From Planctomycetales bacterium 10988 (GTDB lineage Bacteria; Planctomycetota; Planctomycetia; Pirellulales; Pb10988): a DNA stretch of 64,000 nt. Each line of letters opens with the position of its first letter. The first letter of the stretch is position 1. Below the pieces are notes generated by a model. That model made no database searches. It was not told the DNA's origin and saw only the letters and a list, made by a program, of their open reading frames with translations. A program made the position numbers and the translations under genes. Shown here piece by piece: positions 1 to 64,000 of this stretch. The stretch lies in the NCBI GenBank assembly GCA_009664345.1, contig CP043547.1, positions 2,694,709-2,758,708 of the forward strand, written 5' to 3'.

Positions 1-2
1 AA

Positions 3-308
3 GAGTATGCCCCGGAAGGAAAAACTTTACTCTCGGTAAGTGTGGTCGGTTCGGAAGTTCCTGAAGAGCAAACCATTCAACAAGAGCTTTCCAAGTGGTT
101 TGGAGAAGAAGCGAACTCATGGCGGCATTTAAAAACGTATGTGATTGAATCTTCTCTTCCCGAGCAACAAACACTCAAAGTCCAAACCTCTCCGAAATGT
201 CATCACGATTTTCTCTATGTTTGTGGAGATTATCTAGAAACCGCTTCCATCAACGGAGCGATTGCCTCTGGACGCCGATTGGCCGAAACCATTCTTTCTA
301 AGAAGTAA
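3..308 (+). CDS. FAD-dependent oxidoreductase, C-terminal fragment
   Basis: The reading frame is open from base 3, so the gene begins before the window; only the last 101 or so residues are visible. The end, CGDYLETASINGAIASGRR, is the characteristic C-terminal strand and helix of the flavin-containing amine oxidase / phytoene desaturase-like fold, where CGD contacts the FAD and the following helix closes the nucleotide-binding domain. A GTG at 42 is internal, not a start. The substrate cannot be told from this fragment. A terminator-like hairpin follows at 333-376, so the gene probably ends its transcription unit here. Confidence 0.75.
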   Translation, partial: EYAPEGKTLLSVSVVGSEVPEEQTIQQELSKWFGEEANSWRHLKTYVIESSLPEQQTLKVQTSPKCHHDFLYVCGDYLETASINGAIASGRRLAETILSKK

Positions 309-332
309 CAATTGGTTGAAATATTATTGATC

Positions 333-376
333 GTGTTAACAATCTACTTTCCTTCCGGTTAACACCTCTTTTCTTT
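333..376 (+). terminator. Intrinsic terminator after the FAD oxidoreductase
   Basis: A perfect 8-bp inverted repeat, GTGTTAAC / GTTAACAC (333-340 and 358-365), encloses a 17-nt loop and is followed by the T-rich run CTCTTTTCTTT. It lies 25 bp after the stop codon at 308. Confidence 0.6.
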
Positions 377-494
377 AAAACATAGCTTACTTTTCTTCAT
401 TTGAGCTTGCCTGGCCAGTGCTTCTTTCTTGCCTATAAAGTGTCAGATACACCCATGTATCAAATCACTTTTCTATCATGCAAGGAGGATATGT

Positions 495-1265
495 ATGTCA
501 CCCCGAAACACGCCTTCCTATTTTATTCTGGGAGCAACCGGTGGGATTGGAACGGCCTTGTGTCAAAAGTTAAAACAGCAAGGTGCCCGTCTCTTTCTTG
601 TGAGTCAAAACCAAGAAAAACTAAAGGCCTTTGCTGAAGAACTCGATAGCCCCTTTGCTTCTCTTGATGCCCGCTCTATTGAAGAAGTTCAGTCCGCCTT
701 TCAGCAAGCCACGGAAACCATCGGCCCTTTGAACGGAGTGGTTAATCTCGTTGGTTCATTAATGCTCAAGCCCGCTCATTTAACGACGGAAGAAGATTGG
801 AACGACACGATCGCGTTGAATCTCACTTCGGCCTTTGCCACTGTTCGTGCGGCAGCCAAGGCAATGAAAGATCATCCAGCAGGGCTATCGGTCGTTTTAA
901 TGTCTACAGCCGCTAGCCGAATCGGCATTGCCAATCACGAAGCAATCGCTGCCGCCAAGGCAGGGGTAATTGGCTTAGCTCAATCTGCCGCTGCAACTTA
1001 TGCAGGGAAAGGAATGCGGGTGAATGTCGTTGCCCCGGGTTTGATTCGAACTCCTTTGACCGAGCGAATTTGGAAAAATGAAGGTGCCGCCCAAGCTTCC
1101 CTCGCATTGCATGCACTTGATCGGCTAGGCGAACCTGACGATGTGGCCGAAATGATTGGGTGGCTGCTCGATCCACAACATGATTGGATCACCGGTCAGG
1201 TATTCGGAATTGATGGCGGACTTGCAACCTTAAAACCCAATCGAAAAACAACTGCTAAAAGCTAA
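495..1265 (+). CDS. SDR-family NAD(P)-dependent oxidoreductase
   Basis: A 256-residue classical short-chain dehydrogenase/reductase. The N-terminal Rossmann motif is LGATGGIG (TGxxxGxG type), followed by an N-N-x-A/G-type region (NLVGS), a catalytic serine region (VVLMSTAAS) and a lysine in AAAKAGVIGLAQS. The usual YxxxK tyrosine is replaced here: the motif reads HEAIAAAKAG, so the catalytic Tyr is not visible. That argues for altered or lost reductase chemistry. The end, TGQVFGIDGGL, is the standard SDR C-terminus. The ATG at 495 was chosen over the longer frame from 429 because AAGGAGG (482-488) sits 6 nt ahead and the Rossmann strand starts just inside. Substrate unknown. Confidence 0.88.
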   Translation: MSPRNTPSYFILGATGGIGTALCQKLKQQGARLFLVSQNQEKLKAFAEELDSPFASLDARSIEEVQSAFQQATETIGPLNGVVNLVGSLMLKPAHLTTEEDWNDTIALNLTSAFATVRAAAKAMKDHPAGLSVVLMSTAASRIGIANHEAIAAAKAGVIGLAQSAAATYAGKGMRVNVVAPGLIRTPLTERIWKNEGAAQASLALHALDRLGEPDDVAEMIGWLLDPQHDWITGQVFGIDGGLATLKPNRKTTAKS

Positions 1266-1299
1266 CAGCCAGACTCTATATATCGAATTCTCAACAAAA

Positions 1300-1346
1300 A
1301 AACCGATCCCCTTTAAATATAAAAAGGAATCGGTTTCTTTATTATT
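1300..1346. terminator. Bidirectional terminator between convergent genes
   Basis: AAACCGATCCCCTTT pairs with AAAAGGAATCGGTTT around a short AT loop. It is followed by TTTCTTTATTATTT on the plus strand and preceded by a poly-A run that serves the minus strand. It lies between the SDR stop (1265) and the stop of the leftward PQQ gene (1374). Confidence 0.75.
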
Positions 1347-1373
1347 TGAAGAGTTTGTTTGAAGTGTCAACTT

Positions 1374-2639
1374 TTATTGTGGTGGAAGGTTTTCAATTCG
1401 GTAAAGATAACCTGCTGTTCGCAAGAAGATCGCATTGTCTGCGATGGCCGGGGAGGCATTTCCACCTTCGTCCAAGTGATTTTCGGCGACCACTTCGCCT
1501 TCTTCGTCTGCGGAAAGAATGTAGGAAGCTCCTTCTTGATCAAAGCAATAGATCAAGCCATTGGCCAGAATGGGGGAAGACCAAAATTCGCCCTTAAGGC
1601 GTTGTCTCCAGAGCATTCGGCCTGTTTTTGCTTCACGAGCGCTGGCGATGCCATCGTCGGAAATGGAAAAAATCACTCCCTTATGAAAGATCAACGAAGG
1701 CTTCAGCGGAACGCTCCGCGGGGAATCCCAAAGCGTTTCCGGTTGATTATCCGAATCCGAAGAAGCGAAAGGAGGGTCCAAAGCAATCAAGCCATCGCCC
1801 CGAGTTCCTGTGGTAAGGTACAGAATGCCCTCTTTAAATAAAGGACGGGAAGCGGCATTCATCCCGCCGTGAACCTTTCTCCACAGCTCATCCCCCGAGT
1901 CTGGATCGTAGGCGATCGTTGCCATGGCGGCCGGGCTAACGACTTGGGCTTGTCCTTCAACCTGGATTACCTGCGGAGTCGCATAGGCTTTCATCCAGTC
2001 CCCGTTATCGGTTCGATAGTCGATATCCCGCGTTTTCTTCCAAACGGTCTCTCCGGTCTTTTTATCGAGAGCAACAACAAACTGGAAGTCAAATCCATCG
2101 AAATTAACGAAAAGCTTTCCATCATAAAGAATCGGAGAAGAACCAGGTCCCCGGAAATCATCGCTGACAAAATCGCGTCGCTCCCAAAGTTTTTTGCCCG
2201 AGGTTGTCTCCACACATGCGGTGCCATAAGAGCCAAAGTGAAAATAAATATGCCCTTTTTCAACGACCGGCGTGCAAGAGGCATAGCTATTGGTCGGGTG
2301 ACGGAAACGTGGTTCGGCCACTTCAAACAACAGCAGGTCATGAATCACTTCTCCTGATTCCTTATCAAGACAAATGCCATAAAGCTTGGTTCCATCTTCG
2401 GTTGCGGTCGCAAGCCAGATTTGATCTTCCCAAATCACCGGGGAGGACCAACCCAGGCCATGAATGGGTACCTTCCAGGCAATGTTCTGCTGCTCGCTCC
2501 ATTCCAAAGGAAGTTGCTTCGCAGAGGTGGAACCATCCCCACGGGGTCCACGGAAGCCATCCCAATTCTCTTGGGCGATGCCGATTGAAACAAAAAAGAG
2601 ACAGGAGAGAACTCCCAGTAGTCGTGGTTGAAGTAGCAT
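1374..2639 (-). CDS. Secreted PQQ-like beta-propeller protein (BamB-like)
   Basis: A 421-residue exported protein. After a Sec signal peptide (MLLQPRLLGVLSCLFFVSIGIA) comes WDGFRGPRGDGS, the typical opening of planctomycete PQQ-propeller proteins. It continues as WD-like blades with repeated SSPVIWEDQIWLAT, TSGKKLWERR and GDELWRKVHGG segments. The G-x-x-LW and ALD-x-x-TG elements are the PQQ repeat signature found in quinoprotein dehydrogenases and in BamB. No haem motif or quinoprotein active-site tryptophan motif is visible, so a structural or binding role is as likely as catalysis. The start at 2639 is preferred over 2714 because it places the signal peptide at the N-terminus; no clear Shine-Dalgarno sequence was seen. 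It is followed by the shared terminator at 1300-1346. Confidence 0.85.
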   Translation of the reverse strand: MLLQPRLLGVLSCLFFVSIGIAQENWDGFRGPRGDGSTSAKQLPLEWSEQQNIAWKVPIHGLGWSSPVIWEDQIWLATATEDGTKLYGICLDKESGEVIHDLLLFEVAEPRFRHPTNSYASCTPVVEKGHIYFHFGSYGTACVETTSGKKLWERRDFVSDDFRGPGSSPILYDGKLFVNFDGFDFQFVVALDKKTGETVWKKTRDIDYRTDNGDWMKAYATPQVIQVEGQAQVVSPAAMATIAYDPDSGDELWRKVHGGMNAASRPLFKEGILYLTTGTRGDGLIALDPPFASSDSDNQPETLWDSPRSVPLKPSLIFHKGVIFSISDDGIASAREAKTGRMLWRQRLKGEFWSSPILANGLIYCFDQEGASYILSADEEGEVVAENHLDEGGNASPAIADNAIFLRTAGYLYRIENLPPQ

Positions 2640-3030
2640 CGGTGGTTTCTCGATACGGAGGAAAGTTTGATCACCATCAAGCGTGCAACACGCAAACTCG
2701 GACCACGCTCGCAATGGCGTTTGTTGATATGTTGATCGATTATAATCGAAGTGAAACCGCGTTGCCCACCTGAGTTGGGAGAAATTTCAGAAAGTGTTGC
2801 CGGAAGGGGTTCGTTCGCTCCGCGCATAAAAATAGCTTAGGAAAAAATCTATTATCACCATTTGTTCATTCACTTAAGGGAGAGGTAATTTTGAGAATGA
2901 TCAATAGGTGAACTAGAAAATCCTTTCCTAAGCTACAGTGATTTTAGCGAGTTTCTAGAGGACCGCCAATAAATATTTAACTAAAAATTCATTAAAAAAT
3001 AACATTGAACGATAATAACGTCCTCTTATG
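2640..3030. other. Intergenic spacer holding a long imperfect inverted repeat
   Basis: This 391-bp AT-rich spacer lies between two leftward genes. Apart from the inverted repeat at 2833-2935 (listed separately) I see no gene in it. It must carry the promoter of the PQQ-propeller gene. Confidence 0.6.
2833..2935. repeat. 103-bp palindromic element, about 33-bp imperfect arms
   Basis: TAGCTTAGGAAA (2833-2844) is mirrored exactly by TTTCCTAAGCTA (2924-2935). The match continues inward with small gaps: CTA..TCACC..TTG on the left arm matches the reverse complement of the right arm. The middle (about 2866-2900) is unpaired. The element could fold into a long stem-loop in RNA or be a MITE-like remnant. 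No second copy was noticed in the window. Confidence 0.5.
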
Positions 3031-4089
3031 TTACCCAGCTTTCGGAGGGAGGGCCGAAAGCGGTTCTTTCGTAATTCGCGTGATTGAATCCTCGGGCTGC
3101 AAGGTAAAGTACACCGTGGAACCTTGGTTGGGTCGAGACTCTATCCAAACGCGGCCTCCATGGCGGAGGATGGTTCGCAGGACTTTACTGAGCCCCATCC
3201 CTTTCGTTTCACCGAATCGCTTTTGGCTATGGAGACGGACATTCGGTTGAAAAACTCTTGTGCAATCTCGGCTCGACATCCCGACTCCATTGTCTTTCAG
3301 ATAAAAGATCGGAGCGGAGTGAGTCCTATGTTTGGAGGTAATCGCACCAAAGGTTACTTCCGCAATCTGTTCAGCATTAAATCGCAAGGCGTTAAGCATC
3401 AGCTCGCTGAGCAGATGAACCACGGCCGGGGCTTCACAATCGATGACCGCTTCGCAAGGCCTCACATGCAACTTCCAATCGCGCTTTGGCTCGACCTGAC
3501 GAACCTTTTCTTCTGCTTTGAAGATTAGCGTTTGCAGGGAGATTTGTTGCTTGTTGACTCGATTGACGGCTTGCGGAACCGAAACCGCGGTCAGTTCGGT
3601 AGGTTGAAGGATTTCACGAGCGGGCGAGGTTCGTTTGACCGTGGTAGCGGTTTGGCGGCGGTTTAGAAATGACCGAGAAAGCTCTTCCTGAGGCTGCCAA
3701 GAGATCATGGCTCGATAGAGAGCAGACGTTAATTCCGTGGAGTTCAACCGATGCTTCGAGACACTAGGCAAGCTGGACTTCGGAGAAGCCATTGCCTTTT
3801 TACGTTGAGACCGGGGGGCGGGCTTGCCTGTCATGAGCAAAAAGCGAGTCATGGAAGAGGCTTCGTGAAAAGCTTGCATCCGTTCGGAAATCGATTCCTC
3901 TGTTTCTTGATCGATCATCACCAAATCGAAGGGTTTTTCTTCATGCCAGCGGAGGGCTACTTCAAGTTGCGGAGTGTCGTAGATCGAGAGGTCTTTGTGA
4001 TTGGTACGAAGTAGACGACGTAAAAAGACCCGAGTACTAGGAAAGGAACTGAGAATTAGGATTCTCTGAGGAAGTGAGGGAATCACCAT
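3031..4089 (-). CDS. Atypical signalling protein: pseudo-receiver plus HATPase
   Basis: About 352 residues. The N-terminal 110 residues look like a receiver fold (RILILSSFPSTRVFLRRLL, then PFDLVMIDQ). The acidic pair normally following the first strand is missing (SSFP instead of VDD), so it is probably a pseudo-receiver. A variable linker follows. The C-terminal half is a GHKL ATPase: N box LLSELMLNALRFN, G1 box DNGVGM, F box VFQPN and G2 box GMGLSKVLRTILRHGG. No phospho-acceptor histidine helix (HisKA) is recognisable between them, so autophosphorylation in the usual way is doubtful. The start at 4089 is chosen because AAGGA lies about 10 nt ahead in the transcript; the frame also extends to 4158. 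Confidence 0.75.
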   Translation of the reverse strand: MVIPSLPQRILILSSFPSTRVFLRRLLRTNHKDLSIYDTPQLEVALRWHEEKPFDLVMIDQETEESISERMQAFHEASSMTRFLLMTGKPAPRSQRKKAMASPKSSLPSVSKHRLNSTELTSALYRAMISWQPQEELSRSFLNRRQTATTVKRTSPAREILQPTELTAVSVPQAVNRVNKQQISLQTLIFKAEEKVRQVEPKRDWKLHVRPCEAVIDCEAPAVVHLLSELMLNALRFNAEQIAEVTFGAITSKHRTHSAPIFYLKDNGVGMSSRDCTRVFQPNVRLHSQKRFGETKGMGLSKVLRTILRHGGRVWIESRPNQGSTVYFTLQPEDSITRITKEPLSALPPKAG

Positions 4090-4158
4090 CGTAGGGCATC
4101 CTTGTGAGAGATCAATGTTGCAGAAGAGCAAACGCACCTTGATGAGATTTTCAACCAC

Positions 4159-4781
4159 CGGAGAGGAAGTGATAGAAGATCAAGATCGTAGAGTTCGAAA
4201 TTTAAGACTAGATGAACGGAAAAGTAATTGTTCTAGAAGATGATCTTCAGGAATCCAAACATCATCTCAAAACGTTGATCTTTGAACTTGTGCCTTAGAA
4301 GCCCACCCACTTTGGGTATTTTCTAAAAATCAACAAGAAAGAAGACCTTGTCGCTTCAACATTCCCTCTCTTTCTTTGCCATTGCCTGAAGATATGACGA
4401 TCGTTGATGAAAATTTAAGCAAAAACTGAATCTATCAGTGGAAATGTGACACTTAAATCTTACGATCAGACAAAGCAAACTGAATGCCATAAACGTCAAC
4501 ATATCGCTGGGATGAGACGTCTGCAAAATAAAAAAGGTGGTTTCCCATAAAAACCGAAAAAAAACGGGGGCTCTCCCCTTCCTCTCTATCTCGAAAACCA
4601 TCCGAAGCCAGACACGCTCCAAAATGACTTTTCACATCTGCGCGAATTCATTCCTAAACCTGAGAAAAAAGAAGCCTCCTAACCGATTGAAGGACAATCG
4701 GTTAAGAGGCAAAAACTTGTCGCTGCTTGTCGAGCGAGCGGTTATCTGACAGCCAGACATTCCCGAAAGAGCCGAGAATGA
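4159..4781. other. Long spacer between two leftward genes
   Basis: This 620-bp AT-rich stretch contains one strong terminator near its right end (4660-4710) and no gene I can support. A leftward 88-codon frame at 4356-4622 has no recognisable features and no good ribosome binding site. Confidence 0.55.
4660..4710 (-). terminator. Strong intrinsic terminator of the DUF1080 gene
   Basis: GCCTCcTAACCGATTG pairs with CAATCGGTTAaGAGGC (4674-4710) around the loop AAGGA, one mismatch in a 16-bp stem. On the minus strand it is followed by TTCTTTTTTCTC. It lies 70 bp past the stop of the gene at 4782-5471. Confidence 0.85.
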
Positions 4782-5471
4782 CTACTGTAATTCTTTAATC
4801 CGGATGTTTCGCCAGCGGACTTGCCAATGCGGGTCCCCTTTGACACCGTGAACTTGGAGGCCAATGAAGCCCTCGGCGGTCATATCATCGGAAAGGTCGG
4901 CGACAGGGATTCCATTGATCCAGGTTTTGATTTCATCGCCATTGCAGTAAACCCGGTAGTGATTCCATTCGCTTGGTTTGAAGGCCCCGCGAGCGACTTC
5001 ATTGGCACGGGCTTCTTCGGTACTCAGCCATCCTCGGCGAGCTTCATCATAAATAAATCCGGCATTGCCATTCGTGGAAATTTCGACTTGGTATCCATGA
5101 ACGCGTCCTTTGCGATATTCCTCGGTGCTGTTACTGCGGATTTGCACCCCGGAATTGAGTTCGTCGTCTTCGAGCTTGACTTCGAATTCCAGCCAATAGT
5201 TTCCATAATGCTTTTTCGTGCAAAGGAACGAGTTGGGGCTTTTCTCCACGGTGGTTCCCAAAACGGTGCCATTGTCGACCTCATAAGTCGCGGTCCCGTT
5301 GATTTGTTTCCAGCCCTTGAGATTCTTCCCATTAAAGAGCGAGACCCATTCCCCCGGTGCATCTTCCGGGCTAGGCGAATCGGCCCAACTTGTAGACATT
5401 GGAAGGAAAACGACAGCCATCAACAGCGAGCAAAAACCTGCCCCCATTCGTTTGCAAGGGGATTTAAACAT
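4782..5471 (-). CDS. Secreted DUF1080 protein (3-keto-disaccharide hydrolase-like)
   Basis: 229 residues: a signal peptide (about 1-30, ending SWA), then one DUF1080 domain with the family opening WVSLFNGKNLKGW. Other family hallmarks are SGVQIRSNS, HGYQVEIS, EWNHYRVYCNGD, INGIPVADL and the end GFIGLQVHG. The fold is a concanavalin-like beta-sandwich; some members cleave 3-keto-glycosides after sugar oxidation. The exact substrate here is unknown. An AGAGG ribosome binding site lies about 8 nt ahead of the ATG. It is the first of four DUF1080 proteins in this window and appears monocistronic, with its own terminator. Confidence 0.9.
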   Translation of the reverse strand: MFKSPCKRMGAGFCSLLMAVVFLPMSTSWADSPSPEDAPGEWVSLFNGKNLKGWKQINGTATYEVDNGTVLGTTVEKSPNSFLCTKKHYGNYWLEFEVKLEDDELNSGVQIRSNSTEEYRKGRVHGYQVEISTNGNAGFIYDEARRGWLSTEEARANEVARGAFKPSEWNHYRVYCNGDEIKTWINGIPVADLSDDMTAEGFIGLQVHGVKGDPHWQVRWRNIRIKELQ

Positions 5472-5614
5472 CAGTCTGACCTCTTTCTCATGAAATCCAA
5501 CTAGAGGGCAATCGGCGGCGATTTCTCTATTTGGCGAAAAAGTTGTAGCCTAGACGTTCCATCAGCGAATTGCAATAAACACGAAGTACCGCTGGGAAAA
5601 GAAGTGAAGCGGGT

Positions 5615-8600
5615 TTATTCCGGGAAGTCCTCGTTTGTCGAAGCATTCACCGCGGGAAGGGAGTCGTATTTCAAGATGCAGCGGATAGAGGTTCCGCTTT
5701 CATCGGATTGAATTTCCAGTTCGGCTCCGATGACGGTGGCACGATAGGGCATCGTGCGCAAGCCAAGTCCTTGACCGAGTTTGATTCCCGGTGGCAGGCC
5801 GACGCCATTGTCGGATATTTCCAATAGCAGCCGCTGATCATTCTCATCGAGATGGATCATGATCTTCGTGGCTTCCGCGTGCTTCACGGCGTTATTGACG
5901 GATTCTTGAGCGATGAGATAAAGCTGTTTGGCAACTTCGAGTTTATCGACCAAGACCGGAAGTGGACACTTGAATTCACACTGGATTTCGGTTTGGCTCT
6001 CGATACTTTTCGCAAGTTCCTGCAACGCGCTCATCAAGCCATTATCTTCGATTTCTACCGGCGAAAGACCACGCACCAACCGTTTGGCTTGGCTTTGTGT
6101 ATCTTGTACCAAACGAGTCAGCTCGGCGACCGTATCCGCTTCGGGAGATTCTTTCGCCTCCAATCGCCGATGGAGACTTTTGGTCATCATGGCCATGCCG
6201 GTGAGTTGTTGCCCAAGTCCGTCGTGAATCTCTTCTCCGATCGCCCGGCGTTCATCGAGGGCTTGTTTTGCCAGCATCCGTTCCATTTCCAAAGCCCGAC
6301 GCTCGGTAATATCTGCCTTGGCGACAATCACATTCGAAAGATCGAGACAACCATCATTCAGAGGAATATAAACACGCGTGAGCAACTCCAGCGGTTTGCC
6401 CAGGAAGGTATAACTACGGCATTCAAACTCCCAACGAGATTTGCCTTCCCAGACCATGATCAGTTTGTAAAGAAAGTGTTCAAATTGCTTTCCTTGGAAT
6501 AACTCTCGATAAGATTCTCGCAAATGCGACTGACTTTGAGCCTGAAAGAGCGAGACCGACGCATCGTTGACATCGCGAATACGCACCGAACGTAGGGGAA
6601 TCTCTCGTTCCTCGGGATGTTGCTGGAGATAATGTCGTAAATCCACCACGCCTTGTTTGCGAAGAAATTCCAGCCAAGGTTCGATCTCGGACCAATCTTC
6701 CTCCCATACGGAGATCGGGATTCGTTCAAAGAGATTGCGGAAGCGTGTTTCGCTCGCTTTCAGTTTTTCTTCGGCTTCCTTGCGTGCAGTGATATCAACT
6801 CCAACTCCTTGATATTCCAGAATCTCCCCGGATTCCGAGAAGAAGGCTTGATTCGTCCAGTGCTGCCACATCATGGAACCATCCGGTTTTCCAGCGGGAT
6901 GTTCCCAGCGTTGAATCGGATTTCCTGGCGTGAAAGCACTGAAGTACTCCCGGAAGGTGTCCGCCAATTCTGGAGTAAGAAACGCCAGGAGGTTGGCCCC
7001 AATAATTGCTTCGCGTTTAAGCCCGAAGTAATGGCAAAGGGCTTCGTTGCAGAAAGTGATTGTAAAATCAGGACGGAAGCGGCAAATCAACTCAGTTTGC
7101 TGTTCGACCACCGCACGATATCGTTCCTCACTCTTACGGAGTTCTTCCTCGATCTGCATCGAGAGGGTGATATCTTGAAAGACCATCACCCCACCTTGGA
7201 GGGTCCCCTCGGCATTTTTTAACGGTTGTGCATTTGCTCTAAGCCAGAGTTCTTCGGAATGATGCTGAAGATGCAGCCGGATGGCATCGACGGATTTCCC
7301 TTGAATGGCTTCGCTGAGTGGAACAACCTCGGGTGCTAAATGCCCGCTATCCGGTAATTGATCCTGCTGATTCTGATCGGGAATCGAAATCCGCTTGGTA
7401 TCGCAAGGCCAATCGAAGATCGACTTCGGAGAACAATCGCAGCGGAGAATCTGAGAAGCCGCCGGATTCCAGAGCAAAATCTTTCCATGCTCATCGGCCA
7501 CGATCAGCCCATCGGCCATGCTATCGAGAATACATTGAAGGAGGTCTTTCTGCTGGCGAACCGCTCTTGTTTGTTGGGCGACCTCTTCTTCGAGATGCTC
7601 GTTCAAGCGTTTTAAAGCGGCTTCGGCTGCCTTCCGTTCGCTGATATCTCGGAATGCCGCGGAAACCAAAGGACCTTCTTTGGTTTGCAGCGGGCTGAGG
7701 CTGACTTCGGCGGGAAATTCCGAACCATCCTTCCGACGAGCGACCACCTCGATGGCGGAATCCAACGCTTTAGAAAGCGAACGCTCGATGATTGTATCCA
7801 TCTTTTCTGAAGCGGAGGCGGCAAAAGTCCCTTCCGAAAAGAGATGGTCGAGCGGTTTTGAAAGCATTTCATTGCGGGAATAACCGAATAACTTCTCCGC
7901 TTGAGCATTGATCAACACGATGTTTCGGTCGATGTCGCTGATCACCATGGCATCGGGAGCGGATTCCAATAATTCGCGAAACTTCTTCTCGGCTCGCTTC
8001 CGCTCTGTGACATCTCGAATCGCAAAGGAGACCAGCATCTCCTCTTCAACTTCCAAAGGACTAACCGTGAGTTCGATCGGGAAGTGACGTTCATCTTTTC
8101 TGCGGGCAATGAATTCCAAACCAGATGAACTGTGATCGAGAAGACGTGTGGTCCAATGTTCCAGCGAACGATTCATCTCCATGGCTTCGGGTTTGCCCGC
8201 ATCGGGAATCAGCATCTGCAGCGGACTACCTATCAATTCCTTACGACGGTAACCAAACATCCGCTCGGCCTGGACATTGACCATGACGATCAAGGCATTT
8301 TCATCAGTGATCACAAAAGCATCAGGGGCACTTTCCAGAAGGCGGCGAAACTTCCGCTCCGCCCGTTTATGAAAAGTGATGTCCCGTGCTTCGGGGATCA
8401 TCAAGGTAACGTTCCCTTGATCATCCAACACCGGTTTGATGGAGAAATCGTAACTAGAGGCACGATGTCGATCATCGGAAAGCTCAATCTCTTCTTGGAC
8501 AAACTCTCCTTGCGAGGCCCGCTGAAGCAAACCCTTCAGAGCCGTTTTTTGGCTTGGTTTCATGCCATGCCAAGGGGCCTCTAAAAAGGAAATCCCTAAA

Positions 8601-9193
8601 ACCCGTTCGAGCGAGGTCTCCCATAGTTTCAGCGCTGTCCGATTGGCTTCCAACACCGAGCCGTCCGGTTGCAGCAACCACATGGCTTGAAAGCTCTCTT
8701 CGAAAATCGCGCGAAATTTCCGCTCGCTGTCACGAATCGTGGCTTCGACTTTTTGCCGTTCGTCGATCTCGTTTTGAAGCGATTGCGGGTCTCGGGTGGA
8801 AAGCAGCCGCGGCAGCTTGACGAAGAGAACAATAACGATCGACCAATTCAAGATGGCGGCGATCGCTTTGATGATGCCATCGAGCCGATAAACGGGATGC
8901 CACCAAATGGCCAACTCGACCAAATGCAATCCCATATAGACCAGCAGAAACAGACCTGTTTGGGACCAAAGTAAAAGGGATGGCCAGTTCTTCTTTTTTG
9001 AAATAATGAAAAGTAAGAGGATCGTCAGAACGGCACAGGCAAGAGATGCAGCAATATCCGCGGCGACATGCAGCCACATATGCGACGAAGTCCATGTACC
9101 GGAATCCTTCAGCGGAATCCAGTCCGTGTCATCCAAAAGACGAAAGAGAAACTCCCACATTCGTGGTTCACTCGATGCTGCGTTAAATTCCAT
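5615..9193 (-). CDS. Multi-PAS sensor histidine kinase, HisKA_3 (NarX/DegS) type
   Basis: 1192 residues. Three membrane helices occupy about 43-64, 73-97 and 107-126, arranged like the ethylene-receptor (ETR1) sensor module. About six PAS/PAC units follow between 155 and 945, two of them near-duplicates (LLESAPDAFVITDENALIV and LLESAPDAMVISDIDRNIV). A HisKA_3 dimerisation helix has the phospho-acceptor His in GEEIHDGLGQQLTG near residue 988. The C-terminal HATPase_c has N box ESVNNAVKHAEA and G boxes DNGVGLP and GQGLGLRTM. The NarL-type regulator upstream on the same strand (9417-10085) is the obvious partner, so both are probably transcribed together. The signal is unknown; with so many PAS units it may be redox, gas or a small ligand. 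Confidence 0.92.
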   Translation of the reverse strand: MEFNAASSEPRMWEFLFRLLDDTDWIPLKDSGTWTSSHMWLHVAADIAASLACAVLTILLLFIISKKKNWPSLLLWSQTGLFLLVYMGLHLVELAIWWHPVYRLDGIIKAIAAILNWSIVIVLFVKLPRLLSTRDPQSLQNEIDERQKVEATIRDSERKFRAIFEESFQAMWLLQPDGSVLEANRTALKLWETSLERVLGISFLEAPWHGMKPSQKTALKGLLQRASQGEFVQEEIELSDDRHRASSYDFSIKPVLDDQGNVTLMIPEARDITFHKRAERKFRRLLESAPDAFVITDENALIVMVNVQAERMFGYRRKELIGSPLQMLIPDAGKPEAMEMNRSLEHWTTRLLDHSSSGLEFIARRKDERHFPIELTVSPLEVEEEMLVSFAIRDVTERKRAEKKFRELLESAPDAMVISDIDRNIVLINAQAEKLFGYSRNEMLSKPLDHLFSEGTFAASASEKMDTIIERSLSKALDSAIEVVARRKDGSEFPAEVSLSPLQTKEGPLVSAAFRDISERKAAEAALKRLNEHLEEEVAQQTRAVRQQKDLLQCILDSMADGLIVADEHGKILLWNPAASQILRCDCSPKSIFDWPCDTKRISIPDQNQQDQLPDSGHLAPEVVPLSEAIQGKSVDAIRLHLQHHSEELWLRANAQPLKNAEGTLQGGVMVFQDITLSMQIEEELRKSEERYRAVVEQQTELICRFRPDFTITFCNEALCHYFGLKREAIIGANLLAFLTPELADTFREYFSAFTPGNPIQRWEHPAGKPDGSMMWQHWTNQAFFSESGEILEYQGVGVDITARKEAEEKLKASETRFRNLFERIPISVWEEDWSEIEPWLEFLRKQGVVDLRHYLQQHPEEREIPLRSVRIRDVNDASVSLFQAQSQSHLRESYRELFQGKQFEHFLYKLIMVWEGKSRWEFECRSYTFLGKPLELLTRVYIPLNDGCLDLSNVIVAKADITERRALEMERMLAKQALDERRAIGEEIHDGLGQQLTGMAMMTKSLHRRLEAKESPEADTVAELTRLVQDTQSQAKRLVRGLSPVEIEDNGLMSALQELAKSIESQTEIQCEFKCPLPVLVDKLEVAKQLYLIAQESVNNAVKHAEATKIMIHLDENDQRLLLEISDNGVGLPPGIKLGQGLGLRTMPYRATVIGAELEIQSDESGTSIRCILKYDSLPAVNASTNEDFPE

Positions 9194-9416
9194 TAGATTC
9201 CCGGATCGCTTTCCTGTTCATCACCTCGTACGGGATATCGAGAAAGCAGCTCAATCCTATCAATCAGTTCTGAAATCCGAAAAATCATGTGCCTCAACCA
9301 TCGAACAAGTGCCGAAAGCGAAGATCACCTATTTCCAATCATTCCCAAGTTAGGACAGTCGCTTCCATCCAAGCGAACCAGACGAACTTGCCGTTTCCCT
9401 GGCAAGCATCCGGCAA

Positions 9417-10085
9417 CTATCCATTTTCGATGGTCCATTGCATTGCCATCCGGCTCAGCTCGGTCCCATTGCGAAGACTCAACTTTGTTTTCAATTTTTC
9501 GCGATAGCCTTCGACCGTTTTCGGACTCAGGTGTAATTTCGAGGCGATTTCTCGTGTCGTCAACCCTTGGCCAATCATTCGAAAGACTTCCAACTCACGA
9601 TCCGTCAGCCGTTCGATCGGGGAACGTTGATCTTCATCTTTTCGTCCTACCATGCGGTTTAACATTCTTCCAGCCATGGCGGGACTGACATAAATTTCAC
9701 CGGAAAGAACTCTGCGGATCGCTTCGACGAGGTTTTCCGTAAGTTGCTCTTTATTGACGTATCCCATCGCTCCGGCACGCAAGGCACGTTCGCCGTAGAG
9801 CGACTCATCAAACATGGATGCAACCAGCATCCGCATATCTTCCTGGTACGTTTTGATCTGTTTAATCAGATCGATTCCATTTCCTTTTTTCAACGAAATG
9901 TCCACAATCACCAACTCCGGATTGCATTGGCGTACTTTTTTGATCGCCTCGCCTGCGGTGTCGGCTTCGCCACAGACTTCCAAATCCGGCTCTTCTTCGA
10001 TCAAGGCGGTCAGTCCGCGACGGACGATTGGATGATCATCCACGATCAAAATACGTGTCCGTCTTGTCGAGGTTTGCATTCCCAT
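9417..10085 (-). CDS. NarL/FixJ-family response regulator
   Basis: 222 residues. The receiver domain (about 10-125) has the acidic pair D16/D17 (ILIVDDHP), the phospho-acceptor D62 (LVIVDIS) and the conserved K in GYVNKEQL. The C-terminal LuxR-type helix-turn-helix is LTDRELEVFRMIGQGLTTRE...LHLSPKTVEGYREKLKTKL (about 157-203). A GGGA ribosome binding site lies about 8 nt ahead of the ATG at 10085; a second in-frame ATG follows two codons later. It precedes the PAS kinase by 223 bp on the same strand, forming a regulator-first two-component pair. Confidence 0.95.
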   Translation of the reverse strand: MGMQTSTRRTRILIVDDHPIVRRGLTALIEEEPDLEVCGEADTAGEAIKKVRQCNPELVIVDISLKKGNGIDLIKQIKTYQEDMRMLVASMFDESLYGERALRAGAMGYVNKEQLTENLVEAIRRVLSGEIYVSPAMAGRMLNRMVGRKDEDQRSPIERLTDRELEVFRMIGQGLTTREIASKLHLSPKTVEGYREKLKTKLSLRNGTELSRMAMQWTIENG

Positions 10086-10738
10086 AATTTAATCCCTTGC
10101 TACGATAGCTACCCTTGAAAAGCTTGAGATCCACGAATCGTTCAGACTCCATGTTCCCCTCCCAATGCAGGAGCGAAAGAACACTCCGAACGAAGACAAC
10201 ACCTGAGATTCGAGCACCTTCAAACTTTCCCCGTCTTTCCCAAACAGTTTCCTGCCAGAGAGCAACTGAGGTCAGCCTGATGACACTCGATATTGAAAGC
10301 CCCGGAACCAGGTGATGAGAGGAAATCTCTCCAAGTGGTCTTCTAGTATCAATTTATCGTATCAACGAAGATTCACAAGAAACTTAATTTTAGAAGGGAG
10401 AGGTTTCCAAAACCAGGTTCTTCGATAATTCAACAGTTACATTATAGGGATACACTCAATAATTGTCACCTACATCTATTAAGATTTTTTGAATGATAAA
10501 AGCTATCAGTATTGAACTGACAACGGACGGCACGAGACGTCTATAGTACATTCCGCACGAAGTTTGTCGAGTAAATTATACTTTTTTAGACCACAAGCCG
10601 CTTCCGCTATCGCCTAAGAGCCAGTGGTCAAAACCCTTTAGAATCAGGGAAACATTGGGAAAAAGTGAATTCAACTTACTCTTGATCACACACTCTAAGA
10701 AAAGTGAGACGTTATTTCGATGGGAAGCTTATTTATTA
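10086..10738. other. Gene-free spacer with one copy of the 85-bp repeat
   Basis: This 650-bp AT-rich stretch lies between the response regulator and the hypothetical gene at 10739. It contains repeat copy A (10615-10699) and, just before it, a half-copy-like segment with TAGACCACAAG near 10588. I saw no supported gene in it. Confidence 0.55.
10615..10699 (+). repeat. Dispersed 85-bp inverted-end repeat, copy A
   Basis: Begins TAAGAGCCAGTGGTCAAAAC and ends TTGATCACACACTCTAAG, so the ends are imperfect inverted repeats of each other. About 80% identical to copy C (35719-35805 read on the minus strand), with the first 20 bases identical. Related copies are B (11674-11757) and D (33301-33393). 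Confidence 0.75.
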
Positions 10739-11206
10739 TCAATCCAATGGATAGACCAAATCCGCGTCTCCGAATCGAGCACAATATCCAATTTGATTTT
10801 CATCGCGCAGAGAAACGACGGTATCCACCAAAACTTCTTGAGGGACTCTTAGGACTCTTGCTAATTCCTCGGAAGTGTAGACCCGCATCGGTTGATCTTG
10901 AAAGTGTTTTAAGATGCTGTTCACCAGCACTTGATCCGTGAGCAACGGAACCGGAGAACCAGCCTTTGAACAGGAATCATCGCCTGATAATCCCTTCTTC
11001 GTCGGCATAAAATCTCCAGATGATCGTCCTTCAAAAGGCATGGTTATCGGTCCGGGCGGAAGATGCAGACGATAAGGACAGGAAGGACTCCGGTCTCGGA
11101 ACACGAAAATTCGGTCCTTGCCGGACAAGCTGTCCTGAGGCTCGAAAACATCCCTCCCAGCATCCTTGAGCGGGGCTGTTAATGTATTCATTGTTTTAGT
11201 TATCAC
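10739..11206 (-). CDS. Hypothetical protein with possible winged-helix C-terminus
   Basis: 155 residues, not assigned to a known family. The N-terminal half is proline-, glycine- and serine-rich and looks disordered. The last 65 residues (LVNSILKHFQDQPMRVYTSE, then ELARVLRVPQEVLVDTVVSL and a final beta strand) have the helix pattern of a small winged helix: a helix, a strand, then a helix beginning SEELARVL and a recognition-like helix. The GTG at 11206 was chosen because AAGGA lies 9 nt ahead; an ATG five codons later has no ribosome binding site. It is monocistronic, with repeat copies A and B on either side. Confidence 0.55.
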   Translation of the reverse strand: MITKTMNTLTAPLKDAGRDVFEPQDSLSGKDRIFVFRDRSPSCPYRLHLPPGPITMPFEGRSSGDFMPTKKGLSGDDSCSKAGSPVPLLTDQVLVNSILKHFQDQPMRVYTSEELARVLRVPQEVLVDTVVSLRDENQIGYCARFGDADLVYPLD

Positions 11207-11401
11207 GTTGCAAATCCTTCTTCTGATAAGAAGGAGAAAGGAGGCTGACGAACAGGGTTATGAAGAAGTTTTGACCAAGAACACTTCACAAACCCCCTTG
11301 AATGCGTTGATCGACACAGAAATCCCCTCTTGAACCGCTCAAAAGGGAATTAAAAAATGAAAGAGCGTTGAAACTCACCTTCTGATTTTCACGCTATTGA
11401 G

Positions 11402-11548
11402 ATGAAGATTGAAAATGGTTGTCTTCGATCTGTTGATTTTTGTCATCCCCCGCCAGGTCGAGGACAAAAACCGTTTCATTTCTTACAATGTCCTAGCTGT
11501 GAAACGCCAACATTTTTGCAGCGTTTCCAATCGACCAATTTAATATAA
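11402..11548 (+). CDS. Possible small zinc-ribbon-like ORF, weak
   Basis: A 48-codon frame from ATG to TAA encodes a peptide with PFHFLQCPSCETPTF near its end, one CxxC pair in a ribbon-like context. The ribosome binding site is poor (TTGAG directly ahead) and the second cysteine pair of a full zinc ribbon is missing. It may be a remnant or chance. Confidence 0.2.
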   Translation: MKIENGCLRSVDFCHPPPGRGQKPFHFLQCPSCETPTFLQRFQSTNLI

Positions 11549-11673
11549 ATCAAACTCCAATAAGATATAGACGCATTCGACCCATTCTATAAGGGGGGGA
11601 ATCTACCCCTTTCCATACGGGTATCTACAAGTCATTGCCTCGCAGAAATCGTCAGTACGCAAGGCTTTCGAAC

Positions 11674-11757
11674 GTAGAGCCCGTGGTCAAAGCCTTCTGA
11701 AACGAAGAAACACATGGGAAAAAGGAATCTCTTGCACCTTTTGACCACAAACGTTTA
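11674..11757 (+). repeat. Dispersed 85-bp inverted-end repeat, copy B
   Basis: Begins GTAGAGCCCGTGGTCAAAGC and ends TTTTGACCACAAACGTTTAA, with GTGGTCAAA / TTTGACCAC as inverted ends. The middle shares CACATGGGAAAAAGG with copy A (ACATTGGGAAAAAG). It ends 35 bp before the glpD ATG. Confidence 0.7.
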
Positions 11758-11792
11758 ATCCCCTTCTCCCAGCTCGAAAAGGAATCTAGGCC

Positions 11793-13352
11793 ATGAATCG
11801 CGAATCTGTTCTCTCGACGATTCGAGAACGCAAAACGCCATGGGATATGGTCTTCATCGGTGGTGGAGCCACAGGCGTCGGCGGTGCCTTGGATGCAGCG
11901 GCCCGAGGTTATGAGGTATTGCTTTTAGAACAACATGACTTTGGCAAAGGAACTTCCAGTCGCAGCACGAAGCTCGTTCACGGAGGCGTTCGCTATCTCC
12001 AACAAGGCAACATCCCCCTGGTCATGGAAGCCCTCAAAGAGCGTGGGATTCTCCTGCAAAATGCCCCCCATCTGGTAAATGACCTCGCCTTTGTAGTGCC
12101 GAACTATAGCTGGTGGGAGGCCCCTTTTTATGGCATCGGGATGAAAGTCTATGACCTCTTGGCGGGAAAATATAAGTTCGGCCATTCCAAACATCTTTCC
12201 GTGGAAGAGACGCTGGAACGGATTCCCAATCTCAAAACCGAAGGACTTCGCGGTGGGGTCCTTTACCATGATGGACAGTTCGACGATGCCCGTTTGCTCC
12301 TGTCGTTAGTCCGCACCGCGGCAGCCCAAGGAGCGAGCCTGCTCAATTACTGCAAAGCCACTTCCTTAGTGAAAGATGCCCAAGGATTCTTGACCGGGCT
12401 GGAAGCCGAAGACCAAGAAACCGGCGAACTTTTTGCGATCGATGCCAAAGTGATTGCCAACTGTACCGGACCTTTTTCCGATGCGGTTCGACGCAAAGAC
12501 GACCCCAACTGTGAGATGATGATTCGTCCCAGTACCGGAGTTCACCTGGTTTTTGACAAGAGTTTTCTAGCCGGCGAGACTGCCATTATGGTCCCGCATA
12601 CCACCGATGGCCGGGTACTTTTCGCGATTCCGTGGCACGATCATGTCTTGGTAGGGACAACTGATCAGTCGATCGAAACTCCCACCTTGGAACCCAAGGC
12701 AACCGCTGAAGAGATCGATTTTATCTTGGAAAATGCTCAACAATACCTGAGCCGCGACCCTCAGAAAGAGGATATTCTCAGCATCTTCTGCGGCATTCGC
12801 CCCTTGGTCGGAAAGGGAAAAGATTCGACTTCCAAGATTTCTAGAGATCATACCATCACGATTTCTCAAAGTGGTTTAGTCAGCATCGCTGGCGGAAAGT
12901 GGACGACCTATCGCAATATGGCGGCGGATTTGGTGGATCATTTGGAAACGCTTGCCGATTTCGACAACCGGCCTTGCCCGACAGCCAAGCTAAAGCTGGA
13001 TGGTGCCCCTGAGAAAAAAGACCCGAGTTCAGCTTTCTCTAGCTATGGCACGCACGCCCCTGCCCTGCAAGACCTCATCGATTCCAAGCCGGAATACGCA
13101 CAACCCTTGCACGCAGACCTTCCTTATTTACAAGGAGAAGTCATCTGGGGCGCCCGTCATGATTATGCCCGCTCCGTCGAAGACATTTTGGCACGCCGCC
13201 TGAGGGCCTTATTCCTTCATGCCAGAGCTGCCAGCGAATCCGCTCCAAAAGTCGCCCAACTGTTAGCAGAGGAACTCAACCAAGACAAAACCTGGCAAAC
13301 AAACCAAGTTGAATCTTTTCAAACTTTAGCCAAGCAGTACCTCCCCTTTTAA
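11793..13352 (+). CDS. glpD: Aerobic glycerol-3-phosphate dehydrogenase
   Basis: 519 residues, FAD-dependent and membrane-associated. It oxidises sn-glycerol 3-phosphate to dihydroxyacetone phosphate and passes electrons to quinone. The N-terminal FAD-binding motif is FIGGGATGVGGALDAAARGY, followed by GTSSRSTKLVHGGVRYL, the signature of the GlpD/GlpA family. Further family segments are VPNYSWWEAPFYGIGMKVYD, DARL, TGPFSD, ATGVH-like STGVHLVFD and the C-terminal FAD contact SIAGGKWTTYR. Length fits the family (about 500-560). AAAGGAA precedes the ATG by about 13 nt. No glpK or glpF is adjacent; the gene stands alone downstream of repeat copy B. Confidence 0.95.
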   Translation: MNRESVLSTIRERKTPWDMVFIGGGATGVGGALDAAARGYEVLLLEQHDFGKGTSSRSTKLVHGGVRYLQQGNIPLVMEALKERGILLQNAPHLVNDLAFVVPNYSWWEAPFYGIGMKVYDLLAGKYKFGHSKHLSVEETLERIPNLKTEGLRGGVLYHDGQFDDARLLLSLVRTAAAQGASLLNYCKATSLVKDAQGFLTGLEAEDQETGELFAIDAKVIANCTGPFSDAVRRKDDPNCEMMIRPSTGVHLVFDKSFLAGETAIMVPHTTDGRVLFAIPWHDHVLVGTTDQSIETPTLEPKATAEEIDFILENAQQYLSRDPQKEDILSIFCGIRPLVGKGKDSTSKISRDHTITISQSGLVSIAGGKWTTYRNMAADLVDHLETLADFDNRPCPTAKLKLDGAPEKKDPSSAFSSYGTHAPALQDLIDSKPEYAQPLHADLPYLQGEVIWGARHDYARSVEDILARRLRALFLHARAASESAPKVAQLLAEELNQDKTWQTNQVESFQTLAKQYLPF

Positions 13353-13534
13353 TGCGTGATTCCCGACGTTAGAATCTGGAGTTTCTAGTAAGTCTTTCTA
13401 TCCAGAAAATCTTCCATTACTTCAATAATCAAGTAAACTTTAAACAGTTTAAAAATCTTTTCGACAAAGCTTTGAAACTTCCAGATTCTATTGTTGATTT
13501 TATAGAAATCACTCTACAACCAAAGGTGTCCCCC

Positions 13535-14362
13535 ATGTCCAAACTTTCTACTTCTATTTATTTAAAAATAGCTTTCATTGTTAGTTTACTTGTCTTTCAA
13601 ACAAACATCATAAACCATGCTTTTTCAGCTGAAAAAATGGCGGAATCGGGTGAATGGATTCAACTGTTTAATGGAAAAGACCTTGACGATTGGAATATTA
13701 AATTTACGGGCTGTCCATTAGATGAAAATTATAACAATACTTTTCAAGTCAACGATGGACTTTTGCAAGTCAATTATGATGAATATAAAGACTTTGGAAA
13801 ACGCTTTGGTCACATCATCTATAAAACCCCTTTCTCTCATTATCGCATTCGTGTGGAATATCGTTTCATTGGCAATCAATCCCCAGGGGGGCCCGGCTGG
13901 GCTTTTCGCAATAGCGGCATCATGCTGCACGGCCAAACCCCGGAGAGCATGACCATTGACCAAGATTTTCCGCACTCAATTGAAGTGCAACTTTTAGGTG
14001 GCAATGGAAAGAAACCGCGTTCCACCGCGAATCTCTGCACGCCGGGTACGCATGTGGTGATGGATGGGAAGCTGTTTACCCCGCACTGTACCAATTCCAC
14101 TTCGAAGACCTATCATGGCGATCAATGGGTCACTGTCGAGGTCGAGGTTCATGGCAGTGATCGGATTCGACATCTCATTGATGGCGAGGTCGTTTTGGAA
14201 TATACTGATCCCCAACTTGATGAAGAGGTTGCTCCCGGCCAGCCTCTAAACAAACGCCTTTTAAAAGAAGGTTACATCTCTCTTCAGGCCGAGAGCCATC
14301 CTTGTGAATTTCGCAAAGTCGAACTCCTGCCGCTCAATATTCCTGCTGACTCCGCTGAATAA
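13535..14362 (+). CDS. Secreted DUF1080 protein
   Basis: 275 residues from the ATG at 13535, which has AAGGTG (13522-13527) ahead; the longer frame from 13472 would hide the signal peptide. The signal peptide is long and hydrophobic (YLKIAFIVSLLVFQTNIINH...FSA). The DUF1080 domain follows, with WIQLFNGKDLDDWNIKF, RNSGIMLHGQTPESM, SIEVQLLGG and the closing GYISLQAESHPCEFRKVEL. It has the larger insert (RFGHIIYKTPFSHYRIRVEY) seen in a distinct DUF1080 subgroup that resembles putative secreted glycosyl hydrolases. Codon use is more AT-rich than that of its neighbours. Substrate unknown. Confidence 0.88.
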   Translation: MSKLSTSIYLKIAFIVSLLVFQTNIINHAFSAEKMAESGEWIQLFNGKDLDDWNIKFTGCPLDENYNNTFQVNDGLLQVNYDEYKDFGKRFGHIIYKTPFSHYRIRVEYRFIGNQSPGGPGWAFRNSGIMLHGQTPESMTIDQDFPHSIEVQLLGGNGKKPRSTANLCTPGTHVVMDGKLFTPHCTNSTSKTYHGDQWVTVEVEVHGSDRIRHLIDGEVVLEYTDPQLDEEVAPGQPLNKRLLKEGYISLQAESHPCEFRKVELLPLNIPADSAE

Positions 14363-14748
14363 AAAATTCCAAAATCGAGTCAGATTGGCCATTTTGCCCA
14401 AATCATCCAAACCCGATAGAGCAATCGACTTGCACATTGTTCCGGCGAACGCCTATTTATCGTGCAGTGATTGCTTCTTTTTTTGACATTCCAGGGTGAC
14501 CGCCAGAAAAAGTTTGAAACCGAGAAGAGCATTTTTCTACCTTATTTGTCACGCATTTAGGATTTCTTCTCAAGTTTTCTTTCCGTTTTTGCTTCTAGCG
14601 GCACACTGCTTGCTAAAATATTCCGCTTTGAGATGGAAAAGGATTTTCCGTCTTGGTTCGGCCATGGAGGGCAAGCCCGCAGACGTTTTTTTGCGGATAA
14701 CCCACCTAACTTGGTTTCATGCCAAGGGTTGAATTTAAGGAGAGTTGT
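14363..14748. other. Upstream region of glutamine synthetase
   Basis: This 386-bp spacer contains the sigma-54-type promoter at 14598-14614 and an untranslated leader of about 125 nt. No gene supported. Confidence 0.6.
14598..14614 (+). promoter_or_regulatory. Candidate sigma-54 promoter of glnN
   Basis: The sequence CGGCACACTGCTTGCT matches the RpoN consensus TGGCAC-N5-TTGCA/T. GG (14600-14601) and GC (14612-14613) are exactly 10 nt apart. It lies 135 bp ahead of the glutamine synthetase start, giving a transcription start near 14625. A matching candidate lies before amt. No clear NtrC binding site was identified. Confidence 0.6.
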
Positions 14749-17010
14749 GTGAGTACAACAGTGTCGAAGGAAGGGCGGTCGACCGGTAACGGAGTTCCCT
14801 CGTTCTCAGGCGGATCGAGTGGAGCACCCTTAGGAGTATCCGCACGGATGGCGGCTATCTCTGCCGTTACGAACTACAAGCCCTCTACCCCTCCGCTAAA
14901 CTTCAAGGAAACCCCTACCCAGGAACTCTTTTGTGCCAATGTCTTCGGCCCTGCGGTCATGAAGGCACGTTTGCCCAAACCAGTTTATAAATCCTTGATC
15001 AAAGTGATTGAAACTGGTGCCAAACTCGATCCCTCGGTCGCCGACATCGTCGCTTCGGCCATGAAAGATTGGGCGATCGAAAAAGGCGCAACCCACTATG
15101 CACACGTCTTTTATCCTTTGACAGGTGCTACGGCTGAAAAGCACGATAGCTTCCTTTCTCCCGATGGAGACGGTGGTGCGATTGCCGAATTTACCGGCAG
15201 CCAATTGATCCAAGGGGAACCGGATGGTTCGAGTTTCCCCACCGGGGGGATTCGCCAAACGTTTGAAGCCCGTGGTTACACCATTTGGGACGTAACCAGC
15301 CCGGCTTACATTTTGGAAAACCCCAACGGAACCACACTTTGCATTCCGACCGCGTTTGTCTCTTGGACGGGTGAAGCCCTCGATAAGAAGACCCCGGTTC
15401 TTCGTTCAATGCAGGCCCTCAACAAGCAAGCTCATCGTATCTTGAAGCTCTTCGGGCATGACGATGAAACCTTTGTTTCCTCGACTGCCGGTCCCGAACA
15501 AGAATACTTCTTGATCGACCGTCACTTCTTTTTCGCTCGACCTGACTTGCTGAATGCCGGACGCACCTTGTTCGGAGCAGCACCTCCTAAAGGTCAAGAA
15601 TTTGACGATCACTACTTCGGTGCGATTCCGGATCGCGTTTTGGCTTTCATGTTGGAAGTCGAACGAGAGCTCTTCAAGCTCGGCATTCCGGTCAAAACCC
15701 GTCACAATGAAGTGGCTCCCGGCCAGTATGAAATTGCTCCGGTCTTCGAATCTTCCAACCTCGCCACCGACCATCAACAACTTGTTATGATCACCTTGCG
15801 TAAAGTGGCTGAGAAATATGGAATGGCTTGCTTGACCCACGAAAAACCGTTCGCTGGTGTGAATGGTTCTGGAAAGCACGTCAACTTCTCCATGGGAAGT
15901 GCCGCGGTTGGGAACTTGCTTGATCCCGGCGATACCCCGCACTCCAACGCCCAGTTCTTGGTCTTCTGTGCCGCGGTCATGCGAGCCGTTTACAAATACC
16001 AAGGTCTGTTGCGTGCGGTCATCGCTTCGGCTAGTAACGATCACCGCTTGGGTGCGAATGAAGCTCCTCCGGCGATTATCTCCATCTTCTTGGGAGATCA
16101 ATTGACCGACGTCTTCCAACAAATCAAGGGAGGCGGAGCCAAGTCCTCGATCGAAAAAGGCACCTTGACCGTTGGCGTCGATACCTTGCCGCCGCTGCCA
16201 AAAGATGCCGGGGATCGTAACCGTACCAGTCCTTTCGCGTTCACTGGAAACCGCTTCGAATTCCGTGCGGTTGGTTCGAACCAATCGATCGCCGGTCCGT
16301 TGGTGGCCATGAACACGATCGTCGCGGAATCCTTGGATTACTGTGCCACGAAGTTGGAAGAAGCTACCGGCGGAGACCTCGGCAAATTGAACGAATGTGT
16401 TCAATCCTTGCTGACGGAAGTCTTCAACGAATGTGAATCGATTATCTTCAACGGAAATGGTTATTCCGAAGAATGGCACCAAGAAGCCGCCAACCGTGGT
16501 TTGCTCAACAACAAAACCACCGCCGACGCACTTCCCGCCTTGGGTGATCCGGCCGTTGCGGAACTCTTCGAGAAGTACAATGTACTGACCGGGCGTGAAC
16601 TCGAATCTCGCTTGGAAACCTACCTCGAACAGTACTGCATGACCATTCAGGTCGAAGCCAACCTCACAGTTGAAATCGCGAAGACCAAAATCTTCCCGGC
16701 TGCGATTCGTTATCAAAACGAACTCGCCTCGACTTGTGCCAATCTGAAATTGGTCGGGTACGACTTCGATACCGATACTTTGGACAAAGTCACCGAGTTG
16801 GTCAAATGCCTGCAAGACAGCGTTGCCAATCTCGAGAAGACCATGGCCCACGAAGGTTCGGAAGACCTACAAGCTGAATCTCGTCACATGTGCGACGACG
16901 TCCTTCCCGCCATGCTGGAAGTTCGTAAGTTCGCCGACGAGTTGGAAACTTGGGTCGCCGACGACATCTGGCCACTTCCGACTTATCAAGAAATGCTCTT
17001 CATCAAATAG
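14749..17010 (+). CDS. glnN: Type III glutamine synthetase
   Basis: 753 residues. It condenses glutamate and ammonia to glutamine with ATP in the cytoplasm. GSIII is longer than GSI/GSII (about 700-730), and the length and architecture fit. Visible catalytic blocks are [13 protein letters not shown] (metal ligands), [50 protein letters not shown] (ATP and metal), [21 protein letters not shown] and [17 protein letters not shown]. The GTG at 14749 is preferred over the ATG at 14719 because AAGGAGAG (14738-14744) sits just ahead of it. The sigma-54 candidate upstream and a terminator at 17058 bracket a monocistronic unit. PII and Amt genes lie 8-10 kb downstream. Confidence 0.95.
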
Positions 17011-17057
17011 TCTTTGCACTGTTTGACCAAGAGATCAAGTCAGTTGAACTGATGAGC

Positions 17058-17086
17058 ACAGGGCTTCCTTCGGGGAGCCCTGTTTG
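17058..17086 (+). terminator. Terminator of glnN
   Basis: ACAGGGCT and AGCCCTGT pair around TCCTTCGGGG, followed by TTTGCGTT. It lies 48 bp after the glnN stop. The T tract is short, so its strength is uncertain. Confidence 0.6.
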
Positions 17087-17262
17087 CGTTGATAGAGAAT
17101 TATTTTCAGAATCCTCACGAAAAAATAGCTCTTGGCCTGTACAATTAGTTTCAAGATTCAAAGGTTTTCAGCGAATGACTAGATGTGGGAAGCTACAGCT
17201 TCCGAACTCTTCTGTGTGGTAAAGAATCCAGAAACACAACGATCCATTTGAGCGTTTTTCCT

Positions 17263-18537
17263 ATGCACGTTTCCACCACCATTCATCTACTTGGAGCGAC
17301 AGGGCTTTTCCCATCCAGGGCCTTCATGCCGGCGTTTGCCACTGCGTTGATTCTCCGCTTCGGCCCGCAGATTCCTTATCTTTCTGATCTGGAATTTCTC
17401 CAGGCGGTCGAATCGCCCACTTGGTTCATTAGCGATGTCTCGCTTTGGGTGTTGGGAATTCTTTCGCTGCTTGAATGCTTTGCGGCGAAGCAATCGGAAC
17501 TGCGTCAGGTGATGGATCAGCTTGACTATTATGTAAAGCCGACGATGTCCTTTCTGACCGTCCTCGGAGTGATGAGTGTCACCGATGCTCGGGTCTTGGA
17601 CGCCACGATTCAACAAGGCGGAATGTTCGATCTTCTATTAGGAGTGTTGATCGCCGGAGGCGTTTACTTTTTGACCACGATCCGCTTGATGTTTTATCAG
17701 GTGCTGGGAAGCATGGACCCTGGCGATAATCTGGGGCTGCAACGGCTGACAAGTTGGCTGGAGGATGTGTGGGTTTGGGCCGCGATGTTCATGCTGGTCC
17801 TCTTCCCGGTTTTCATGCTTATTATGGCAGCACTGGTGTTCGCCGCACTTTATCAATTGGGTGAATATCTCAAACGTCGGGACGAGCAGCAACAGCTTGA
17901 TTGTTCCCAATGCGGGACAAAAATGTACCTCTGTGCCCCGGCTTGCCCGAACTGCCATGCGCCAAATCCGAAGCCTTGTCGCGTCGGCTGGTGGGGGCAA
18001 TCGTTACCGGATCAACCTGCCCAGAACGATCACCCTTTGCTCTTGTTGGAAAAATATCGCTGCCCCCGTTGTGCCGCACATTTAAACAATGTCACCACCG
18101 ACGATCACTGCGGGGTCTGCCAAGAGCCCTTGTTTTCGAGCGGAAATCGCTACGATGACTATGTGGAAAGGATCGAAGGCCGCCGAGATGTGACCCTGTT
18201 GATCTGCACCTTGCTTAGCTTCGTACCCATTGTTGGGGTGTTGCCGGCAATGGTCCTTTATCGATCGCAGCTTGTTTCGCCCTATCAAGCGTATCTCCCT
18301 TGGACCTCGGCGTTTATCCTTCGCTTTAAATCTGGATTGGTGAACTTCCTGGCCTTGATGGTCCAGTGGATTCCAGGCGTGGGGATTCTTTCCCTGCCAG
18401 CGATGGCCTTTTTTAATCACCGACTCTTCCGAAACGGTTTTCAAGCGGAATGGGAAGCCGAACATCCCCCGATGACAGACACTTCTTTAGAATCGTCTCC
18501 CACCACAAGCCAAATATCGGCGGCCAAAGGGAATTAG
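17263..18537 (+). CDS. DUF4126-like membrane protein with two zinc ribbons
   Basis: About 424 residues from the ATG at 17263; the frame opens upstream but without a better start. The N-terminal part (LLGATGLFPSRAFMPAFATA) resembles DUF4126 membrane proteins, with about four or five hydrophobic helices up to residue 210. A soluble middle part holds zinc-ribbon cysteines: CSQCGTKMYLCAPACPNCHAP, then YRCPRCAAHLNN...CGVCQEPLF. Two or three further hydrophobic segments follow. The combination of membrane domain and ribbons suggests a membrane regulator or scaffold, but no function is established. Followed by a terminator at 18557. Confidence 0.65.
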   Translation: MHVSTTIHLLGATGLFPSRAFMPAFATALILRFGPQIPYLSDLEFLQAVESPTWFISDVSLWVLGILSLLECFAAKQSELRQVMDQLDYYVKPTMSFLTVLGVMSVTDARVLDATIQQGGMFDLLLGVLIAGGVYFLTTIRLMFYQVLGSMDPGDNLGLQRLTSWLEDVWVWAAMFMLVLFPVFMLIMAALVFAALYQLGEYLKRRDEQQQLDCSQCGTKMYLCAPACPNCHAPNPKPCRVGWWGQSLPDQPAQNDHPLLLLEKYRCPRCAAHLNNVTTDDHCGVCQEPLFSSGNRYDDYVERIEGRRDVTLLICTLLSFVPIVGVLPAMVLYRSQLVSPYQAYLPWTSAFILRFKSGLVNFLALMVQWIPGVGILSLPAMAFFNHRLFRNGFQAEWEAEHPPMTDTSLESSPTTSQISAAKGN

Positions 18538-18556
18538 TGCAATACTTATTGAATAA

Positions 18557-18595
18557 AAAAGCCTGACGGGGTCGATCCTCGCCAGGCTTTTCTTG
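18557..18595. terminator. Bidirectional terminator between convergent genes
   Basis: AAAAAAGCCTGACG and CGCCAGGCTTTTCTTG form a stem around GGGTCGATCCT. It lies between the stop at 18537 and the leftward stop at 18632. Confidence 0.8.
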
Positions 18596-18631
18596 TGTCT
18601 AGAAATAACTTCAAAAAAACACTTTTTCGAT

Positions 18632-19330
18632 TTATTCTTCGCTGGACACTTTCGAATCCGCTGGGGCTTCAGCTTCTTTTTTCGGCTTGGCAGGTTTCTT
18701 TTTCGCCGTGTCGCGTGGCTTCTTGGCAGGCATCGGCCCAATCAATTCAATCAAGTTCCCATCGGGATCGCGGACGAGAACGATATATAACGGGGGTTCC
18801 GCATCTCCGGCAATTTTCACAGGGCCTTCGGCTAACGGAGCGGCCCCATATTTTTTGGCCATGGCAATCGCTCGGGGCAAATTCTTCACCATCACCGTCA
18901 GATAGCTGACCCCAAGAGAATGGGCGATCGTTGTGTGATCGACGCGTTGATTCGGGGCTCCATAGATTTCCATCAATTTCACCTGCGTGGCATTCTCCCC
19001 TTTGCCCGCTTTCATGACATAAACCTTCAAAGGCAATTGATGGGTCAAGCCGATTTTGGTCGCTTGTTCGGGGGCCACTTCAAAAGTGCTTGCTTCTTCA
19101 AAACCGAGGGCTTTGGTATAAAACTCTCGGGAAACTTCGATATCATGGACAACAATTCCGAAATGGACAATGGCCGATTGGAAGTGGGGAAGCGTCTGTT
19201 GGGCCATCCGCTGATTGCCTCGTTTGGGCTTTTCTTGTGCCGGAGCAAAAGAAACGAGGGAGAGCATCAACATGCCCACCAATCCGTAACAAGCAAACTT
19301 TCGGAGACAAAATCTAGTCGATTGAATCAT
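18632..19330 (-). CDS. Secreted VOC (glyoxalase/dioxygenase fold) protein
   Basis: 232 residues: an N-terminal signal peptide (VGMLMLSLVSFAPAQ), then a VOC domain from about residue 50 (IVHFGIVVHDIEVSREFYTKALGF) to about 200 (VRDPDGNLIELIGPMP). These are the paired beta-alpha-beta-beta-beta modules of glyoxalase I and extradiol dioxygenases; the H in VHFGI and E in LIELIG are at the usual metal-ligand positions. The tail (from about 205) is rich in K, A, P and E. Export of a VOC protein is unusual and leaves the substrate open. AAGAAGG lies ahead of the ATG. Monocistronic. Confidence 0.85.
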   Translation of the reverse strand: MIQSTRFCLRKFACYGLVGMLMLSLVSFAPAQEKPKRGNQRMAQQTLPHFQSAIVHFGIVVHDIEVSREFYTKALGFEEASTFEVAPEQATKIGLTHQLPLKVYVMKAGKGENATQVKLMEIYGAPNQRVDHTTIAHSLGVSYLTVMVKNLPRAIAMAKKYGAAPLAEGPVKIAGDAEPPLYIVLVRDPDGNLIELIGPMPAKKPRDTAKKKPAKPKKEAEAPADSKVSSEE

Positions 19331-19520
19331 AACGAGCCTTCTTTCTCAAAGTTAGATGGTAAGCATGGGAGCCAGTCGAATCCTAAAAAGGATCAGGGTT
19401 GATTGATTTAACCGAAGGGACATTGTAAACAAAGGAAAGGGAGAAACGCAAAGGGGCGAACCTCCCTTGATTGTCTACACTCTAGCCAACCCCTGGCTCT
19501 TTGATCATACGAGTAATTCC

Positions 19521-20534
19521 ATGAAGAACCCCTCCATCAATCGTCGAACCTTCCATCAACTTGTCGGTGGAATGGCACTTGCCGGCGGTGTGACAAACCT
19601 GCCAAAGTCAATGCCTTCCGCTCAGGCTGAAACGCTTACAACCAAGTCCAATGCCGATCTTCCACTTGTGGATTGTCATCAACACTTATGGGATTTTCGA
19701 ACCCTACACTTAGAAGAATATCAAGAAAATCCGGACAGTTTTCAAAGTGCTTCCAGCGTAGAATATGAAGAACTTTCCAAAGGTTTAAATATTGGCAAAG
19801 CGATCTATATGGAAGTCAATGTTCCCGTGGAACAACAAGTTCAAGAAGCGGAACAAATCATAAAAATCTGCCGAGACCCGAGGAATAAAACCGTCGCCGC
19901 AGTCATCTCGGGGCGGCCTGAAAATGAAAGTTTTGTCCCTTATATTAAACGGTTTTCCAAAGCTCCGGAAATTAAAGGAATCCGCCGGATGTTAAAACAT
20001 CCTGACACTCCACCGGGACATTGTTTACAACCAACGTTTGTTAAAAACATTCAACTCTTAGGTGAATTGAATCTCAGCTTCGACTTATGTTTTAAACCGG
20101 AAGATTTAATGGACGGAGTGGAACTTGTCAAAAAATGTCCTGACACTCGCTTTATTGTGGACCATTGTGGAGTAGGTGATCCGAAGTGGTATTTTAATTC
20201 TTCCCGGCAAGCTAAAAAACAACTCAATCAATGGAAGAAAAGTTTAAACGCTTTAAGTAAATATAAAAACGTTGCGTGTAAAATTTCGGGTATCGTCGCG
20301 CGTGCTCCGGAAGAGTGGTCCGCGGAAGATTTACAACCGATGATTCATTTTTGTTGGGAGACGTTTGGACCGGATAAAGTGGTCTTCGGGAGTGATTGGC
20401 CGGTCTGTCGAAAACGGGCGGAACTGGATGAATGGGTCAACGCCTTGCGGGAGATTGCTGCGGATTATCCTCGCGAAGATCAACAGAAACTCTTCTCGGA
20501 GAACGCTCACTATTTTTATCGGCTTGACAGCTAA
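19521..20534 (+). CDS. Tat-exported amidohydrolase (amidohydro_2)
   Basis: 337 residues. The N-terminus has a twin-arginine motif (SINRRTFHQLVGG) followed by a hydrophobic stretch. The mature part is a TIM-barrel metal-dependent hydrolase: VDCHQHLWDF carries the HxH metal site, VDHCGV a further His, and FGSDWPVC the catalytic Asp. The family includes L-fuconolactonase and 2-pyrone-4,6-dicarboxylate hydrolase, and sugar lactones are plausible substrates. The ATG at 19521 is preferred because it puts the Tat motif near the N-terminus; the frame is open from 19467 with a TTG. The gene 89 bp downstream on the same strand may be co-transcribed. Confidence 0.88.
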   Translation: MKNPSINRRTFHQLVGGMALAGGVTNLPKSMPSAQAETLTTKSNADLPLVDCHQHLWDFRTLHLEEYQENPDSFQSASSVEYEELSKGLNIGKAIYMEVNVPVEQQVQEAEQIIKICRDPRNKTVAAVISGRPENESFVPYIKRFSKAPEIKGIRRMLKHPDTPPGHCLQPTFVKNIQLLGELNLSFDLCFKPEDLMDGVELVKKCPDTRFIVDHCGVGDPKWYFNSSRQAKKQLNQWKKSLNALSKYKNVACKISGIVARAPEEWSAEDLQPMIHFCWETFGPDKVVFGSDWPVCRKRAELDEWVNALREIAADYPREDQQKLFSENAHYFYRLDS

Positions 20535-20622
20535 CATGAAACATTTCTTTGCTTATCTTTTGCAGGTGTTCAGCTATAATTCTAGAAGTGCATCGTTAAA
20601 CAAAGCTGAAGCCGAGTGAAAC

Positions 20623-21510
20623 ATGATTGGAAATCGATTCTATTTAGGTTGCCCGATCTGGGCTTGTGGCGATTGGCAAGGGAGCCTCTTTACGAAAAAA
20701 GCCCCTCGGAAGGATTGGCTGGTTCAATATTCCCAGGTATTTAACACCGTCGAGGGAAATAGCACTTTTTACGGTTTGCCGACAGAGGAAACGGTCAAAC
20801 GCTGGATTGCCGAAACCCCGCCTGGTTTTCGGTTTGCCTTGAAATTTCCCAGAGCGATCAGCCACGAGGGACCGCTTACGCATTCCGCGGCCGAAACGGA
20901 AGCCTTTTTAGAAATCCTGGAATGGTTGCGGAAAGGCGATCGGTTAGGGCCTTCTTTCTTGCAGCTTTCTCCCATGTATTCCTGGCATGAATGGACGGAC
21001 TTGGTGAGGTATTTACAGCAGCTTCCCCAAGACTATCCGTATGCCGTGGAGGTTCGGCACCGGGATTATTTTACCCCGGAGCGGGGAGAATTGGAGCTGG
21101 AAACCTTTTTGAGGGAACGCGGAATTGACCGCGTTTTCTTGGATAGCCGCCCTTTGTTCTCTGCTCCGGCCAGCACAGAATCCGAACGAAAAACACAACA
21201 GAGGAAACCCCGCTCTCCGCATCGTGATACGCCGACGGGAAAATATCCTTTTTTGCGGCTCATTTGCCGAGATACCCCCGAGGCAGCCTTTCCTTTTATG
21301 CAAGAATGGGCTCCGAAGATTGCTCATTGGCTGCAAGAAGGTCGCGTACCGTTTCTCTACACGCATGCCCCGGATGATCGTTATGCCCCGATTTTAGGCA
21401 GGTTCTTTTATCAAGAGCTACAAAAGGTAATACCGGACCTTGAGCCGATGCCACCCTGGCTAGGGGAGCAAGAGCAGCACCGACAAGATCAACAACAAAT
21501 GCTGTTTTAA
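20623..21510 (+). CDS. DUF72 (YecE-like) protein
   Basis: 295 residues. DUF72 proteins adopt a TIM-barrel fold of unknown function. Family features are YLGCPIWACGDWQGSLF at the start, YSQVFNTVEGNSTFYGLP, FRFALKFPRAISH, GPSFLQLSPMYS, YAVEVRHRDYF and VPFLYTHAPDD near the end. The ATG at 20623 begins directly at the conserved first strand. Its TAA stop shares the palindromic TTAA at 21507-21510 with the stop of the convergent His-rich gene, so the two 3' ends overlap by 4 bp with no room for a terminator. Confidence 0.9.
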   Translation: MIGNRFYLGCPIWACGDWQGSLFTKKAPRKDWLVQYSQVFNTVEGNSTFYGLPTEETVKRWIAETPPGFRFALKFPRAISHEGPLTHSAAETEAFLEILEWLRKGDRLGPSFLQLSPMYSWHEWTDLVRYLQQLPQDYPYAVEVRHRDYFTPERGELELETFLRERGIDRVFLDSRPLFSAPASTESERKTQQRKPRSPHRDTPTGKYPFLRLICRDTPEAAFPFMQEWAPKIAHWLQEGRVPFLYTHAPDDRYAPILGRFFYQELQKVIPDLEPMPPWLGEQEQHRQDQQQMLF

Positions 21511-21851
21511 TGGCGATGATGATGGTGATGCCCACGATGTCCATAGCCATGCCCGCGGTAGTGCGGAGCATAGTGATGGCGATGCACATGCCGATCGTAG
21601 CCGAAATCCAAACTAATATAAGGCCGAGGGGCCGGATAATGATGAATGACCGTCGGCGGCGCGGGGACGACATGCACCGGTTCAGGGTAGTATTGGTACA
21701 CCCGAGGATAGGCAGGTGCGTAGTACGTGGTTGGCGGGGGATAGCTGCGGTTATAGCTGAAGGAGAAAGAAAGGCCTTTATCTCCTGCCTCTACATTCCA
21801 GGCTCCCATACCTAGAATGACTGCCACCATGAGGATGTGTTTGCCAGACAT
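21507..21851 (-). CDS. Small secreted histidine/tyrosine-rich protein
   Basis: 114 residues. A signal peptide (MSGKHILMVAVILGMGAWNVEA) is followed by a Y/P-rich middle (YPPPTTYYAPAYPRVYQYYP) and a tail almost entirely H, R, G and Y, ending GHRGHHHHHRH. The His-rich tail suggests metal binding (Ni, Zn or Cu), an inference from composition only. Similar short Tyr/Pro/His-rich exported proteins occur in planctomycetes without known role. The 3' end overlaps the convergent DUF72 gene by 4 bp. Confidence 0.7.
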   Translation of the reverse strand: MSGKHILMVAVILGMGAWNVEAGDKGLSFSFSYNRSYPPPTTYYAPAYPRVYQYYPEPVHVVPAPPTVIHHYPAPRPYISLDFGYDRHVHRHHYAPHYRGHGYGHRGHHHHHRH

Positions 21852-22189
21852 GCTTATCTTCCTTGTTTTCCGACGTTCGCCAAGATAGGTAAGAGCGACC
21901 TCTTCTTGAGGATACCCTTTGATCCCATTGATCGATGGACCTTTTACGCTACTTTCCCGTCAAGTGGCAAGAGCAGATTTCAGGAAGTTCTAACAAAAAT
22001 GGTCGTGAGTTCTCAAGAACACACAAACAAGAGCGACTGGGCCTGCTCCCAGAAACCCCTCCGAACCGGTGCTTCAACAACCAGACCGGATAAGAACACG
22101 TCACTTCTAGAACTTAATCGTAAAGACTATAAAAAATTGGATAGGTGTTTCACCGAGTCTGATCACATAGATTTACGAATAGTTCTGTT

Positions 22190-22218
22190 GGCTATCTACG
22201 AAAGATAGCCCCCTCTTT
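22190..22218 (+). terminator. Terminator-like hairpin with no assigned upstream gene
   Basis: GGCTATCT and AGATAGCC form a perfect 8-bp stem with a 5-nt loop, followed by CCCTCTTTTA. The nearest supported rightward gene ends 680 bp earlier, so it may end a small RNA or an unrecognised small gene. Confidence 0.45.
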
Positions 22219-22466
22219 TAATAAGAAAACCTTCCGTGTTAAAGATCGGAAGTCGTAGATCGCCTAACAAATCACTTTTTACAGAACTCTAAAGACCTGT
22301 CTTTACTAACCTTAGGGTCTATGAATCAATCGTTTGAGATACTTAAAGGATAAAAGTACTTTTTACATTTAATTCATCCATAAACGAATGAGACCTAAGA
22401 CAAGCAACTATCTAGAGGAGTAAAACATACTTCCTGAGAGGCATCACATTCGCGGCAGCTAGATGC

Positions 22467-22490
22467 CCACCGCCGTGTGGTGGTGTTTTT
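22467..22490 (+). terminator. Short hairpin plus T5 in a 5' leader
   Basis: CCACC pairs with GGTGG (22467-22471 and 22479-22483) and is followed by TGTTTTT, 34 bp before the ATG of the gene at 22524. It could be an attenuator or end an upstream transcript; the stem is only 5 bp. Confidence 0.3.
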
Positions 22491-22523
22491 ACTCTCCGTA
22501 AAACTCTCTTTAGAAAAAGAAAC

Positions 22524-24314
22524 ATGAAACGAAAACTTATTCCTGGCATTTTAACAATGCTTACCTGTTTAACGGTGGGCTTGCCACTTTCAGCTCAAGA
22601 AGATCGAAATAACAACCGTACTAGCGAAGAAATGAGTCAATCGACTCTCTCCCTGCCTGGTGGGGAACAACTGCTAGAGCTTCGCGCCGAAACCCCACAA
22701 CAAGTCTGGGTCGGCGAAAGCTACGACATGAAAATTCATGTGACAAACACCTCGGATTCTGTTGAACTACATGATGTTCGCTTGCAACCGAACACATTGA
22801 AAAGCTTTGAGATTGAATCTGTTGAACTACAACAAAACCAGCAATCCAAAGGTAAGAAACAACAGTCCAATAATGAAAATCAGAAGAAAAATAAACAAAA
22901 CGCTTCTTCTGATAATCAACAAGAAGCAAAGATTAAAGAGAATCGTTGGGTGATTCCTAGCCTGAGTCCTGGCGAAACGAAAACTTTTCTCGTTTCTGCA
23001 ACCTCAGACCAGGAAGGCAAAAAAGGACTTTGCTTATTTGTAAAGTCCTATACTCCTGCTCTATGTCTTGAGACAGAGGTAGTTCAACCGGAACTGGAAC
23101 TTGTAAAACAAGCCCCGAAGGAACAACATCTTTGTAAAATTATTGAATACTCTTATTTTGTAAAAAATGGGGGAGATGCTGAAACGGGTACTTTCACAAT
23201 CAAAGACCAACTCGCCGATGGCATCTTGACTGAAAGTGGAAAAGACCAATTGACTTTTGAAGTTGATAATTTAGCTCCGGATGAAGTCCGTAAATTTGTT
23301 GCCCGAGTACGTGCAACCAAAACGGGTGAATTCTCCAGCCGAGCTGTTGCAGAACTAGGTGGAGATCAAACCGTAAAATCGAAGAAATCTTCAACGAACG
23401 TGATCAATGCCGATCTGGCAATCGCTTTGGAAGGGCCGGATAGCGAGTATATCAATACACCGTTGAAGTATACTGTTCGTGTTACAAACCATGGCGATGC
23501 AGTTGCTCCGGATACGATGTTGACTGTGAATTTTCCAGAAGAAGCTTCGTTGGAACATACTGGTGAAGTTCGCAAATCAGACAAGAAAGTTCAACAAAAT
23601 CAATCTGATGAGAACGAACCAACGAAAGCGAAAAAGCAATCGAAAAAAGATCAGAAGGAATCTGGCAACAATAACCAGAACTCGAATCGATTGAACAACT
23701 CGCAACAAGACTCGATGACCGAGGAAACTTGGGAATTGGGAAGTCTTCAACCAGGCCAATCGAAGCTAATTAACTTTACGCTGCGAAGTGACCAACAGGA
23801 AACACTACGCTGTGAAGCAGTTGCAAGCTTTGTGTGTGGTCAAGAAAATTCCACTGAGGAAGAAATTGAAGTCACTTCCATCTCCATGCTTGAAACCGAA
23901 ATCATCGCCATCCCGGCTTTGATGTTAACTTTGGTCGATAGTGAAGACCCAGTTGTCGATAGTGATGAAGTTACCTACACGATTGTAGTAAAGAACCAAG
24001 GAGACGCCGCGGATCAAAACGTACAAATTGAGGCGGAACTTCCCGAAAGCCTTACTTATGTAGATTCTTCCGGTCCCTCTAAAGCAACGTCTACTGAAGG
24101 TAGCAATATTGCTTTCAAACCTGTAAAGACTTTAGCTGCCGGGGACAAGCTTACTTGGCGAGTCACGACCAGATCTGAAGGTCAAGGCGATGGCCGTTTC
24201 TTGGTGAAACTCACTTCAAAAAGTTTGACCAAACCAGCCAGTGCCGAAGAGCCGACTCAGTTTGTCTCTCAGAAAACGAAGAAAAGTAATGATCAAGACG
24301 ACGAAAATAACTAA
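22524..24314 (+). CDS. OmcB-like DUF11-repeat exported protein, paralogue 1
   Basis: 596 residues. A signal peptide (MKRKLIPGILTMLTCLTVGLPLSAQ) precedes about four immunoglobulin-like DUF11 repeats, each with a Y-x-x-x-V-x-N-x-G-D pattern (YSYFVKNGGDAETGTFTIKD, YTVRVTNHGDAVAPDTMLTV, YTIVVKNQGDAADQNVQIEA). Two hydrophilic linkers rich in Q, N, K and S interrupt it at about 105-135 and 350-395. The repeat order and the last domain resemble the chlamydial large cysteine-rich envelope protein OmcB. Only about six cysteines remain (for example GLCLF, ALCLE, HLCKI, LRCEAV, FVCGQ). It probably sits in the periplasm or outer envelope. It has its own terminator; a paralogue lies at 27521-29368. Confidence 0.75.
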   Translation: MKRKLIPGILTMLTCLTVGLPLSAQEDRNNNRTSEEMSQSTLSLPGGEQLLELRAETPQQVWVGESYDMKIHVTNTSDSVELHDVRLQPNTLKSFEIESVELQQNQQSKGKKQQSNNENQKKNKQNASSDNQQEAKIKENRWVIPSLSPGETKTFLVSATSDQEGKKGLCLFVKSYTPALCLETEVVQPELELVKQAPKEQHLCKIIEYSYFVKNGGDAETGTFTIKDQLADGILTESGKDQLTFEVDNLAPDEVRKFVARVRATKTGEFSSRAVAELGGDQTVKSKKSSTNVINADLAIALEGPDSEYINTPLKYTVRVTNHGDAVAPDTMLTVNFPEEASLEHTGEVRKSDKKVQQNQSDENEPTKAKKQSKKDQKESGNNNQNSNRLNNSQQDSMTEETWELGSLQPGQSKLINFTLRSDQQETLRCEAVASFVCGQENSTEEEIEVTSISMLETEIIAIPALMLTLVDSEDPVVDSDEVTYTIVVKNQGDAADQNVQIEAELPESLTYVDSSGPSKATSTEGSNIAFKPVKTLAAGDKLTWRVTTRSEGQGDGRFLVKLTSKSLTKPASAEEPTQFVSQKTKKSNDQDDENN

Positions 24315-24355
24315 TTTTACGGCTTGATCCCTATGCTTTGAAGAATAGGAATTTC

Positions 24356-24397
24356 AAAGGCAACCATAGTGATTTCCCTTACTTGGTTGCCTTTTTC
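24356..24397 (+). terminator. Terminator after OmcB-like gene 1
   Basis: AAAGGCAACCA and TGGTTGCCTTT form an 11-bp perfect stem around a 17-nt loop, ending in TTTTTCC. It lies 42 bp after the stop at 24314 and just ahead of the small lipoprotein gene. Confidence 0.85.
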
Positions 24398-24423
24398 CAT
24401 CCACATTCGAAAGGAACGATCCA

Positions 24424-24600
24424 ATGTTACGTACAACTTTCTCTTTGCTTTTATTGATGACTCTCTCTTTGGGCGGACTCACCTTGACTGGGTGTAATCC
24501 TCAACCGAATGATTCTGAAACGGGAGAACCAAACCCGGATGTTTCGGAAGAAAGTGTCGATACCATGCCCGGAGATGATACCAGCTCTGATTCCGAATAA
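24424..24600 (+). CDS. Small lipoprotein, 58 residues
   Basis: ATG at 24424 to TAA at 24600, with AAAGGAA about 9 nt ahead. The peptide has a hydrophobic leader (FSLLLLMTLSLGGLTLTGC) ending in a lipobox L-T-G-C, so the cysteine at residue 24 should be lipidated after signal peptidase II cleavage. The 34-residue mature part is very acidic (NDSETGEPNPDVSEESVDTM and a D/S-rich end). No function is known. It sits between two terminators (24356 and 24636), which supports a separate small transcript. Confidence 0.75.
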   Translation: MLRTTFSLLLLMTLSLGGLTLTGCNPQPNDSETGEPNPDVSEESVDTMPGDDTSSDSE

Positions 24601-24635
24601 ATGAAAGATCTTATGAGGATAAGGTCCTACAAAAC

Positions 24636-24690
24636 AAAAACCCTTCCCGGATGACCAATAAACGTAGGTCAAAGGGAAGGGTTTTTTGTT
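24636..24690. terminator. Strong bidirectional terminator
   Basis: AAAACCCTTCCC pairs with GGGAAGGGTTTT, with GACC / GGTC adding a second inner stem, followed by TTTTTTGTTTCG. It serves the small lipoprotein gene and, by the poly-A on its left, the leftward glnB gene. Confidence 0.85.
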
Positions 24691-24721
24691 TCGTCCAAGT
24701 CGCTGGGAAACAAGCGAGCTC

Positions 24722-25060
24722 CTAGAGAGCCGATTCGCCTGTTTCACCGGTGCGGATTCGCACGGTATCCGCCAAGTCGCTGATGAAAAGTTTTCCATCC
24801 CCGATTTGACCCGTTTGAGCCGCAGTGCGGATAAGATCAACCGCTTGGGAAAGGGTTGCATCGCCAACGACGATTTCCAGTTTGATTTTGGGGACAAAAT
24901 CGACGGAATATTCGGTACCACGATAGGTTTCGGTATGGCCTTTTTGACGACCAAACCCACGAACTTCCATGATGGTCATCCCATGGATGCCGGCATCGAC
25001 GAGGGCCTTTTTGATGTCCTCGACTTTGTGGTGACGGACGATAGCCTCAATCTTTTTCAT
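24722..25060 (-). CDS. glnB: Nitrogen regulatory protein PII
   Basis: 112 residues, the standard PII length. It senses 2-oxoglutarate, ATP/ADP and (by uridylylation) glutamine status, and controls Amt, glutamine synthetase and NtrB-type regulators. The T-loop is complete, with the modifiable tyrosine Y51 (YRGTEYSVDFVPK); the ATP-binding GQIGDGKLFIS and the C-terminal VRIRTGETGESAL are canonical. GAGGAT lies ahead of the ATG. It follows amt on the same strand after 340 bp, in the classic amt/glnK association, though a terminator-like hairpin lies between them. glnK is an equally good name. Confidence 0.95.
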   Translation of the reverse strand: MKKIEAIVRHHKVEDIKKALVDAGIHGMTIMEVRGFGRQKGHTETYRGTEYSVDFVPKIKLEIVVGDATLSQAVDLIRTAAQTGQIGDGKLFISDLADTVRIRTGETGESAL

Positions 25061-25399
25061 AGGTGTACATCCTCAAGAGTAAATGTGCTTGAAATTATTG
25101 TAAACGTTGACTAATCCTATCTTTATCTTTAGGAGTGGCATCCGCATGGTCAAGCACGAAGTCTCAACCACCACTCAAATTTCCCCTAATATTGTGATTT
25201 CCGTGAGGAAGGTCAAGCAGGGGAAAAGTGCCCTGGCCCAGGCAAGCCAGGCATGCCTGCCCAAGCACAGGGCGTCCTTCTGGCCAGGCGGATGCCAGAA
25301 AGTCTTACGTTTACAGTTTAAAGGAAAGAGAACAGAACGGGTGTCGGTTCAGATAAAAACCTTTGCCGATCACCCGTTTTTTGTTCTTTGATTGACTAT
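25061..25399. other. Spacer between amt and glnB
   Basis: This 339-bp region holds a terminator at 25336-25388 and, around 25220-25310, an unusually G+C-rich patch. The patch contains the perfect palindrome CAGGCATGCCTG (25248-25259), CTGGCCAG, and an outer GCCCTG / CAGGGC pair. The patch may be a regulatory site for glnB. Sequences resembling a sigma-54 site here have GG to GC distances of 12 instead of 10, so I do not call one. Confidence 0.45.
25336..25388. terminator. Terminator between amt and glnB
   Basis: AACGGGTG (25336-25343) pairs with CACCCGTT (25371-25378), with CGG / CCG adding to the stem, followed on the plus strand by TTTTTTGTTC. In the amt transcript the tail is TCTGTTCTCTTT, so termination there may be partial. 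Confidence 0.65.
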
Positions 25400-26800
25400 T
25401 TAGACTTGGGGACTGCCATAAGCGTGCATCCCGTGTTCCACAACGTCGACTCCTTCTTGTTCATCTTCCGCAGAGACTCGGAGAATCCCGACCACTCGTA
25501 AGATTAAGAAGAGAATGAGCATCGTGAAGAAGGCCCAAGCAGGAATGACAATCGACCCGACGATTTGTGGGATCATGTCATAGCCACCGAAGATCCAGGT
25601 GGCCAAACCACCCCAGACGCCGCACAACCCGTGGACCGGGAAGGCACCGACCGGATCGTCGATTCGCAGAGCATCGAGCATGATAATCCCGAGGACAACA
25701 AGCAGACCGGCAACTGCACCGATGACGATAGCCTCCCAGAATTCAACGCAATCGCAATTGGCGGTAATCCCAACCAAACCGGCCAAGATACCATTGAGGC
25801 CCATCGAGAGGTCCGGCTTCTTGAAGAGAATCCAACTCAAGATCGTAGCAAACACACCACCCGCACCAGCGGCCAAGGTAGTGGTCACAGCAATCCTCAT
25901 CGTACCTTCTACACTGGCAGGATCAGAGAAGACCAAGTTACTACCAGGGTTAAATCCGTACCACCCAATCCACAGGATAATGACACCTAAGGCGGCAATC
26001 GGAAGGTTGTGTCCAGGCATCGCTTGAGGCTTGCCATCTTCGCTGTAACGTCCGATTCTCGGACCCAAGACAATGGCACCAGCCAAACCAGCGAAACCAC
26101 CCACAGCGTGGACGACCAAAGAACCAGCGAAATCCCAGAAGCCCATTTGATCGAGCCAGCCACCGCCCCATTTCCAATAACCACTGATTGGGTAAACGAG
26201 AGCGGTCAAAAACACGGTGTAAATAAGGTAGGAGACAAATCGCATCCGTCCAGCAACGGCCCCGGAAACGATCGTAGCAGCGGTCGCAGCAAAAGCGGCT
26301 TGAAAGAAGAAGTCAACAGGAGCATAAAGTGTGCCCGGGGTAGGATCGGGAGGAGTAGGATCGACTCCTATTCCTGCAAATCCAAAGTAAGCATTCGTTG
26401 CAGCATCGCCCGGATACATCAATCCGTACCCGACGAAGTAATAGAGTAGCACCCCAGCAGACAAGTCAATAATGTTCTTAAACAGAATATTGACCGTACA
26501 TTTTGATTCGTTGAAGCCAGCTTCGACCATCGCGAAACCGCCTTGCATGAAGAACACGAGGACACCTGCGATAAACAGGATCAGGTTGTCCAAAGCGTAA
26601 GCAACTTCATCCGCAGTAAGCGGGGCTGCTTCTTCCTCTTCTTCGGGAGCTGCTTCTTCTTCGGCTGGTTCTTCCTCCGCAGTAGCTTCGGCCTCCTCTT
26701 GGGCAAAACTAATTGCCGGGGTTGTCATCCAGCAAAGCGACATCATCATGACGCTCAGCAGACAGGGAAATAGGGTGAGTGTACGCAAACGTTGGATCAT
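25400..26800 (-). CDS. amt: Ammonium transporter
   Basis: 466 residues. An N-terminal signal-like segment (about 1-33) and an E/A-rich stretch (35-60) precede the 11-helix Amt/Rh channel core. The core carries the twin pore histidines H231 (LVVHAVGGFAG) and H390 (FPVHGLCGVWGG), the ammonium-site aromatic region (GGFAMVEAGFNESK) and the family end. It moves ammonium across the cytoplasmic membrane and is normally blocked by PII when nitrogen is plentiful. The acidic extension before helix 1 is unusual. AAAGGCGG lies ahead of the ATG. A sigma-54 candidate at 26927 and the glnB gene downstream tie it to nitrogen control. Confidence 0.95.
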   Translation of the reverse strand: MIQRLRTLTLFPCLLSVMMMSLCWMTTPAISFAQEEAEATAEEEPAEEEAAPEEEEEAAPLTADEVAYALDNLILFIAGVLVFFMQGGFAMVEAGFNESKCTVNILFKNIIDLSAGVLLYYFVGYGLMYPGDAATNAYFGFAGIGVDPTPPDPTPGTLYAPVDFFFQAAFAATAATIVSGAVAGRMRFVSYLIYTVFLTALVYPISGYWKWGGGWLDQMGFWDFAGSLVVHAVGGFAGLAGAIVLGPRIGRYSEDGKPQAMPGHNLPIAALGVIILWIGWYGFNPGSNLVFSDPASVEGTMRIAVTTTLAAGAGGVFATILSWILFKKPDLSMGLNGILAGLVGITANCDCVEFWEAIVIGAVAGLLVVLGIIMLDALRIDDPVGAFPVHGLCGVWGGLATWIFGGYDMIPQIVGSIVIPAWAFFTMLILFLILRVVGILRVSAEDEQEGVDVVEHGMHAYGSPQV

Positions 26801-27520
26801 ACTTTCCGCCTTTCAGAAGGAATCAGTAAAAACAATGAGGCATGAAAAAGGGGATAGTTGACGACCAATAGGTAGGTATCACGACGTGGGTGTGACGAGA
26901 CCGGCCGCCTTAGAGGCACTAGGCTAAGCAAAGAAAATGCCAAGAAAGAAGAGAAACTTCTACAGATTTGCAGAAATCGCGTTAAATAAGGCATTTAGAA
27001 GTGTTTAGATAAAATAATTTTTATTAAAGATCCGCAAAGCGACTTCCCCCGTTGCCTAAATTCCTACCGAGGGATGCACTATATTCGGGCATGTGCTGAC
27101 TCTTTAAGCACAATCCTTCTACATACTCGCTACTAAGAAGAGCAGAAGCGAGGCAAATTAAGATTATCAGTTAATATAAACGCTTTTTTCGTATTATAGG
27201 AATTATAACAAAAATCAACTTCCAGAAGTCGCCAAACTATGCAGCAGCTTCTCTGGAGAAAAGCTAGCTAAATACGATCTTTGACAACAACGATTGCCTG
27301 TCATGATTCCACTTGAGGGAGAATGGAAAATCCCTAAAGTGTTTTTTCGCCTTTTAATAGATGATTGATTGTGGTAAGACTGCCACCAACTCGAAGGATT
27401 GGTTGAGGAAAGGAAGGGAGTGGCTTGTCTGCACCTCTTCATTATTTGGCCGAACCACCTAAGAGGCAACCTTTTTTCTAATTGAAATCTGTCGGACCGT
27501 CTCAAGGAGGAGAGGATTCG
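26801..27520. other. Divergent spacer between amt and OmcB-like gene 2
   Basis: This 720-bp region contains the amt sigma-54 candidate (26927-26942). The rest, about 26950-27480, is AT-rich with no gene I can support. Confidence 0.55.
26927..26942 (-). promoter_or_regulatory. Candidate sigma-54 promoter of amt
   Basis: Read on the minus strand: TGGCATTTTCTTTGCT, matching the RpoN consensus TGGCAC-N5-TTGCA/T with GG (26941-26940) and GC (26929-26928) exactly 10 nt apart. The expected start near 26915 gives a leader of about 115 nt. A second such site lies before glnN. Confidence 0.6.
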
Positions 27521-29368
27521 ATGCCAAAACGGGGCACAATCTACAAGCGTCAAACCATCATTCTTTGTTGGCTCGGACTGCTGTTGCTCATCTGGGGCAT
27601 GAACTTTTCTTTCATGTCCAGTAGCCGGTCGGTCAGCTTTGCTCAAGAATCGGGCAGAGACCCCTTTGATGGTCCGCCACGCTATAATTCATCTTCAACT
27701 CCCAATACGACTTCCCGTCCTCCGACTCGTTCGACGCCATCGGGTGATTTTCGGAGCCGATATCAAGGAACGGGAACGGCGGATCCCCCATCGGCCCCCT
27801 CTCGGCCTGGTACGGAACCGAAAAGATTGGATGTTGATCCAAAGTATCCCGCTGCTCGGATGCCGGAGCGGCCAGCTTCTCAACCGATTCAATCTCGACA
27901 AACCCCGGTGACGCCGACTTCCAGCGAACGGACACAACCTTCGCTTCCCGCGACGAATGATATCGGAAATGGTCTGCCTGGCGAACAACGACTCGAAGGC
28001 CCCCAAACCCCCAGTGTCACGGTTGAAAAACGGGCACCAAAGGAAATGCAGGTCGGTCGGGCTGCCGTGATTGAGCTGGTCGTCAGGAACATGGGAACTT
28101 CCGCCGTGCATCAGGTGTTGTTGCATGATGAAATTCCACGAGGTTCGCAACTTCGCCGGACCAAACCGCAAGCCCATCGCGATCCGCAAGGCCGTCTTCT
28201 TTGGAAGCTTGGCACGATGCACCCGAACGATGAAGCGATCATCGAGGTGGAAGTGGTGCCTTTAGAGGAGGGCGAACTCGGGAGTGTCGCAACGGTTTCT
28301 TATGCAACGGAAGTCACCAGCCGCAGCCTTGTTACCCAACCCCGCTTGGAAGTTCATGTCGTTGCTCAAAAGCAAGTCATGATCCAGGAAGAAGTGGAAT
28401 TGATCATCACCCTTTCCAATCCAGGGACCGGCGTGGCGGAAAATGTCGTCATTCAAGAACAAATTCCCGAAGGGCTCAGCCACCCGGCCGGAGAATCTTT
28501 GGAATATCAAGTGGGCGATCTCGCTCCGCAAGAAACTCGGGAGATCCGTCTTCAACTCACTGCCATCAAGCCGGGGATGATCACCAATACCTTGGTGGCA
28601 CTTGGGGAAGGCCCGCTCCAATCGCAGCCGGTCGATACCCAGATTGAAGTCATTTCTCCTTTGTTGAAGCTTCGCACCGATGGCCCCAAGCGGCGTTTTC
28701 TCGATCGCGAAGCAAGTTATGTCTTTGAAGTCAGCAATCCCGGCACGGCCAATGCGGAACAAGTGCAACTCGTCGCCACCTTGCCGACAGGGCTGAAGTT
28801 TTTGGAAGCCGATCAAGCAGGCCGTTACGATGCCCAAACCCGTCAGGTCTATTGGCTCATCGATAGCCTTCCGCCGCAGGAAAAAGGCGTTGTCCAACTC
28901 ATGGCGTTGGCCGTGGAAGAAGGTTCGCAACGGATGAAAGTGGAGGCTTCCTCTCGGCGGGGCCTTTCCGCTTTGGAAGAACCCGTCACTGATGTGGAAG
29001 GGATCGCGGCAGTTGTTTATCAAGTGATGGATGTGGAAGACCCGATCGAAACCGGCGAAGAGACCGTCTACGAAATCCGCGTCGAGAACCAAGGTTCGAA
29101 AGCCGCCCGCAATGTTCAAATCTCTGTCCTGTTGCCGGAAGCGATGAGTTATGTCTCCGCTGAAGGCCAACATCGCCACCGCGTGCAAGGGAATCAAGTC
29201 ATCTTCGAACCCTTTCCCCAACTGAATCCGAAAGCCGAAACGACGTATCAAGTTCGTGCCAAAGGGATCGCCCCTGGGGACCTTCGCTGTCGGGTGCAAT
29301 TGGTGTCCGATGAAATGTCGGCCCCGGTCTTCAAAGAAGAAAGCACCCGCGTTTACGCCGACGAATAA
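27521..29368 (+). CDS. OmcB-like DUF11-repeat exported protein, paralogue 2
   Basis: 615 residues from the ATG at 27521, which has AAGGAGGAG (27504-27512) 8 nt ahead. A membrane/signal segment (TIILCWLGLLLLIWGMNF) is followed by a disordered Pro/Ser/Thr/Arg-rich part to about 165. About four DUF11 repeats then run to the end. The closing stretch (VEGIAAVVYQVMDVEDPIET, then VYEIRVENQGSKAARNV, VIFEPFPQLNPKAETTYQV and VQLVSDEMSAPV) lines up along its length with the C-terminal third of chlamydial OmcB. The mature part has essentially one cysteine, unlike OmcB. Likely a periplasmic or outer-envelope structural protein. Its 3' end is 11 bp from the convergent transporter gene. Confidence 0.78.
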   Translation: MPKRGTIYKRQTIILCWLGLLLLIWGMNFSFMSSSRSVSFAQESGRDPFDGPPRYNSSSTPNTTSRPPTRSTPSGDFRSRYQGTGTADPPSAPSRPGTEPKRLDVDPKYPAARMPERPASQPIQSRQTPVTPTSSERTQPSLPATNDIGNGLPGEQRLEGPQTPSVTVEKRAPKEMQVGRAAVIELVVRNMGTSAVHQVLLHDEIPRGSQLRRTKPQAHRDPQGRLLWKLGTMHPNDEAIIEVEVVPLEEGELGSVATVSYATEVTSRSLVTQPRLEVHVVAQKQVMIQEEVELIITLSNPGTGVAENVVIQEQIPEGLSHPAGESLEYQVGDLAPQETREIRLQLTAIKPGMITNTLVALGEGPLQSQPVDTQIEVISPLLKLRTDGPKRRFLDREASYVFEVSNPGTANAEQVQLVATLPTGLKFLEADQAGRYDAQTRQVYWLIDSLPPQEKGVVQLMALAVEEGSQRMKVEASSRRGLSALEEPVTDVEGIAAVVYQVMDVEDPIETGEETVYEIRVENQGSKAARNVQISVLLPEAMSYVSAEGQHRHRVQGNQVIFEPFPQLNPKAETTYQVRAKGIAPGDLRCRVQLVSDEMSAPVFKEESTRVYADE

Positions 29369-29379
29369 CGGTAAGCGGA

Positions 29380-30747
29380 CTAGTTGGCTTCGCTCGGTTC
29401 CGGCTCTTCTTCTTTCTCCTCGGTTTCCGACTCCGAAGGCGTTTCGTCAGGCGGATTCTCCTTGGCTTCCGCCTCGGCCTGATCTTCTTGCAATTTATTG
29501 TAAAAGATTTGCAGCAAGGCATAGAAGAACGCCGCGACGATCGGACCGAGAAAAATCCCCCACAGCCCGATCCACTGCAAGGCCCCCAGCACCGTGATCA
29601 GGGCAACCAAGGGGTGGATGTTCGAATGGCCGTGGATCACATACGGCTTGATGACATTATCGATCGTCGAAACAACGCCGCCTCCATAAATAAGGAGGAA
29701 CGTCCCGGCCCCGTATCTTTCTTGTAAAAAAAGATAAATCACCACCGGAAGCCAAACCGAGGTCGCTCCCAAAAACGGGATGAAAGAAAAGAGCATCGTG
29801 GCAATCGCCAGCAAAACGACTTGATCCATGCCGACAATGGCGAAACCGATCCCCGCCAAAATCCCCTGCACCAGCCCCGCCACCAGCGTCGCCAAGATCA
29901 CCCCGCGGCAAATCCGCTCAAATCTCGTAAAGAGCAGGATTTCCTCTTCTGATTCCAGGGGCGAAAATTCTTGAAACGTTTTCAGAATCGATTCGCCATC
30001 GGCAAAGAAATAATGCAGCGACAAAATAAAAATCACAAAGCCAACGATGGCCCCGACGGCATCGGCGACGAAACCCTTCGTACGTGAATAAAGGTCTTTG
30101 GTAAGGCCTTGCGCTCCTTGCATGACCGCTTTGGTCAACTCGGCCTTCTGCTCTTCAGTAACCCGCTCATTCGCCCAAGCAACCCATTCCTTGAGTCGCG
30201 GATTGTCCTGGAGGTCCAGCCATGGCATCGAGGTAAAAGAAGGATTCAAGCCGTGCTGTAATTCATCGAGAGTATGCTCATTTTCAATATTCTCCATCAA
30301 AACAAGTGTGGAAGCCTCCATCTCCCGATCCCAGGCCTTGCTTGGAATTTGGTCATCAAGGACCATCGTCTCCCAGCGGGCATAGTCCGTTTCGCCCAGA
30401 ACCTCCCGCAGGGTTAAAAGCTGCTCTTGCAATGCCCGCTGCTCTGGCGGAACGATCGCCTCTAGAACTTCCCGGCCTGAACTGAGCAACTCTTGTCCCG
30501 CTAAAAACAGGCCGAAAGCGATCGGCATCAGTACACTGAAAAAGATTAAAATCGTCGTCAAGGCAGCCGCGACATGCTTCCGCCCACGGCACATCCGCTC
30601 GATTCGCGTAAAGAGCGGACGAAAGAGGATCGCCGTCACTCCCGCAAAAAAGAGGGGAACAAAGAACGGGGCAATCACCCAAAAAAAGAGGATTCCAATG
30701 CCGACCACCGTGGCCAACAGAATCACGATCGATATTTTTTGCGACAT
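29380..30747 (-). CDS. AI-2E-family transporter (TqsA/PerM-like)
   Basis: 455 residues, about eight membrane helices. It has the family's paired N-terminal helices (VVGIGILFFWVIAPFFVPLF, LTTILIFFSVLMPIAFG), a long soluble loop (about 90-215), then a helix bundle with GVILATLVAGLVQGILAGIGF, FSFIPFLGATSVWLPV and the end LGALQWIGLWGIFLGPIVAAFFYALLQIF. The family includes an AI-2 exporter and Na+/H+ antiporters, so the substrate is uncertain. The C-terminal 40 residues are very acidic (ESETEEKEEEPEPSEAN). AGGAG lies about 13 nt ahead of the ATG. Confidence 0.88.
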   Translation of the reverse strand: MSQKISIVILLATVVGIGILFFWVIAPFFVPLFFAGVTAILFRPLFTRIERMCRGRKHVAAALTTILIFFSVLMPIAFGLFLAGQELLSSGREVLEAIVPPEQRALQEQLLTLREVLGETDYARWETMVLDDQIPSKAWDREMEASTLVLMENIENEHTLDELQHGLNPSFTSMPWLDLQDNPRLKEWVAWANERVTEEQKAELTKAVMQGAQGLTKDLYSRTKGFVADAVGAIVGFVIFILSLHYFFADGESILKTFQEFSPLESEEEILLFTRFERICRGVILATLVAGLVQGILAGIGFAIVGMDQVVLLAIATMLFSFIPFLGATSVWLPVVIYLFLQERYGAGTFLLIYGGGVVSTIDNVIKPYVIHGHSNIHPLVALITVLGALQWIGLWGIFLGPIVAAFFYALLQIFYNKLQEDQAEAEAKENPPDETPSESETEEKEEEPEPSEAN

Positions 30748-30870
30748 GGTAGCCCATCGCTCCTGGCAAACCTGAAAAACCGTCGGAAATCGGTGCGAAA
30801 AACTCTTACAAATGCTCTCGGAGGGAGTCGCACCGCCCCACGCTAGCAGCTAAGCTATAACATAGCGTTT

Positions 30871-30884
30871 CGGTTTGCAAACCG
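30871..30884. promoter_or_regulatory. Perfect 14-bp palindrome, candidate operator
   Basis: CGGTTTGCAAACCG, a perfect palindrome, lies in the 228-bp divergent spacer between the transporter (start 30747) and the DUF1080 gene (start 30976), 92 bp ahead of the latter. Symmetric sites of this size suit a dimeric regulator such as a LacI-type protein; the binder is unknown. Confidence 0.4.
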
Positions 30885-30975
30885 GGACAGAGACGCTCCT
30901 ACGATCGTTTCGAATTTTCCTTTTTCTTCCGTGAAGGCATTCGCGGAATTTCTACTGTTACACCAAGGGAACCCT

Positions 30976-31779
30976 ATGAAAAAGACATTCCAACGAACCT
31001 CCCTCTTGACGGCCTGCTGTCTTGGGTTGGCCGCCCTCTTCGTCCTTCCCGCCTTGACTTTGGGCGATGCTCCTAAAGCCAAGAAGATGAAAAAACGCCC
31101 CGATAACAAAGCCCCCAAAGGCTTCGTCGCCCTGTTTGATGGGAAGTCCCTCGACGGATGGACCAAAGAAGGTGGCTACGCCGAATACAAAGTCGAAGAA
31201 GGCACCATGGTCGGCACAACCGCCGAAGGAAGCAAAAACACCTTCCTGACCAAAGGCCCTTACAGCGATTTCATTCTTGAGTTCGATGTGAAATGCGATG
31301 TGGAATTAAACAGCGGCGTGCAAGTCCGTAGCCATACCTACAAGGAAGACACCCCGCAAGCCAGCAAACCGGCCAAAATTCGCGAAGCCGGCGAAGTCTA
31401 CGGCTATCAATGCGAAATCTGCGAATCTTCCCGCGGCACGGCCGGCAACTTCTGGGATGAAGGCCGCTGGACCCGCTGGCACGATGATTTCGCTGAAAAG
31501 CCCGAAGCCCAACAAGCCTTCAAAGATGGCGAATGGAATCATTATAAAATCGTCGCCCAAGGCAACCGCATTCGTTCTTGGATCAATGGCGTTCCTTGTG
31601 CCGATTTCAAAGATGACATGGACGCCACCGGTTTCCTCGGCTTCCAAGTTCACGGCATCAAACCCGGCAGCGGCCCCTATTCCGTTCGTTGGAAAAACAT
31701 TTACATCCACGAACTGCAACCCGGCGAAAAAGTCAACAAAAAAGGCAACCTCGTCAAAGGCAAGAAAAAAGACGTCTAA
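30976..31779 (+). CDS. Secreted DUF1080 protein
   Basis: 267 residues from the ATG at 30976 (AAGGGAA ahead at 30965-30971). A signal peptide (SLLTACCLGLAALFVLPALTLG) and a Lys-rich spacer precede one DUF1080 domain: FVALFDGKSLDGWTKEGG, SGVQVRSH, YGYQCEICESSRGT, EWNHYKIVAQGNRIRSWING, and GFLGFQVHGIKPGSGPYSVR. The last part matches the subgroup with the GFLGLQVHG closing strand. Close to the protein at 4782-5471 in layout. Ends with a Lys-rich tail. It lies downstream of the palindrome at 30871 and is closed by two hairpins. Confidence 0.9.
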   Translation: MKKTFQRTSLLTACCLGLAALFVLPALTLGDAPKAKKMKKRPDNKAPKGFVALFDGKSLDGWTKEGGYAEYKVEEGTMVGTTAEGSKNTFLTKGPYSDFILEFDVKCDVELNSGVQVRSHTYKEDTPQASKPAKIREAGEVYGYQCEICESSRGTAGNFWDEGRWTRWHDDFAEKPEAQQAFKDGEWNHYKIVAQGNRIRSWINGVPCADFKDDMDATGFLGFQVHGIKPGSGPYSVRWKNIYIHELQPGEKVNKKGNLVKGKKKDV

Positions 31780-31790
31780 GCCTTTTTCGA

Positions 31791-31832
31791 TTGGTTAACA
31801 CTTTTTATTTAAATAGATAGTGTTAACAACCA
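31791..31832 (+). terminator. Hairpin after the DUF1080 gene
   Basis: TTGGTTAACACT (31791-31802) pairs with AGTGTTAACAACCAA (31818-31832), one bulge, around an AT loop. It is followed by ACAAACAAAAA, not a T tract, so it may protect the 3' end or act with the second hairpin at 31841. Confidence 0.5.
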
Positions 31833-31840
31833 ACAAACAA

Positions 31841-31882
31841 AAAGGGGAGCATCACCAGTGGATGTTCCCCTTTATTTATTCT
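31841..31882. terminator. Bidirectional terminator
   Basis: AAAGGGGAGCATC and GATGTTCCCCTTT pair around ACCAGTG, followed by ATTTATTCTG and preceded by an A run. It serves the DUF1080 gene on the left and the leftward DUF481 gene (stop at 31904). Confidence 0.8.
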
Positions 31883-31903
31883 GATAGATGAGGTATTTCT
31901 TCT

Positions 31904-33271
31904 TTACAGTTTCCAAAGTAACAGCAAGGAATAGTCAAGGTCGTTGGGTTCGCGACCGTTGGGGGTGCTGTCGTAACGGTCAATGATGCCGATTTTTAAA
32001 CTGAGATTTGTCGCTTCATCCAAGAGAATTTCCCAACCGGCATCGGTGACCAAACGGAAGTCGGTCAATTCTTCTACTTCGGGAAAGTAATCAACGGTCA
32101 CTTTAAAACACTGTCGATCCCCAAGTTTGTGTTCGAAGTCCGCCCCGAGGAGACCTTCCAAAGTCCACTCATCATCCGGCCCGCCAAACTCTCGCGAAAC
32201 ACCAGAACCGAAACGGCCTGTCAATTTGGTAATCGGGGTGCAGATGAACTGATATCCAAGACCTAGGTTCCCTGCGGTACGATAGTCAAAAGCTTTGAAT
32301 TGATCATACTCAACCGTGCCTGTCGTGAAGAACGACCAGGGAGAATCTTTAAACAATCGTTCGTAACGGCCCTTCCCGAGGGCATTGTCTTGCGTCGTGA
32401 TCGAGCGAGAACGCGTATTGGAATAGCTAACTTTCCCCGTCAGTTTATGTTTTTCGGTTTTCCGAGTGACATCGACCCCGGCTTTGGTGCTGAACGATTC
32501 AGCGTTCCCTTGTGAACCATTGATCCCAAGTTCAAAGCTGGCATCCCAACAAGGATGAATCCAATTCCGCGGGGAGTACATCTCGAAAAAGGTTGGTTCA
32601 TGCACGACCGGCCCAGTTTCGCCAACGATGAATTCCTGTCCAATCATCTCTTCGCCGATGACCTCTTCGCCTGGAAACTGTGGGATATCCGCTTGCTTCC
32701 CTGGCGGGACCAACTCTGATTCAATTTTTGGTTGGTTGGGAGTGGCTTGAGCTTGTGGAGCGGTCGACGATGGGGTTTCCTCTTCATAATAAACCCCGTT
32801 TTGCCCCTCATAAGTTGGATAGCGTGGCCCCACGGCATCTGCCGGCGAAGGATATGGTTGCGTAAAGGTCGGACCCGGCGAGACTTCCTCAGGCTGACCA
32901 ACGACATAAGGGGAGAACTTCACGCCGGAGGTTTGCGGATAGCTGGTGGGAACGATCGCCGATTCCGTAACCGCTTCCGGAGGCAATTCACCTAAAGTAT
33001 AAGGGGCCTGCACCGTTTGCGGGGTCGTCCCTTGAGAATCTTCAGAAGTCGTGGGAAGCGAACTCGCAGGGGATTGAATCACCGGGGATTTCGTGACCGG
33101 ACTGTTGGGATATCGCGAGAGAGGAGGATAACTTCCCGTCCCCGGCGAAACCGAGGTCGAAGGCGGAACAATCTGCGGCCCAGCCACTTCTTGAGCGAAG
33201 CTGGACAAACAAGGCAATCCTGTGATGATCGCGATTAGAGCCGAAATTCGCTCGGCTTTTGTGAACAACAT
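31904..33271 (-). CDS. DUF481 outer-membrane protein with Pro-rich N-terminus
   Basis: 455 residues. Signal peptide (ALIAIITGLPCLSSFAQ), then about 190 residues rich in P, S, T and Q that look disordered, then a DUF481 domain from about 240. The domain opens WDASFELGINGSQGNAESFSTKAG and continues as alternating beta strands ending DLDYSLLLLWKL. DUF481 proteins (YdiY-like) are predicted small outer-membrane barrels; a terminal aromatic-rich strand fits. AAGGAG lies 7 nt before the ATG. Repeat copy D begins 30 bp upstream of the start. Role unknown, possibly an osmotic or salt-related porin by family name. Confidence 0.82.
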   Translation of the reverse strand: MLFTKAERISALIAIITGLPCLSSFAQEVAGPQIVPPSTSVSPGTGSYPPLSRYPNSPVTKSPVIQSPASSLPTTSEDSQGTTPQTVQAPYTLGELPPEAVTESAIVPTSYPQTSGVKFSPYVVGQPEEVSPGPTFTQPYPSPADAVGPRYPTYEGQNGVYYEEETPSSTAPQAQATPNQPKIESELVPPGKQADIPQFPGEEVIGEEMIGQEFIVGETGPVVHEPTFFEMYSPRNWIHPCWDASFELGINGSQGNAESFSTKAGVDVTRKTEKHKLTGKVSYSNTRSRSITTQDNALGKGRYERLFKDSPWSFFTTGTVEYDQFKAFDYRTAGNLGLGYQFICTPITKLTGRFGSGVSREFGGPDDEWTLEGLLGADFEHKLGDRQCFKVTVDYFPEVEELTDFRLVTDAGWEILLDEATNLSLKIGIIDRYDSTPNGREPNDLDYSLLLLWKL

Positions 33272-33800
33272 GGATTACTCCTTCAACCTCTCGCAAACGA
33301 AGAACCAATGGCCAAATCCCACCAAATCGAGTGAACCCCTCGAAAAGACGGCCCTTAATTTACTTTATTTACCTTTGACCACAAACTCTAAAAAACGACC
33401 TTCAACTTATCCTTTTCTATCGACCATTCATCCTATAGCTATCAGTCTATTTATAATGAAATTGCCGCATTTTCTCATCTTTATAGAAGGGGAATCCCCC
33501 CCTCGAACGACGTAGGATGTGCAACTTTCCCAGCTTTTCATTCAGAACGGAAAGCTATCCGCGGTATCCAATTCCAGAAATCTCAACTGCTCATCCTGCA
33601 ACCAAAGTTTGGTCGGCAAACAACCAAAGACTTCGAACCAAGGCGGTAAAACCTTGATTTTCCTGATTCCAGGAATCTTGGCATCAAAAATGCTTGCTTC
33701 TCTAACAATTCAACGAATAGAATTGCTAACGGGTGACCTCCAGGAAAACCCAGTTTTAATAATAGATGGCCAACCATTTCGCACCTAGGAAAGGTAAATC
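33272..33800. other. Divergent spacer with repeat copy D
   Basis: This 529-bp region between the DUF481 and PH-domain genes contains repeat copy D (33301-33393). Short frames on both strands around 33519-33788 look like chance: no family signal and no clear ribosome binding site. Confidence 0.5.
33301..33393 (+). repeat. Dispersed inverted-end repeat, copy D (degenerate)
   Basis: Begins AGAACCAATGGCCAAATCCC, matching copy A's AGAGCCAGTGGTCAAAACCC at 16 of 20 positions. It ends TTTGACCACAAACTCTAAAAA, nearly identical to copy C's other end. Slightly longer (93 bp). It lies 30 bp from the DUF481 start codon. Confidence 0.65.
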
Positions 33801-34310
33801 ATGAGCGGTCAAGCAATGAATGAGAAAATTCTCTCGGAAGACGAACTTAATGAACGCGATTACAAAGAGAACATTCTAAAGGTCGTTCATCCGGCAATGT
33901 TTCGAAATGATCCCCTCCACTTTATTGGATACCTCTTCTTGATTGGTATTAGTGGATACGGGCTCATCCGCACGTATGCCGCGGATCAAATGATTCTTGC
34001 AGGACTTTGTGCAATCCCTCTACTTTACGGGCTTTTGGGCTTTGGAATTTGGTATCTTCGCGTGCTTTATACGACGGTGACGATTACCAATAAACGGACG
34101 CGTTATCGTGTAGGTATTATTTCCAAAGACACCAGCGAAGTCCTTCACGACGATGTACGAAATATTCAAATCGATCAAAGCTTGGTGCAACGGATTCTCG
34201 GAGTCGGCGACATCGCACTCTCTAGCTCCGGACAAGATGATATGGAAATTAAAGTAAGTGGACTGCCCGATCCTGAAGGATTAGCCGCGTTGGTACGACG
34301 CTATCAATAG
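33801..34310 (+). CDS. Membrane PH-domain protein (bPH2/DUF304-like)
   Basis: 169 residues. Two hydrophobic helices (about 43-60 and 64-88: FIGYLFLIGISGYGLI, ILAGLCAIPLLYGLLGFGIWYL) precede a bacterial PH-like domain: YTTVTITNKRTRYRVGIISK, VLHDDVRNIQIDQSLVQRILGVGDIALSS, then the closing helix PDPEGLAALVRRY. This is the usual layout of the DUF304/YdbT-type family, membrane proteins of uncertain role. GGAAAGG lies ahead of the ATG. A weak terminator follows at 34344. Confidence 0.88.
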   Translation: MSGQAMNEKILSEDELNERDYKENILKVVHPAMFRNDPLHFIGYLFLIGISGYGLIRTYAADQMILAGLCAIPLLYGLLGFGIWYLRVLYTTVTITNKRTRYRVGIISKDTSEVLHDDVRNIQIDQSLVQRILGVGDIALSSSGQDDMEIKVSGLPDPEGLAALVRRYQ

Positions 34311-34343
34311 TCTCTTCCAACGTTCAAGCATCAAGAACTTAAC

Positions 34344-34370
34344 ACTTCAATAGACTGATTGAAGTTTATA
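34344..34370 (+). terminator. Weak terminator after the PH-domain gene
   Basis: ACTTCAAT and ATTGAAGT form an 8-bp stem with loop AGACTG, followed by TTATATATA. It lies 34 bp after the stop. Confidence 0.45.
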
Positions 34371-34428
34371 TATAAATCAACCTTTACTTGTTTAACTTTT
34401 TTCTCGATTATTTATAAAGGTTTTTATC

Positions 34429-34716
34429 ATGGAAATTATTGTTGCCATTATCGGTTGGATTTTATTTGGTTTGGTCATCGGTGCGATTGCCCGCTTCTTG
34501 GTTCCAGGCCGTCAAACGATGTCCTATTTGATGACGACCCTCTTGGGGATGATTGGCTCGGTCGCTGGTGGAGTCTTGATGTATTTCTTCAGCGGTGCTC
34601 CGAATGGCGAAGAGTTTGCCTTTCAACCTTCGGGTTGGTTGATGTCGATCGTCGGTGCCGTGGTTGTTCTCTTGATTTATATTCAATTGATTCAACGCCG
34701 AGCTGACACCGTCTAA
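34429..34716 (+). CDS. GlsB/YeaQ/YmgE-family membrane protein
   Basis: 95 residues, three hydrophobic helices: IVAIIGWILFGLVIGAIARF, LMTTLLGMIGSVAGGVLMYF and WLMSIVGAVVVLLIYIQLI. The first helix ending IGAIARFLVPGR and the G-rich second helix are diagnostic of this transglycosylase-associated / general stress family. The biochemical role is not settled. The family is often induced by stress. AAAGG lies ahead of the ATG. Closed by a strong terminator at 34741. Confidence 0.92.
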   Translation: MEIIVAIIGWILFGLVIGAIARFLVPGRQTMSYLMTTLLGMIGSVAGGVLMYFFSGAPNGEEFAFQPSGWLMSIVGAVVVLLIYIQLIQRRADTV

Positions 34717-34740
34717 CCGAATTGAAATATATAGAAACAA

Positions 34741-34782
34741 AAAAGGCTTGTAGTTTTTCGCTACAAGCCTTTTTCTATTTAT
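34741..34782. terminator. Strong bidirectional terminator
   Basis: AAAAGGCTTGTAG and CTACAAGCCTTTT pair perfectly around TTTTTCG, followed by TTCTATTTAT. It separates the GlsB gene from the convergent SDR gene. Confidence 0.88.
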
Positions 34783-34797
34783 AAGAATAGAATTAAA

Positions 34798-35574
34798 TTA
34801 TTCCAATGTTTTTGCCATGCCGCCGCCATCAACAACAATGGTTTCTCCGGTAATATAGCTTCCTGCATCACTTGCCAACAACAGCGCTGGCCCCATCAAT
34901 TCTTCCGGTTGTCCCCACCGCTTGAGTGCCGTTTGTGCTGAGAAAGCCGCTTGTGCTTCTTCATCCAATAAACTCTTGGGCAAATCTGTCAGAAAAGGAC
35001 CGGGGGCAATGCAATTAACCGTAATATTTGACAGTCCTAAATCCAAAGCACTTCCACGCATTAAACCAAGTAAGCCAGATTTCGAAGCCGAATAAGGAGC
35101 CCTGCCCGCTTTGGATGCAAGCCCCATCACCGAAGAAATATGAATAATGCGACCCCAGTTTCGTTCCTTCATTTGTGGAACCAGCAACTTTGACAATAGC
35201 ATGCCGGCTGACAAATTTAATTCAATCACTTGATCCCATTTATCTTCGGAGACTTCATCAATAGGTTCAGGAATGTTTGTCCCGGCATTGTTAATAAAAA
35301 TATCAACACGACCAAATTCATCAAGAGCGGCCTCCGCAAGGGCCTTCGTCTCTTCTCGCTTTGTCAGATCCGCCACAAAGTAGGAACCTTTACTTTCCGT
35401 TCCTGTTAAAATTTCTTTCAAGGCCGCCTTTAGTTTATCTTCACTACGACTACAAAGAAATATATCAGCACCCGCTTGGGCCAAGCCGGTCGCCATCGCT
35501 TTTCCTAGCCCCTGACTTCCGCCAGTGATGAGGGCTACTTTGCCTTGAAGATTAAACATCTCGGGAAATTTCAT
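34798..35574 (-). CDS. SDR-family oxidoreductase
   Basis: 258 residues from the ATG at 35574. Complete classical SDR: cofactor motif ALITGGSQGLGKAMA, NNAG motif (INNAGTNIPEP), catalytic Ser in IHISSVMG, YxxxK as YSASK, PG motif (IAPGPFLTD) and closing SYITGETIVVDGGGMA. It resembles FabG and gluconate 5-dehydrogenase-type enzymes; substrate unknown. The start is uncertain: an upstream in-frame ATG at 35640 has a GGAG sequence ahead, which would add 22 residues with no family match. The gene is divergent from the photolyase, and repeat copy C lies between them. Confidence 0.88.
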   Translation of the reverse strand: MKFPEMFNLQGKVALITGGSQGLGKAMATGLAQAGADIFLCSRSEDKLKAALKEILTGTESKGSYFVADLTKREETKALAEAALDEFGRVDIFINNAGTNIPEPIDEVSEDKWDQVIELNLSAGMLLSKLLVPQMKERNWGRIIHISSVMGLASKAGRAPYSASKSGLLGLMRGSALDLGLSNITVNCIAPGPFLTDLPKSLLDEEAQAAFSAQTALKRWGQPEELMGPALLLASDAGSYITGETIVVDGGGMAKTLE

Positions 35575-35718
35575 CTCAACTCGCTTTCTCAACCAAAGAA
35601 ATGATTGCTCATCGACCAAGTTCCCATGAAGGAACTTCATCGAGCTTTCTTCTCCACTTTCCACCTGGAAAACGGTGACTACGATACCTAGTAGAAACGT
35701 ACTTCGCAAGGATCAATT

Positions 35719-35805
35719 TTTAGAGTTTGTGGTCAGAAGTAAATTGGAAGTCACCTTTTCCCGGTGTTTACTTGGTTCTGAAGAGTTTTGACCACTGGCT
35801 CTTAA
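35719..35805 (-). repeat. Dispersed 85-bp inverted-end repeat, copy C
   Basis: On the minus strand it begins TAAGAGCCAGTGGTCAAAAC, the same 20 bases as copy A, and ends GACCACAAACTCTAAA. It ends 29 bp before the photolyase ATG (35835) and lies in the divergent spacer with the SDR gene. Confidence 0.75.
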
Positions 35806-35834
35806 ATTCATAACCGAATCACAACGATTATTGA

Positions 35835-37400
35835 ATGAAGCTTATGCGTAATTTAGTCCTCGTCTTGGGTGATCAATTAGACCATTCTTCCCCTGTCTTT
35901 GAGGCGTTCGATAAAAAGAAAGATGCCATTTGGATGGCGGAGGTTGCGGAAGAAGCCACCCATGTTTGGTGTCATAAAACACGGCTTGTTTTGTTTTTTT
36001 CCGCGATGCGTCATTTTAAAGAGGAGTTGGAAAAGAAAAAGTTTCCCGTGGAATATCACGCGTTAAAAACAGATAAAAGAAAGGATCGTGGAAAGACTTT
36101 TGCGGAGGTATTAAAGCGATCTGTCAAAGAACATCAACCTGAGAAATTGATTGTTCTCGAACCGGGAGACTATCGAGTTCAAGAAGCTTTACAACAGCAA
36201 GCGGAATCCCTTGGGATCGAACTTGAAATTAAAGCAGACCCCCATTTTTATTATTCCAAGGAAGCCTTTCAACAATGGGCAAGTGGCCGAAAGTTGCTTG
36301 TACTGGAAACTTTTTATCGTCAACTTCGAAAAGAGTTTGACATTTTAATGAAAGGGAAGAAGCCCCTCGGAGGCAGTTGGAATTTCGATAAAGAAAACCG
36401 CGAGAATTTTTCAAAAGATGGTCCGGGAAAAATAAAAGCCCCGCGATCTTTTCGAACGGATGCAACTACAGATGAAGTGATGAAATTGGTCAATCAACGC
36501 TTTGCTTCGCATCCTGGAAGTGTTGAATCATTTGATCTGCCGGTGACGAGAAAACAAAGCCTAAAGCTATTAAAAGATTTTATACAACACCGGTTGCCTC
36601 GCTTTGGAGACTATCAAGATGCTTCTTGGACCGAGCGACCTTTTCTCTATCACTCTCGTCTTTCCGCCCCGCTGAATCTTCACTTATTGAACCCCCGCGA
36701 AGTCGTCCAGGCAGCCGAAGACGCCTATCATCAGAAAGAGGCTCCTTTAAATTGTGTAGAAGGTTTTATCAGACAAATTCTCGGATGGCGGGAATTTGTC
36801 CGTGGTATTTATTGGCTCAAGATGCCACGTTATGAAACATTAAATAGTTTAGATTGTGAAGACTTGGATGTTCCTTCGTTCTATTGGGATGGAGAAACGG
36901 ACATGCAGTGTATTCACCAATCGATCTCTCAAGTGAAGGAATTCGCGTACGCGCATCATATTCAACGGCTGATGATTTTGGGATTGTTTGCTCAGTTGTT
37001 AGGGGTTCATCCTTATCAATTTCATCTTTGGCATATGGCGATGTATGCAGATGCGATTGATTGGGTAAGCCTGCCGAATACCCTGGGCATGAGCCAACAT
37101 GGAGATGGGGGAATCGTCGGGACGAAGCCTTATTGTGCAAGCGGCAATTACATCTCTCGCATGAGCAACTATTGTAAAAACTGCCGGTATCAGCCGAAAA
37201 AAGCTTATGGCGAAAATGCTTGTCCGGTCACGACTCTCTATTGGGATTTTCTCTCTCGGCATCGAAAGGCTTTTGAGAACAACCGCCGGATGATGTTTCA
37301 AATGAAAAATTTAGAAAAGAAAGAAGAAAAAGAACTTCAACAAATTTATCAACAAGCCGAAAGAGTCAAACAATCTATTCGCTTTCAGCCTCCCACATAA
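35835..37400 (+). CDS. phrB: Iron-sulfur bacterial cryptochrome/(6-4) photolyase
   Basis: 521 residues. An alpha/beta antenna-type N-terminal domain (VLVLGDQLDHSSPVF) is followed by a helical FAD-binding domain with FIRQILGWREFVRGIYWL and HHIQRLMILGLFAQLLGVHP. Four cysteines, C359, C447, C450 and C463, match the spacing of the [4Fe-4S] ligands of Agrobacterium PhrB (350, 438, 441, 454) with a constant offset of nine. Proteins of this group repair (6-4) photoproducts by light-driven electron transfer, and some serve as photosensors. Two ATGs lie near the start; a strong ribosome binding site is lacking. Symbol by similarity. Repeat copy C is just upstream. Confidence 0.9.
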   Translation: MKLMRNLVLVLGDQLDHSSPVFEAFDKKKDAIWMAEVAEEATHVWCHKTRLVLFFSAMRHFKEELEKKKFPVEYHALKTDKRKDRGKTFAEVLKRSVKEHQPEKLIVLEPGDYRVQEALQQQAESLGIELEIKADPHFYYSKEAFQQWASGRKLLVLETFYRQLRKEFDILMKGKKPLGGSWNFDKENRENFSKDGPGKIKAPRSFRTDATTDEVMKLVNQRFASHPGSVESFDLPVTRKQSLKLLKDFIQHRLPRFGDYQDASWTERPFLYHSRLSAPLNLHLLNPREVVQAAEDAYHQKEAPLNCVEGFIRQILGWREFVRGIYWLKMPRYETLNSLDCEDLDVPSFYWDGETDMQCIHQSISQVKEFAYAHHIQRLMILGLFAQLLGVHPYQFHLWHMAMYADAIDWVSLPNTLGMSQHGDGGIVGTKPYCASGNYISRMSNYCKNCRYQPKKAYGENACPVTTLYWDFLSRHRKAFENNRRMMFQMKNLEKKEEKELQQIYQQAERVKQSIRFQPPT

Positions 37401-37414
37401 AATACTTTTTGTAT

Positions 37415-39964
37415 TTAGGCAGTTTGTTGAAGTGAAATTTCTAGTTGTTTTAACTCTTGTTGAAGTTGTTGTTTTTCCGTTTCAATAAGTGCTTGTTGAC
37501 CAAAACGAACATGATAAAACTTTTCTACAATGGAAGTGGGAATCACGGCAACGGCGGCCGTTTCCTCACGTTGGGCTAATTGATTTTTAACGCTTTCAGC
37601 AAATTCCCAAGGGGTTTGTTCGGTGGTCCGGTTGAAGTGATGCCGTTTTAATACCATTTCCAGCTGTTGATAAAAGGCCAATGCTTGTAAGGTGGCTTCG
37701 GTCTTTCGATACGTACCGTTAGACTTTTTTCGTTTCTTTCCTCTCAACAATAAATATGCTTTCCGTATCCCCCAAAACATACCGAAAAGTAGCCCGACCG
37801 CGATCAACAACACCACCCCAATTTTTAAACTCCCCCAGATTTGAGAATATCGTCCTCTGCTCCCGGATTCCTGGAGAAGCCATTCGGTGAACGTGTGCCA
37901 CAACGGTTGGCGGTCGAGCCAAACTTGGAAGGTAACCCACATATCACGGATCGGATAATAGATGATTTGATACTGCCGGGAGGCATTCATTCCCATAATA
38001 TAGGTCGACCAAACGGAGTCGAGATAATCCGTAATTTGTCGCCAGATGACAAAGCCAATCGCTTGTTCCTCGACAAATAGATCCCGTTCATCCGGCGGAG
38101 TCGCATCGAGTGTGAGCCAATAACCAGGCTTCTCCTCACCTTGGGGAATATAGGCTTCGACCCAAGCATGGGCATGATATTGGCGAAATTTATAAAACTT
38201 CCCCAGGTCGTTCCACTCACCTCCACTGAAGCCCGTGACGACGCGAGCGGGAATCCCTTGAGAACGTAACATTAACGCCAGCGCGCTTGCATAAAATTCA
38301 CAATGCCCTTGTTTATCATCACGAAGAAAACGGACAATCGGATCAATGTTTCTATCCTGAGCTGGTCGCGTTGTCACACTATAACGGAATTCCCCTGAGT
38401 CTCGTAAATACGATTGCAAGGTAAACGCAACGGTTTCCACGTCATCCGCGGGAACTCTCTCATACATATTGAAAGCGAACTCTTGATCCTCTTCTTCGTC
38501 TCGATTTCCACCCTGTTGCCGGAATGACTTCAATCTTTCCAAGTGGGGAAGCGGGGTATCGACCAACTCCTCGGTGAGCTCTTGAATGTAAGAAAGTGAG
38601 TTTGATTGCTCTCTACGACGTTGAAACAAGTGATACTGTGTCAAATGGTGAAATTGTTGCCGTTCCAACTTTCGTTCTTCTAAATTGATGAAGTCATAGT
38701 AAAAACGTCGCACCCGATAGTTGGGCATCCGGCTGGGCTGCCGTGAATATTCATAGCCCCAACAATAAAGCCGAAATTGCAACTTTTGGTTATTGGTATT
38801 TTCCTGACGACGGAGGAGTTTCTGAGTTTCGTCAAAGCGGAGGTAACGATTGGCCTTGATTCGGCCCAAAGGATAGCAAGCGTAAAGATGTTCATCCTGT
38901 GTGGGATGAATATCAATTTCTTGAATGAGGAGCCCCTTGGCATTGCCAGGTGGGCGATGCTGCAACTCCGGGGGATTCGGGTCTGTCGGCATATAAGGGG
39001 ACCAACGACCGGAACGGTAGCGAGTCAGGATTTCTCCACGTAAACGAGGCGGCTCCAGGAGGCGTATCGATTCTTTTGTCTCGGGATCAATCAGGCGGAG
39101 GTCCAAAACTTCCGTGGGATTGCTCAGAATCGTGCCGACCGTATTGACGTCAATTTCGCTATTGAACCCACTGACCTTTTGAGCCATTTCGGATTTGACG
39201 TTCCAATCTCCGTCCTCCGCTCGGGGGGAAAGGAAAAACAGTAGCAGGGCACAACCCAGGGCAAACGTCCAAAACGTCCCGGCTCTCAGCAGCACCATAC
39301 GAGTGATCTTGCCATAGTGCGGCCCGGCAAACAGACTTCCTTGCACCACGCTTCTTTGCCTGGCAAGGGGCCAAATCGTTTGCCACAAAGGAGATGGATC
39401 GGAATTTGAGGAGGGCCGAAAGAAAGAGAACGTCCGCTTCATCCACTGTGGCATGGCGGGGCTCGCCTCTTGCAGTTCGGGTTGGACAGCGAGTTGCTCT
39501 CGCCACTGGAGAAAAAGGAGCAAACAGAGTAACGCCAGGAAGTAATAGATCGCCAGCAGGAACCCGAACCAGATTTCTAAATTCAAGGCACATGCCACGG
39601 TGACTTGCAAAAGGCTGGACGTAAATAACAACCAATAATGTCGGACTTGCTTTTCCTGAAAGAGAAGAACGACCTGCCAATAGGCAAGTAGATGAGAAAT
39701 CGTCAGCAGCCAGGTTTCGCGATCAAGGGTTTCCAGTTGCCAGATCGCAATTCCGACGGCAATCAAAGCGGCCACATTCGCCATGGGGTTCGAGAGTCGA
39801 ATCCAGCCTTTGTAATCCGTGACATAAACGGCAGTCGCGGCTAAGAGAGTGATGACCAAAGGAAGAACCATCTCATGTTCTCCCAAGCCCATCAAGATTG
39901 CCCCTAATGCGACAAGCAACGCCATGGAAAAATGCAAAATAATCGGGCGTGGATGCATTAGCAT
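37415..39964 (-). CDS. TgpA-like transglutaminase membrane protein (DUF3488)
   Basis: 849 residues. Five or six N-terminal helices (about 10-165), a further helix near 225 (LLRAGTFWTFALGCALLLFF), a periplasmic segment, then a transglutaminase-like core. The catalytic triad is visible: C555 (GHCEFYASALALMLRSQGI), H599 (HAHAWVEAYI) and D620 (LTLDATPP). One more membrane helix (about 715-735) and a cytoplasmic DUF4129-like end (ALAFYQQLEMVLKRHHFNR, TPWEFAESV) follow. TgpA-type proteins form an envelope system with MoxR and DUF58 partners, both of which lie just upstream. Substrate unknown. The stop lies 14 bp from the convergent photolyase stop. Confidence 0.9.
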   Translation of the reverse strand: MLMHPRPIILHFSMALLVALGAILMGLGEHEMVLPLVITLLAATAVYVTDYKGWIRLSNPMANVAALIAVGIAIWQLETLDRETWLLTISHLLAYWQVVLLFQEKQVRHYWLLFTSSLLQVTVACALNLEIWFGFLLAIYYFLALLCLLLFLQWREQLAVQPELQEASPAMPQWMKRTFSFFRPSSNSDPSPLWQTIWPLARQRSVVQGSLFAGPHYGKITRMVLLRAGTFWTFALGCALLLFFLSPRAEDGDWNVKSEMAQKVSGFNSEIDVNTVGTILSNPTEVLDLRLIDPETKESIRLLEPPRLRGEILTRYRSGRWSPYMPTDPNPPELQHRPPGNAKGLLIQEIDIHPTQDEHLYACYPLGRIKANRYLRFDETQKLLRRQENTNNQKLQFRLYCWGYEYSRQPSRMPNYRVRRFYYDFINLEERKLERQQFHHLTQYHLFQRRREQSNSLSYIQELTEELVDTPLPHLERLKSFRQQGGNRDEEEDQEFAFNMYERVPADDVETVAFTLQSYLRDSGEFRYSVTTRPAQDRNIDPIVRFLRDDKQGHCEFYASALALMLRSQGIPARVVTGFSGGEWNDLGKFYKFRQYHAHAWVEAYIPQGEEKPGYWLTLDATPPDERDLFVEEQAIGFVIWRQITDYLDSVWSTYIMGMNASRQYQIIYYPIRDMWVTFQVWLDRQPLWHTFTEWLLQESGSRGRYSQIWGSLKIGVVLLIAVGLLFGMFWGIRKAYLLLRGKKRKKSNGTYRKTEATLQALAFYQQLEMVLKRHHFNRTTEQTPWEFAESVKNQLAQREETAAVAVIPTSIVEKFYHVRFGQQALIETEKQQLQQELKQLEISLQQTA

Positions 39965-40039
39965 TACTCTGTTCCTCGTATCAAATGGCGATCAAGGCAG
40001 CGGTCAGTGATCGAAACTTTCGCTTGTAATGTTTTCTTC

Positions 40040-41332
40040 TTAGACCCCGGCCTCGGTCAGGAGGGCATTCGAATCTTCCGAGAGCCTCCCGTCCAAACTG
40101 AACAGTTCATCGAGGTCCCCCTCGGGCACAATCAGTTGGACCATATTTTCATACAGCCCCCCGAGATGCCAAATGTCTTCCGGGTCGGCCACGGTTTCTA
40201 GTTCCGGCAAATGGAGCTTCTTCGTGGTTACGACAATCAGGGTATGGTTAGAACCAATCCGGTTGGAGTATTTTCGAAGATATTCTTTGAGGGAAAATTC
40301 CGGATCAGCCTCGGCGACTGCCAAGCGGACGAAGATATCTCGCAGCAAAGTTTGCGAGGTCGGACCTAGTAAGAACTCCGGTTTTGTCGAAGCGATTCCC
40401 AACCCGAGTTGGCAACTGCCTTGTTGGGTAATGTCACGAGCCATACTCGCCGTAAAGCTCAGTGCCCGTTCGACATAGGCATAATCGATCGGTTCGGGAT
40501 TCTCTGGAATCCAAGGAATGACCAAGAGAAAAGTATCCCGGCCATGCGGTTGTTCGAATTGCCGCACCACCAACCGATCCAGGCGAGCGGAAGTCTTCCA
40601 GTGAATCCATTGAAAACTATCGCCGGTTTGATAGTCGCGAAGGCTATGAAACTCTCCGCTTCGCTGACCAAAACGGGTTTGCGAAAGATGGCTCAATTCC
40701 TCTTGGCGTCGCCGTTGCAGTTCCTTCCAACGGGAGGAGATCGTTCCAAGTTGTGGATAGACCAAGAGTTCCGCAGTTTCAGGAATCACTTTGCGATAGC
40801 GAACCAAGCCGAAAGGATATTCCGTTCGAAGCGTCATCGGACCAAGACGATACCGCCCTCGATGCATTAAAACTCCCCGATAGCTGGCCGTGCAGGTCTT
40901 GTGAGCGGGGATCGAGGCGAAATGAACCCGCCCGACGAGCGGGGTATGTTTCCCAGGATAATCAAAGAGAGATCGCATCGACTTGCTGATCTCCCATTGA
41001 AGTGGATCGAAGATCGAGACGCCTCGCACTGAAAAATAACGGCGATTCGAGGTCACTTCCAGTTCGACGCCAAAGGGGTCTCCGGCACAGACTCCCCAAG
41101 GCAGATGCCGCGTCACACGGATTTTGCTCAACATACTGCCGGAAAACCAAAGATTGATCACCAGCGGAGGAATCATCAATGCCCAGAGCAAGATCATCAG
41201 ATTGATCTGCTGTCGAGCGGCACCTGCGGCGATGAAGGCAATCATCAAGATGTACCACCAGCCCGCTCGGGTAAACATTAAACGCAAGAGGAACCCTCCC
41301 AGCCTGCCAAATTCGAGATGAAAGGTCTTCAC
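40040..41332 (-). CDS. DUF58-domain membrane protein
   Basis: 430 residues. Two N-terminal helices (about 15-60: YILMIAFIAAGAARQQINLM and ILLWALMIPPLVINLWF) lead to a large domain with the DUF58 hallmark GEFHSLRDYQTGDSFQWIHWKTSARLDRLVVRQFEQ (around 218-255). A vWA-like fold follows (DTFLLVIPWIP, then RALSFTASMARDITQQG and HTLIVVTTKK). DUF58 proteins pair with MoxR ATPases and act in envelope assembly or stress, with details poorly known. It lies between the channel gene (120 bp upstream) and the transglutaminase gene (75 bp downstream) on the same strand. Confidence 0.9.
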   Translation of the reverse strand: MKTFHLEFGRLGGFLLRLMFTRAGWWYILMIAFIAAGAARQQINLMILLWALMIPPLVINLWFSGSMLSKIRVTRHLPWGVCAGDPFGVELEVTSNRRYFSVRGVSIFDPLQWEISKSMRSLFDYPGKHTPLVGRVHFASIPAHKTCTASYRGVLMHRGRYRLGPMTLRTEYPFGLVRYRKVIPETAELLVYPQLGTISSRWKELQRRRQEELSHLSQTRFGQRSGEFHSLRDYQTGDSFQWIHWKTSARLDRLVVRQFEQPHGRDTFLLVIPWIPENPEPIDYAYVERALSFTASMARDITQQGSCQLGLGIASTKPEFLLGPTSQTLLRDIFVRLAVAEADPEFSLKEYLRKYSNRIGSNHTLIVVTTKKLHLPELETVADPEDIWHLGGLYENMVQLIVPEGDLDELFSLDGRLSEDSNALLTEAGV

Positions 41333-41452
41333 GGAACAATCCGCAGCCGTTCATTCTATCTTAGTGCTCCGCTTCTTCCCAATCAATTCAGGCAGAAAAA
41401 AGAACGAGCATCGCTGTGAAGTGTCGAGATTTGTATGACGGGAGAACCTCGG

Positions 41453-42391
41453 TCACTGATCCGGATCACGGCCAAATTCAATCCGAAGCCTTAAATCATT
41501 GAGGGATTTTTGCAGTTGTTCAACCTGCTGCTCAATGACGCGGACTTCTCCACCGATGGACATGAATTGCCCGGTCGCCCTTTGGTGGGCAACCCGACGA
41601 TTGACGTCGCTTCGCCGTGCTTCCTCTTGGGCTTCATCCATACTATTGAGAATGACCCCGATGAAGAGATTGAGCATGATCCACGTTCCCAACATGACGA
41701 AGGAAACAAAGAACACCGCTCCGATCAAGGGCTGGGCTTTGGGGATCGTTTCGATCCCGGTGGTATTGGTATAAGGATAGACATCCGAGCCATACATCTG
41801 GATGTACATCACATCGGTCCAGTCTTCCAAGGTCACCACACGGAACAAGGAAAGCATGGCCGTTTGCAAATCGCGAAAGTGAACCGGGTCGTTATCGCGA
41901 AAGAGAAAGACCGCTAAGACCGCATAGACATAGAAATGGAGTGCCAAGAGCAAACCGATGTACCCCATGGATGGGATACTTTTCAGCAAGGCACTGACGA
42001 TCAGTTGCAGCTTGGGAACGGCGGTCACCAGTCGCAAGGCCCGAATGATCCGAGCCAATCGCAAGACCGCCGCGTATTGGGCATCGACGGGAAGAAAACA
42101 AACGACGATGATCAAGAAGTCAAAGATATTCCAAGGGTCTTTGAAATATCGATAGAAATGGCGACCGTGCTGCCCCATTTTCATAGCGGCTTCAATCACG
42201 AAGAGCCAAATAATAAGCTCATTGATCCAACTTAGATAAACCCCATACCGCGCGACAATCTCCGGATAGGTTTCGATCCCCACCAGAATCGCAGCCAAGA
42301 CAATCAGCCCTAGAATGAAGTGCTGGAAGTTCTTTGATTGAACAACAAGTTGTAATTTGCGCTGAAGCGAAGGCGACGGTTTAGCCATCAA
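41453..42391 (-). CDS. Voltage-gated cation channel, single-domain, Ca-type filter
   Basis: 312 residues, six-helix NaChBac/NavAb-type subunit that should form a tetramer. The S4 sensor is LRLARIIRALRLVTAVPK (110-127) with spaced arginines. The selectivity filter is TLEDWTD (187-193; coded by 41813-41833), where NavAb has TLESWSM; both substituted positions are acidic here. Between filter and S6 lies a long turret (about 198-222, YGSDVYPYTNTTGIETIPKA). S6 is AVFFVSFVMLGTWIMLNLFIGVILNS. A C-terminal coiled coil (VRVIEQQVEQLQKSLNDLRL) follows, as in other bacterial channels. GAGGAAG precedes the start. It sits inside the MoxR-DUF58-transglutaminase set, 216 bp after the MoxR gene. Confidence 0.9.
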   Translation of the reverse strand: MMAKPSPSLQRKLQLVVQSKNFQHFILGLIVLAAILVGIETYPEIVARYGVYLSWINELIIWLFVIEAAMKMGQHGRHFYRYFKDPWNIFDFLIIVVCFLPVDAQYAAVLRLARIIRALRLVTAVPKLQLIVSALLKSIPSMGYIGLLLALHFYVYAVLAVFLFRDNDPVHFRDLQTAMLSLFRVVTLEDWTDVMYIQMYGSDVYPYTNTTGIETIPKAQPLIGAVFFVSFVMLGTWIMLNLFIGVILNSMDEAQEEARRSDVNRRVAHQRATGQFMSIGGEVRVIEQQVEQLQKSLNDLRLRIEFGRDPDQ

Positions 42392-42607
42392 TCGTCTCGT
42401 AAACTCTTCCTCAGAGTGAAATTATCAGGGAGTAACGGAGTCTCGTAGCTGGGAGGATCGGGCAGAAGCCCAGTAGGGGAATTGAAGTTTATCATACAAA
42501 GGCCCTAGCAAAGAGCGAGTACCACCTCGGGCAATTCCGCACTCTTTTTTGAAAAAGTACCGAATGAATCCAAGAGCTTCCTTCGAGGTCGCCCGAATCT
42601 TCGCCCT

Positions 42608-43549
42608 TTAAGAAGGAACCGGAATGGCATCGACAAGACGTTTGATCAAGGTTTCCACACTTTCCCGCTGCCCGGTGTGATGGAAACCCTTCGGTAGGAC
42701 CCGGTGGGCTAACGTCGGCACTGCCAAGCGTTTAAAGTCATCTGGAATCAGATAATCCCGCCCTTCCACAAAGGCCATCGCTTGGGCAGCCCGGAAAAAG
42801 GCCAAGAGCCCCCGCGTGCTGATCCCCACATGCAGGGCTTCCGAATCGCGGGTGGCATGGATGATATCCAACAGATATTCTTCCAACGATTCTTCGATGG
42901 TGACTTCATGCACGCCTTTACGAAGACTCAGCAAATCCTCAATCGAAAGAATCGGTTGTAGTTCCTCGACGGGCTCTCCATTGAGATGATCCTTCAAGAT
43001 TTGAGCTTCGATCTCTCGCGGTGGATAGCCGACTTTAATCCGAAACAGGAAGCGATCAAGCTGGCTTTCCGGCAGCGGATAAGTTCCTTCGAACTCAAAA
43101 GGGTTTTGCGTGGCAATCACAATAAAAGGATCGGGCAACGGATGCGAAACGCCATCAACGGAGATTTGACGATCGCTCATCGCTTCCAAGAGGGCACTTT
43201 GCGTCCGAGGGGTCGTCCGGTTGATTTCATCGGCCAGGACCACATTGGCAAAAAGCGGCCCTGGTTTATAAGTAAAATCGCCCGTCTGATTGTTATAAAG
43301 GCTTGTCCCAACGATATCGCTGGGCAACAGGTCAGGCGTGAGTTGCAGACGGCAAAAATTTCCATCGATACAGTGAGCCAACGCTTTTCCAATCAGGGTC
43401 TTCCCAACCCCCGGCACATCTTCAAGCAAGACATGCCCTTCCGCCAAGACCGCGATGACGCACAGCCGTACGATCTCGGGTTTCCCCAAGACGACTTTTG
43501 CCATGTGTTCTTCAAGTTCCGTAAGTCGCGACTGAACCTCTTCGGTCAT
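42608..43549 (-). CDS. MoxR-family AAA+ ATPase
   Basis: 313 residues. Walker A is EDVPGVGKTLIGKAL, Walker B is VVLADEINRTTPRTQSALLEAM; the sensor 1 region VIATQNPFEFEGTYPLPES and the following LDRFLFRI are the MoxR signature. The C-terminal helical lid contains RGLLAFFRAAQAMAFVEGRDY. MoxR ATPases act as chaperones for vWA- or DUF58-type partners. It is first in a leftward row with the ion channel, DUF58 and transglutaminase genes, and is followed by a 216-bp gap before the channel. Confidence 0.95.
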   Translation of the reverse strand: MTEEVQSRLTELEEHMAKVVLGKPEIVRLCVIAVLAEGHVLLEDVPGVGKTLIGKALAHCIDGNFCRLQLTPDLLPSDIVGTSLYNNQTGDFTYKPGPLFANVVLADEINRTTPRTQSALLEAMSDRQISVDGVSHPLPDPFIVIATQNPFEFEGTYPLPESQLDRFLFRIKVGYPPREIEAQILKDHLNGEPVEELQPILSIEDLLSLRKGVHEVTIEESLEEYLLDIIHATRDSEALHVGISTRGLLAFFRAAQAMAFVEGRDYLIPDDFKRLAVPTLAHRVLPKGFHHTGQRESVETLIKRLVDAIPVPS

Positions 43550-43633
43550 ACTTTCTCCTGATGGTCGTTTGTTCGAAATCGGTCAGCAATCATTCACTGA
43601 CGAAACGAGCAATGCATGATGAAAGATCAATCG

Positions 43634-44836
43634 CTAGGAACTACGACCTTGCTTCTTCTTGGGAGCTTTCGCTTGTTGCTCAAAATAAAATGTACCCTTT
43701 TTATTGGAAGTGACCACATCTAAAAGGCCGTCGCCATTGACATCAATCACTTCGAATTGGGTTCCGACGCCACTGTTGTGATCGAATAGATGAGCTGTCC
43801 ATTCAACGCTTCCGTCTTTTTGATTGGTTTCAAACCAGTACATTACCGCCGGATCGTTGCCGCCGGGATCACGACCACCGTGGGCCCAATGTCGCTTTCC
43901 AGTGACAAAGTCCATCACGCCATCTTGATTGATATCCGCGAGACAAAGCGAATGGGTTTGCGAAAAGGTTTTGGAAATTTCATGAGCAATCCAACCATCC
44001 GGCGTTTGTTCATGCCACCAAATTCCATAATCGTGGGCATTCGAGCAAAGAACATCTTGATCGCCATCGCCATCGAAATCATACGCGTGCATGTCAGAAC
44101 GCTTTTCTTGCGTCGGCACATGGAACGGAACCGCATGCCACGTCCAAGCCCCTTCCTTCCAATTTTCCGGTTGTTCCCACCAACCATGCGGAATGATCAC
44201 GTCATCACGGCCATCACCATTCACATCGCCAGTTCCTAAACCGTGATAGAATCGGTGGATACGCGGATGTCCTTCGGTAGAAATCACTTTCGTCTGCCAG
44301 GGAGCGGTCGGGTTTTCTGAAGGATAGGAAATCGCCATGCCTTCGCCCATCCCATGGATGAGTTCGCCCCGGCGGTCGCCATCGATGTCATTAAATTGGG
44401 GACTTTCGTCATTCGTTTCGGCGACCATGACATGCCGCTGCCAAGTGCTGTCGGTTTTGCCGGGGTTTTGATACCAAACGGTTTCTTGACCGGGAAATTC
44501 AACCACAATGAAATCGGGATAACCGTCTTGGTCCAGGTCTTCGGCGAAGTTATTGAAGGAACGGCTATATTTTTTGGGATCATGAGTTTGCGGCTCGGCG
44601 GCGATCGGGTGCATGTTCCAATTCGGGGCTTCAAACCAAGAATCCCCGGCGGCAATATCCAGCTTGCCATCTTGATTGAAATCAGCCACGGCGACCCCTT
44701 CGCTGCGGAACTTGCTTTCCAGAACATGTTTTTTGAAAGTAATTTCCCCGGCATCCGCGGAGGTTTCGACTTGACCGCCTGTCAAGAATGCCAACAAACA
44801 AACAACGCCCGCCCCGAAAGAACCCGCTCGCATCAT
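43634..44836 (-). CDS. Secreted FG-GAP/VCBS-repeat protein
   Basis: 400 residues. A signal peptide (SFGAGVVCLLAFLTGG) and then at least six FG-GAP/VCBS units, each with a Ca2+-binding-like D-x-D/N-x-D-G loop: VADFNQDGKLDIAAGD, EDLDQDGYPDFIVVE, NDIDGDRRGELIHG, GDVNGDGRDDVIIPHG, YDFDGDGDQDVLCS, ADINQDGVMDFVTG and IDVNGDGLLDVVTS. These build a beta propeller like that of integrin alpha subunits. Probably an exported carbohydrate- or surface-binding protein. GAGGTGA lies directly ahead of the ATG. It starts divergently from the DUF1501 gene. Confidence 0.9.
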   Translation of the reverse strand: MMRAGSFGAGVVCLLAFLTGGQVETSADAGEITFKKHVLESKFRSEGVAVADFNQDGKLDIAAGDSWFEAPNWNMHPIAAEPQTHDPKKYSRSFNNFAEDLDQDGYPDFIVVEFPGQETVWYQNPGKTDSTWQRHVMVAETNDESPQFNDIDGDRRGELIHGMGEGMAISYPSENPTAPWQTKVISTEGHPRIHRFYHGLGTGDVNGDGRDDVIIPHGWWEQPENWKEGAWTWHAVPFHVPTQEKRSDMHAYDFDGDGDQDVLCSNAHDYGIWWHEQTPDGWIAHEISKTFSQTHSLCLADINQDGVMDFVTGKRHWAHGGRDPGGNDPAVMYWFETNQKDGSVEWTAHLFDHNSGVGTQFEVIDVNGDGLLDVVTSNKKGTFYFEQQAKAPKKKQGRSS

Positions 44837-45040
44837 TCACCTCGCTTATGAAAAGAAGAACTCCTGAAACTCCGAACCTTCGCCGCCCGAAAGGAATTCC
44901 ATCAGTCAAAGATTCCAAAACTCTCGCCTTATGACAACATTCACAAAATCAAGCCCTAGTGTAGCGTTCGCATTTACGCTTCGAAAGGGAACCGACAACG
45001 AAAGGGAAATCGCGAGGTAAAACGGAAGAAGAAGGGACGA

Positions 45041-45220
45041 ATCGTGTTCGGTGTTCGGTTTTCAGTGTTCGGTACTCGGGGTGAATATCGGGAGCAGGTA
45101 AAGGAATCGCTCTTTGCGAAAATACATTATTAAAAGAATTTAAGTAGCGGCATTGGCAGGCGGAGCCTAATGGTGTTCACTGCGTGTACCGAACACTGAA
45201 AACCGAACACCGAACACGAT
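45041..45220. repeat. Perfect 35-bp inverted repeat around a 110-bp core
   Basis: The arms at 45041-45075 and 45186-45220 are exact reverse complements. Each arm is itself made of GTTCGGT-type units repeated three times (GTGTTCGGTGTTCGGTTTTC and so on). No open frame fills the core. It may be a MITE-like element or a long RNA hairpin. Confidence 0.8.
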
Positions 45221-45301
45221 CCATACCCCTGCGGTTGATGAAACCCCGCTCCGCGGCATTTCCCTGCCTTCCACAAATAAACACCTTTTGATGGAAAAGA
45301 T

Positions 45302-45331
45302 TTGACAAACGGTCGAAAAATCAGGTAGGAT
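45302..45331 (+). promoter_or_regulatory. Candidate housekeeping promoter
   Basis: TTGACA (45302-45307) and TAGGAT (45326-45331) are separated by 18 bp, with an overlapping TATAAG just after. It lies about 270 bp ahead of the DUF1501 start. Confidence 0.4.
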
Positions 45332-45601
45332 ATAAGTTGCACAGGCCTTTGACGGAGCAAACTTTTAGACAAGACAAAAACCTGCTCATGATCAAAGGGG
45401 GGCCGCTGTGCAATCCCTCCTCAAATGCCCCGTCTGCAATCTCTTAGAGTTCTCTCAAAGTCGTGAGATTTTGAATTGCTCGAATCTGCTTTGGCACCCG
45501 TGCGGACACGATTCTTTTCCCAGTTTCTCGCTGGGTTTGGATTTGCGAGGGAAAGGAAATAGCCCCAGCCAAGATTTCTCAAAGCGTGGGAGCGATCCAC
45601 T

Positions 45602-47077
45602 ATGTTCGTGGTCCCAGGACGCGTATCGCAATTTTGCGATAGTCTGTCTCGACGTGAGTTATTGCGAGTGGGCGGTTCGGCCGTATTAGGCTTGAACTTG
45701 GCTCAATTGTTGGAATTGAAGGATGCTCAGGCGGCTCGCACCAATGAATCGCCAGAATCCGCCCCTTCCGGACGTGGCTTCGGCAAAGCCAAAAGCGTGA
45801 TCTTGCTTTATCTGCAGGGCGGTCCCAGCCATCTCGATTTGTGGGACCCGAAAGAAAATGTACCGGATAACGTCCGTTCCGTTTTCAAGCCGATTTCGAC
45901 CTGTTTGCCCGGCGTGAAGTTCACCGAGCTTCTACCTCGCCTGGCTCAACAGCTCGATAAGACCTCGCTCATTCGCACGATGAGCTATACCCCCAACGGT
46001 CTGTTTAACCACACGGCTGCCATCTATCAAATGCTGACTGGCTACACCGCCGACAAAGTCAGCCCCTCGGGTCAGTTGGAACCCCCGTCGCCGAAGGACT
46101 TTCCAACGCTCGGTTCGAACATCATCCACCTGAAACCGCCGGAAGTCCCGATGTTGCCCTTTGTCGCCATGCCGCGACCTTTGCAAGAAAGTGGCGTCAT
46201 CAACAAAGGCGGAACCGCCGGATTCTTGGGCCGTGCCTACGATCCTTATTATCTTTTCCCACCGGGTGATGATATGGATATGAATAAGCTGGATAAAATC
46301 AACGTCGGGGATTTGGAGCTGCGGAAGGAAGTTACCTCCTCACGGCTCAATCGCCGGGCTCGCTTGCGTGACTTGATCAACCAAGGCATGCCACACGTTG
46401 ATAAAGCCGTCGAGTCCTATGATTTGGATTCTTATTACGAACAAGCACTTGGCCTGATCTCCTCCGGTCGTGCCCGTGAAGCCTTCAATCTGAAAGCCGA
46501 ATCGGACAAAACCCGCGACGATTATGGTCGGAATACGTTCGGACAAAGCTGCTTGCTGGCCCGTCGATTGATTGAAGCCGGAACTCGCTTTGTCGAAGTG
46601 AATTGGCCCAAGGTCGCCAATAGCGACAACCATTCGTGGGACACGCACAAAGGTTTGAGCAAACGGCTCAAGGACCAAGCCTCCCCGCTGTTGGACAATG
46701 GACTTTCGGCATTGCTGGAAGACCTTGATCAACGCGGACTTCTTGACGAAACCCTCGTGGTAGCGGTCGGAGAATTTGGCCGTAGTCCGCAACGTGGTGT
46801 CAGTACTTCCGGAAATAACAATACCGATGATGGCCGCGATCACTGGCCTTATTGTTATACCGCTGTTGTCGCTGGTGCCGGGATGAAGCGAGGATTCGTC
46901 CTCGGCAAGTCGGACGCTACCGGCTCCGCCCCGTTGAACGATCCCGTTCATCCGACCGATTTGCTGGCCACGATTTATCACAGTGTTGGCATCAAGCCGG
47001 AGACGATTGTCTACAACCACCTCAATCAACCGCGTGAGTTAGTCAAAGGCCATGTCGTGAGCAAACTGCTCGCTTAG
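45602..47077 (+). CDS. Tat-exported DUF1501 protein
   Basis: 491 residues. The N-terminus has a twin-arginine motif ([19 protein letters not shown]). The DUF1501 domain (sulfatase/alkaline-phosphatase-like fold) shows [58 protein letters not shown]-like [44 protein letters not shown] and the final [20 protein letters not shown]1501 proteins are abundant in planctomycetes and usually pair with DUF1549/DUF1553 proteins; no such partner lies next to this one. GGGAG lies ahead of the ATG. Enzymatic role unknown. Confidence 0.93.
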
Positions 47078-47106
47078 GCAAAACTGATTGAACAGATGAA
47101 GCTAGC

Positions 47107-47143
47107 AAGGCGGCTTTCTTTCCCAAGAGAGTCGCCTTTTTTC
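47107..47143 (+). terminator. Terminator after the DUF1501 gene
   Basis: AAGGCGGCTTTCTT and AAGAGAGTCGCCTT pair with a few mismatches around TCCC, followed by TTTTCG. It lies 30 bp past the stop. Confidence 0.75.
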
Positions 47144-47310
47144 GTTAGAGCGTCTGCTAGGATACAGACAAAATGAATGCGGCCTAGTAGACAATGCCGG
47201 GGGAACTCCCTACAAAAAGGCGTGACCTCATCGATGGTCTAACTACAAGAGAAGGACCATCTTATCGTTTGCGTATGATCGTTTTTCTACTATTAGAATG
47301 AGAGCAACCT

Positions 47311-48537
47311 ATGCTTACTTCCCCCCTGTTCCGTTGGTCCACAGCAGCCGCGTTGGCCTGTTGCTTGGGCACGTTCGAAGCTCAGGCCCAGCAGCCCGAC
47401 CAACCTGAAACTGCCAAACAGCAGCAATCCCAAAAACCCGAAGCCGCCAAAAAGAACCAATCGGCCAAAAAACAACCTGCCAAACGTAAGCCGAAAGCAA
47501 TGTTCCCGGCGATCACCGTGCCGGCAGAAGGTGGCACGGACTATGCTTTGCAAGGTGAATATGTCGGAACCTACACCGATGATGGCATTGAAGAAGAAAA
47601 AGTCGGCTATCAAGTCGTCGCCTTGAGCGATGGCAAGTTCCGCATCGTTGGCTATCGAGGCGGCCTCCCCGGCGATGGCTACAATGGCGAACCGATCCTG
47701 TCCGCCGAAGGAGAAATGAACCAAGAGGGCAAAGTCCTCTTCACTCACGAAGAAGGAGCCGCCGTCCTCGATGAAGATGGCATCTCGATCCATCCCCCCG
47801 GTGGTGGCGTCGCGGTCGGTCATGCCAAGTCGGTTCTTCGCCGCAGCCCGACTTTAGGCAAAGAACCTCCCAAAGGAGCCGTTGTCCTGTTCAATGGCAA
47901 GTCCGCTAATAAGTTTGTCGATGGGCAAATGACCGAAGAGAATTGTTTAAAAGTTGGCACGCAAACAAAGCGGACTTTCGGCGATTTCGAATTGCATCTT
48001 GAATTCAAAACCCCCTTCATGCCGACAGCGACCGGACAACGTCGCGGCAACAGTGGTGTTTATCTCCAAGGTCGTTATGAAGTGCAAGTCCTCGATTCCT
48101 TCGGTTGCGAAGGTCTCGACAATGAATGCGGAGGGATTTACAAGCAAGCGACTCCGAAAGTCAATATGTGCTTCCCGCCGCTGACTTGGCAAACGTATGA
48201 CATTACTTTCACTGCGGCGAAGTTCGATAAAGACGGCAAAAAGACCGACAACGCCCGCGTGAATGTCTTACACAATGGCGTTCTCATTCATGATGATGTC
48301 GAATTGACTACTGGCACCCAAGGCGGTCCGCTGAAGGAAGAAAGTACCGAACTCGGCCCGATCTACTTCCAAAGTCATACCGAAGACCCAGTGGTTTACA
48401 ACAACATATGGATCGTCGATAAGAGCAAGCAGAAGAAGAACAACAAACAAGCTTCGATGAAAAAGAAGCAACAACAATCTCAAGATCAGCAGAAGCCGAA
48501 CAAGAAAAACAAAAAAGACAAACCGGCCCAAGGTTAG
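47311..48537 (+). CDS. Secreted DUF1080 protein with an extra N-terminal domain
   Basis: 408 residues, the longest of the four DUF1080 proteins here. Signal peptide (FRWSTAAALACCLGTFEAQA), then a K/Q/P-rich linker. A beta-rich domain of about 110 residues follows (TDYALQGEYVGTYTDDGIEE...YRGGLPGDGYNG). The DUF1080 domain begins around 190 (GAVVLFNGKSANKFVDGQMT) and includes GNSGVYLQGRYEVQVLDSFG, GIYKQATPKVNMCFPPLTWQTYDITF and ARVNVLHNGVLIHDDVELTG-like strands. The tail is a K/Q/N-rich 35-residue stretch. The extra domain recurs in planctomycete DUF1080 proteins, to my knowledge without a function. Closed by a terminator at 48572. Confidence 0.88.
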   Translation: MLTSPLFRWSTAAALACCLGTFEAQAQQPDQPETAKQQQSQKPEAAKKNQSAKKQPAKRKPKAMFPAITVPAEGGTDYALQGEYVGTYTDDGIEEEKVGYQVVALSDGKFRIVGYRGGLPGDGYNGEPILSAEGEMNQEGKVLFTHEEGAAVLDEDGISIHPPGGGVAVGHAKSVLRRSPTLGKEPPKGAVVLFNGKSANKFVDGQMTEENCLKVGTQTKRTFGDFELHLEFKTPFMPTATGQRRGNSGVYLQGRYEVQVLDSFGCEGLDNECGGIYKQATPKVNMCFPPLTWQTYDITFTAAKFDKDGKKTDNARVNVLHNGVLIHDDVELTTGTQGGPLKEESTELGPIYFQSHTEDPVVYNNIWIVDKSKQKKNNKQASMKKKQQQSQDQQKPNKKNKKDKPAQG

Positions 48538-48571
48538 TTTTCTTTCGTTTCGAACTTGCTTCACGCATAAC

Positions 48572-48610
48572 AAGTCGGGTCTTCTCTACGAGGAAGGCTC
48601 GGCTTTTTTC
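48572..48610 (+). terminator. Terminator after the DUF1080 gene
   Basis: AAGTCGGGTCTTC pairs with GAAGGCTCGGCTT (several G-U pairs) around TCTACGAG, followed by TTTTTCG. It lies 35 bp past the stop; its right side overlaps the 3' end of the convergent gene at 48586. Confidence 0.7.
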
Positions 48611-48999
48611 GTAGGTGAATCTGTGCTTGCTCCAAAATAAGCGAGTGTCTCCGGAAAGCTCAACGCCCGAAACATCCAGAGCGTAAGCAGAAAAGTGACA
48701 CCGGAAAGAATCATCACCAAGACATAAGAGGGGAGATGCCGAACTTCTCCGAACATCAAAAAGATCAACACAACGAGCGGTAAAAGCAGGAGGACGATGC
48801 CCAAGAGAAATAAACCTGCATATCGCCAAAAGCCCCTCCCGGTCAGCAGCCCCGGTCCAATCAATAATCCGGCAAGTCCTAGGTTGATCGAAATGGCCCC
48901 TTGCGACCATTCCACAATCATTTGTCCTAGCGACAGGATGCCTCCTACGAAGAAGAGAATCGCCAAGATCCAGACCGTTCGCGGGATTGGAGAAGGCAT
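48586..48999 (-). CDS. Small integral membrane protein of unknown family
   Basis: 137 residues from the ATG at 48999, which has AGGA 5 nt ahead; the frame extends to 49092 without a better start. Four hydrophobic helices: TVWILAILFFVGGILSLGQM, SINLGLAGLLIGPGLL, YAGLFLLGIVLLLLPLVVLI and VLVMILSGVTFLLTLWMF. The tail is short and polar (ASTDSPTKKAEPSS). I do not recognise the family. It converges on the DUF1080 gene and its 3' end overlaps that gene's terminator. Confidence 0.6.
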   Translation of the reverse strand: MPSPIPRTVWILAILFFVGGILSLGQMIVEWSQGAISINLGLAGLLIGPGLLTGRGFWRYAGLFLLGIVLLLLPLVVLIFLMFGEVRHLPSYVLVMILSGVTFLLTLWMFRALSFPETLAYFGASTDSPTKKAEPSS

Positions 49000-49358
49000 A
49001 CCATTCCTGGGTACATCGAAAGAGGGGATTCGAGGGTTTGCTCCCCACTCCAAATCCAAGTTGAGCGGGAGAAAATCTCGAAAATAAAGCAAAAGCTACT
49101 TTTTTCTTTCACACATTCCTTATAATAACGGATCGCCTAAACTTTGTCAGGCAGGGTGGTAAACCTATCTGTTTTCCCAGAAAAAAGAGACTTTGGGATC
49201 GTCCTTTTTGGAGGGAATCGAGGGGCGGAAAAACCTGAGCATTTTCAGAAGAGAGGGAATATCCCCTAGACATCCGCAACTTGGGAAAGAAAAATAGGCT
49301 AAGAGATCGAGTGTGTAACCCTATTCGACGAACCACTTCAACAGCAGGAAGCCAAACG
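49000..49358. other. Spacer before the FlgM-like ORF
   Basis: About 360 bp that should hold the promoters of the leftward membrane-protein gene and the rightward FlgM-like gene. I see no further gene or strong hairpin in it. Confidence 0.45.
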
Positions 49359-49523
49359 ATGGATGCGGAAGAGTCGGCCACACAACGATCCATTCGCTTG
49401 GCAAAGATCAAACAAGAAATTCAGTCAGGAGATTACGAGACCCCAGATAAATGGAATCTAGCTATTGAGCGTCTTTTAGATCGTTTGCAACAAAATTCCG
49501 AGGAAACTCACCGAACCCGATGA
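49359..49523 (+). CDS. Small FlgM-like (anti-sigma-28-like) protein
   Basis: 54 residues from the ATG at 49359, with AGGAAG about 10 nt ahead; upstream in-frame codons add no family match. The core IRLAKIKQEIQSGDYETPD followed by KWNLAIERLLDRLQQNSEE resembles the C-terminal part of FlgM (R-x-x-I-x-x-x-I-x-x-G-x-Y then an amphipathic helix that binds sigma-28). It is shorter than most FlgM proteins, lacking the disordered N-terminal half. The next gene downstream encodes a protein related to the flagellar export gate FlhA, which strengthens the call. No other flagellar gene is in the window. Confidence 0.5.
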   Translation: MDAEESATQRSIRLAKIKQEIQSGDYETPDKWNLAIERLLDRLQQNSEETHRTR

Positions 49524-49789
49524 GCTTTGATTGCCACCGATCTAATAGCGGCCTGGATTAGAAAGCAACGATTTCATTTCGAGCTTTTTTACAGTCGAAG
49601 GACAAAACGTATTGGTCTTTCACCTCCTCAAGGTGTCTTTCTGATAGGTTTATTGAGGTAACTTCGACTCTTTATCCAATTGGAACTTGCTTCCCCTCTG
49701 CGGCCGGCTGGGCTCAAGAGGGAGAAGGCAGCTAAAGATGCCCCTCTTTATGCCGGAAGAGGATCATTTCAGCGGGAGAATTTTGCGTA

Positions 49790-51214
49790 ATGTCCGCGGA
49801 TTTCTATTCGATGCTCAATCGCTACGTAGGTCGACGAATCTGTTTGACCTTGCATGGCCAGACAAACATCTGGGGAAAAGTTGCCGCCGTTTATTATGAT
49901 GGCCTGCGACTCTCTCAAGCGATCGTCTCCACCGACTTCGATAGCTACACGGGTTTCGACCAACCGATCAGCGCCCGCGGAGAACCTTCTTCGCGAGAAA
50001 CAATGGTCCACGTCAATCAGATTTTGGCCGTTACTTGTCTTGAAGAAGACCTGCCGGAAGTGGAAGAAAGCCCTTCGCAAACGGCATCCAATGCTGAAAA
50101 ACCACTTGTTGTCGAAACCCTGGTCCTTGAAGTCGGCTCGGCCCTGTATGAGTCGCTTTCCAAGGAAAAAGAAGAAAGCTTCGAAGATCAAACGTCCGCT
50201 CTGCGTCAACGGATCGCCTCGGATTTGGGGTTGTTCTTGCCTGATTGGCGTTTGCAAAAGTCGAAACAACTCGAAGAGGATGAATTCGTCGTCAAAGTCC
50301 GAGGGGTTCGCGTCGGAAAAGGGACCGTTTTTCCCAAACGTTTCCTGGCTTTGGCCCGCCGTCCTTTTCTCAAGCCCCTTGCAACCGAATCGGTCGCACC
50401 TTCGTTACTGCCGTATGGCGTCACCGGGTGGTGGATTCGCCGTCCCGAACGGGAGATGGCGGAAGCCCATGGCTATGAAGTCCTTGATATGGTTGGCTTC
50501 TTGGTTTTGCATCTGGAAGAGATTGTGCGGTTGAATGCGGCCCGACTCTTTGGCCGACAGCAGTTGCAAGAACTTCTCGATCAAACCCGAACGATCGCCC
50601 CTTCGTTGGTGGAAGAAGTCATTCCTGAGATGCTTTCCCCGCGAAAATTGCAAAAAGTTCTGCGACTTTTGCTGCGTGAACAAGTCCCTGTTCGCGATAT
50701 GGAAACGATTCTGGAAACGATCAGCGATTGGCAACACGAAGTCCGTGAACCGCGTGAACTGGCGGATAAACTCCGCTTGGCTCTTGCCTCGGTCTTGGTC
50801 GAACGCTGCCAAAATGAACAAAACACTTTAGAAGTGATCCTCCTCGATCCGGCTTTGGAAAGTGCCCTATCTCGGCTGTTGCGAAATGTGAACCGAAGCG
50901 TTGGGATGACCTTGGGACTTACTCCCAAGCAGCGATCCGTTCTGCTTTCCGCTTTGGAAGAAGAGTTGGAAGAGGCCCAAATTCAAGGCCGGTCTCAGGT
51001 TGTGCTGACTTCTGCCCGCTTGCGTTCACCGCTGTGGCAGTTGCTTTCTTCTCGCTTGCCGCATTGCCATGTACTCAGCCACGAGGAAGTCGAGCAATCC
51101 GGGGAGCACATGGAATCCACCGGCATGGTCTTTCACACGGAAGGCTTTCCCGCGGACGAACCGATCGAGAAAGAACCCACCTTTCGAGAATCGACGCCTG
51201 CCCGGAAAAAGTAG
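49790..51214 (+). CDS. Soluble FlhA-C-like (FHIPEP) protein with Sm-like N-terminus
   Basis: 474 residues, no membrane helix. Residues 1-88 resemble an LSm-type barrel (LNRYVGRRICLTLHGQTNIW, then a closing VHVNQILAVTCLE). From 108 to 434 it follows the cytoplasmic domain of FlhA/EscV: LVLEVGSALYESL; RQRIASDLGLFLPDWRL; VVKVRGVRVGKGTVFPKR; TGWWIRR; AHGYEVLDMVGFLVLHLEEIV; LFGRQQLQELLDQ; PSLVEEVIPEMLSPRKLQKV; REQVPVRDMETILETISDW; and VVLTSARLRSPLWQLLSSRL. The eight-helix membrane part of FlhA is absent. FlhA-C normally docks export substrates at the type III gate; this form cannot form a gate and may be a chaperone-docking or regulatory factor. GGGAG lies ahead of the ATG. The TrmH gene begins 49 bp downstream. 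Confidence 0.8.
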   Translation: MSADFYSMLNRYVGRRICLTLHGQTNIWGKVAAVYYDGLRLSQAIVSTDFDSYTGFDQPISARGEPSSRETMVHVNQILAVTCLEEDLPEVEESPSQTASNAEKPLVVETLVLEVGSALYESLSKEKEESFEDQTSALRQRIASDLGLFLPDWRLQKSKQLEEDEFVVKVRGVRVGKGTVFPKRFLALARRPFLKPLATESVAPSLLPYGVTGWWIRRPEREMAEAHGYEVLDMVGFLVLHLEEIVRLNAARLFGRQQLQELLDQTRTIAPSLVEEVIPEMLSPRKLQKVLRLLLREQVPVRDMETILETISDWQHEVREPRELADKLRLALASVLVERCQNEQNTLEVILLDPALESALSRLLRNVNRSVGMTLGLTPKQRSVLLSALEEELEEAQIQGRSQVVLTSARLRSPLWQLLSSRLPHCHVLSHEEVEQSGEHMESTGMVFHTEGFPADEPIEKEPTFRESTPARKK

Positions 51215-51263
51215 AACGCTCTAAAGCCGTTGTTTTCAAACAAGTTACAGAGAGCCTGTTGCT

Positions 51264-52100
51264 TTGAATCAAGATCACTCTCCCCTTTCTCACTCCTACG
51301 CTCCTACAATCCGCAGTTTGCAAAATCCCCGCGTTAAAAAAGCGGTGAAGCTCCGCACACGTTCCGGTCGGCGGGATCAGGCACGTTTTCTCATTGATGG
51401 TATTCGCGAAATCTCCAGGGCATTGGCGGAAGGTTGGCCGCTGGAAACCATATTTCTTCTGGAGACAAATCAACAGGAATCGACCTGCCGCAAGCTCTGT
51501 GAGGAAGCAATCGCCGGTGGTGCGACGATCCAACCGGTGACCGACCCGGTCTTTGCCAAGCTGGCTTTTGGGGAACGCAACGAAGGCATCCTTGCCGTTG
51601 CGATGATGCAAGCTAGGAATTTAAAAGACCTTACGATTGCTGATCCGCCGCTGCTTGGGATTTTGGAACAAGTCGAAAAGCCGGGAAACTTGGGAGCCGT
51701 TGCCCGCAGCGCCGATGGAGCAGGGGTTTCCGGTTTGATCTTTGCCGACTGCGTGACGGACTGGACCAACCCCAACGCGATTCGAGCCAGCATGGGAACC
51801 CTTTTTCGCCTTCCTCTGGCAACCGCAACCACCGCGGAAACCCTCACTTGGCTGCAAGACCATCGCTTTCAAATCTGGGCGGCTCGCCTTGATTCGCAGG
51901 CCGTTCCTTATCATCAGATCGATTTTCGCCAACCCGGAGCGATCGTGCTGGGCAACGAAGCCCAAGGGCTGAGCGAGCGTTGGTCCGTTCCCGGCGTCAC
52001 TTCTATTCAAATCCCCATGAAGGGAATCGCGGATTCTTTGAACGTTTCCACCGCCGCAGCCGTTCTCTTCTATGAAGCCTGGCGTCAACGGAATTGCTGA
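51264..52100 (+). CDS. TrmH/SpoU-family RNA 2'-O-methyltransferase
   Basis: 278 residues starting with a TTG at 51264, the first plausible start after the previous stop. The N-terminal substrate-binding domain (IRSLQNPRVKKAVKLRTRSGR, FLIDGIREISRALAEGWPLE) resembles the L30e-like domain of this family. The SPOUT catalytic domain has the three knot motifs: LEQVEKPGNLGAVARSADGAG (motif 1, Asn and Arg), IVLGNEAQGLSE (motif 2) and IPMKGIADSLNVSTAAAVLFYE (motif 3). It methylates a ribose 2'-OH in tRNA or rRNA with SAM; the target base is unknown. Probably co-transcribed with the FlhA-C-like gene upstream. Confidence 0.92.
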   Translation: MNQDHSPLSHSYAPTIRSLQNPRVKKAVKLRTRSGRRDQARFLIDGIREISRALAEGWPLETIFLLETNQQESTCRKLCEEAIAGGATIQPVTDPVFAKLAFGERNEGILAVAMMQARNLKDLTIADPPLLGILEQVEKPGNLGAVARSADGAGVSGLIFADCVTDWTNPNAIRASMGTLFRLPLATATTAETLTWLQDHRFQIWAARLDSQAVPYHQIDFRQPGAIVLGNEAQGLSERWSVPGVTSIQIPMKGIADSLNVSTAAAVLFYEAWRQRNC

Positions 52101-52221
52101 GAAGGAAACGCTCTGTAAGTTAGGTTTCTTTTTCCTTACAATTGCAATTCAAATGGATGCCCCTGCTTGTTGTCACGCGTCGACGCAACGACCTTCCCTT
52201 GTAAGTTAAGGATTCGAGGCA

Positions 52222-55200
52222 GTGAAGCCCGACCCCATCGACTCGGACCCGCCCAATCGCGAGGACACGTCAGCAAAGGACGGCGTCTCCAATCATCCCG
52301 AGATCTCTGCCTCGATTGAAGTGATTCGCAAGAAGGCTACCTCTCCCCTTTCGGACCTGGATGAAAAAGAGAAAAAGGACAAGCCGCTAGAGGCAGCCGC
52401 CGGGGCTTCGCCGACCGGGACGCTTTTGCTCCCTGCGATCTATCCCGATATGCAGAAGCCGGATCAAATGCCGGCCGAGCAACTCGCCATCCAGCTACAG
52501 CTAGCCGAAATTCAAAAGCGGCTCCATCAAACGCGGGGGCAATCCCATTCCAAAGCGGTTGAAATCGCGGAAGAGCTGACCCGCTGCGAGCATGAGGTTC
52601 TCGAACTTTCCCACCAAGCGGAACAACTCGATCCACTGCACACTCAGCAACTTGGCTATCCGGTTCTCGATGATTTAACGCAGTGGCGGAATGAGCTGCG
52701 GCGGCTCGACCTGGGCGAAGCGGCGGACGATACCGAACAGGTCTTGATCCGCTTGCTGGAAGATGACTTCGCCCGCTGGAAAGAGCATGTAGAAAAATCG
52801 TATCAGAATTGGAATGCCGACCAATGTTTCTCCGCTCTGATTCAAGCCCGCATCTTCGAATTCGATACGAGTTTGCGATGCCCGCATCATCAATTTTCTC
52901 AAGATGCCGCCCAGGAGCTTCGTGAAGAATTACGGACCCGCCTGAAGGAATTGGTCGAAAAAGCCGCCACATCGCCGCGTCCGATTCCAGAGGAAAAACG
53001 GGCGCAGTGGGTCACGGACCTCTTGGATCGCAGTGATTTGGTGCTGACAAATATCGACGACTTGCCCCCTCAGCAAGCGACAACGCAACTCAACGCGATC
53101 TATGAAGATGTCCAATGGCATTATGATGAAATCGAAACTGAACGCGGCTCCCAGCGACGAAGGTTGCGGCGAAAGCTACGCAGGCTCGATGCCCAATGGC
53201 AAGAGCGAACGCTGCAATGGCGGCTAGAAAAACGATTCGGAACCCTACCCGTAGCGTGGTCCGAACGGATCATCATGGTCCTCATTTGCCTGGTCTTGAT
53301 CATCATTACCGTGCAGTTTTGGGATCTTAGCCCACAAGCCGTCCTCTGGCTCGAAATTGCCGACGCCGCGATCTGCTCGGTCTTGCTGACGGAATTCTTT
53401 GTCAAACTCTCCTTCGCCCCCAAGAAAAGAAGCTGGTTCTGGCGGCATTTCCTGATTGACCTGATCCCTTCGATCCCAGTCGGTTTGTTGGTTGTCTTCT
53501 ATCCGCCAACGACGGAAGCCGCCGATTCACTCCGGGCGACCCGCTTTATTCGCCTGCTGCGACTCTCCACCTTGGCACGTTACGTGCGTATCTTGCGGCC
53601 GTTTCTTCGCATGTTGCGGGCCTTCGGCTTTTTGACAAGAGGAATGGATCGACTCGTCCGGCGTTATGGAAGTCTGCTCAATCGCAATATCATCCTCTAT
53701 CCGACGCGGGAGGAACGTCAACTCGGCAGACTGAGTCAAGCGAGCCTCGCCCCAATGATTCGATCGGTACGAAGTGAACTCGACCAACGCTGGCGGCATT
53801 TGATCCGTTCCAGCGACGGCGAAACAAAACATAAAATCGCGGAAATGCGAATTCATTCGCTGGATGATGATCGCAAGGAAGGACTCACCAAACGCCCTCC
53901 GCAACAGTCGGTGCAATCGCCGCACGCCCGGACGTTGACCGCGGAAGAACTCTTGGATCGCCTGGGAACCACCACGCCGCAGGGGGTTGAAAGCGAGCTG
54001 AATGAAGAACTGATCGATCGACTGGCTCGTTCGATTCGTCTTTTTTCTCGACCGCCACTTAGCTGGATGCCTTTGATCCACGGTCAAATTCCTCGGGTTA
54101 CTTCACAGATGACGAATGCCGAAGTCGTTGCCGCGGCGGCCCGACGCATGAGTTCCACCATGCGGTGGTATCATCATCTCTGGTTTTGGGCAGCCGATCT
54201 CTACGGCACGGTGACCCCGTCGCAGTTCGTGGATCGCATCGGCACGATGTTGGTGAAAGGTTCCTCCAGTCCGGCGATGCGGCTGCTGATGTTTGGCGGC
54301 ATCTATTTAATTGTGCGGGCGGCCCTGATTGTGATCGAATGGCTTTATGCACCCGAGGCCGCGGCCAATGCGATCGTTCAAGGAGGCGAGGCCCTTCGCT
54401 CCCTGACCGAAAACGAAATGCCGCCGCTGTTGACTTGGGTTGATCAATTCGTCAGCCGGTACGTGGGGCCGACGCTGTTACTCTTGGGCGGGGTTTGCCT
54501 CATCTTTTTGGGCTTAGGGATGTGGTTCAAGCACCTCGCCCGCGAAGCCACCGACTTCCTGGAAAGTTCCGCACATGCCCAGTTTTTGGCTCTGACCGAA
54601 AATATTCGCAGCCGCCACCTCTTGCGAGACGCCGGGATTCTCTACCAGCGGGTACTTGGCCCTGAGTGGGAAATTCAAGACGCAGAACAAGAAGTCAACC
54701 ACAAACAAAACCTCTCTCGGTTCATCACCAGAACCCGGCAATCGCTGCTGGGAAGTGAAGTGGCCAAAGATACAAAAACCACTTTTGACGCTACTGAGCG
54801 AATGTTGCTCCTTTACCGTGATGCCCTGGATGGTGCCGTCTTGGCCGATTCGGACACCCGCACCAGTAGCCAACTGCTAGGCAATCCTGCTTTGCAACAG
54901 CTCTTCCATCACAGCGATCGCATCAAGCAAAAAGAATATCGGGCCTTGCGAGCACTCGACCTTCGCCGTCAACAAACGCTGGTGGGTGGCCCGTATTTGT
55001 GGTTCAATTTCATTTGTCAGGCCGTTGCTCAATCGACCGCCCGCGTGATGATCGACTACAACCGCAATGCGATTCCGCTTGAGGAACTTTCCCTCGTAAC
55101 CAGGGCGGAGCGGGCTCGTTATGATCGTTGGCTCGGCACCGACTCGGCCACGACCTCGCAAGTCCCCGGTGAGGAAGACCTCGATAAAGCCGGCGAAGCG

Positions 55201-56391
55201 ATCACGTCCACCTTCACAGTCATGCACTTTCTCGACGCTCACCCTTTGCGGGATTTAGAAATTCAACGCCGTTTCGGGGATGCCGTGTTGTCCCGCATGC
55301 AGCTCGATCGGCAATGGCTGATCCGCCGCGTCTTTGGAACTTTTCCCCTGCATCGCTTGCCGAAAGAGCAACGGGTTCTCAATCTTTATGCCCTCTATGA
55401 GGCGTGGTTCGCTCGCGGCCGGGTGTTGTTGCTTCCTTGCTATGTGATGGTCCTGTTCTTTCAGTCGATGATCAAGTTTCTCGGCTGGCTGTGGGTGTGT
55501 GTCAAAGAATTGATCAATCCGCAACAACGTGTCGATCAGTCGGACGCGGCCGATGCGGACTTCACCACGTGTGTGCGAAAGATTGATCGGATGCGAGGCC
55601 CGATCACGGTCGCCACGATTCGTCTGCGAATGCTCTTCGATCCCGAATACCTCGGCGTTTCGATTCCCGGAATTATTCCTCGGGAGGAACTCAGCAAGCA
55701 AGCCGATTTAGAGAACGACCTGCAAGATGATTTGGACTTTCTTACGCCGGACCCTGATTTGCAAGACACCGCCCATCGCCAACAGCAACGTGCGATTGAC
55801 GATATGGAACGGCTGTCGGACCTGCAAGAAGAAGGACTTTGGAATCGGCTCGCTTCTCGGATGGGCGTTCCCGTGCAACGATTGCAGCAACGACAAACGT
55901 CGCGGGCGGCGGCGGTCGCTTACTTGGGGAACTTTCGCGGAATCCGGTCGCTTCTCTCCGCCGAAGAAATCTTGAAGGAGACCTTTGCGGAAGCTCAGCG
56001 AGATGACCCCATGCCGAATCGTTGGTTTACGGGTTGGCTAATGATGGCCGACTTCCGCCGCTTTTGGAAACAACATGGAAGCGGAGACGCAAACGCTCGG
56101 CTTGCCGCTTGGCGGGCGATTCTTCATGACAAGAACGGCAGTGCCGAAGCCCTCAAGGTCTGGCGGCGTTATGGTCAATCCGCTCAGTCCGAAGGGGAAC
56201 GCCGACTCGCGAATCTCTTGCACCACCCTGGACGCATCAGCGAACAACTCGTCACGCTCCGCACGGTTCAGACGTTAGCCATGCTCGATGTCCTCACTTA
56301 TCGCGAGCATATTTATCGCCTCGGCAATTATGCCGCCGCCGGCGATGTTCCCGGTAAACTCCTCCGCTGGAGCGGAGCCGGGGAAGGCTAG
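52222..56391 (+). CDS. Giant membrane protein with voltage-sensor-like module
   Basis: 1389 residues from a GTG (GAGG just ahead). Residues 1-75 are charged and disordered; about 80-330 is largely helical or coiled coil. Residues 349-467 resemble a voltage-sensor domain: S1 ERIIMVLICLVLIIITVQFW, S2 with acidic LTEFFVKLSFAP, S3 LIDLIPSIPVGLLVV, and S4 RATRFIRLLRLSTLARYVR with arginines at 438, 441, 444, 447, then 453, 456 and 459. Two more helices (about 687-708, 748-773) and a hydrophobic segment (about 1067-1095) follow, separated by long helical soluble parts. No pore loop such as T-x-G-Y-G is visible, nor any known enzyme domain. It ends the rightward set that starts at 49359; converges on the ABC1 kinase gene. 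Confidence 0.7.
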   Translation: MKPDPIDSDPPNREDTSAKDGVSNHPEISASIEVIRKKATSPLSDLDEKEKKDKPLEAAAGASPTGTLLLPAIYPDMQKPDQMPAEQLAIQLQLAEIQKRLHQTRGQSHSKAVEIAEELTRCEHEVLELSHQAEQLDPLHTQQLGYPVLDDLTQWRNELRRLDLGEAADDTEQVLIRLLEDDFARWKEHVEKSYQNWNADQCFSALIQARIFEFDTSLRCPHHQFSQDAAQELREELRTRLKELVEKAATSPRPIPEEKRAQWVTDLLDRSDLVLTNIDDLPPQQATTQLNAIYEDVQWHYDEIETERGSQRRRLRRKLRRLDAQWQERTLQWRLEKRFGTLPVAWSERIIMVLICLVLIIITVQFWDLSPQAVLWLEIADAAICSVLLTEFFVKLSFAPKKRSWFWRHFLIDLIPSIPVGLLVVFYPPTTEAADSLRATRFIRLLRLSTLARYVRILRPFLRMLRAFGFLTRGMDRLVRRYGSLLNRNIILYPTREERQLGRLSQASLAPMIRSVRSELDQRWRHLIRSSDGETKHKIAEMRIHSLDDDRKEGLTKRPPQQSVQSPHARTLTAEELLDRLGTTTPQGVESELNEELIDRLARSIRLFSRPPLSWMPLIHGQIPRVTSQMTNAEVVAAAARRMSSTMRWYHHLWFWAADLYGTVTPSQFVDRIGTMLVKGSSSPAMRLLMFGGIYLIVRAALIVIEWLYAPEAAANAIVQGGEALRSLTENEMPPLLTWVDQFVSRYVGPTLLLLGGVCLIFLGLGMWFKHLAREATDFLESSAHAQFLALTENIRSRHLLRDAGILYQRVLGPEWEIQDAEQEVNHKQNLSRFITRTRQSLLGSEVAKDTKTTFDATERMLLLYRDALDGAVLADSDTRTSSQLLGNPALQQLFHHSDRIKQKEYRALRALDLRRQQTLVGGPYLWFNFICQAVAQSTARVMIDYNRNAIPLEELSLVTRAERARYDRWLGTDSATTSQVPGEEDLDKAGEAITSTFTVMHFLDAHPLRDLEIQRRFGDAVLSRMQLDRQWLIRRVFGTFPLHRLPKEQRVLNLYALYEAWFARGRVLLLPCYVMVLFFQSMIKFLGWLWVCVKELINPQQRVDQSDAADADFTTCVRKIDRMRGPITVATIRLRMLFDPEYLGVSIPGIIPREELSKQADLENDLQDDLDFLTPDPDLQDTAHRQQQRAIDDMERLSDLQEEGLWNRLASRMGVPVQRLQQRQTSRAAAVAYLGNFRGIRSLLSAEEILKETFAEAQRDDPMPNRWFTGWLMMADFRRFWKQHGSGDANARLAAWRAILHDKNGSAEALKVWRRYGQSAQSEGERRLANLLHHPGRISEQLVTLRTVQTLAMLDVLTYREHIYRLGNYAAAGDVPGKLLRWSGAGEG

Positions 56392-56535
56392 GGGTTCGGG
56401 AATTTTAGACTTAGGCAAAAAGCGGTTTTTGAAAGAAATCTAAAAAATACTTTTTGCATTCACCAGCAAGGAAATTCAAGGAGCGTCACTCTCCACTCTT
56501 TCTCGCCCCTTGTCTCTCACCTCTCGCCCCTCCAA

Positions 56536-58239
56536 CTACCCCCGATTCTTCCGCTCTTTCTCGGCAATCATCTGAGCCTTACGATCCAAATGCCCCGACT
56601 TACGAATCGCCCAGAAAAGGCGAAGACCGAGGATGACACTTGTAATCGCACCGACGAAGCCAAAGACGGAGACCCCTTGCAACAGCGGTGGTACTTCATG
56701 AGCAAGGAGTAAAGAAGAGCCAAGAAAGAGGGCACTAGAGAGCATTCCCAAGACGAGGCGATTGACCGAAGGCTCCAGCCCTTTGTGTTCCAGCTGAACA
56801 TCGAACCGCCCCGACTGCATTTGATTGATCAGTTCGCACATGCCTCGGGGGAATTGTTCAGCGAGTTGCTCCCACTCTTGATAAATACGGCGGAACTTTT
56901 GGAGTTGCCGCATTGGATTGAAGCGTCGCCAGATGAGCTTCTTTTGATAAGGCTCGATGAGATTGACGAGGCTGATTTCCGGGTCGAGACGGCGAGCAGT
57001 CCCTTCGAGCATGACCAAGACCTTGATCAGCATCGCCATGCCGTTGGGCAGCAGGATGTGGTACTTGCGAATGATCTCGGTCATCTCGTTGAGGGCCTTG
57101 CCGAGATCGATTTGCTGCATCGGCCGCTGCGTATAGAGCGAAACGAATTCGCTTAAATCATAATGAAATTCGCCTTCGTCAAGGTCCGGCGGGACGCGAC
57201 CGACGTGCATGATGGTCTCTGCCAGATGATCGACTTCGCCTTGGGTGATGGCCATGACAATCTCTTCGACTTGGCCACGCATCTTCTCATCCATCCGCCC
57301 GACCATGCCGCAATCAATTACGCCGATGACATTGCCGGGCAAGACGAGAATGTTGCCGGGGTGCGGATCGGCGTGATAGGAACCGTGCTCAAAGATCATC
57401 GCCAGAAAAATATCCGAACCGCGGCGGGCAATCTCCTTGAGGTCGGAACCCATCGCTTCGAGTTTCTCGACGTGGCAAATCTTGACCCCATCCAGCCATT
57501 CCATCGTGAGGACAAGGCCGGTCGAAAGCTGGGGATAAGGCCGGGGAAAACAAACGCGGGTGTCTTCACTGAAATTTTGAATGAACTCTTCGAGATTTCG
57601 TTCTTCGCGGCCAAAGTCGAGTTCACGCCGCAACGCCCTTTGGAACTCCGCGGCGGTTTCGCGAGGGCGATAATTTTTGAACTCCGGGACTTGTTCCAAA
57701 AGCTGGGCGATGCCGGTCAGCACTTCCAGGTCGGCATCAATCTTGTCGCGAATGCCGATGTGCTGCACTTTGACCACGACTTCATCACCGGTTCGCAGCC
57801 GGGCACGGTGGACTTGTCCAATCGAAGCCGAAGCAATCGGGACTTCATCGAACATGCTGAAGATGGCATCTAAAGGCTGTCCCAGTTCACTTTCGACCAA
57901 GGCCCGCACGGCCTCGGGTGGATCGGCCGGCAGATCACTTTGCAAGTGACTCAGCTCTTGGGCAAGTTGGGCCCCGACGATATCTGGGCGAGTACTGAGC
58001 ATTTGCCCAAACTTGACGAAGGTCGGCCCCAAATCGATCAAAGCCAGCCGAACGCGAGTCTCAAAAGTCAAATCCGCTAAGTCCACGCCATTGCTATTCC
58101 GAAACATATTCCGGGCAAGATCGACCTCGAAACGATCGATCCACCCGGCAAGTCGATATTTACTGAGAATCGTCAGAATCTCAATCGAGCGATTCAGGTC
58201 TCGTAAAAGATGTGGAATAGAACTTAGTTTGATTGCCAT
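56536..58239 (-). CDS. ABC1/UbiB-family atypical kinase
   Basis: 567 residues from the ATG at 58239 (AAGGA 8 nt ahead); the frame reaches 58302 but adds no conserved residues. Family motifs: LGPTFVKFGQMLSTRPD (KxGQ), IASASIGQVHRARL (Ala-rich nucleotide loop), VVVKVQ (catalytic Lys), FHADPHPGNIL (His-Ala-Asp-Pro-His-Pro-Gly-Asn) and VIDCGMVG (DFG-like). Two C-terminal helices (about 505-550: GMLSSALFLGSSLLLAHEV, FGFVGAITSVILGL) match the UbiB membrane anchor. UbiB-type proteins are ATPases needed for quinone or other isoprenoid lipid biosynthesis. The DUF4870 gene is 130 bp upstream on the same strand. Confidence 0.92.
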   Translation of the reverse strand: MAIKLSSIPHLLRDLNRSIEILTILSKYRLAGWIDRFEVDLARNMFRNSNGVDLADLTFETRVRLALIDLGPTFVKFGQMLSTRPDIVGAQLAQELSHLQSDLPADPPEAVRALVESELGQPLDAIFSMFDEVPIASASIGQVHRARLRTGDEVVVKVQHIGIRDKIDADLEVLTGIAQLLEQVPEFKNYRPRETAAEFQRALRRELDFGREERNLEEFIQNFSEDTRVCFPRPYPQLSTGLVLTMEWLDGVKICHVEKLEAMGSDLKEIARRGSDIFLAMIFEHGSYHADPHPGNILVLPGNVIGVIDCGMVGRMDEKMRGQVEEIVMAITQGEVDHLAETIMHVGRVPPDLDEGEFHYDLSEFVSLYTQRPMQQIDLGKALNEMTEIIRKYHILLPNGMAMLIKVLVMLEGTARRLDPEISLVNLIEPYQKKLIWRRFNPMRQLQKFRRIYQEWEQLAEQFPRGMCELINQMQSGRFDVQLEHKGLEPSVNRLVLGMLSSALFLGSSLLLAHEVPPLLQGVSVFGFVGAITSVILGLRLFWAIRKSGHLDRKAQMIAEKERKNRG

Positions 58240-58369
58240 CGTTGGTCCTTGAGGCCAGCCAGAAAACGTGGCAAAACAGCCGCTTTCGCCATTTTGCATC
58301 ACTCAACTTTAGGCCAGAAACAAGGAACTTCCAAGATGGCAATCTATTTTCCTTCCCAGTCATCAAGCT

Positions 58370-58816
58370 CTAAAAAGTGTCTTTTGAAGGATCGTTGAAG
58401 GGATCGATGGGTTCGGGGAGATTCAACTGCTTACGTGCCATTCCGCCGACATAATAATATTCGGACCATTCCCCATTGTAGGCTTTCAAGCCCACCATGA
58501 TGGGATAGATGACCATCAGCAAGAAAACGGCCGGAATAAAAATAAAGAAGCCAAGCCCGAATGTTAACAAGCTCAGGATTACAGCAATCACCGCCAGAGC
58601 GATTCCCGCAAGTTGAAAAAAGAGCGATTGCAAGGCGTGATAGGCAACGAATTTGCTTTTATCTTTGTAAATCATATAGAACAGAATCGGCACCAGAAAT
58701 TGGGCAAAACCCGTTACAAACCCCAAGAGGGTCAGCACATGAGCCAGCATCCCGTAAAGTTTTTCTTCGTCAGTTAGCTCACTTGGGTTCTTCATTTCCA
58801 TTTGATCGAAACTCAT
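58370..58816 (-). CDS. DUF4870 membrane protein
   Basis: 148 residues. Three or four hydrophobic helices with the family pattern: LYGMLAHVLTLLGFVTGFAQFLVPILFYMIYKDKS, KFVAYHALQSLFFQLAGIALAVIAVI (the conserved FVxxHALQ core), and FFIFIPAVFLLMVIYPIMVGLKAYNGE. DUF4870 (TIGR-like 'Tic20-type') proteins are small membrane proteins of unknown function. AAAGG lies ahead of the ATG. Probably first gene of a two-gene unit with the ABC1 kinase. Confidence 0.9.
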   Translation of the reverse strand: MSFDQMEMKNPSELTDEEKLYGMLAHVLTLLGFVTGFAQFLVPILFYMIYKDKSKFVAYHALQSLFFQLAGIALAVIAVILSLLTFGLGFFIFIPAVFLLMVIYPIMVGLKAYNGEWSEYYYVGGMARKQLNLPEPIDPFNDPSKDTF

Positions 58817-59209
58817 AGAAACCTTTCTCTAGGAATCATTTGAAACAGAGGGAAGACGCAGCCGTTGAATCTCAGAAGGAGTGACGAGAGAATTCCTGAT
58901 CGAACAACTTTCGGTCATGCTCATTGTTTCTCTCGCACGGATTGATCACAAGTAAGATTGATTTATTTCTTCAACAAGATTGTATGAAAACTTGGAGTGT
59001 TTGCGGATGAAGGACTGTGATAGGTAACGGTCCAATCTGCGAAATGGACTAAAAGAAAATCCATTTTCTTCCAGAACAACCGTCACAACCGCAAAAAGAG
59101 AAGAAAAGTTCAGAAAAGAACGGATGGGGATTTCAGCAAATTTCGGTACTCTTGAAGAGACCCAAAAAGTGCTTTTTTGAATCGATGAGATTCTGGAAGT
59201 GGAAAGGAT
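58817..59209. other. Gene-free spacer
   Basis: This 393-bp AT-rich stretch lies between the DUF4870 and TonB genes, both leftward. I see no supported gene or hairpin; it should carry the DUF4870 promoter. Confidence 0.5.
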
Positions 59210-59977
59210 TTATTGAAGGGAAAAGCGAACGGGGATGATCACTTCATAAGAAATACGGCGGTCCCCTTGCCGAGCCGGTTCGAAACGCCACTGGCGAACG
59301 GTCTGCAAAGCCGCTAAGTCCAAGCTCGTAGTGCCGCTACTTTCTTCCAATTTCAACCAATCGACCAATCCGCGATCGCTGATCAAGGCACGAATGAGCA
59401 CGATCCCTTCCTTCCCGGCTTGCCAGGCATCATTCGGATAGATGGGCGAAATGTTTTTGGGCAATTTCTGAGGAAGATGATCAACTTCAGCGACGGCCAC
59501 TTCTTCCTGAGAAAAGGCAGACTTGATGGAAGCTAGATTTTCCTCTGGACGGGAAAGAGGCTGCGAACGAACGAACGGTTTGCTGGGGCTCTCCGCCGGG
59601 GTCTTGAGTTGCTTTGCCTGAGGAGCAGATTCCCAGGTAGGGAGCTTATCAAGTATCGGCAGAGGAGCAGCAGGTAATGGTTCCGGCTCAGCGATCGGCT
59701 GATGAGGCGGGGAGAGCATTGTAACTTCGGCGATTTCTTCAATGCTTACCTCTTCAATCTCTTCCTCCACGAATGGGTCCGAACTACTAAAGGCACCAGC
59801 AAGGGCGAGAACGCTCGCTTCCCCTGACGCTACGCTATACTGAGGTGGAACCAATTCGGAACGGACAAAGAGCAGCACCTGCGGAGGGAGGCAGACCATC
59901 GCTCCCAACATTCCGGCATGAACCAGAAGGCTGGCGATCATCGAAATGCCGGGTTTTCGCCAAGCAACTGGCAGCAT
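59210..59977 (-). CDS. tonB: TonB-type energy transducer
   Basis: 255 residues. A single N-terminal helix (ISMIASLLVHAGMLGAMVCLPP) anchors it in the inner membrane. A Pro/Glu-rich periplasmic spacer follows (about 70-165). The C-terminal TonB domain begins KNISPIYPNDAWQAGKEGIVLIRALI and ends VRQWRFEPARQGDRRISYEVIIPVRF. TonB links the proton motive force, through ExbB-ExbD, to outer-membrane receptors; neither partner is next to it. AAAGGGAAAG lies just ahead of the ATG. Symbol by domain only. Confidence 0.88.
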   Translation of the reverse strand: MLPVAWRKPGISMIASLLVHAGMLGAMVCLPPQVLLFVRSELVPPQYSVASGEASVLALAGAFSSSDPFVEEEIEEVSIEEIAEVTMLSPPHQPIAEPEPLPAAPLPILDKLPTWESAPQAKQLKTPAESPSKPFVRSQPLSRPEENLASIKSAFSQEEVAVAEVDHLPQKLPKNISPIYPNDAWQAGKEGIVLIRALISDRGLVDWLKLEESSGTTSLDLAALQTVRQWRFEPARQGDRRISYEVIIPVRFSLQ

Positions 59978-60192
59978 ACTTTCCCTTTCTACCGCAGGTG
60001 GGCCGTGCGGAACACGTTCGGCTCAGGTCAGAAGCAATTCGACTTCCGACTGTTCAGAACGTTCCGCTTCTAATATCGGCAAATTTTTGAATGAAGATTC
60101 CTATAATTCGGAAAATTCACTCTAGCCCAGCGAAAGGTAATGTTTGCCAAGGTAGTGCGGAGAAAGGTTTGGTAAGAAGAAGCGTTTGCTAG

Positions 60193-61260
60193 TTAATCGT
60201 TGGTAGGAGGTCGCATTCCTGGAGTGGTGGGAGCATTCGGGTCATCCGGTTCGTTTTGAGGATTATCCCCAAGGGTTTCTCCTCCATCAATGGACCCCCA
60301 GGCCCACCAAAGTCGCTCGTCGATATCATCGGTGACGAACTTCACGGCACGATCTCCAAAAGCCACAAAGACGCCGCCGGTGTGCCAACTGCTGGCAGTC
60401 GTGGCTCCGCCGCGGTCATTCATTTGGGCATCGAGCGGGCCTGCTTGAACCGACATAGCACAACTGCGGGTATTGGGTCGCATCAAATGATTATAGCGAG
60501 TCGTCACATAATCGCCGCGAACCCAGTTCCGTCCAGAACGAGAAAATTGATTGCTGGGGCCGATCATCGTTTCCGGATTGATCGCGAGGCAGGCATTGCG
60601 AACTTCTTCGGCAGTTTGCAGACCACTATCGATGCTGAACCAATCACTCCCTGGACTGGCCAAGAGGTCATCCCCATCGCCGATTTTTCGCTCAGAGAAA
60701 AAGGCTTGATGCCCCATCCCATCTTCGATATCCGCCGGGGTGATAAAGATGTTACTCACGAAAACACCGTTGTTTTGTTCCGCGTCGGGATTGTCATTGT
60801 ATCCCATGCGTCCGGTGTCGTTGCCGGCAGTAGCCCGATAGCTATTGCGAGCCCAGCCGGGTTGGTTTTTAGGATCAGCTCCCGCTAAGCGGAACGGGTC
60901 CGTCGGGCAAACGAAGCCGGCGATCGGATGCGAGGCGACTCGGGGAGTCGGTTCTTCTTTCCACTTAATCTCCTCCATGACGATCGTTTCTTCCATAAAA
61001 TTCAAAAGGCGAGCATGTTGACTCCACACCTCGGCTTTGATCGGCATCCGTCCTGGGGGAAAACGTTGGTGATTCGTCTCAAAATTCAACGCGGCGACAA
61101 TGAGATTATTGAGGTTATTCGCACAAATATGGCGGTTGGCAAGTTCACGAACCATCGCCACGGCGGGAAAGAGCAAGGCCAGCAACACCGCAATGATCGT
61201 CATGACGACCAATAGTTCGACAAGGGTAAAACCGGAAAATCGATTGCCTGTTCGTTTCAT
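60193..61260 (-). CDS. DUF1559 pseudopilin-like protein
   Basis: 355 residues. The N-terminus is a class III prepilin signal, RFSGFTLVELLVVMTIIAVLLALLFPA, cleaved after G with methylation of F. The following part is the DUF1559 domain (AREASNRHICANNLNNL-like; here ELANRHICANNLNNLIVAALNFE), with PGRMP, ATAGNDTG and a closing HTGGVFVAFGDRAVKFVTDDID. The H-x9-DG motif typical of the family appears as H-x9-DR. These proteins are very numerous in planctomycetes and resemble type II secretion pseudopilins. AAGAG lies ahead of the ATG. Monocistronic. Confidence 0.93.
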   Translation of the reverse strand: MKRTGNRFSGFTLVELLVVMTIIAVLLALLFPAVAMVRELANRHICANNLNNLIVAALNFETNHQRFPPGRMPIKAEVWSQHARLLNFMEETIVMEEIKWKEEPTPRVASHPIAGFVCPTDPFRLAGADPKNQPGWARNSYRATAGNDTGRMGYNDNPDAEQNNGVFVSNIFITPADIEDGMGHQAFFSERKIGDGDDLLASPGSDWFSIDSGLQTAEEVRNACLAINPETMIGPSNQFSRSGRNWVRGDYVTTRYNHLMRPNTRSCAMSVQAGPLDAQMNDRGGATTASSWHTGGVFVAFGDRAVKFVTDDIDERLWWAWGSIDGGETLGDNPQNEPDDPNAPTTPGMRPPTND

Positions 61261-61525
61261 GCTAGCAGCTCTTTTAGCGAAGCGATCGTTTTGAGAGGGA
61301 CAATCTCGAAGAAATTAACGAATTCGCTAGAATTATTATCAGCAAATTGTATCCTGACCTGCCCCATGCCCTGTCAGGGGAGGTTCTTTTGTTATTCCTT
61401 CGATCCTAAACAATGTCCCCCCTTGAAGCAACGACTTTTTTTGTTTTCCCTGGGGTTGGCAAAAAGCGTTTTTTGAAGACAGAATAGAAACAGGTATCAA
61501 CCCGTTGAATAAAGGAGAACAGGAA

Positions 61526-61708
61526 ATGACCGGACCCATCATCCGCAGTGGCGGCTCGGAAAAATACGCGAATCAGTGGGAACAGATTTTTGGCAAGAAA
61601 GCGGAAGAAAAGAAGACAGAATCTTCCGCACAAGCCGGCGAAAAGAAAGAAGACTCAGCCTCTGAGATCATGCAGCAGGAGCAAACGGGCGAAGATCGCG
61701 AAGGGTAG
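61526..61708 (+). CDS. Small conserved-looking charged protein, 60 residues
   Basis: ATG at 61526 with AAAGGAGA (61511-61517) 8-9 nt ahead. The N-terminal half, MTGPIIRSGGSEKYANQWEQ, followed by IFGKK, looks folded and constrained. The second half is K, E, Q and S-rich and likely disordered. From memory, short planctomycete proteins share the GPIIRSG...W..IFG opening; function is unknown. It ends 16 bp before the stop of the convergent cyclase-repeat gene. Confidence 0.65.
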   Translation: MTGPIIRSGGSEKYANQWEQIFGKKAEEKKTESSAQAGEKKEDSASEIMQQEQTGEDREG

Positions 61709-61724
61709 ACTTCGACAATCGAAA

Positions 61725-63458
61725 TTATTCCAAGACCACATTGTCATAAATCGGAAGGTGGCGGTAATAGACTTCCAAGGTGAGAATCGCCAAGGAGGTC
61801 ATATAAACTCGACCACCGACATTGGAATGCCCCCCGACCGGGTTCCAGCTTCCTTCGTTCTCGCCATTGGGAACTTGCGAGGCGACCAGCATCTCTCGCA
61901 TCCGCGAATTCCATTGTTCCCAAGGAGTTCCGCCGAAGTGGTGCATGGCCTGGGTGGCATAGTACCAATAGTACATATTGGGTTCGCGGGGTTGCGGCGG
62001 ATGGGCACTGAGGAGCCATTCAACCGCTTTTTCCATACCCGGTTCTTCCCGTTTCCAACCCGTATATTGCCGACAGAGAATCGCCTCGGCAGTCATTGAT
62101 TGCCGGGGGCCCATGTTGGGTTGATAGCCATAGCGGCTGCCGATTTGATCCGTTTGAACTTGGTTGAGAAAGTTCGTCGCTTTTTCCAGCGTTTCTTCAG
62201 GCACTTGCAAGGAAGCCGTGCGGGCACTTTGCAGAGCCATCAATTGCCAACCCAACACACTCGTGTCCCCGCGTTGGCCGGGCGAATATCTCCACCCTCC
62301 GCCGGAGTGCTGTGCATTGATAATATAGTCAATTCCTTTTTGGGCGGGTTCTCGCAATTCAGGGTCTCGCGTCAAGGCATAGGCTTCGCACATGGCCAAA
62401 GTCGCTTGAGCATGGGCGTACATATTCCCGACCCCTTTACCCCGCCAGTCCCCATCACGAAGTTGTGCCCTTCTCAACCAGTAGAGAGCATTTCCAACGG
62501 TCTCTTGATATTTGCCCGATTTGTGGGTCTGTCCGGCTCCCAAGAAGGGCAGCACCCCCAAAGCCGTTCCTGCCGTATCGCTACGGCTGCCGCCAAATTG
62601 TTCAAGCCGCCACCGTCCGTCGTTCCACTGAACTTTGGCTAGCCACCGTAGACCTTTTGCGACGGCCGATTCACTGGCGGTCGTTCCCCCGAAGGCTTGC
62701 ACCAACTTTCCGCGAGAGGCTTCTCCGCGTCCATCGAACATGCCGACGGCGCCCACGCTTAACTTCGAGGCAGCCGGCTGAACTTCGATCGGTTGAAGTT
62801 CCAACATCTCCATCTGGGCATTCGCTGGCGGTTCGTTGAAGGGATTATCTTCCACGAATTGCTCAGGGTCCGGGGAAAGCACTTCAACTTCAAACTCTTC
62901 GAACTCTTCAAAATCGACTTCTTCCAACAGTTCCTGATCTTGATCGAGTTCTTCCTCGGCTTGCTTGTCGGAGATGCGGACACTCAGTTCAAACGGTTTT
63001 TCTTTTCGAAATTCGTTCAAAGCCAAAAAAGCCAAGAGAATGAGAATCAACACATGAAAGAGCAAACTCGCCAAAAAAGCGGGCGTTTCTCGAATTTGAT
63101 CACGAAGCCAAAGACGGAAATTGCCCTGTTCGGCTTCTTCTTGCAAACGACGCCGCACACCGATCGGTTTGAAGGCGGCGATTTTACGACGATTGGCTAC
63201 GCGATTGACACTGACTTTGCGAGGCCCTGATTTCGAAGGCGGTTGCGTACCGGGAGATTGCGAAAGTGGCCGAGCCACGGGAATGGGAATATGCGGCAAA
63301 GGCGAATCTTGGACAGGTCTGGCAGCCGGGCGATCAGCTTGAGACGGTTCCGGCTTCTTCACTTCCGGCGTTTCCTGGTCCGTAGTGGTCATAGATGGCG
63401 AAGCATGTCGCTCTTCAGCAGCCGAGGTGGAGCCGTCCTGATTTTTCCCATTGGACAT
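61725..63458 (-). CDS. Membrane-anchored squalene-cyclase-repeat protein
   Basis: 577 residues. Residues 1-120 are Pro/Ser/Glu-rich and disordered. One membrane helix (about 128-148: AFLASLLFHVLILILLAFLAL) is followed by an acidic stretch (about 160-215, EEELDQDQELLEEVDFEEFE). From about 260 to 560 lie alpha/alpha-barrel repeats of the prenyltransferase/squalene-oxidase type: GLRWLAKVQWNDGRWRLEQFG, ALYWLRRAQLRDGDWRG, GIDYIINAQHSGGGWRYSPGQ and so on. The DxDD-type cyclase motif is not visible, so catalysis is doubtful and a protein- or polymer-binding role is possible. The helix plus acidic spacer resembles the TonB layout. Confidence 0.85.
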   Translation of the reverse strand: MSNGKNQDGSTSAAEERHASPSMTTTDQETPEVKKPEPSQADRPAARPVQDSPLPHIPIPVARPLSQSPGTQPPSKSGPRKVSVNRVANRRKIAAFKPIGVRRRLQEEAEQGNFRLWLRDQIRETPAFLASLLFHVLILILLAFLALNEFRKEKPFELSVRISDKQAEEELDQDQELLEEVDFEEFEEFEVEVLSPDPEQFVEDNPFNEPPANAQMEMLELQPIEVQPAASKLSVGAVGMFDGRGEASRGKLVQAFGGTTASESAVAKGLRWLAKVQWNDGRWRLEQFGGSRSDTAGTALGVLPFLGAGQTHKSGKYQETVGNALYWLRRAQLRDGDWRGKGVGNMYAHAQATLAMCEAYALTRDPELREPAQKGIDYIINAQHSGGGWRYSPGQRGDTSVLGWQLMALQSARTASLQVPEETLEKATNFLNQVQTDQIGSRYGYQPNMGPRQSMTAEAILCRQYTGWKREEPGMEKAVEWLLSAHPPQPREPNMYYWYYATQAMHHFGGTPWEQWNSRMREMLVASQVPNGENEGSWNPVGGHSNVGGRVYMTSLAILTLEVYYRHLPIYDNVVLE

Positions 63459-63933
63459 GTGATCTAACCCGTCCTCATCTCGAAAAGTCCTGGAGAATTG
63501 CCGTATTTCGGCTCGGCCAGGCTGGTGGTATCGTCTGGTTTGGCAGTCGTGATTGTCTCTTGATATCCGAAAGTGTTTGATTGAACTTCACTTGGTATCC
63601 CTTCTCAAGAGGCAAATTTCAGACCAAATTCCCTTTTTTCACAAACGAAAGGTGGCTTGGGTTTTCAACAAACCCGTCAAGGAAAAACCATCAAAAACAA
63701 GAGTGGTAACCTTCCATTTTAACCACTGCGTTCATTTTGAACAACTTTTTCTCACCCACAAGCCTGGAGTTTTCGGGGAAAAACTTTCTAATTTCCTCCT
63801 AGCAATTCCAGACTTTCCGTGTAGTTTAGAGCAAGATGCAGAAAGTCGTGATGCCTTTTGACTTGTGGCAATCTTAGCTTCCTCTCGAATCGCGAATCAG
63901 GCAATCAACCGAGCGTCTCCTCTGGGCGAATGA
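63459..63933. other. Divergent spacer
   Basis: This 475-bp region lies between the cyclase-repeat gene and the partial gene at the right edge. AGTGGTAA and TTAACCACT (about 63702-63727) form a small inverted repeat of unknown role. A 102-codon frame at 63553-63861 shows no family signal. Confidence 0.45.
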
Positions 63934-64000
63934 ATGCAAACTTCGGTTCAAAAAATCTTTCTAGGTTCGATCTTTTTTCTCCTGACCAGCTTCATTGCCG
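63934..64000 (+). CDS. Start of an exported or membrane protein, cut by window end
   Basis: The frame from the ATG at 63934 reads MQTSVQKIFLGSIFFLLTSF and continues to the edge: a short basic head and a hydrophobic helix, typical of a signal anchor. The pattern recalls the first helix of planctomycete TrkA-type potassium channels, but 22 residues cannot prove it. The ribosome binding site is weak (CTGGGCG region). Confidence 0.35.
   Translation, partial: MQTSVQKIFLGSIFFLLTSFIA

What the first reader, a model, noticed from the sequence alone, without database searches (positions are those of the whole stretch)
49790..51214. A membrane-less FlhA cytoplasmic-domain protein fused to an Sm-like N-terminus
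The C-terminal 330 residues follow the cytoplasmic half of the flagellar/type III export gate protein FlhA, through to the last VLxSxxLRxxLxxLL segment. The eight-helix gate domain is missing; in its place is an 88-residue barrel-like domain resembling LSm folds. FlhA-C normally forms a nonameric docking ring for export chaperones, so a free ring-forming docking domain with an RNA-binding-like partner would be a new use of the module. The family similarity is visible in the sequence; the Sm-like call and the function are inference.
Basis: partly seen in the sequence, partly recalled or inferred. Interest (0 to 1): 0.75.

Follow-up and report, generated by a model that had tools for sequence, protein, structure and literature searches.

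The report
Sm-fold domain fused to soluble FlhA-C
Some planctomycete bacteria make a free-floating copy of the docking half of the flagellar export gate protein FlhA, with an Sm-type barrel where the membrane half should be, and one of them keeps it although much of its flagellum seems to be gone.

Summary
Window 49790-51214 (+) encodes an intact 474-aa protein. Residues 92-437 match FHIPEP/FlhA positions 314-655 (E 6.7e-73), without the membrane half. Residues 1-90 are predicted to have an Sm/LSm fold, with a sequence bridge to Pfam LSM through a stand-alone relative. The same fusion occurs in at least 16 of 396 Pirellulales genomes, six genera, including Blastopirellula marina. All also have full-length FlhA (one only as a contig-end fragment). 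Both domains are under purifying selection in the two genera tested. In 15 of 17 other members the chaperone-binding triad D456/F459/T490 is intact; in the window it is A/Y/L. The window's genome keeps an export gate, FliA and FlgM, but gave no flagellin, FliS or rod/hook match, and its FlhB lacks the switch domain. Best reading: a soluble FlhA docking module, oligomerised by the Sm domain, that binds export chaperones in flagellated relatives and is drifting to another role here. RNA binding is untested and somewhat disfavoured.

The parts
49790..51214 (+). Whole gene: Sm-fold domain, variable linker, FlhA cytoplasmic domain, short tail (474 aa)
49790..50059 (+). N-terminal Sm/LSm-fold domain, residues 1-90 (helix 2-10, strands 16-21, 25-34, 38-47, 71-74, 78-83; acid-rich loop 48-68)
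   Evidence: AlphaFold2 model of residues 1-93, best of five, pLDDT 72.5; Foldseek and VIA hits to Sm/LSm/Hfq; profile bridge to PF01423 LSM
50060..50113 (+). Linker, residues 91-108, little conserved between members
   Evidence: alignments; higher dN/dS than the domains in 9 of 9 pairs except that it equals the N-domain within error in one
50114..51106 (+). FlhA cytoplasmic domain, residues 109-439
   Evidence: PF00771 314-655 (match starts at residue 92); PDB sequence hits; VIA Z 24.1 to FlhA-C 6ch1, 322 residues, rmsd 7.2
50396..50416 (+). First part of the chaperone-binding dimple: A203 and Y209 stand where Salmonella FlhA has D456 and F459, with a 3-residue insertion between them
   Evidence: role of these residues from passages of PMC8166844
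50507..50509 (+). L240, at the position of T490 of the dimple
51107..51211 (+). C-terminal tail, residues 440-474, low model confidence, ends PARKK; most relatives end in P-R-(R/Q)-P-R
   Evidence: alignments; pLDDT under 50
49359..49523 (+). 54-aa ORF resembling the C-terminal half of FlgM, 266 bp upstream on the same strand; membership of the unit is uncertain
   Evidence: PF04316 E 0.0033, 18 bits, under the cut-off of 25; second-best FlgM place in the genome; shared pattern with the genome's own FlgM by eye; not found in the relatives' loci

Best explanation
It is a soluble paralogue of the FlhA cytoplasmic docking domain in which an Sm-fold domain stands in the place of the membrane gate. 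Shown: the two-domain architecture, its conservation, and intact chaperone-dimple residues in most relatives. Inferred: the Sm domain makes the protein an oligomer in the cytosol, so that it offers several FlhA-type docking sites away from the membrane; there it binds chaperone-substrate complexes of late flagellar proteins (FliS-flagellin and the like) and acts as a buffer or competitor that tunes what reaches the true gate. In the window's lineage, which seems to have lost filament, rod and hook genes and FliS while keeping the gate, the dimple has decayed and the protein is kept for another task, possibly with the remaining gate or the FliA/FlgM circuit.
For: FHIPEP match restricted to the cytoplasmic part. 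Sm fold for the N-domain and LSM bridge. At least 16 of 396 genomes of the order carry the fusion and all 16 also have full-length FlhA, one (G591) only as a fragment at a contig end. D456/F459/T490 kept in 15 of 17 distinct members other than the window, the residues that bind FlgN, FliS and FliT in Salmonella (passages of PMC8166844). FliS present in 15 of 15 fusion holders other than the window's genome and absent from the window's genome, the one with A/Y/L in the triad. dN/dS 0.03-0.17 in the N-domain and 0.03-0.10 in the FlhA part over 9 pairs within two genera.
Against: No biochemical evidence; ring or oligomer formation is not testable here. Triad and FliS do not track perfectly: G591 (E/Y/V) and G496 (E/S/G) have FliS, and FliS is also in 17 of 18 tested genomes without a known fusion, so its presence says little. 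The linker W354 position holds W in 14 of 17 other members, but in 0 of 59 full-length planctomycete FlhA rows and not in the window, so it is no proof of a kept switch. No conserved flagellar neighbours were seen by eye; the shared upstream element looks sigma70-like, not flagellar. The tree does not group the window's FlhA part with the other fusions: 0 of 200 bootstrap trees have the fusions as one group, though one clade is not rejected (p-AU 0.217). Only the best of five models is fair (72.5 against 41.6-55.5 for the N-domain; 67.2 against 41.1-54.5 whole).
Confidence: 0.4

Rival explanations
1. The FlhA-C module has been taken over for a task outside protein export, as a protein-interaction scaffold with an Sm-fold oligomeriser.
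For: Kept in a genome without a recognised flagellin, FliS or rod/hook protein; triad changed in 3 of 18 distinct members; no common flagellar neighbour seen and a sigma70-like upstream element.
Against: Triad intact in 15 of 18 distinct members; all known holders still have full-length FlhA, though so do nearly all genomes of the order; the window's genome still has FliO, FliP, FliQ, FliR, FlhB and FlhA genes.
Confidence: 0.25
2. RNA-coupled export control: the Sm domain binds RNA, for example flagellin mRNA or a small RNA, and the FlhA-C part senses chaperone load, so that translation follows export, by analogy with CsrA-FliW.
For: Sm/LSm/Hfq fold; invariant residues L9, R11, R15, G23, G29, D37, L41, E70 in the N-domain and its purifying selection; a precedent for RNA control tied to flagellin in Campylobacter (abstract and outline of PMC4894983).
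Against: N-domain with more D/E than K/R in 11 of 11 members; no canonical Sm2 R-G motif (motif recalled); kept where no flagellin was found; Sm folds are also used for protein contacts (recalled).
Confidence: 0.15
3. It is an extra subunit that joins the FlhA-C ring at the membrane and modifies it (mixed ring).
For: Same fold and partly conserved FlhA-C surface; FlhA co-occurs in all known holders.
Against: A bulky N-domain stands where the membrane anchor and linker would be; long branches and identity of 34% at most to the full-length rows in the tree; ring-contact residues were not tested beyond the linker sites.
Confidence: 0.15
4. Gene fragment or artefact: a broken FlhA copy that happens to be open.
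For: Long branch of the window's copy (2.18) and unusual residue make-up.
Against: Same architecture over full length in at least 15 other genomes; dN/dS far below 1 in both domains of relatives; intact 474-codon frame.
Confidence: 0.03

Closest known systems
FlhA cytoplasmic domain (FlhA-C; PF00771 C-terminal half; PDB 3a5i, 6ch1, 7amy)
   Same: Sequence match over profile 314-655 and predicted fold, VIA Z 24.1 over 322 residues; chaperone-dimple residues in most members.
   Different: No membrane domain; Sm-fold N-domain instead; separate gene from the full-length FlhA of the same genome; dimple changed in the window copy.
SctV/YscV cytoplasmic domain of injectisomes
   Same: Same fold, VIA Z up to 22.
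   Different: Sequence scores lower than against FlhA (TIGR01399 146.8 bits against TIGR01398 236.1 bits).
FlhX and similar soluble homologues of the FlhB cytoplasmic domain
   Same: Principle: a free copy of the cytosolic part of an export-gate protein beside the full-length one (function recalled; only passages naming FlhX as a secretion-system protein were seen, PMC9321776).
   Different: FlhB, not FlhA; no Sm-fold domain that I know of (recalled).
Sm/LSm/SmAP/Hfq proteins (PF01423)
   Same: Predicted helix-plus-five-strand barrel; Foldseek best E 5.3e-4, VIA Z 10.4.
   Different: No direct PF01423 match for the fusion's N-domain; no Sm2 R-G motif; acidic loop of 16-25 residues; covalently joined to FlhA-C.
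Small stand-alone LSm-like proteins of planctomycetes outside Pirellulales (L114-L120)
   Same: Found with the N-domain profile, E 3.5e-9 to 8e-4, in 7 of 392 genomes; one of 7 passes the Pfam LSM cut-off, 31.1 against 23.4 bits.
   Different: 91-98 residues, not fused; no flagellar neighbour seen by eye.

Membership tests
FlhA (FHIPEP, full-length export gate protein) | C-terminal cytoplasmic domain | tested here: met
   PF00771 314-655, 246.7 bits against cut-off 29.1; VIA Z 24.1
FlhA (FHIPEP, full-length export gate protein) | N-terminal membrane gate domain (profile 1 to about 310) | tested here: not met
   Match starts at profile 314; residues 1-90 are an Sm-fold domain; TIGR01398 236 bits against cut-off 772
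FlhA (FHIPEP, full-length export gate protein) | Chaperone-binding dimple D456, F459, T490 | tested here: not met
   Window A203, Y209, L240; intact in 15 of 17 distinct other members
FlhA (FHIPEP, full-length export gate protein) | Nonameric ring of the cytoplasmic domain | not testable with these tools
   No oligomer prediction or biochemistry
Sm/LSm | Helix plus five-stranded Sm barrel | tested here: met
   Predicted only; best of five models, pLDDT 72.5
Sm/LSm | Sequence match to the LSM family over its cut-off | tested here: inconclusive
   No match for 11 of 11 fusion N-domains nor in PDB (best E 0.12 to an unrelated enzyme, SmG E 1); a stand-alone relative passes the cut-off
Sm/LSm | Sm2 motif R-G-(N/D) | tested here: not met
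   Read by eye in the alignment; motif recalled
Sm/LSm | RNA binding and six- or seven-fold ring | not testable with these tools
   Only composition was examined
FlgM (for ORF 49359-49523) | PF04316 over its cut-off | tested here: not met
   18 bits against 25; in the whole-genome search at E up to 1, 11 of 14 control genomes also gave matches, only 3 over the cut-off

The most novel reading that the evidence does not exclude
A cytosolic Sm-ring/FlhA-C hub that links RNA or translation to the type III export gate, present in flagellated Pirellulales and kept by a planctomycete that has stripped its flagellar system down to an export gate with FliA and FlgM, where it serves a non-flagellar secretion or signalling device.
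Probability: 0.1. Interest if true: 0.88.

Novelty: new variant of a known kind. Interest (0 to 1): 0.62.

Why it matters
FlhA-C is known as the docking ring at the bottom of a membrane gate. A conserved free copy joined to an Sm-fold domain means that the docking function can be separated from the gate, and that an RNA-type fold has been recruited to the export pathway. It gives a soluble, natural FlhA-C on which chaperone docking and oligomer state can be measured, and a natural contrast between relatives with an intact triad and the window's lineage, where triad, FliS and flagellin are all missing.

Tried and rejected
Frameshifted or broken full-length FlhA: rejected, see observation check. 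SctV rather than FlhA origin: FlhA models score higher.

Direct sequence match of the N-domain to LSM: not found in Pfam or PDB (best E 0.12, a GMP synthase); only the bridge and the predicted fold carry the claim. DUF6897 (7 of 11 members, best E 0.0019) and RimP C-terminal domain (5 of 11, best 0.015) are weak leads under cut-off.

Stand-alone copies of the N-domain inside the same genomes: in 11 genomes with the fusion and 5 without, the only matches under E 0.1 were the fusions; two more lay at E 0.25 and 0.51. Conserved gene neighbourhood: none across genera; in 4 of 5 Blastopirellula/g4 loci listed a PIN/PhoH-like ORF lies beside it (named by eye). Sigma28 or sigma54 promoter patterns: no hit with the patterns used; the alignment shows TTGCCG-18-TACAAT-like hexamers in Blastopirellula and g4, read by eye. 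FlgM-like ORF as a conserved partner: not found in the other loci.

One origin of the fusion: not proven. In the tree of 9 fusions and 21 full-length rows the window copy falls beside a full-length row (94/84), 0 of 200 bootstrap trees unite the fusions, and the AU test does not reject one clade (p 0.217); long branches are involved (a quick tree of 62 rows also needs 2 changes). The shared N-domain is the argument for one origin.

Rows dropped: 16 rows were left out of the 78-row alignment for the quick tree, and the careful tree used 30 rows; the very long L081 was left out there. L038 and L076 are the same B. marina gene and are counted once. G623 has an unresolved FlhA fragment match (profile 363-655, 339-aa frame) that I did not count. 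Genomes with two matches were not all re-examined, so 16 of 396 is a lower bound.

Not searched in the window's genome: FliF, FliG, FliM, FliI, FliH, MotA/B, FliD, FlgN, FliT. The genome is 95.6% complete by the tool's figure and at least one stretch that I fetched reads N, so absences are absences from what is held.

Full report
What is there. The ORF at 49790-51214 (+) is 474 codons, open from ATG to stop. Pfam gives FHIPEP at 246.7 bits on residues 92-437, profile 314-655 of 657. FlhA is the best NCBIfam model (236 bits) ahead of SctV/HrcV (147 bits). phmmer finds Salmonella FlhA-C at E 9.4e-39. A whole-genome search with FHIPEP finds two places, this one and a full-length FlhA of 796 bits two megabases away. 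The genome is one contig of 6.65 Mb.

The N-terminal domain. An AlphaFold2 model of residues 1-93 from a four-row alignment has one helix and five strands in Sm order, pLDDT 72.5 for the best of five models; the other four lie at 41.6-55.5. The full model shows the same elements (pLDDT 67.2, others 41.1-54.5). Foldseek against PDB lists 50 rows, all from Sm, LSm, SmAP, Edc3, Gemin or spliceosome entries; the best E-value is 5.3e-4 and only one match is under 0.001. VIA lists Sm, LSm, SmAP and Hfq entries, best Z 10.4 with 69 residues at 2.5 A. In the full model both parts appear: FlhA-C at Z 24.1 over 322 residues (rmsd 7.2) and Sm proteins at Z 10.5. By sequence the N-domain alone reaches neither PF01423 nor a significant PDB hit. 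But its profile finds small stand-alone proteins in 7 of 392 planctomycete genomes outside the order (E 3.5e-9 to 8e-4), and one of them passes the LSM cut-off (31.1 against 23.4 bits; three others match LSM below the cut-off and three do not match it).

Distribution. A profile of 13 fusions was run on 396 genomes of the order: 14 give full-length matches to it, namely the window's genome, four of genus g2, eight of g4 and one of g329. FHIPEP run on 52 chosen genomes adds one of g338 and one of g288, both with the same N-domain. That makes at least 16 of 396, in two families and six genera. g2 is Blastopirellula: the contig of G381 and its gene equal those of B. marina DSM 3645. All 16 also have FlhA; in G591 only a fragment at a contig end is seen. 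A 294-genome sample of the phylum showed full-length matches only within the order in the listed rows, but that list was cut.

Selection and upstream region. Within Blastopirellula and g4, nine pairs give dN/dS 0.03-0.17 for the N-domain, 0.03-0.10 for the FlhA part and 0.06-0.86 for the linker; some dS values exceed 1, so the figures are rough, and the window copy is not in this test. In these genera the start is preceded by sigma70-like hexamers, TTGCCG-18-TACAAT and variants, read by eye.

Function sites. In Salmonella, D456, F459 and T490 form the hydrophobic dimple that binds FlgN, FliS and FliT complexes (passages of PMC8166844). They are intact in 15 of 17 distinct members other than the window, E/Y/V in G591, E/S/G in G496, and A/Y/L with a 3-residue insertion in the window. 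The window genome's own full-length FlhA has E/F/T. The position of the linker tryptophan W354 holds W in 14 of 17 other members but in 0 of 59 full-length planctomycete FlhA rows, so this may be convergence or chance.

The window's organism. FliS is found in 32 of 34 genomes tested, including 15 of 15 other fusion holders, but not in the window's genome nor in G504, which has no known fusion. The Flagellin_N family has no match in the window's genome (only this genome was searched, and 4 of 14 control genomes rang, as expected). The rod/hook/FlgK family PF06429 has 0 matches there against 5 each in G376, G504 and G619. Yet FliP is present at 245.7 bits in a cluster with FliN-like, FliO, FliQ, FliR and FlhB, and FlhA lies with FlhF, a FlhG-like ATPase and FliA; a FlgM over its cut-off is elsewhere. 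FlhB is 283 aa and matches only profile 5-242 of 335; no NPTH stretch is seen in the three forward frames downstream. So the genome looks like one that kept the export gate and regulators while losing the axial structure. FliF, FliG, FliI and others were not searched.

Mechanism. The parts suggest a soluble docking module: FlhA-C to bind chaperone-substrate complexes, Sm domain to make it an oligomer. Sm rings have six or seven subunits and FlhA-C rings nine (ring sizes recalled, apart from the nonameric FlhA-C and SctV-C entries), so the Sm ring would not simply template the FlhA ring. In flagellated relatives a buffer or competitor for late substrates is the simplest use. In the window lineage the docking site has changed together with the loss of FliS and flagellin, yet the gene is intact, which points to another role. 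RNA binding cannot be excluded but is weakened by acidity and the missing Sm2 motif. The 54-aa FlgM-like ORF 266 bp upstream hints at a link to the FliA/FlgM circuit in this lineage only.

Print. Searches of the open library found no paper that joins FlhA with an LSm domain (0 papers), FlhA with planctomycetes and cytoplasmic domain, or B. marina with flagellar and FlhA. A search for FlhA with planctomycete gave 15 listings, none about such a protein by title or by the start of its abstract. Searches gave listings only, with passages read from PMC3459982. Subscription papers and most preprints are not covered.

Noticed in passing
Own genome, loci L035, L083, L138: Export-gate genes FliO, FliP, FliQ, FliR, FlhA and a FlhB without its cytoplasmic switch domain, with FlhF, FliA and FlgM, in a genome without a match for flagellin, FliS or rod/hook proteins: a gate that seems to have outlived its flagellum.
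   Followed up: partly
window 49359-49523 (+): 54-aa ORF like the C-terminal half of FlgM, under the family cut-off, upstream of the fusion gene.
   Followed up: partly
L114-L120: A family of small stand-alone LSm-like proteins in planctomycetes outside Pirellulales; in L117 and L118 the neighbouring ORF shows a HELGHF motif as in site-2 proteases (by eye).
   Followed up: partly
G295, G299, G328, G355, G357, G382, G386, G437, G513 (handles): FlhA genes in one open frame whose FHIPEP match skips about profile 405-450, the part that should hold D456/F459; these lineages may have FlhA without the chaperone dimple.
   Followed up: no
L097 (G504): A second full-length FlhA with N/R/D in the triad positions, in a genome with two FlhA and two FliP genes and no FliS match.
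   Followed up: no
window 52222-56391 (+): 1389-aa protein with an ion-channel domain (PF00520, 30.5 bits) in a long frame without other family matches over cut-off.
   Followed up: no
L034, L076 and the other relatives in A3, last residues: Most relatives of the fusion end in P-R-(R/Q)-P-R, a conserved tail after an unconserved stretch.
   Followed up: no
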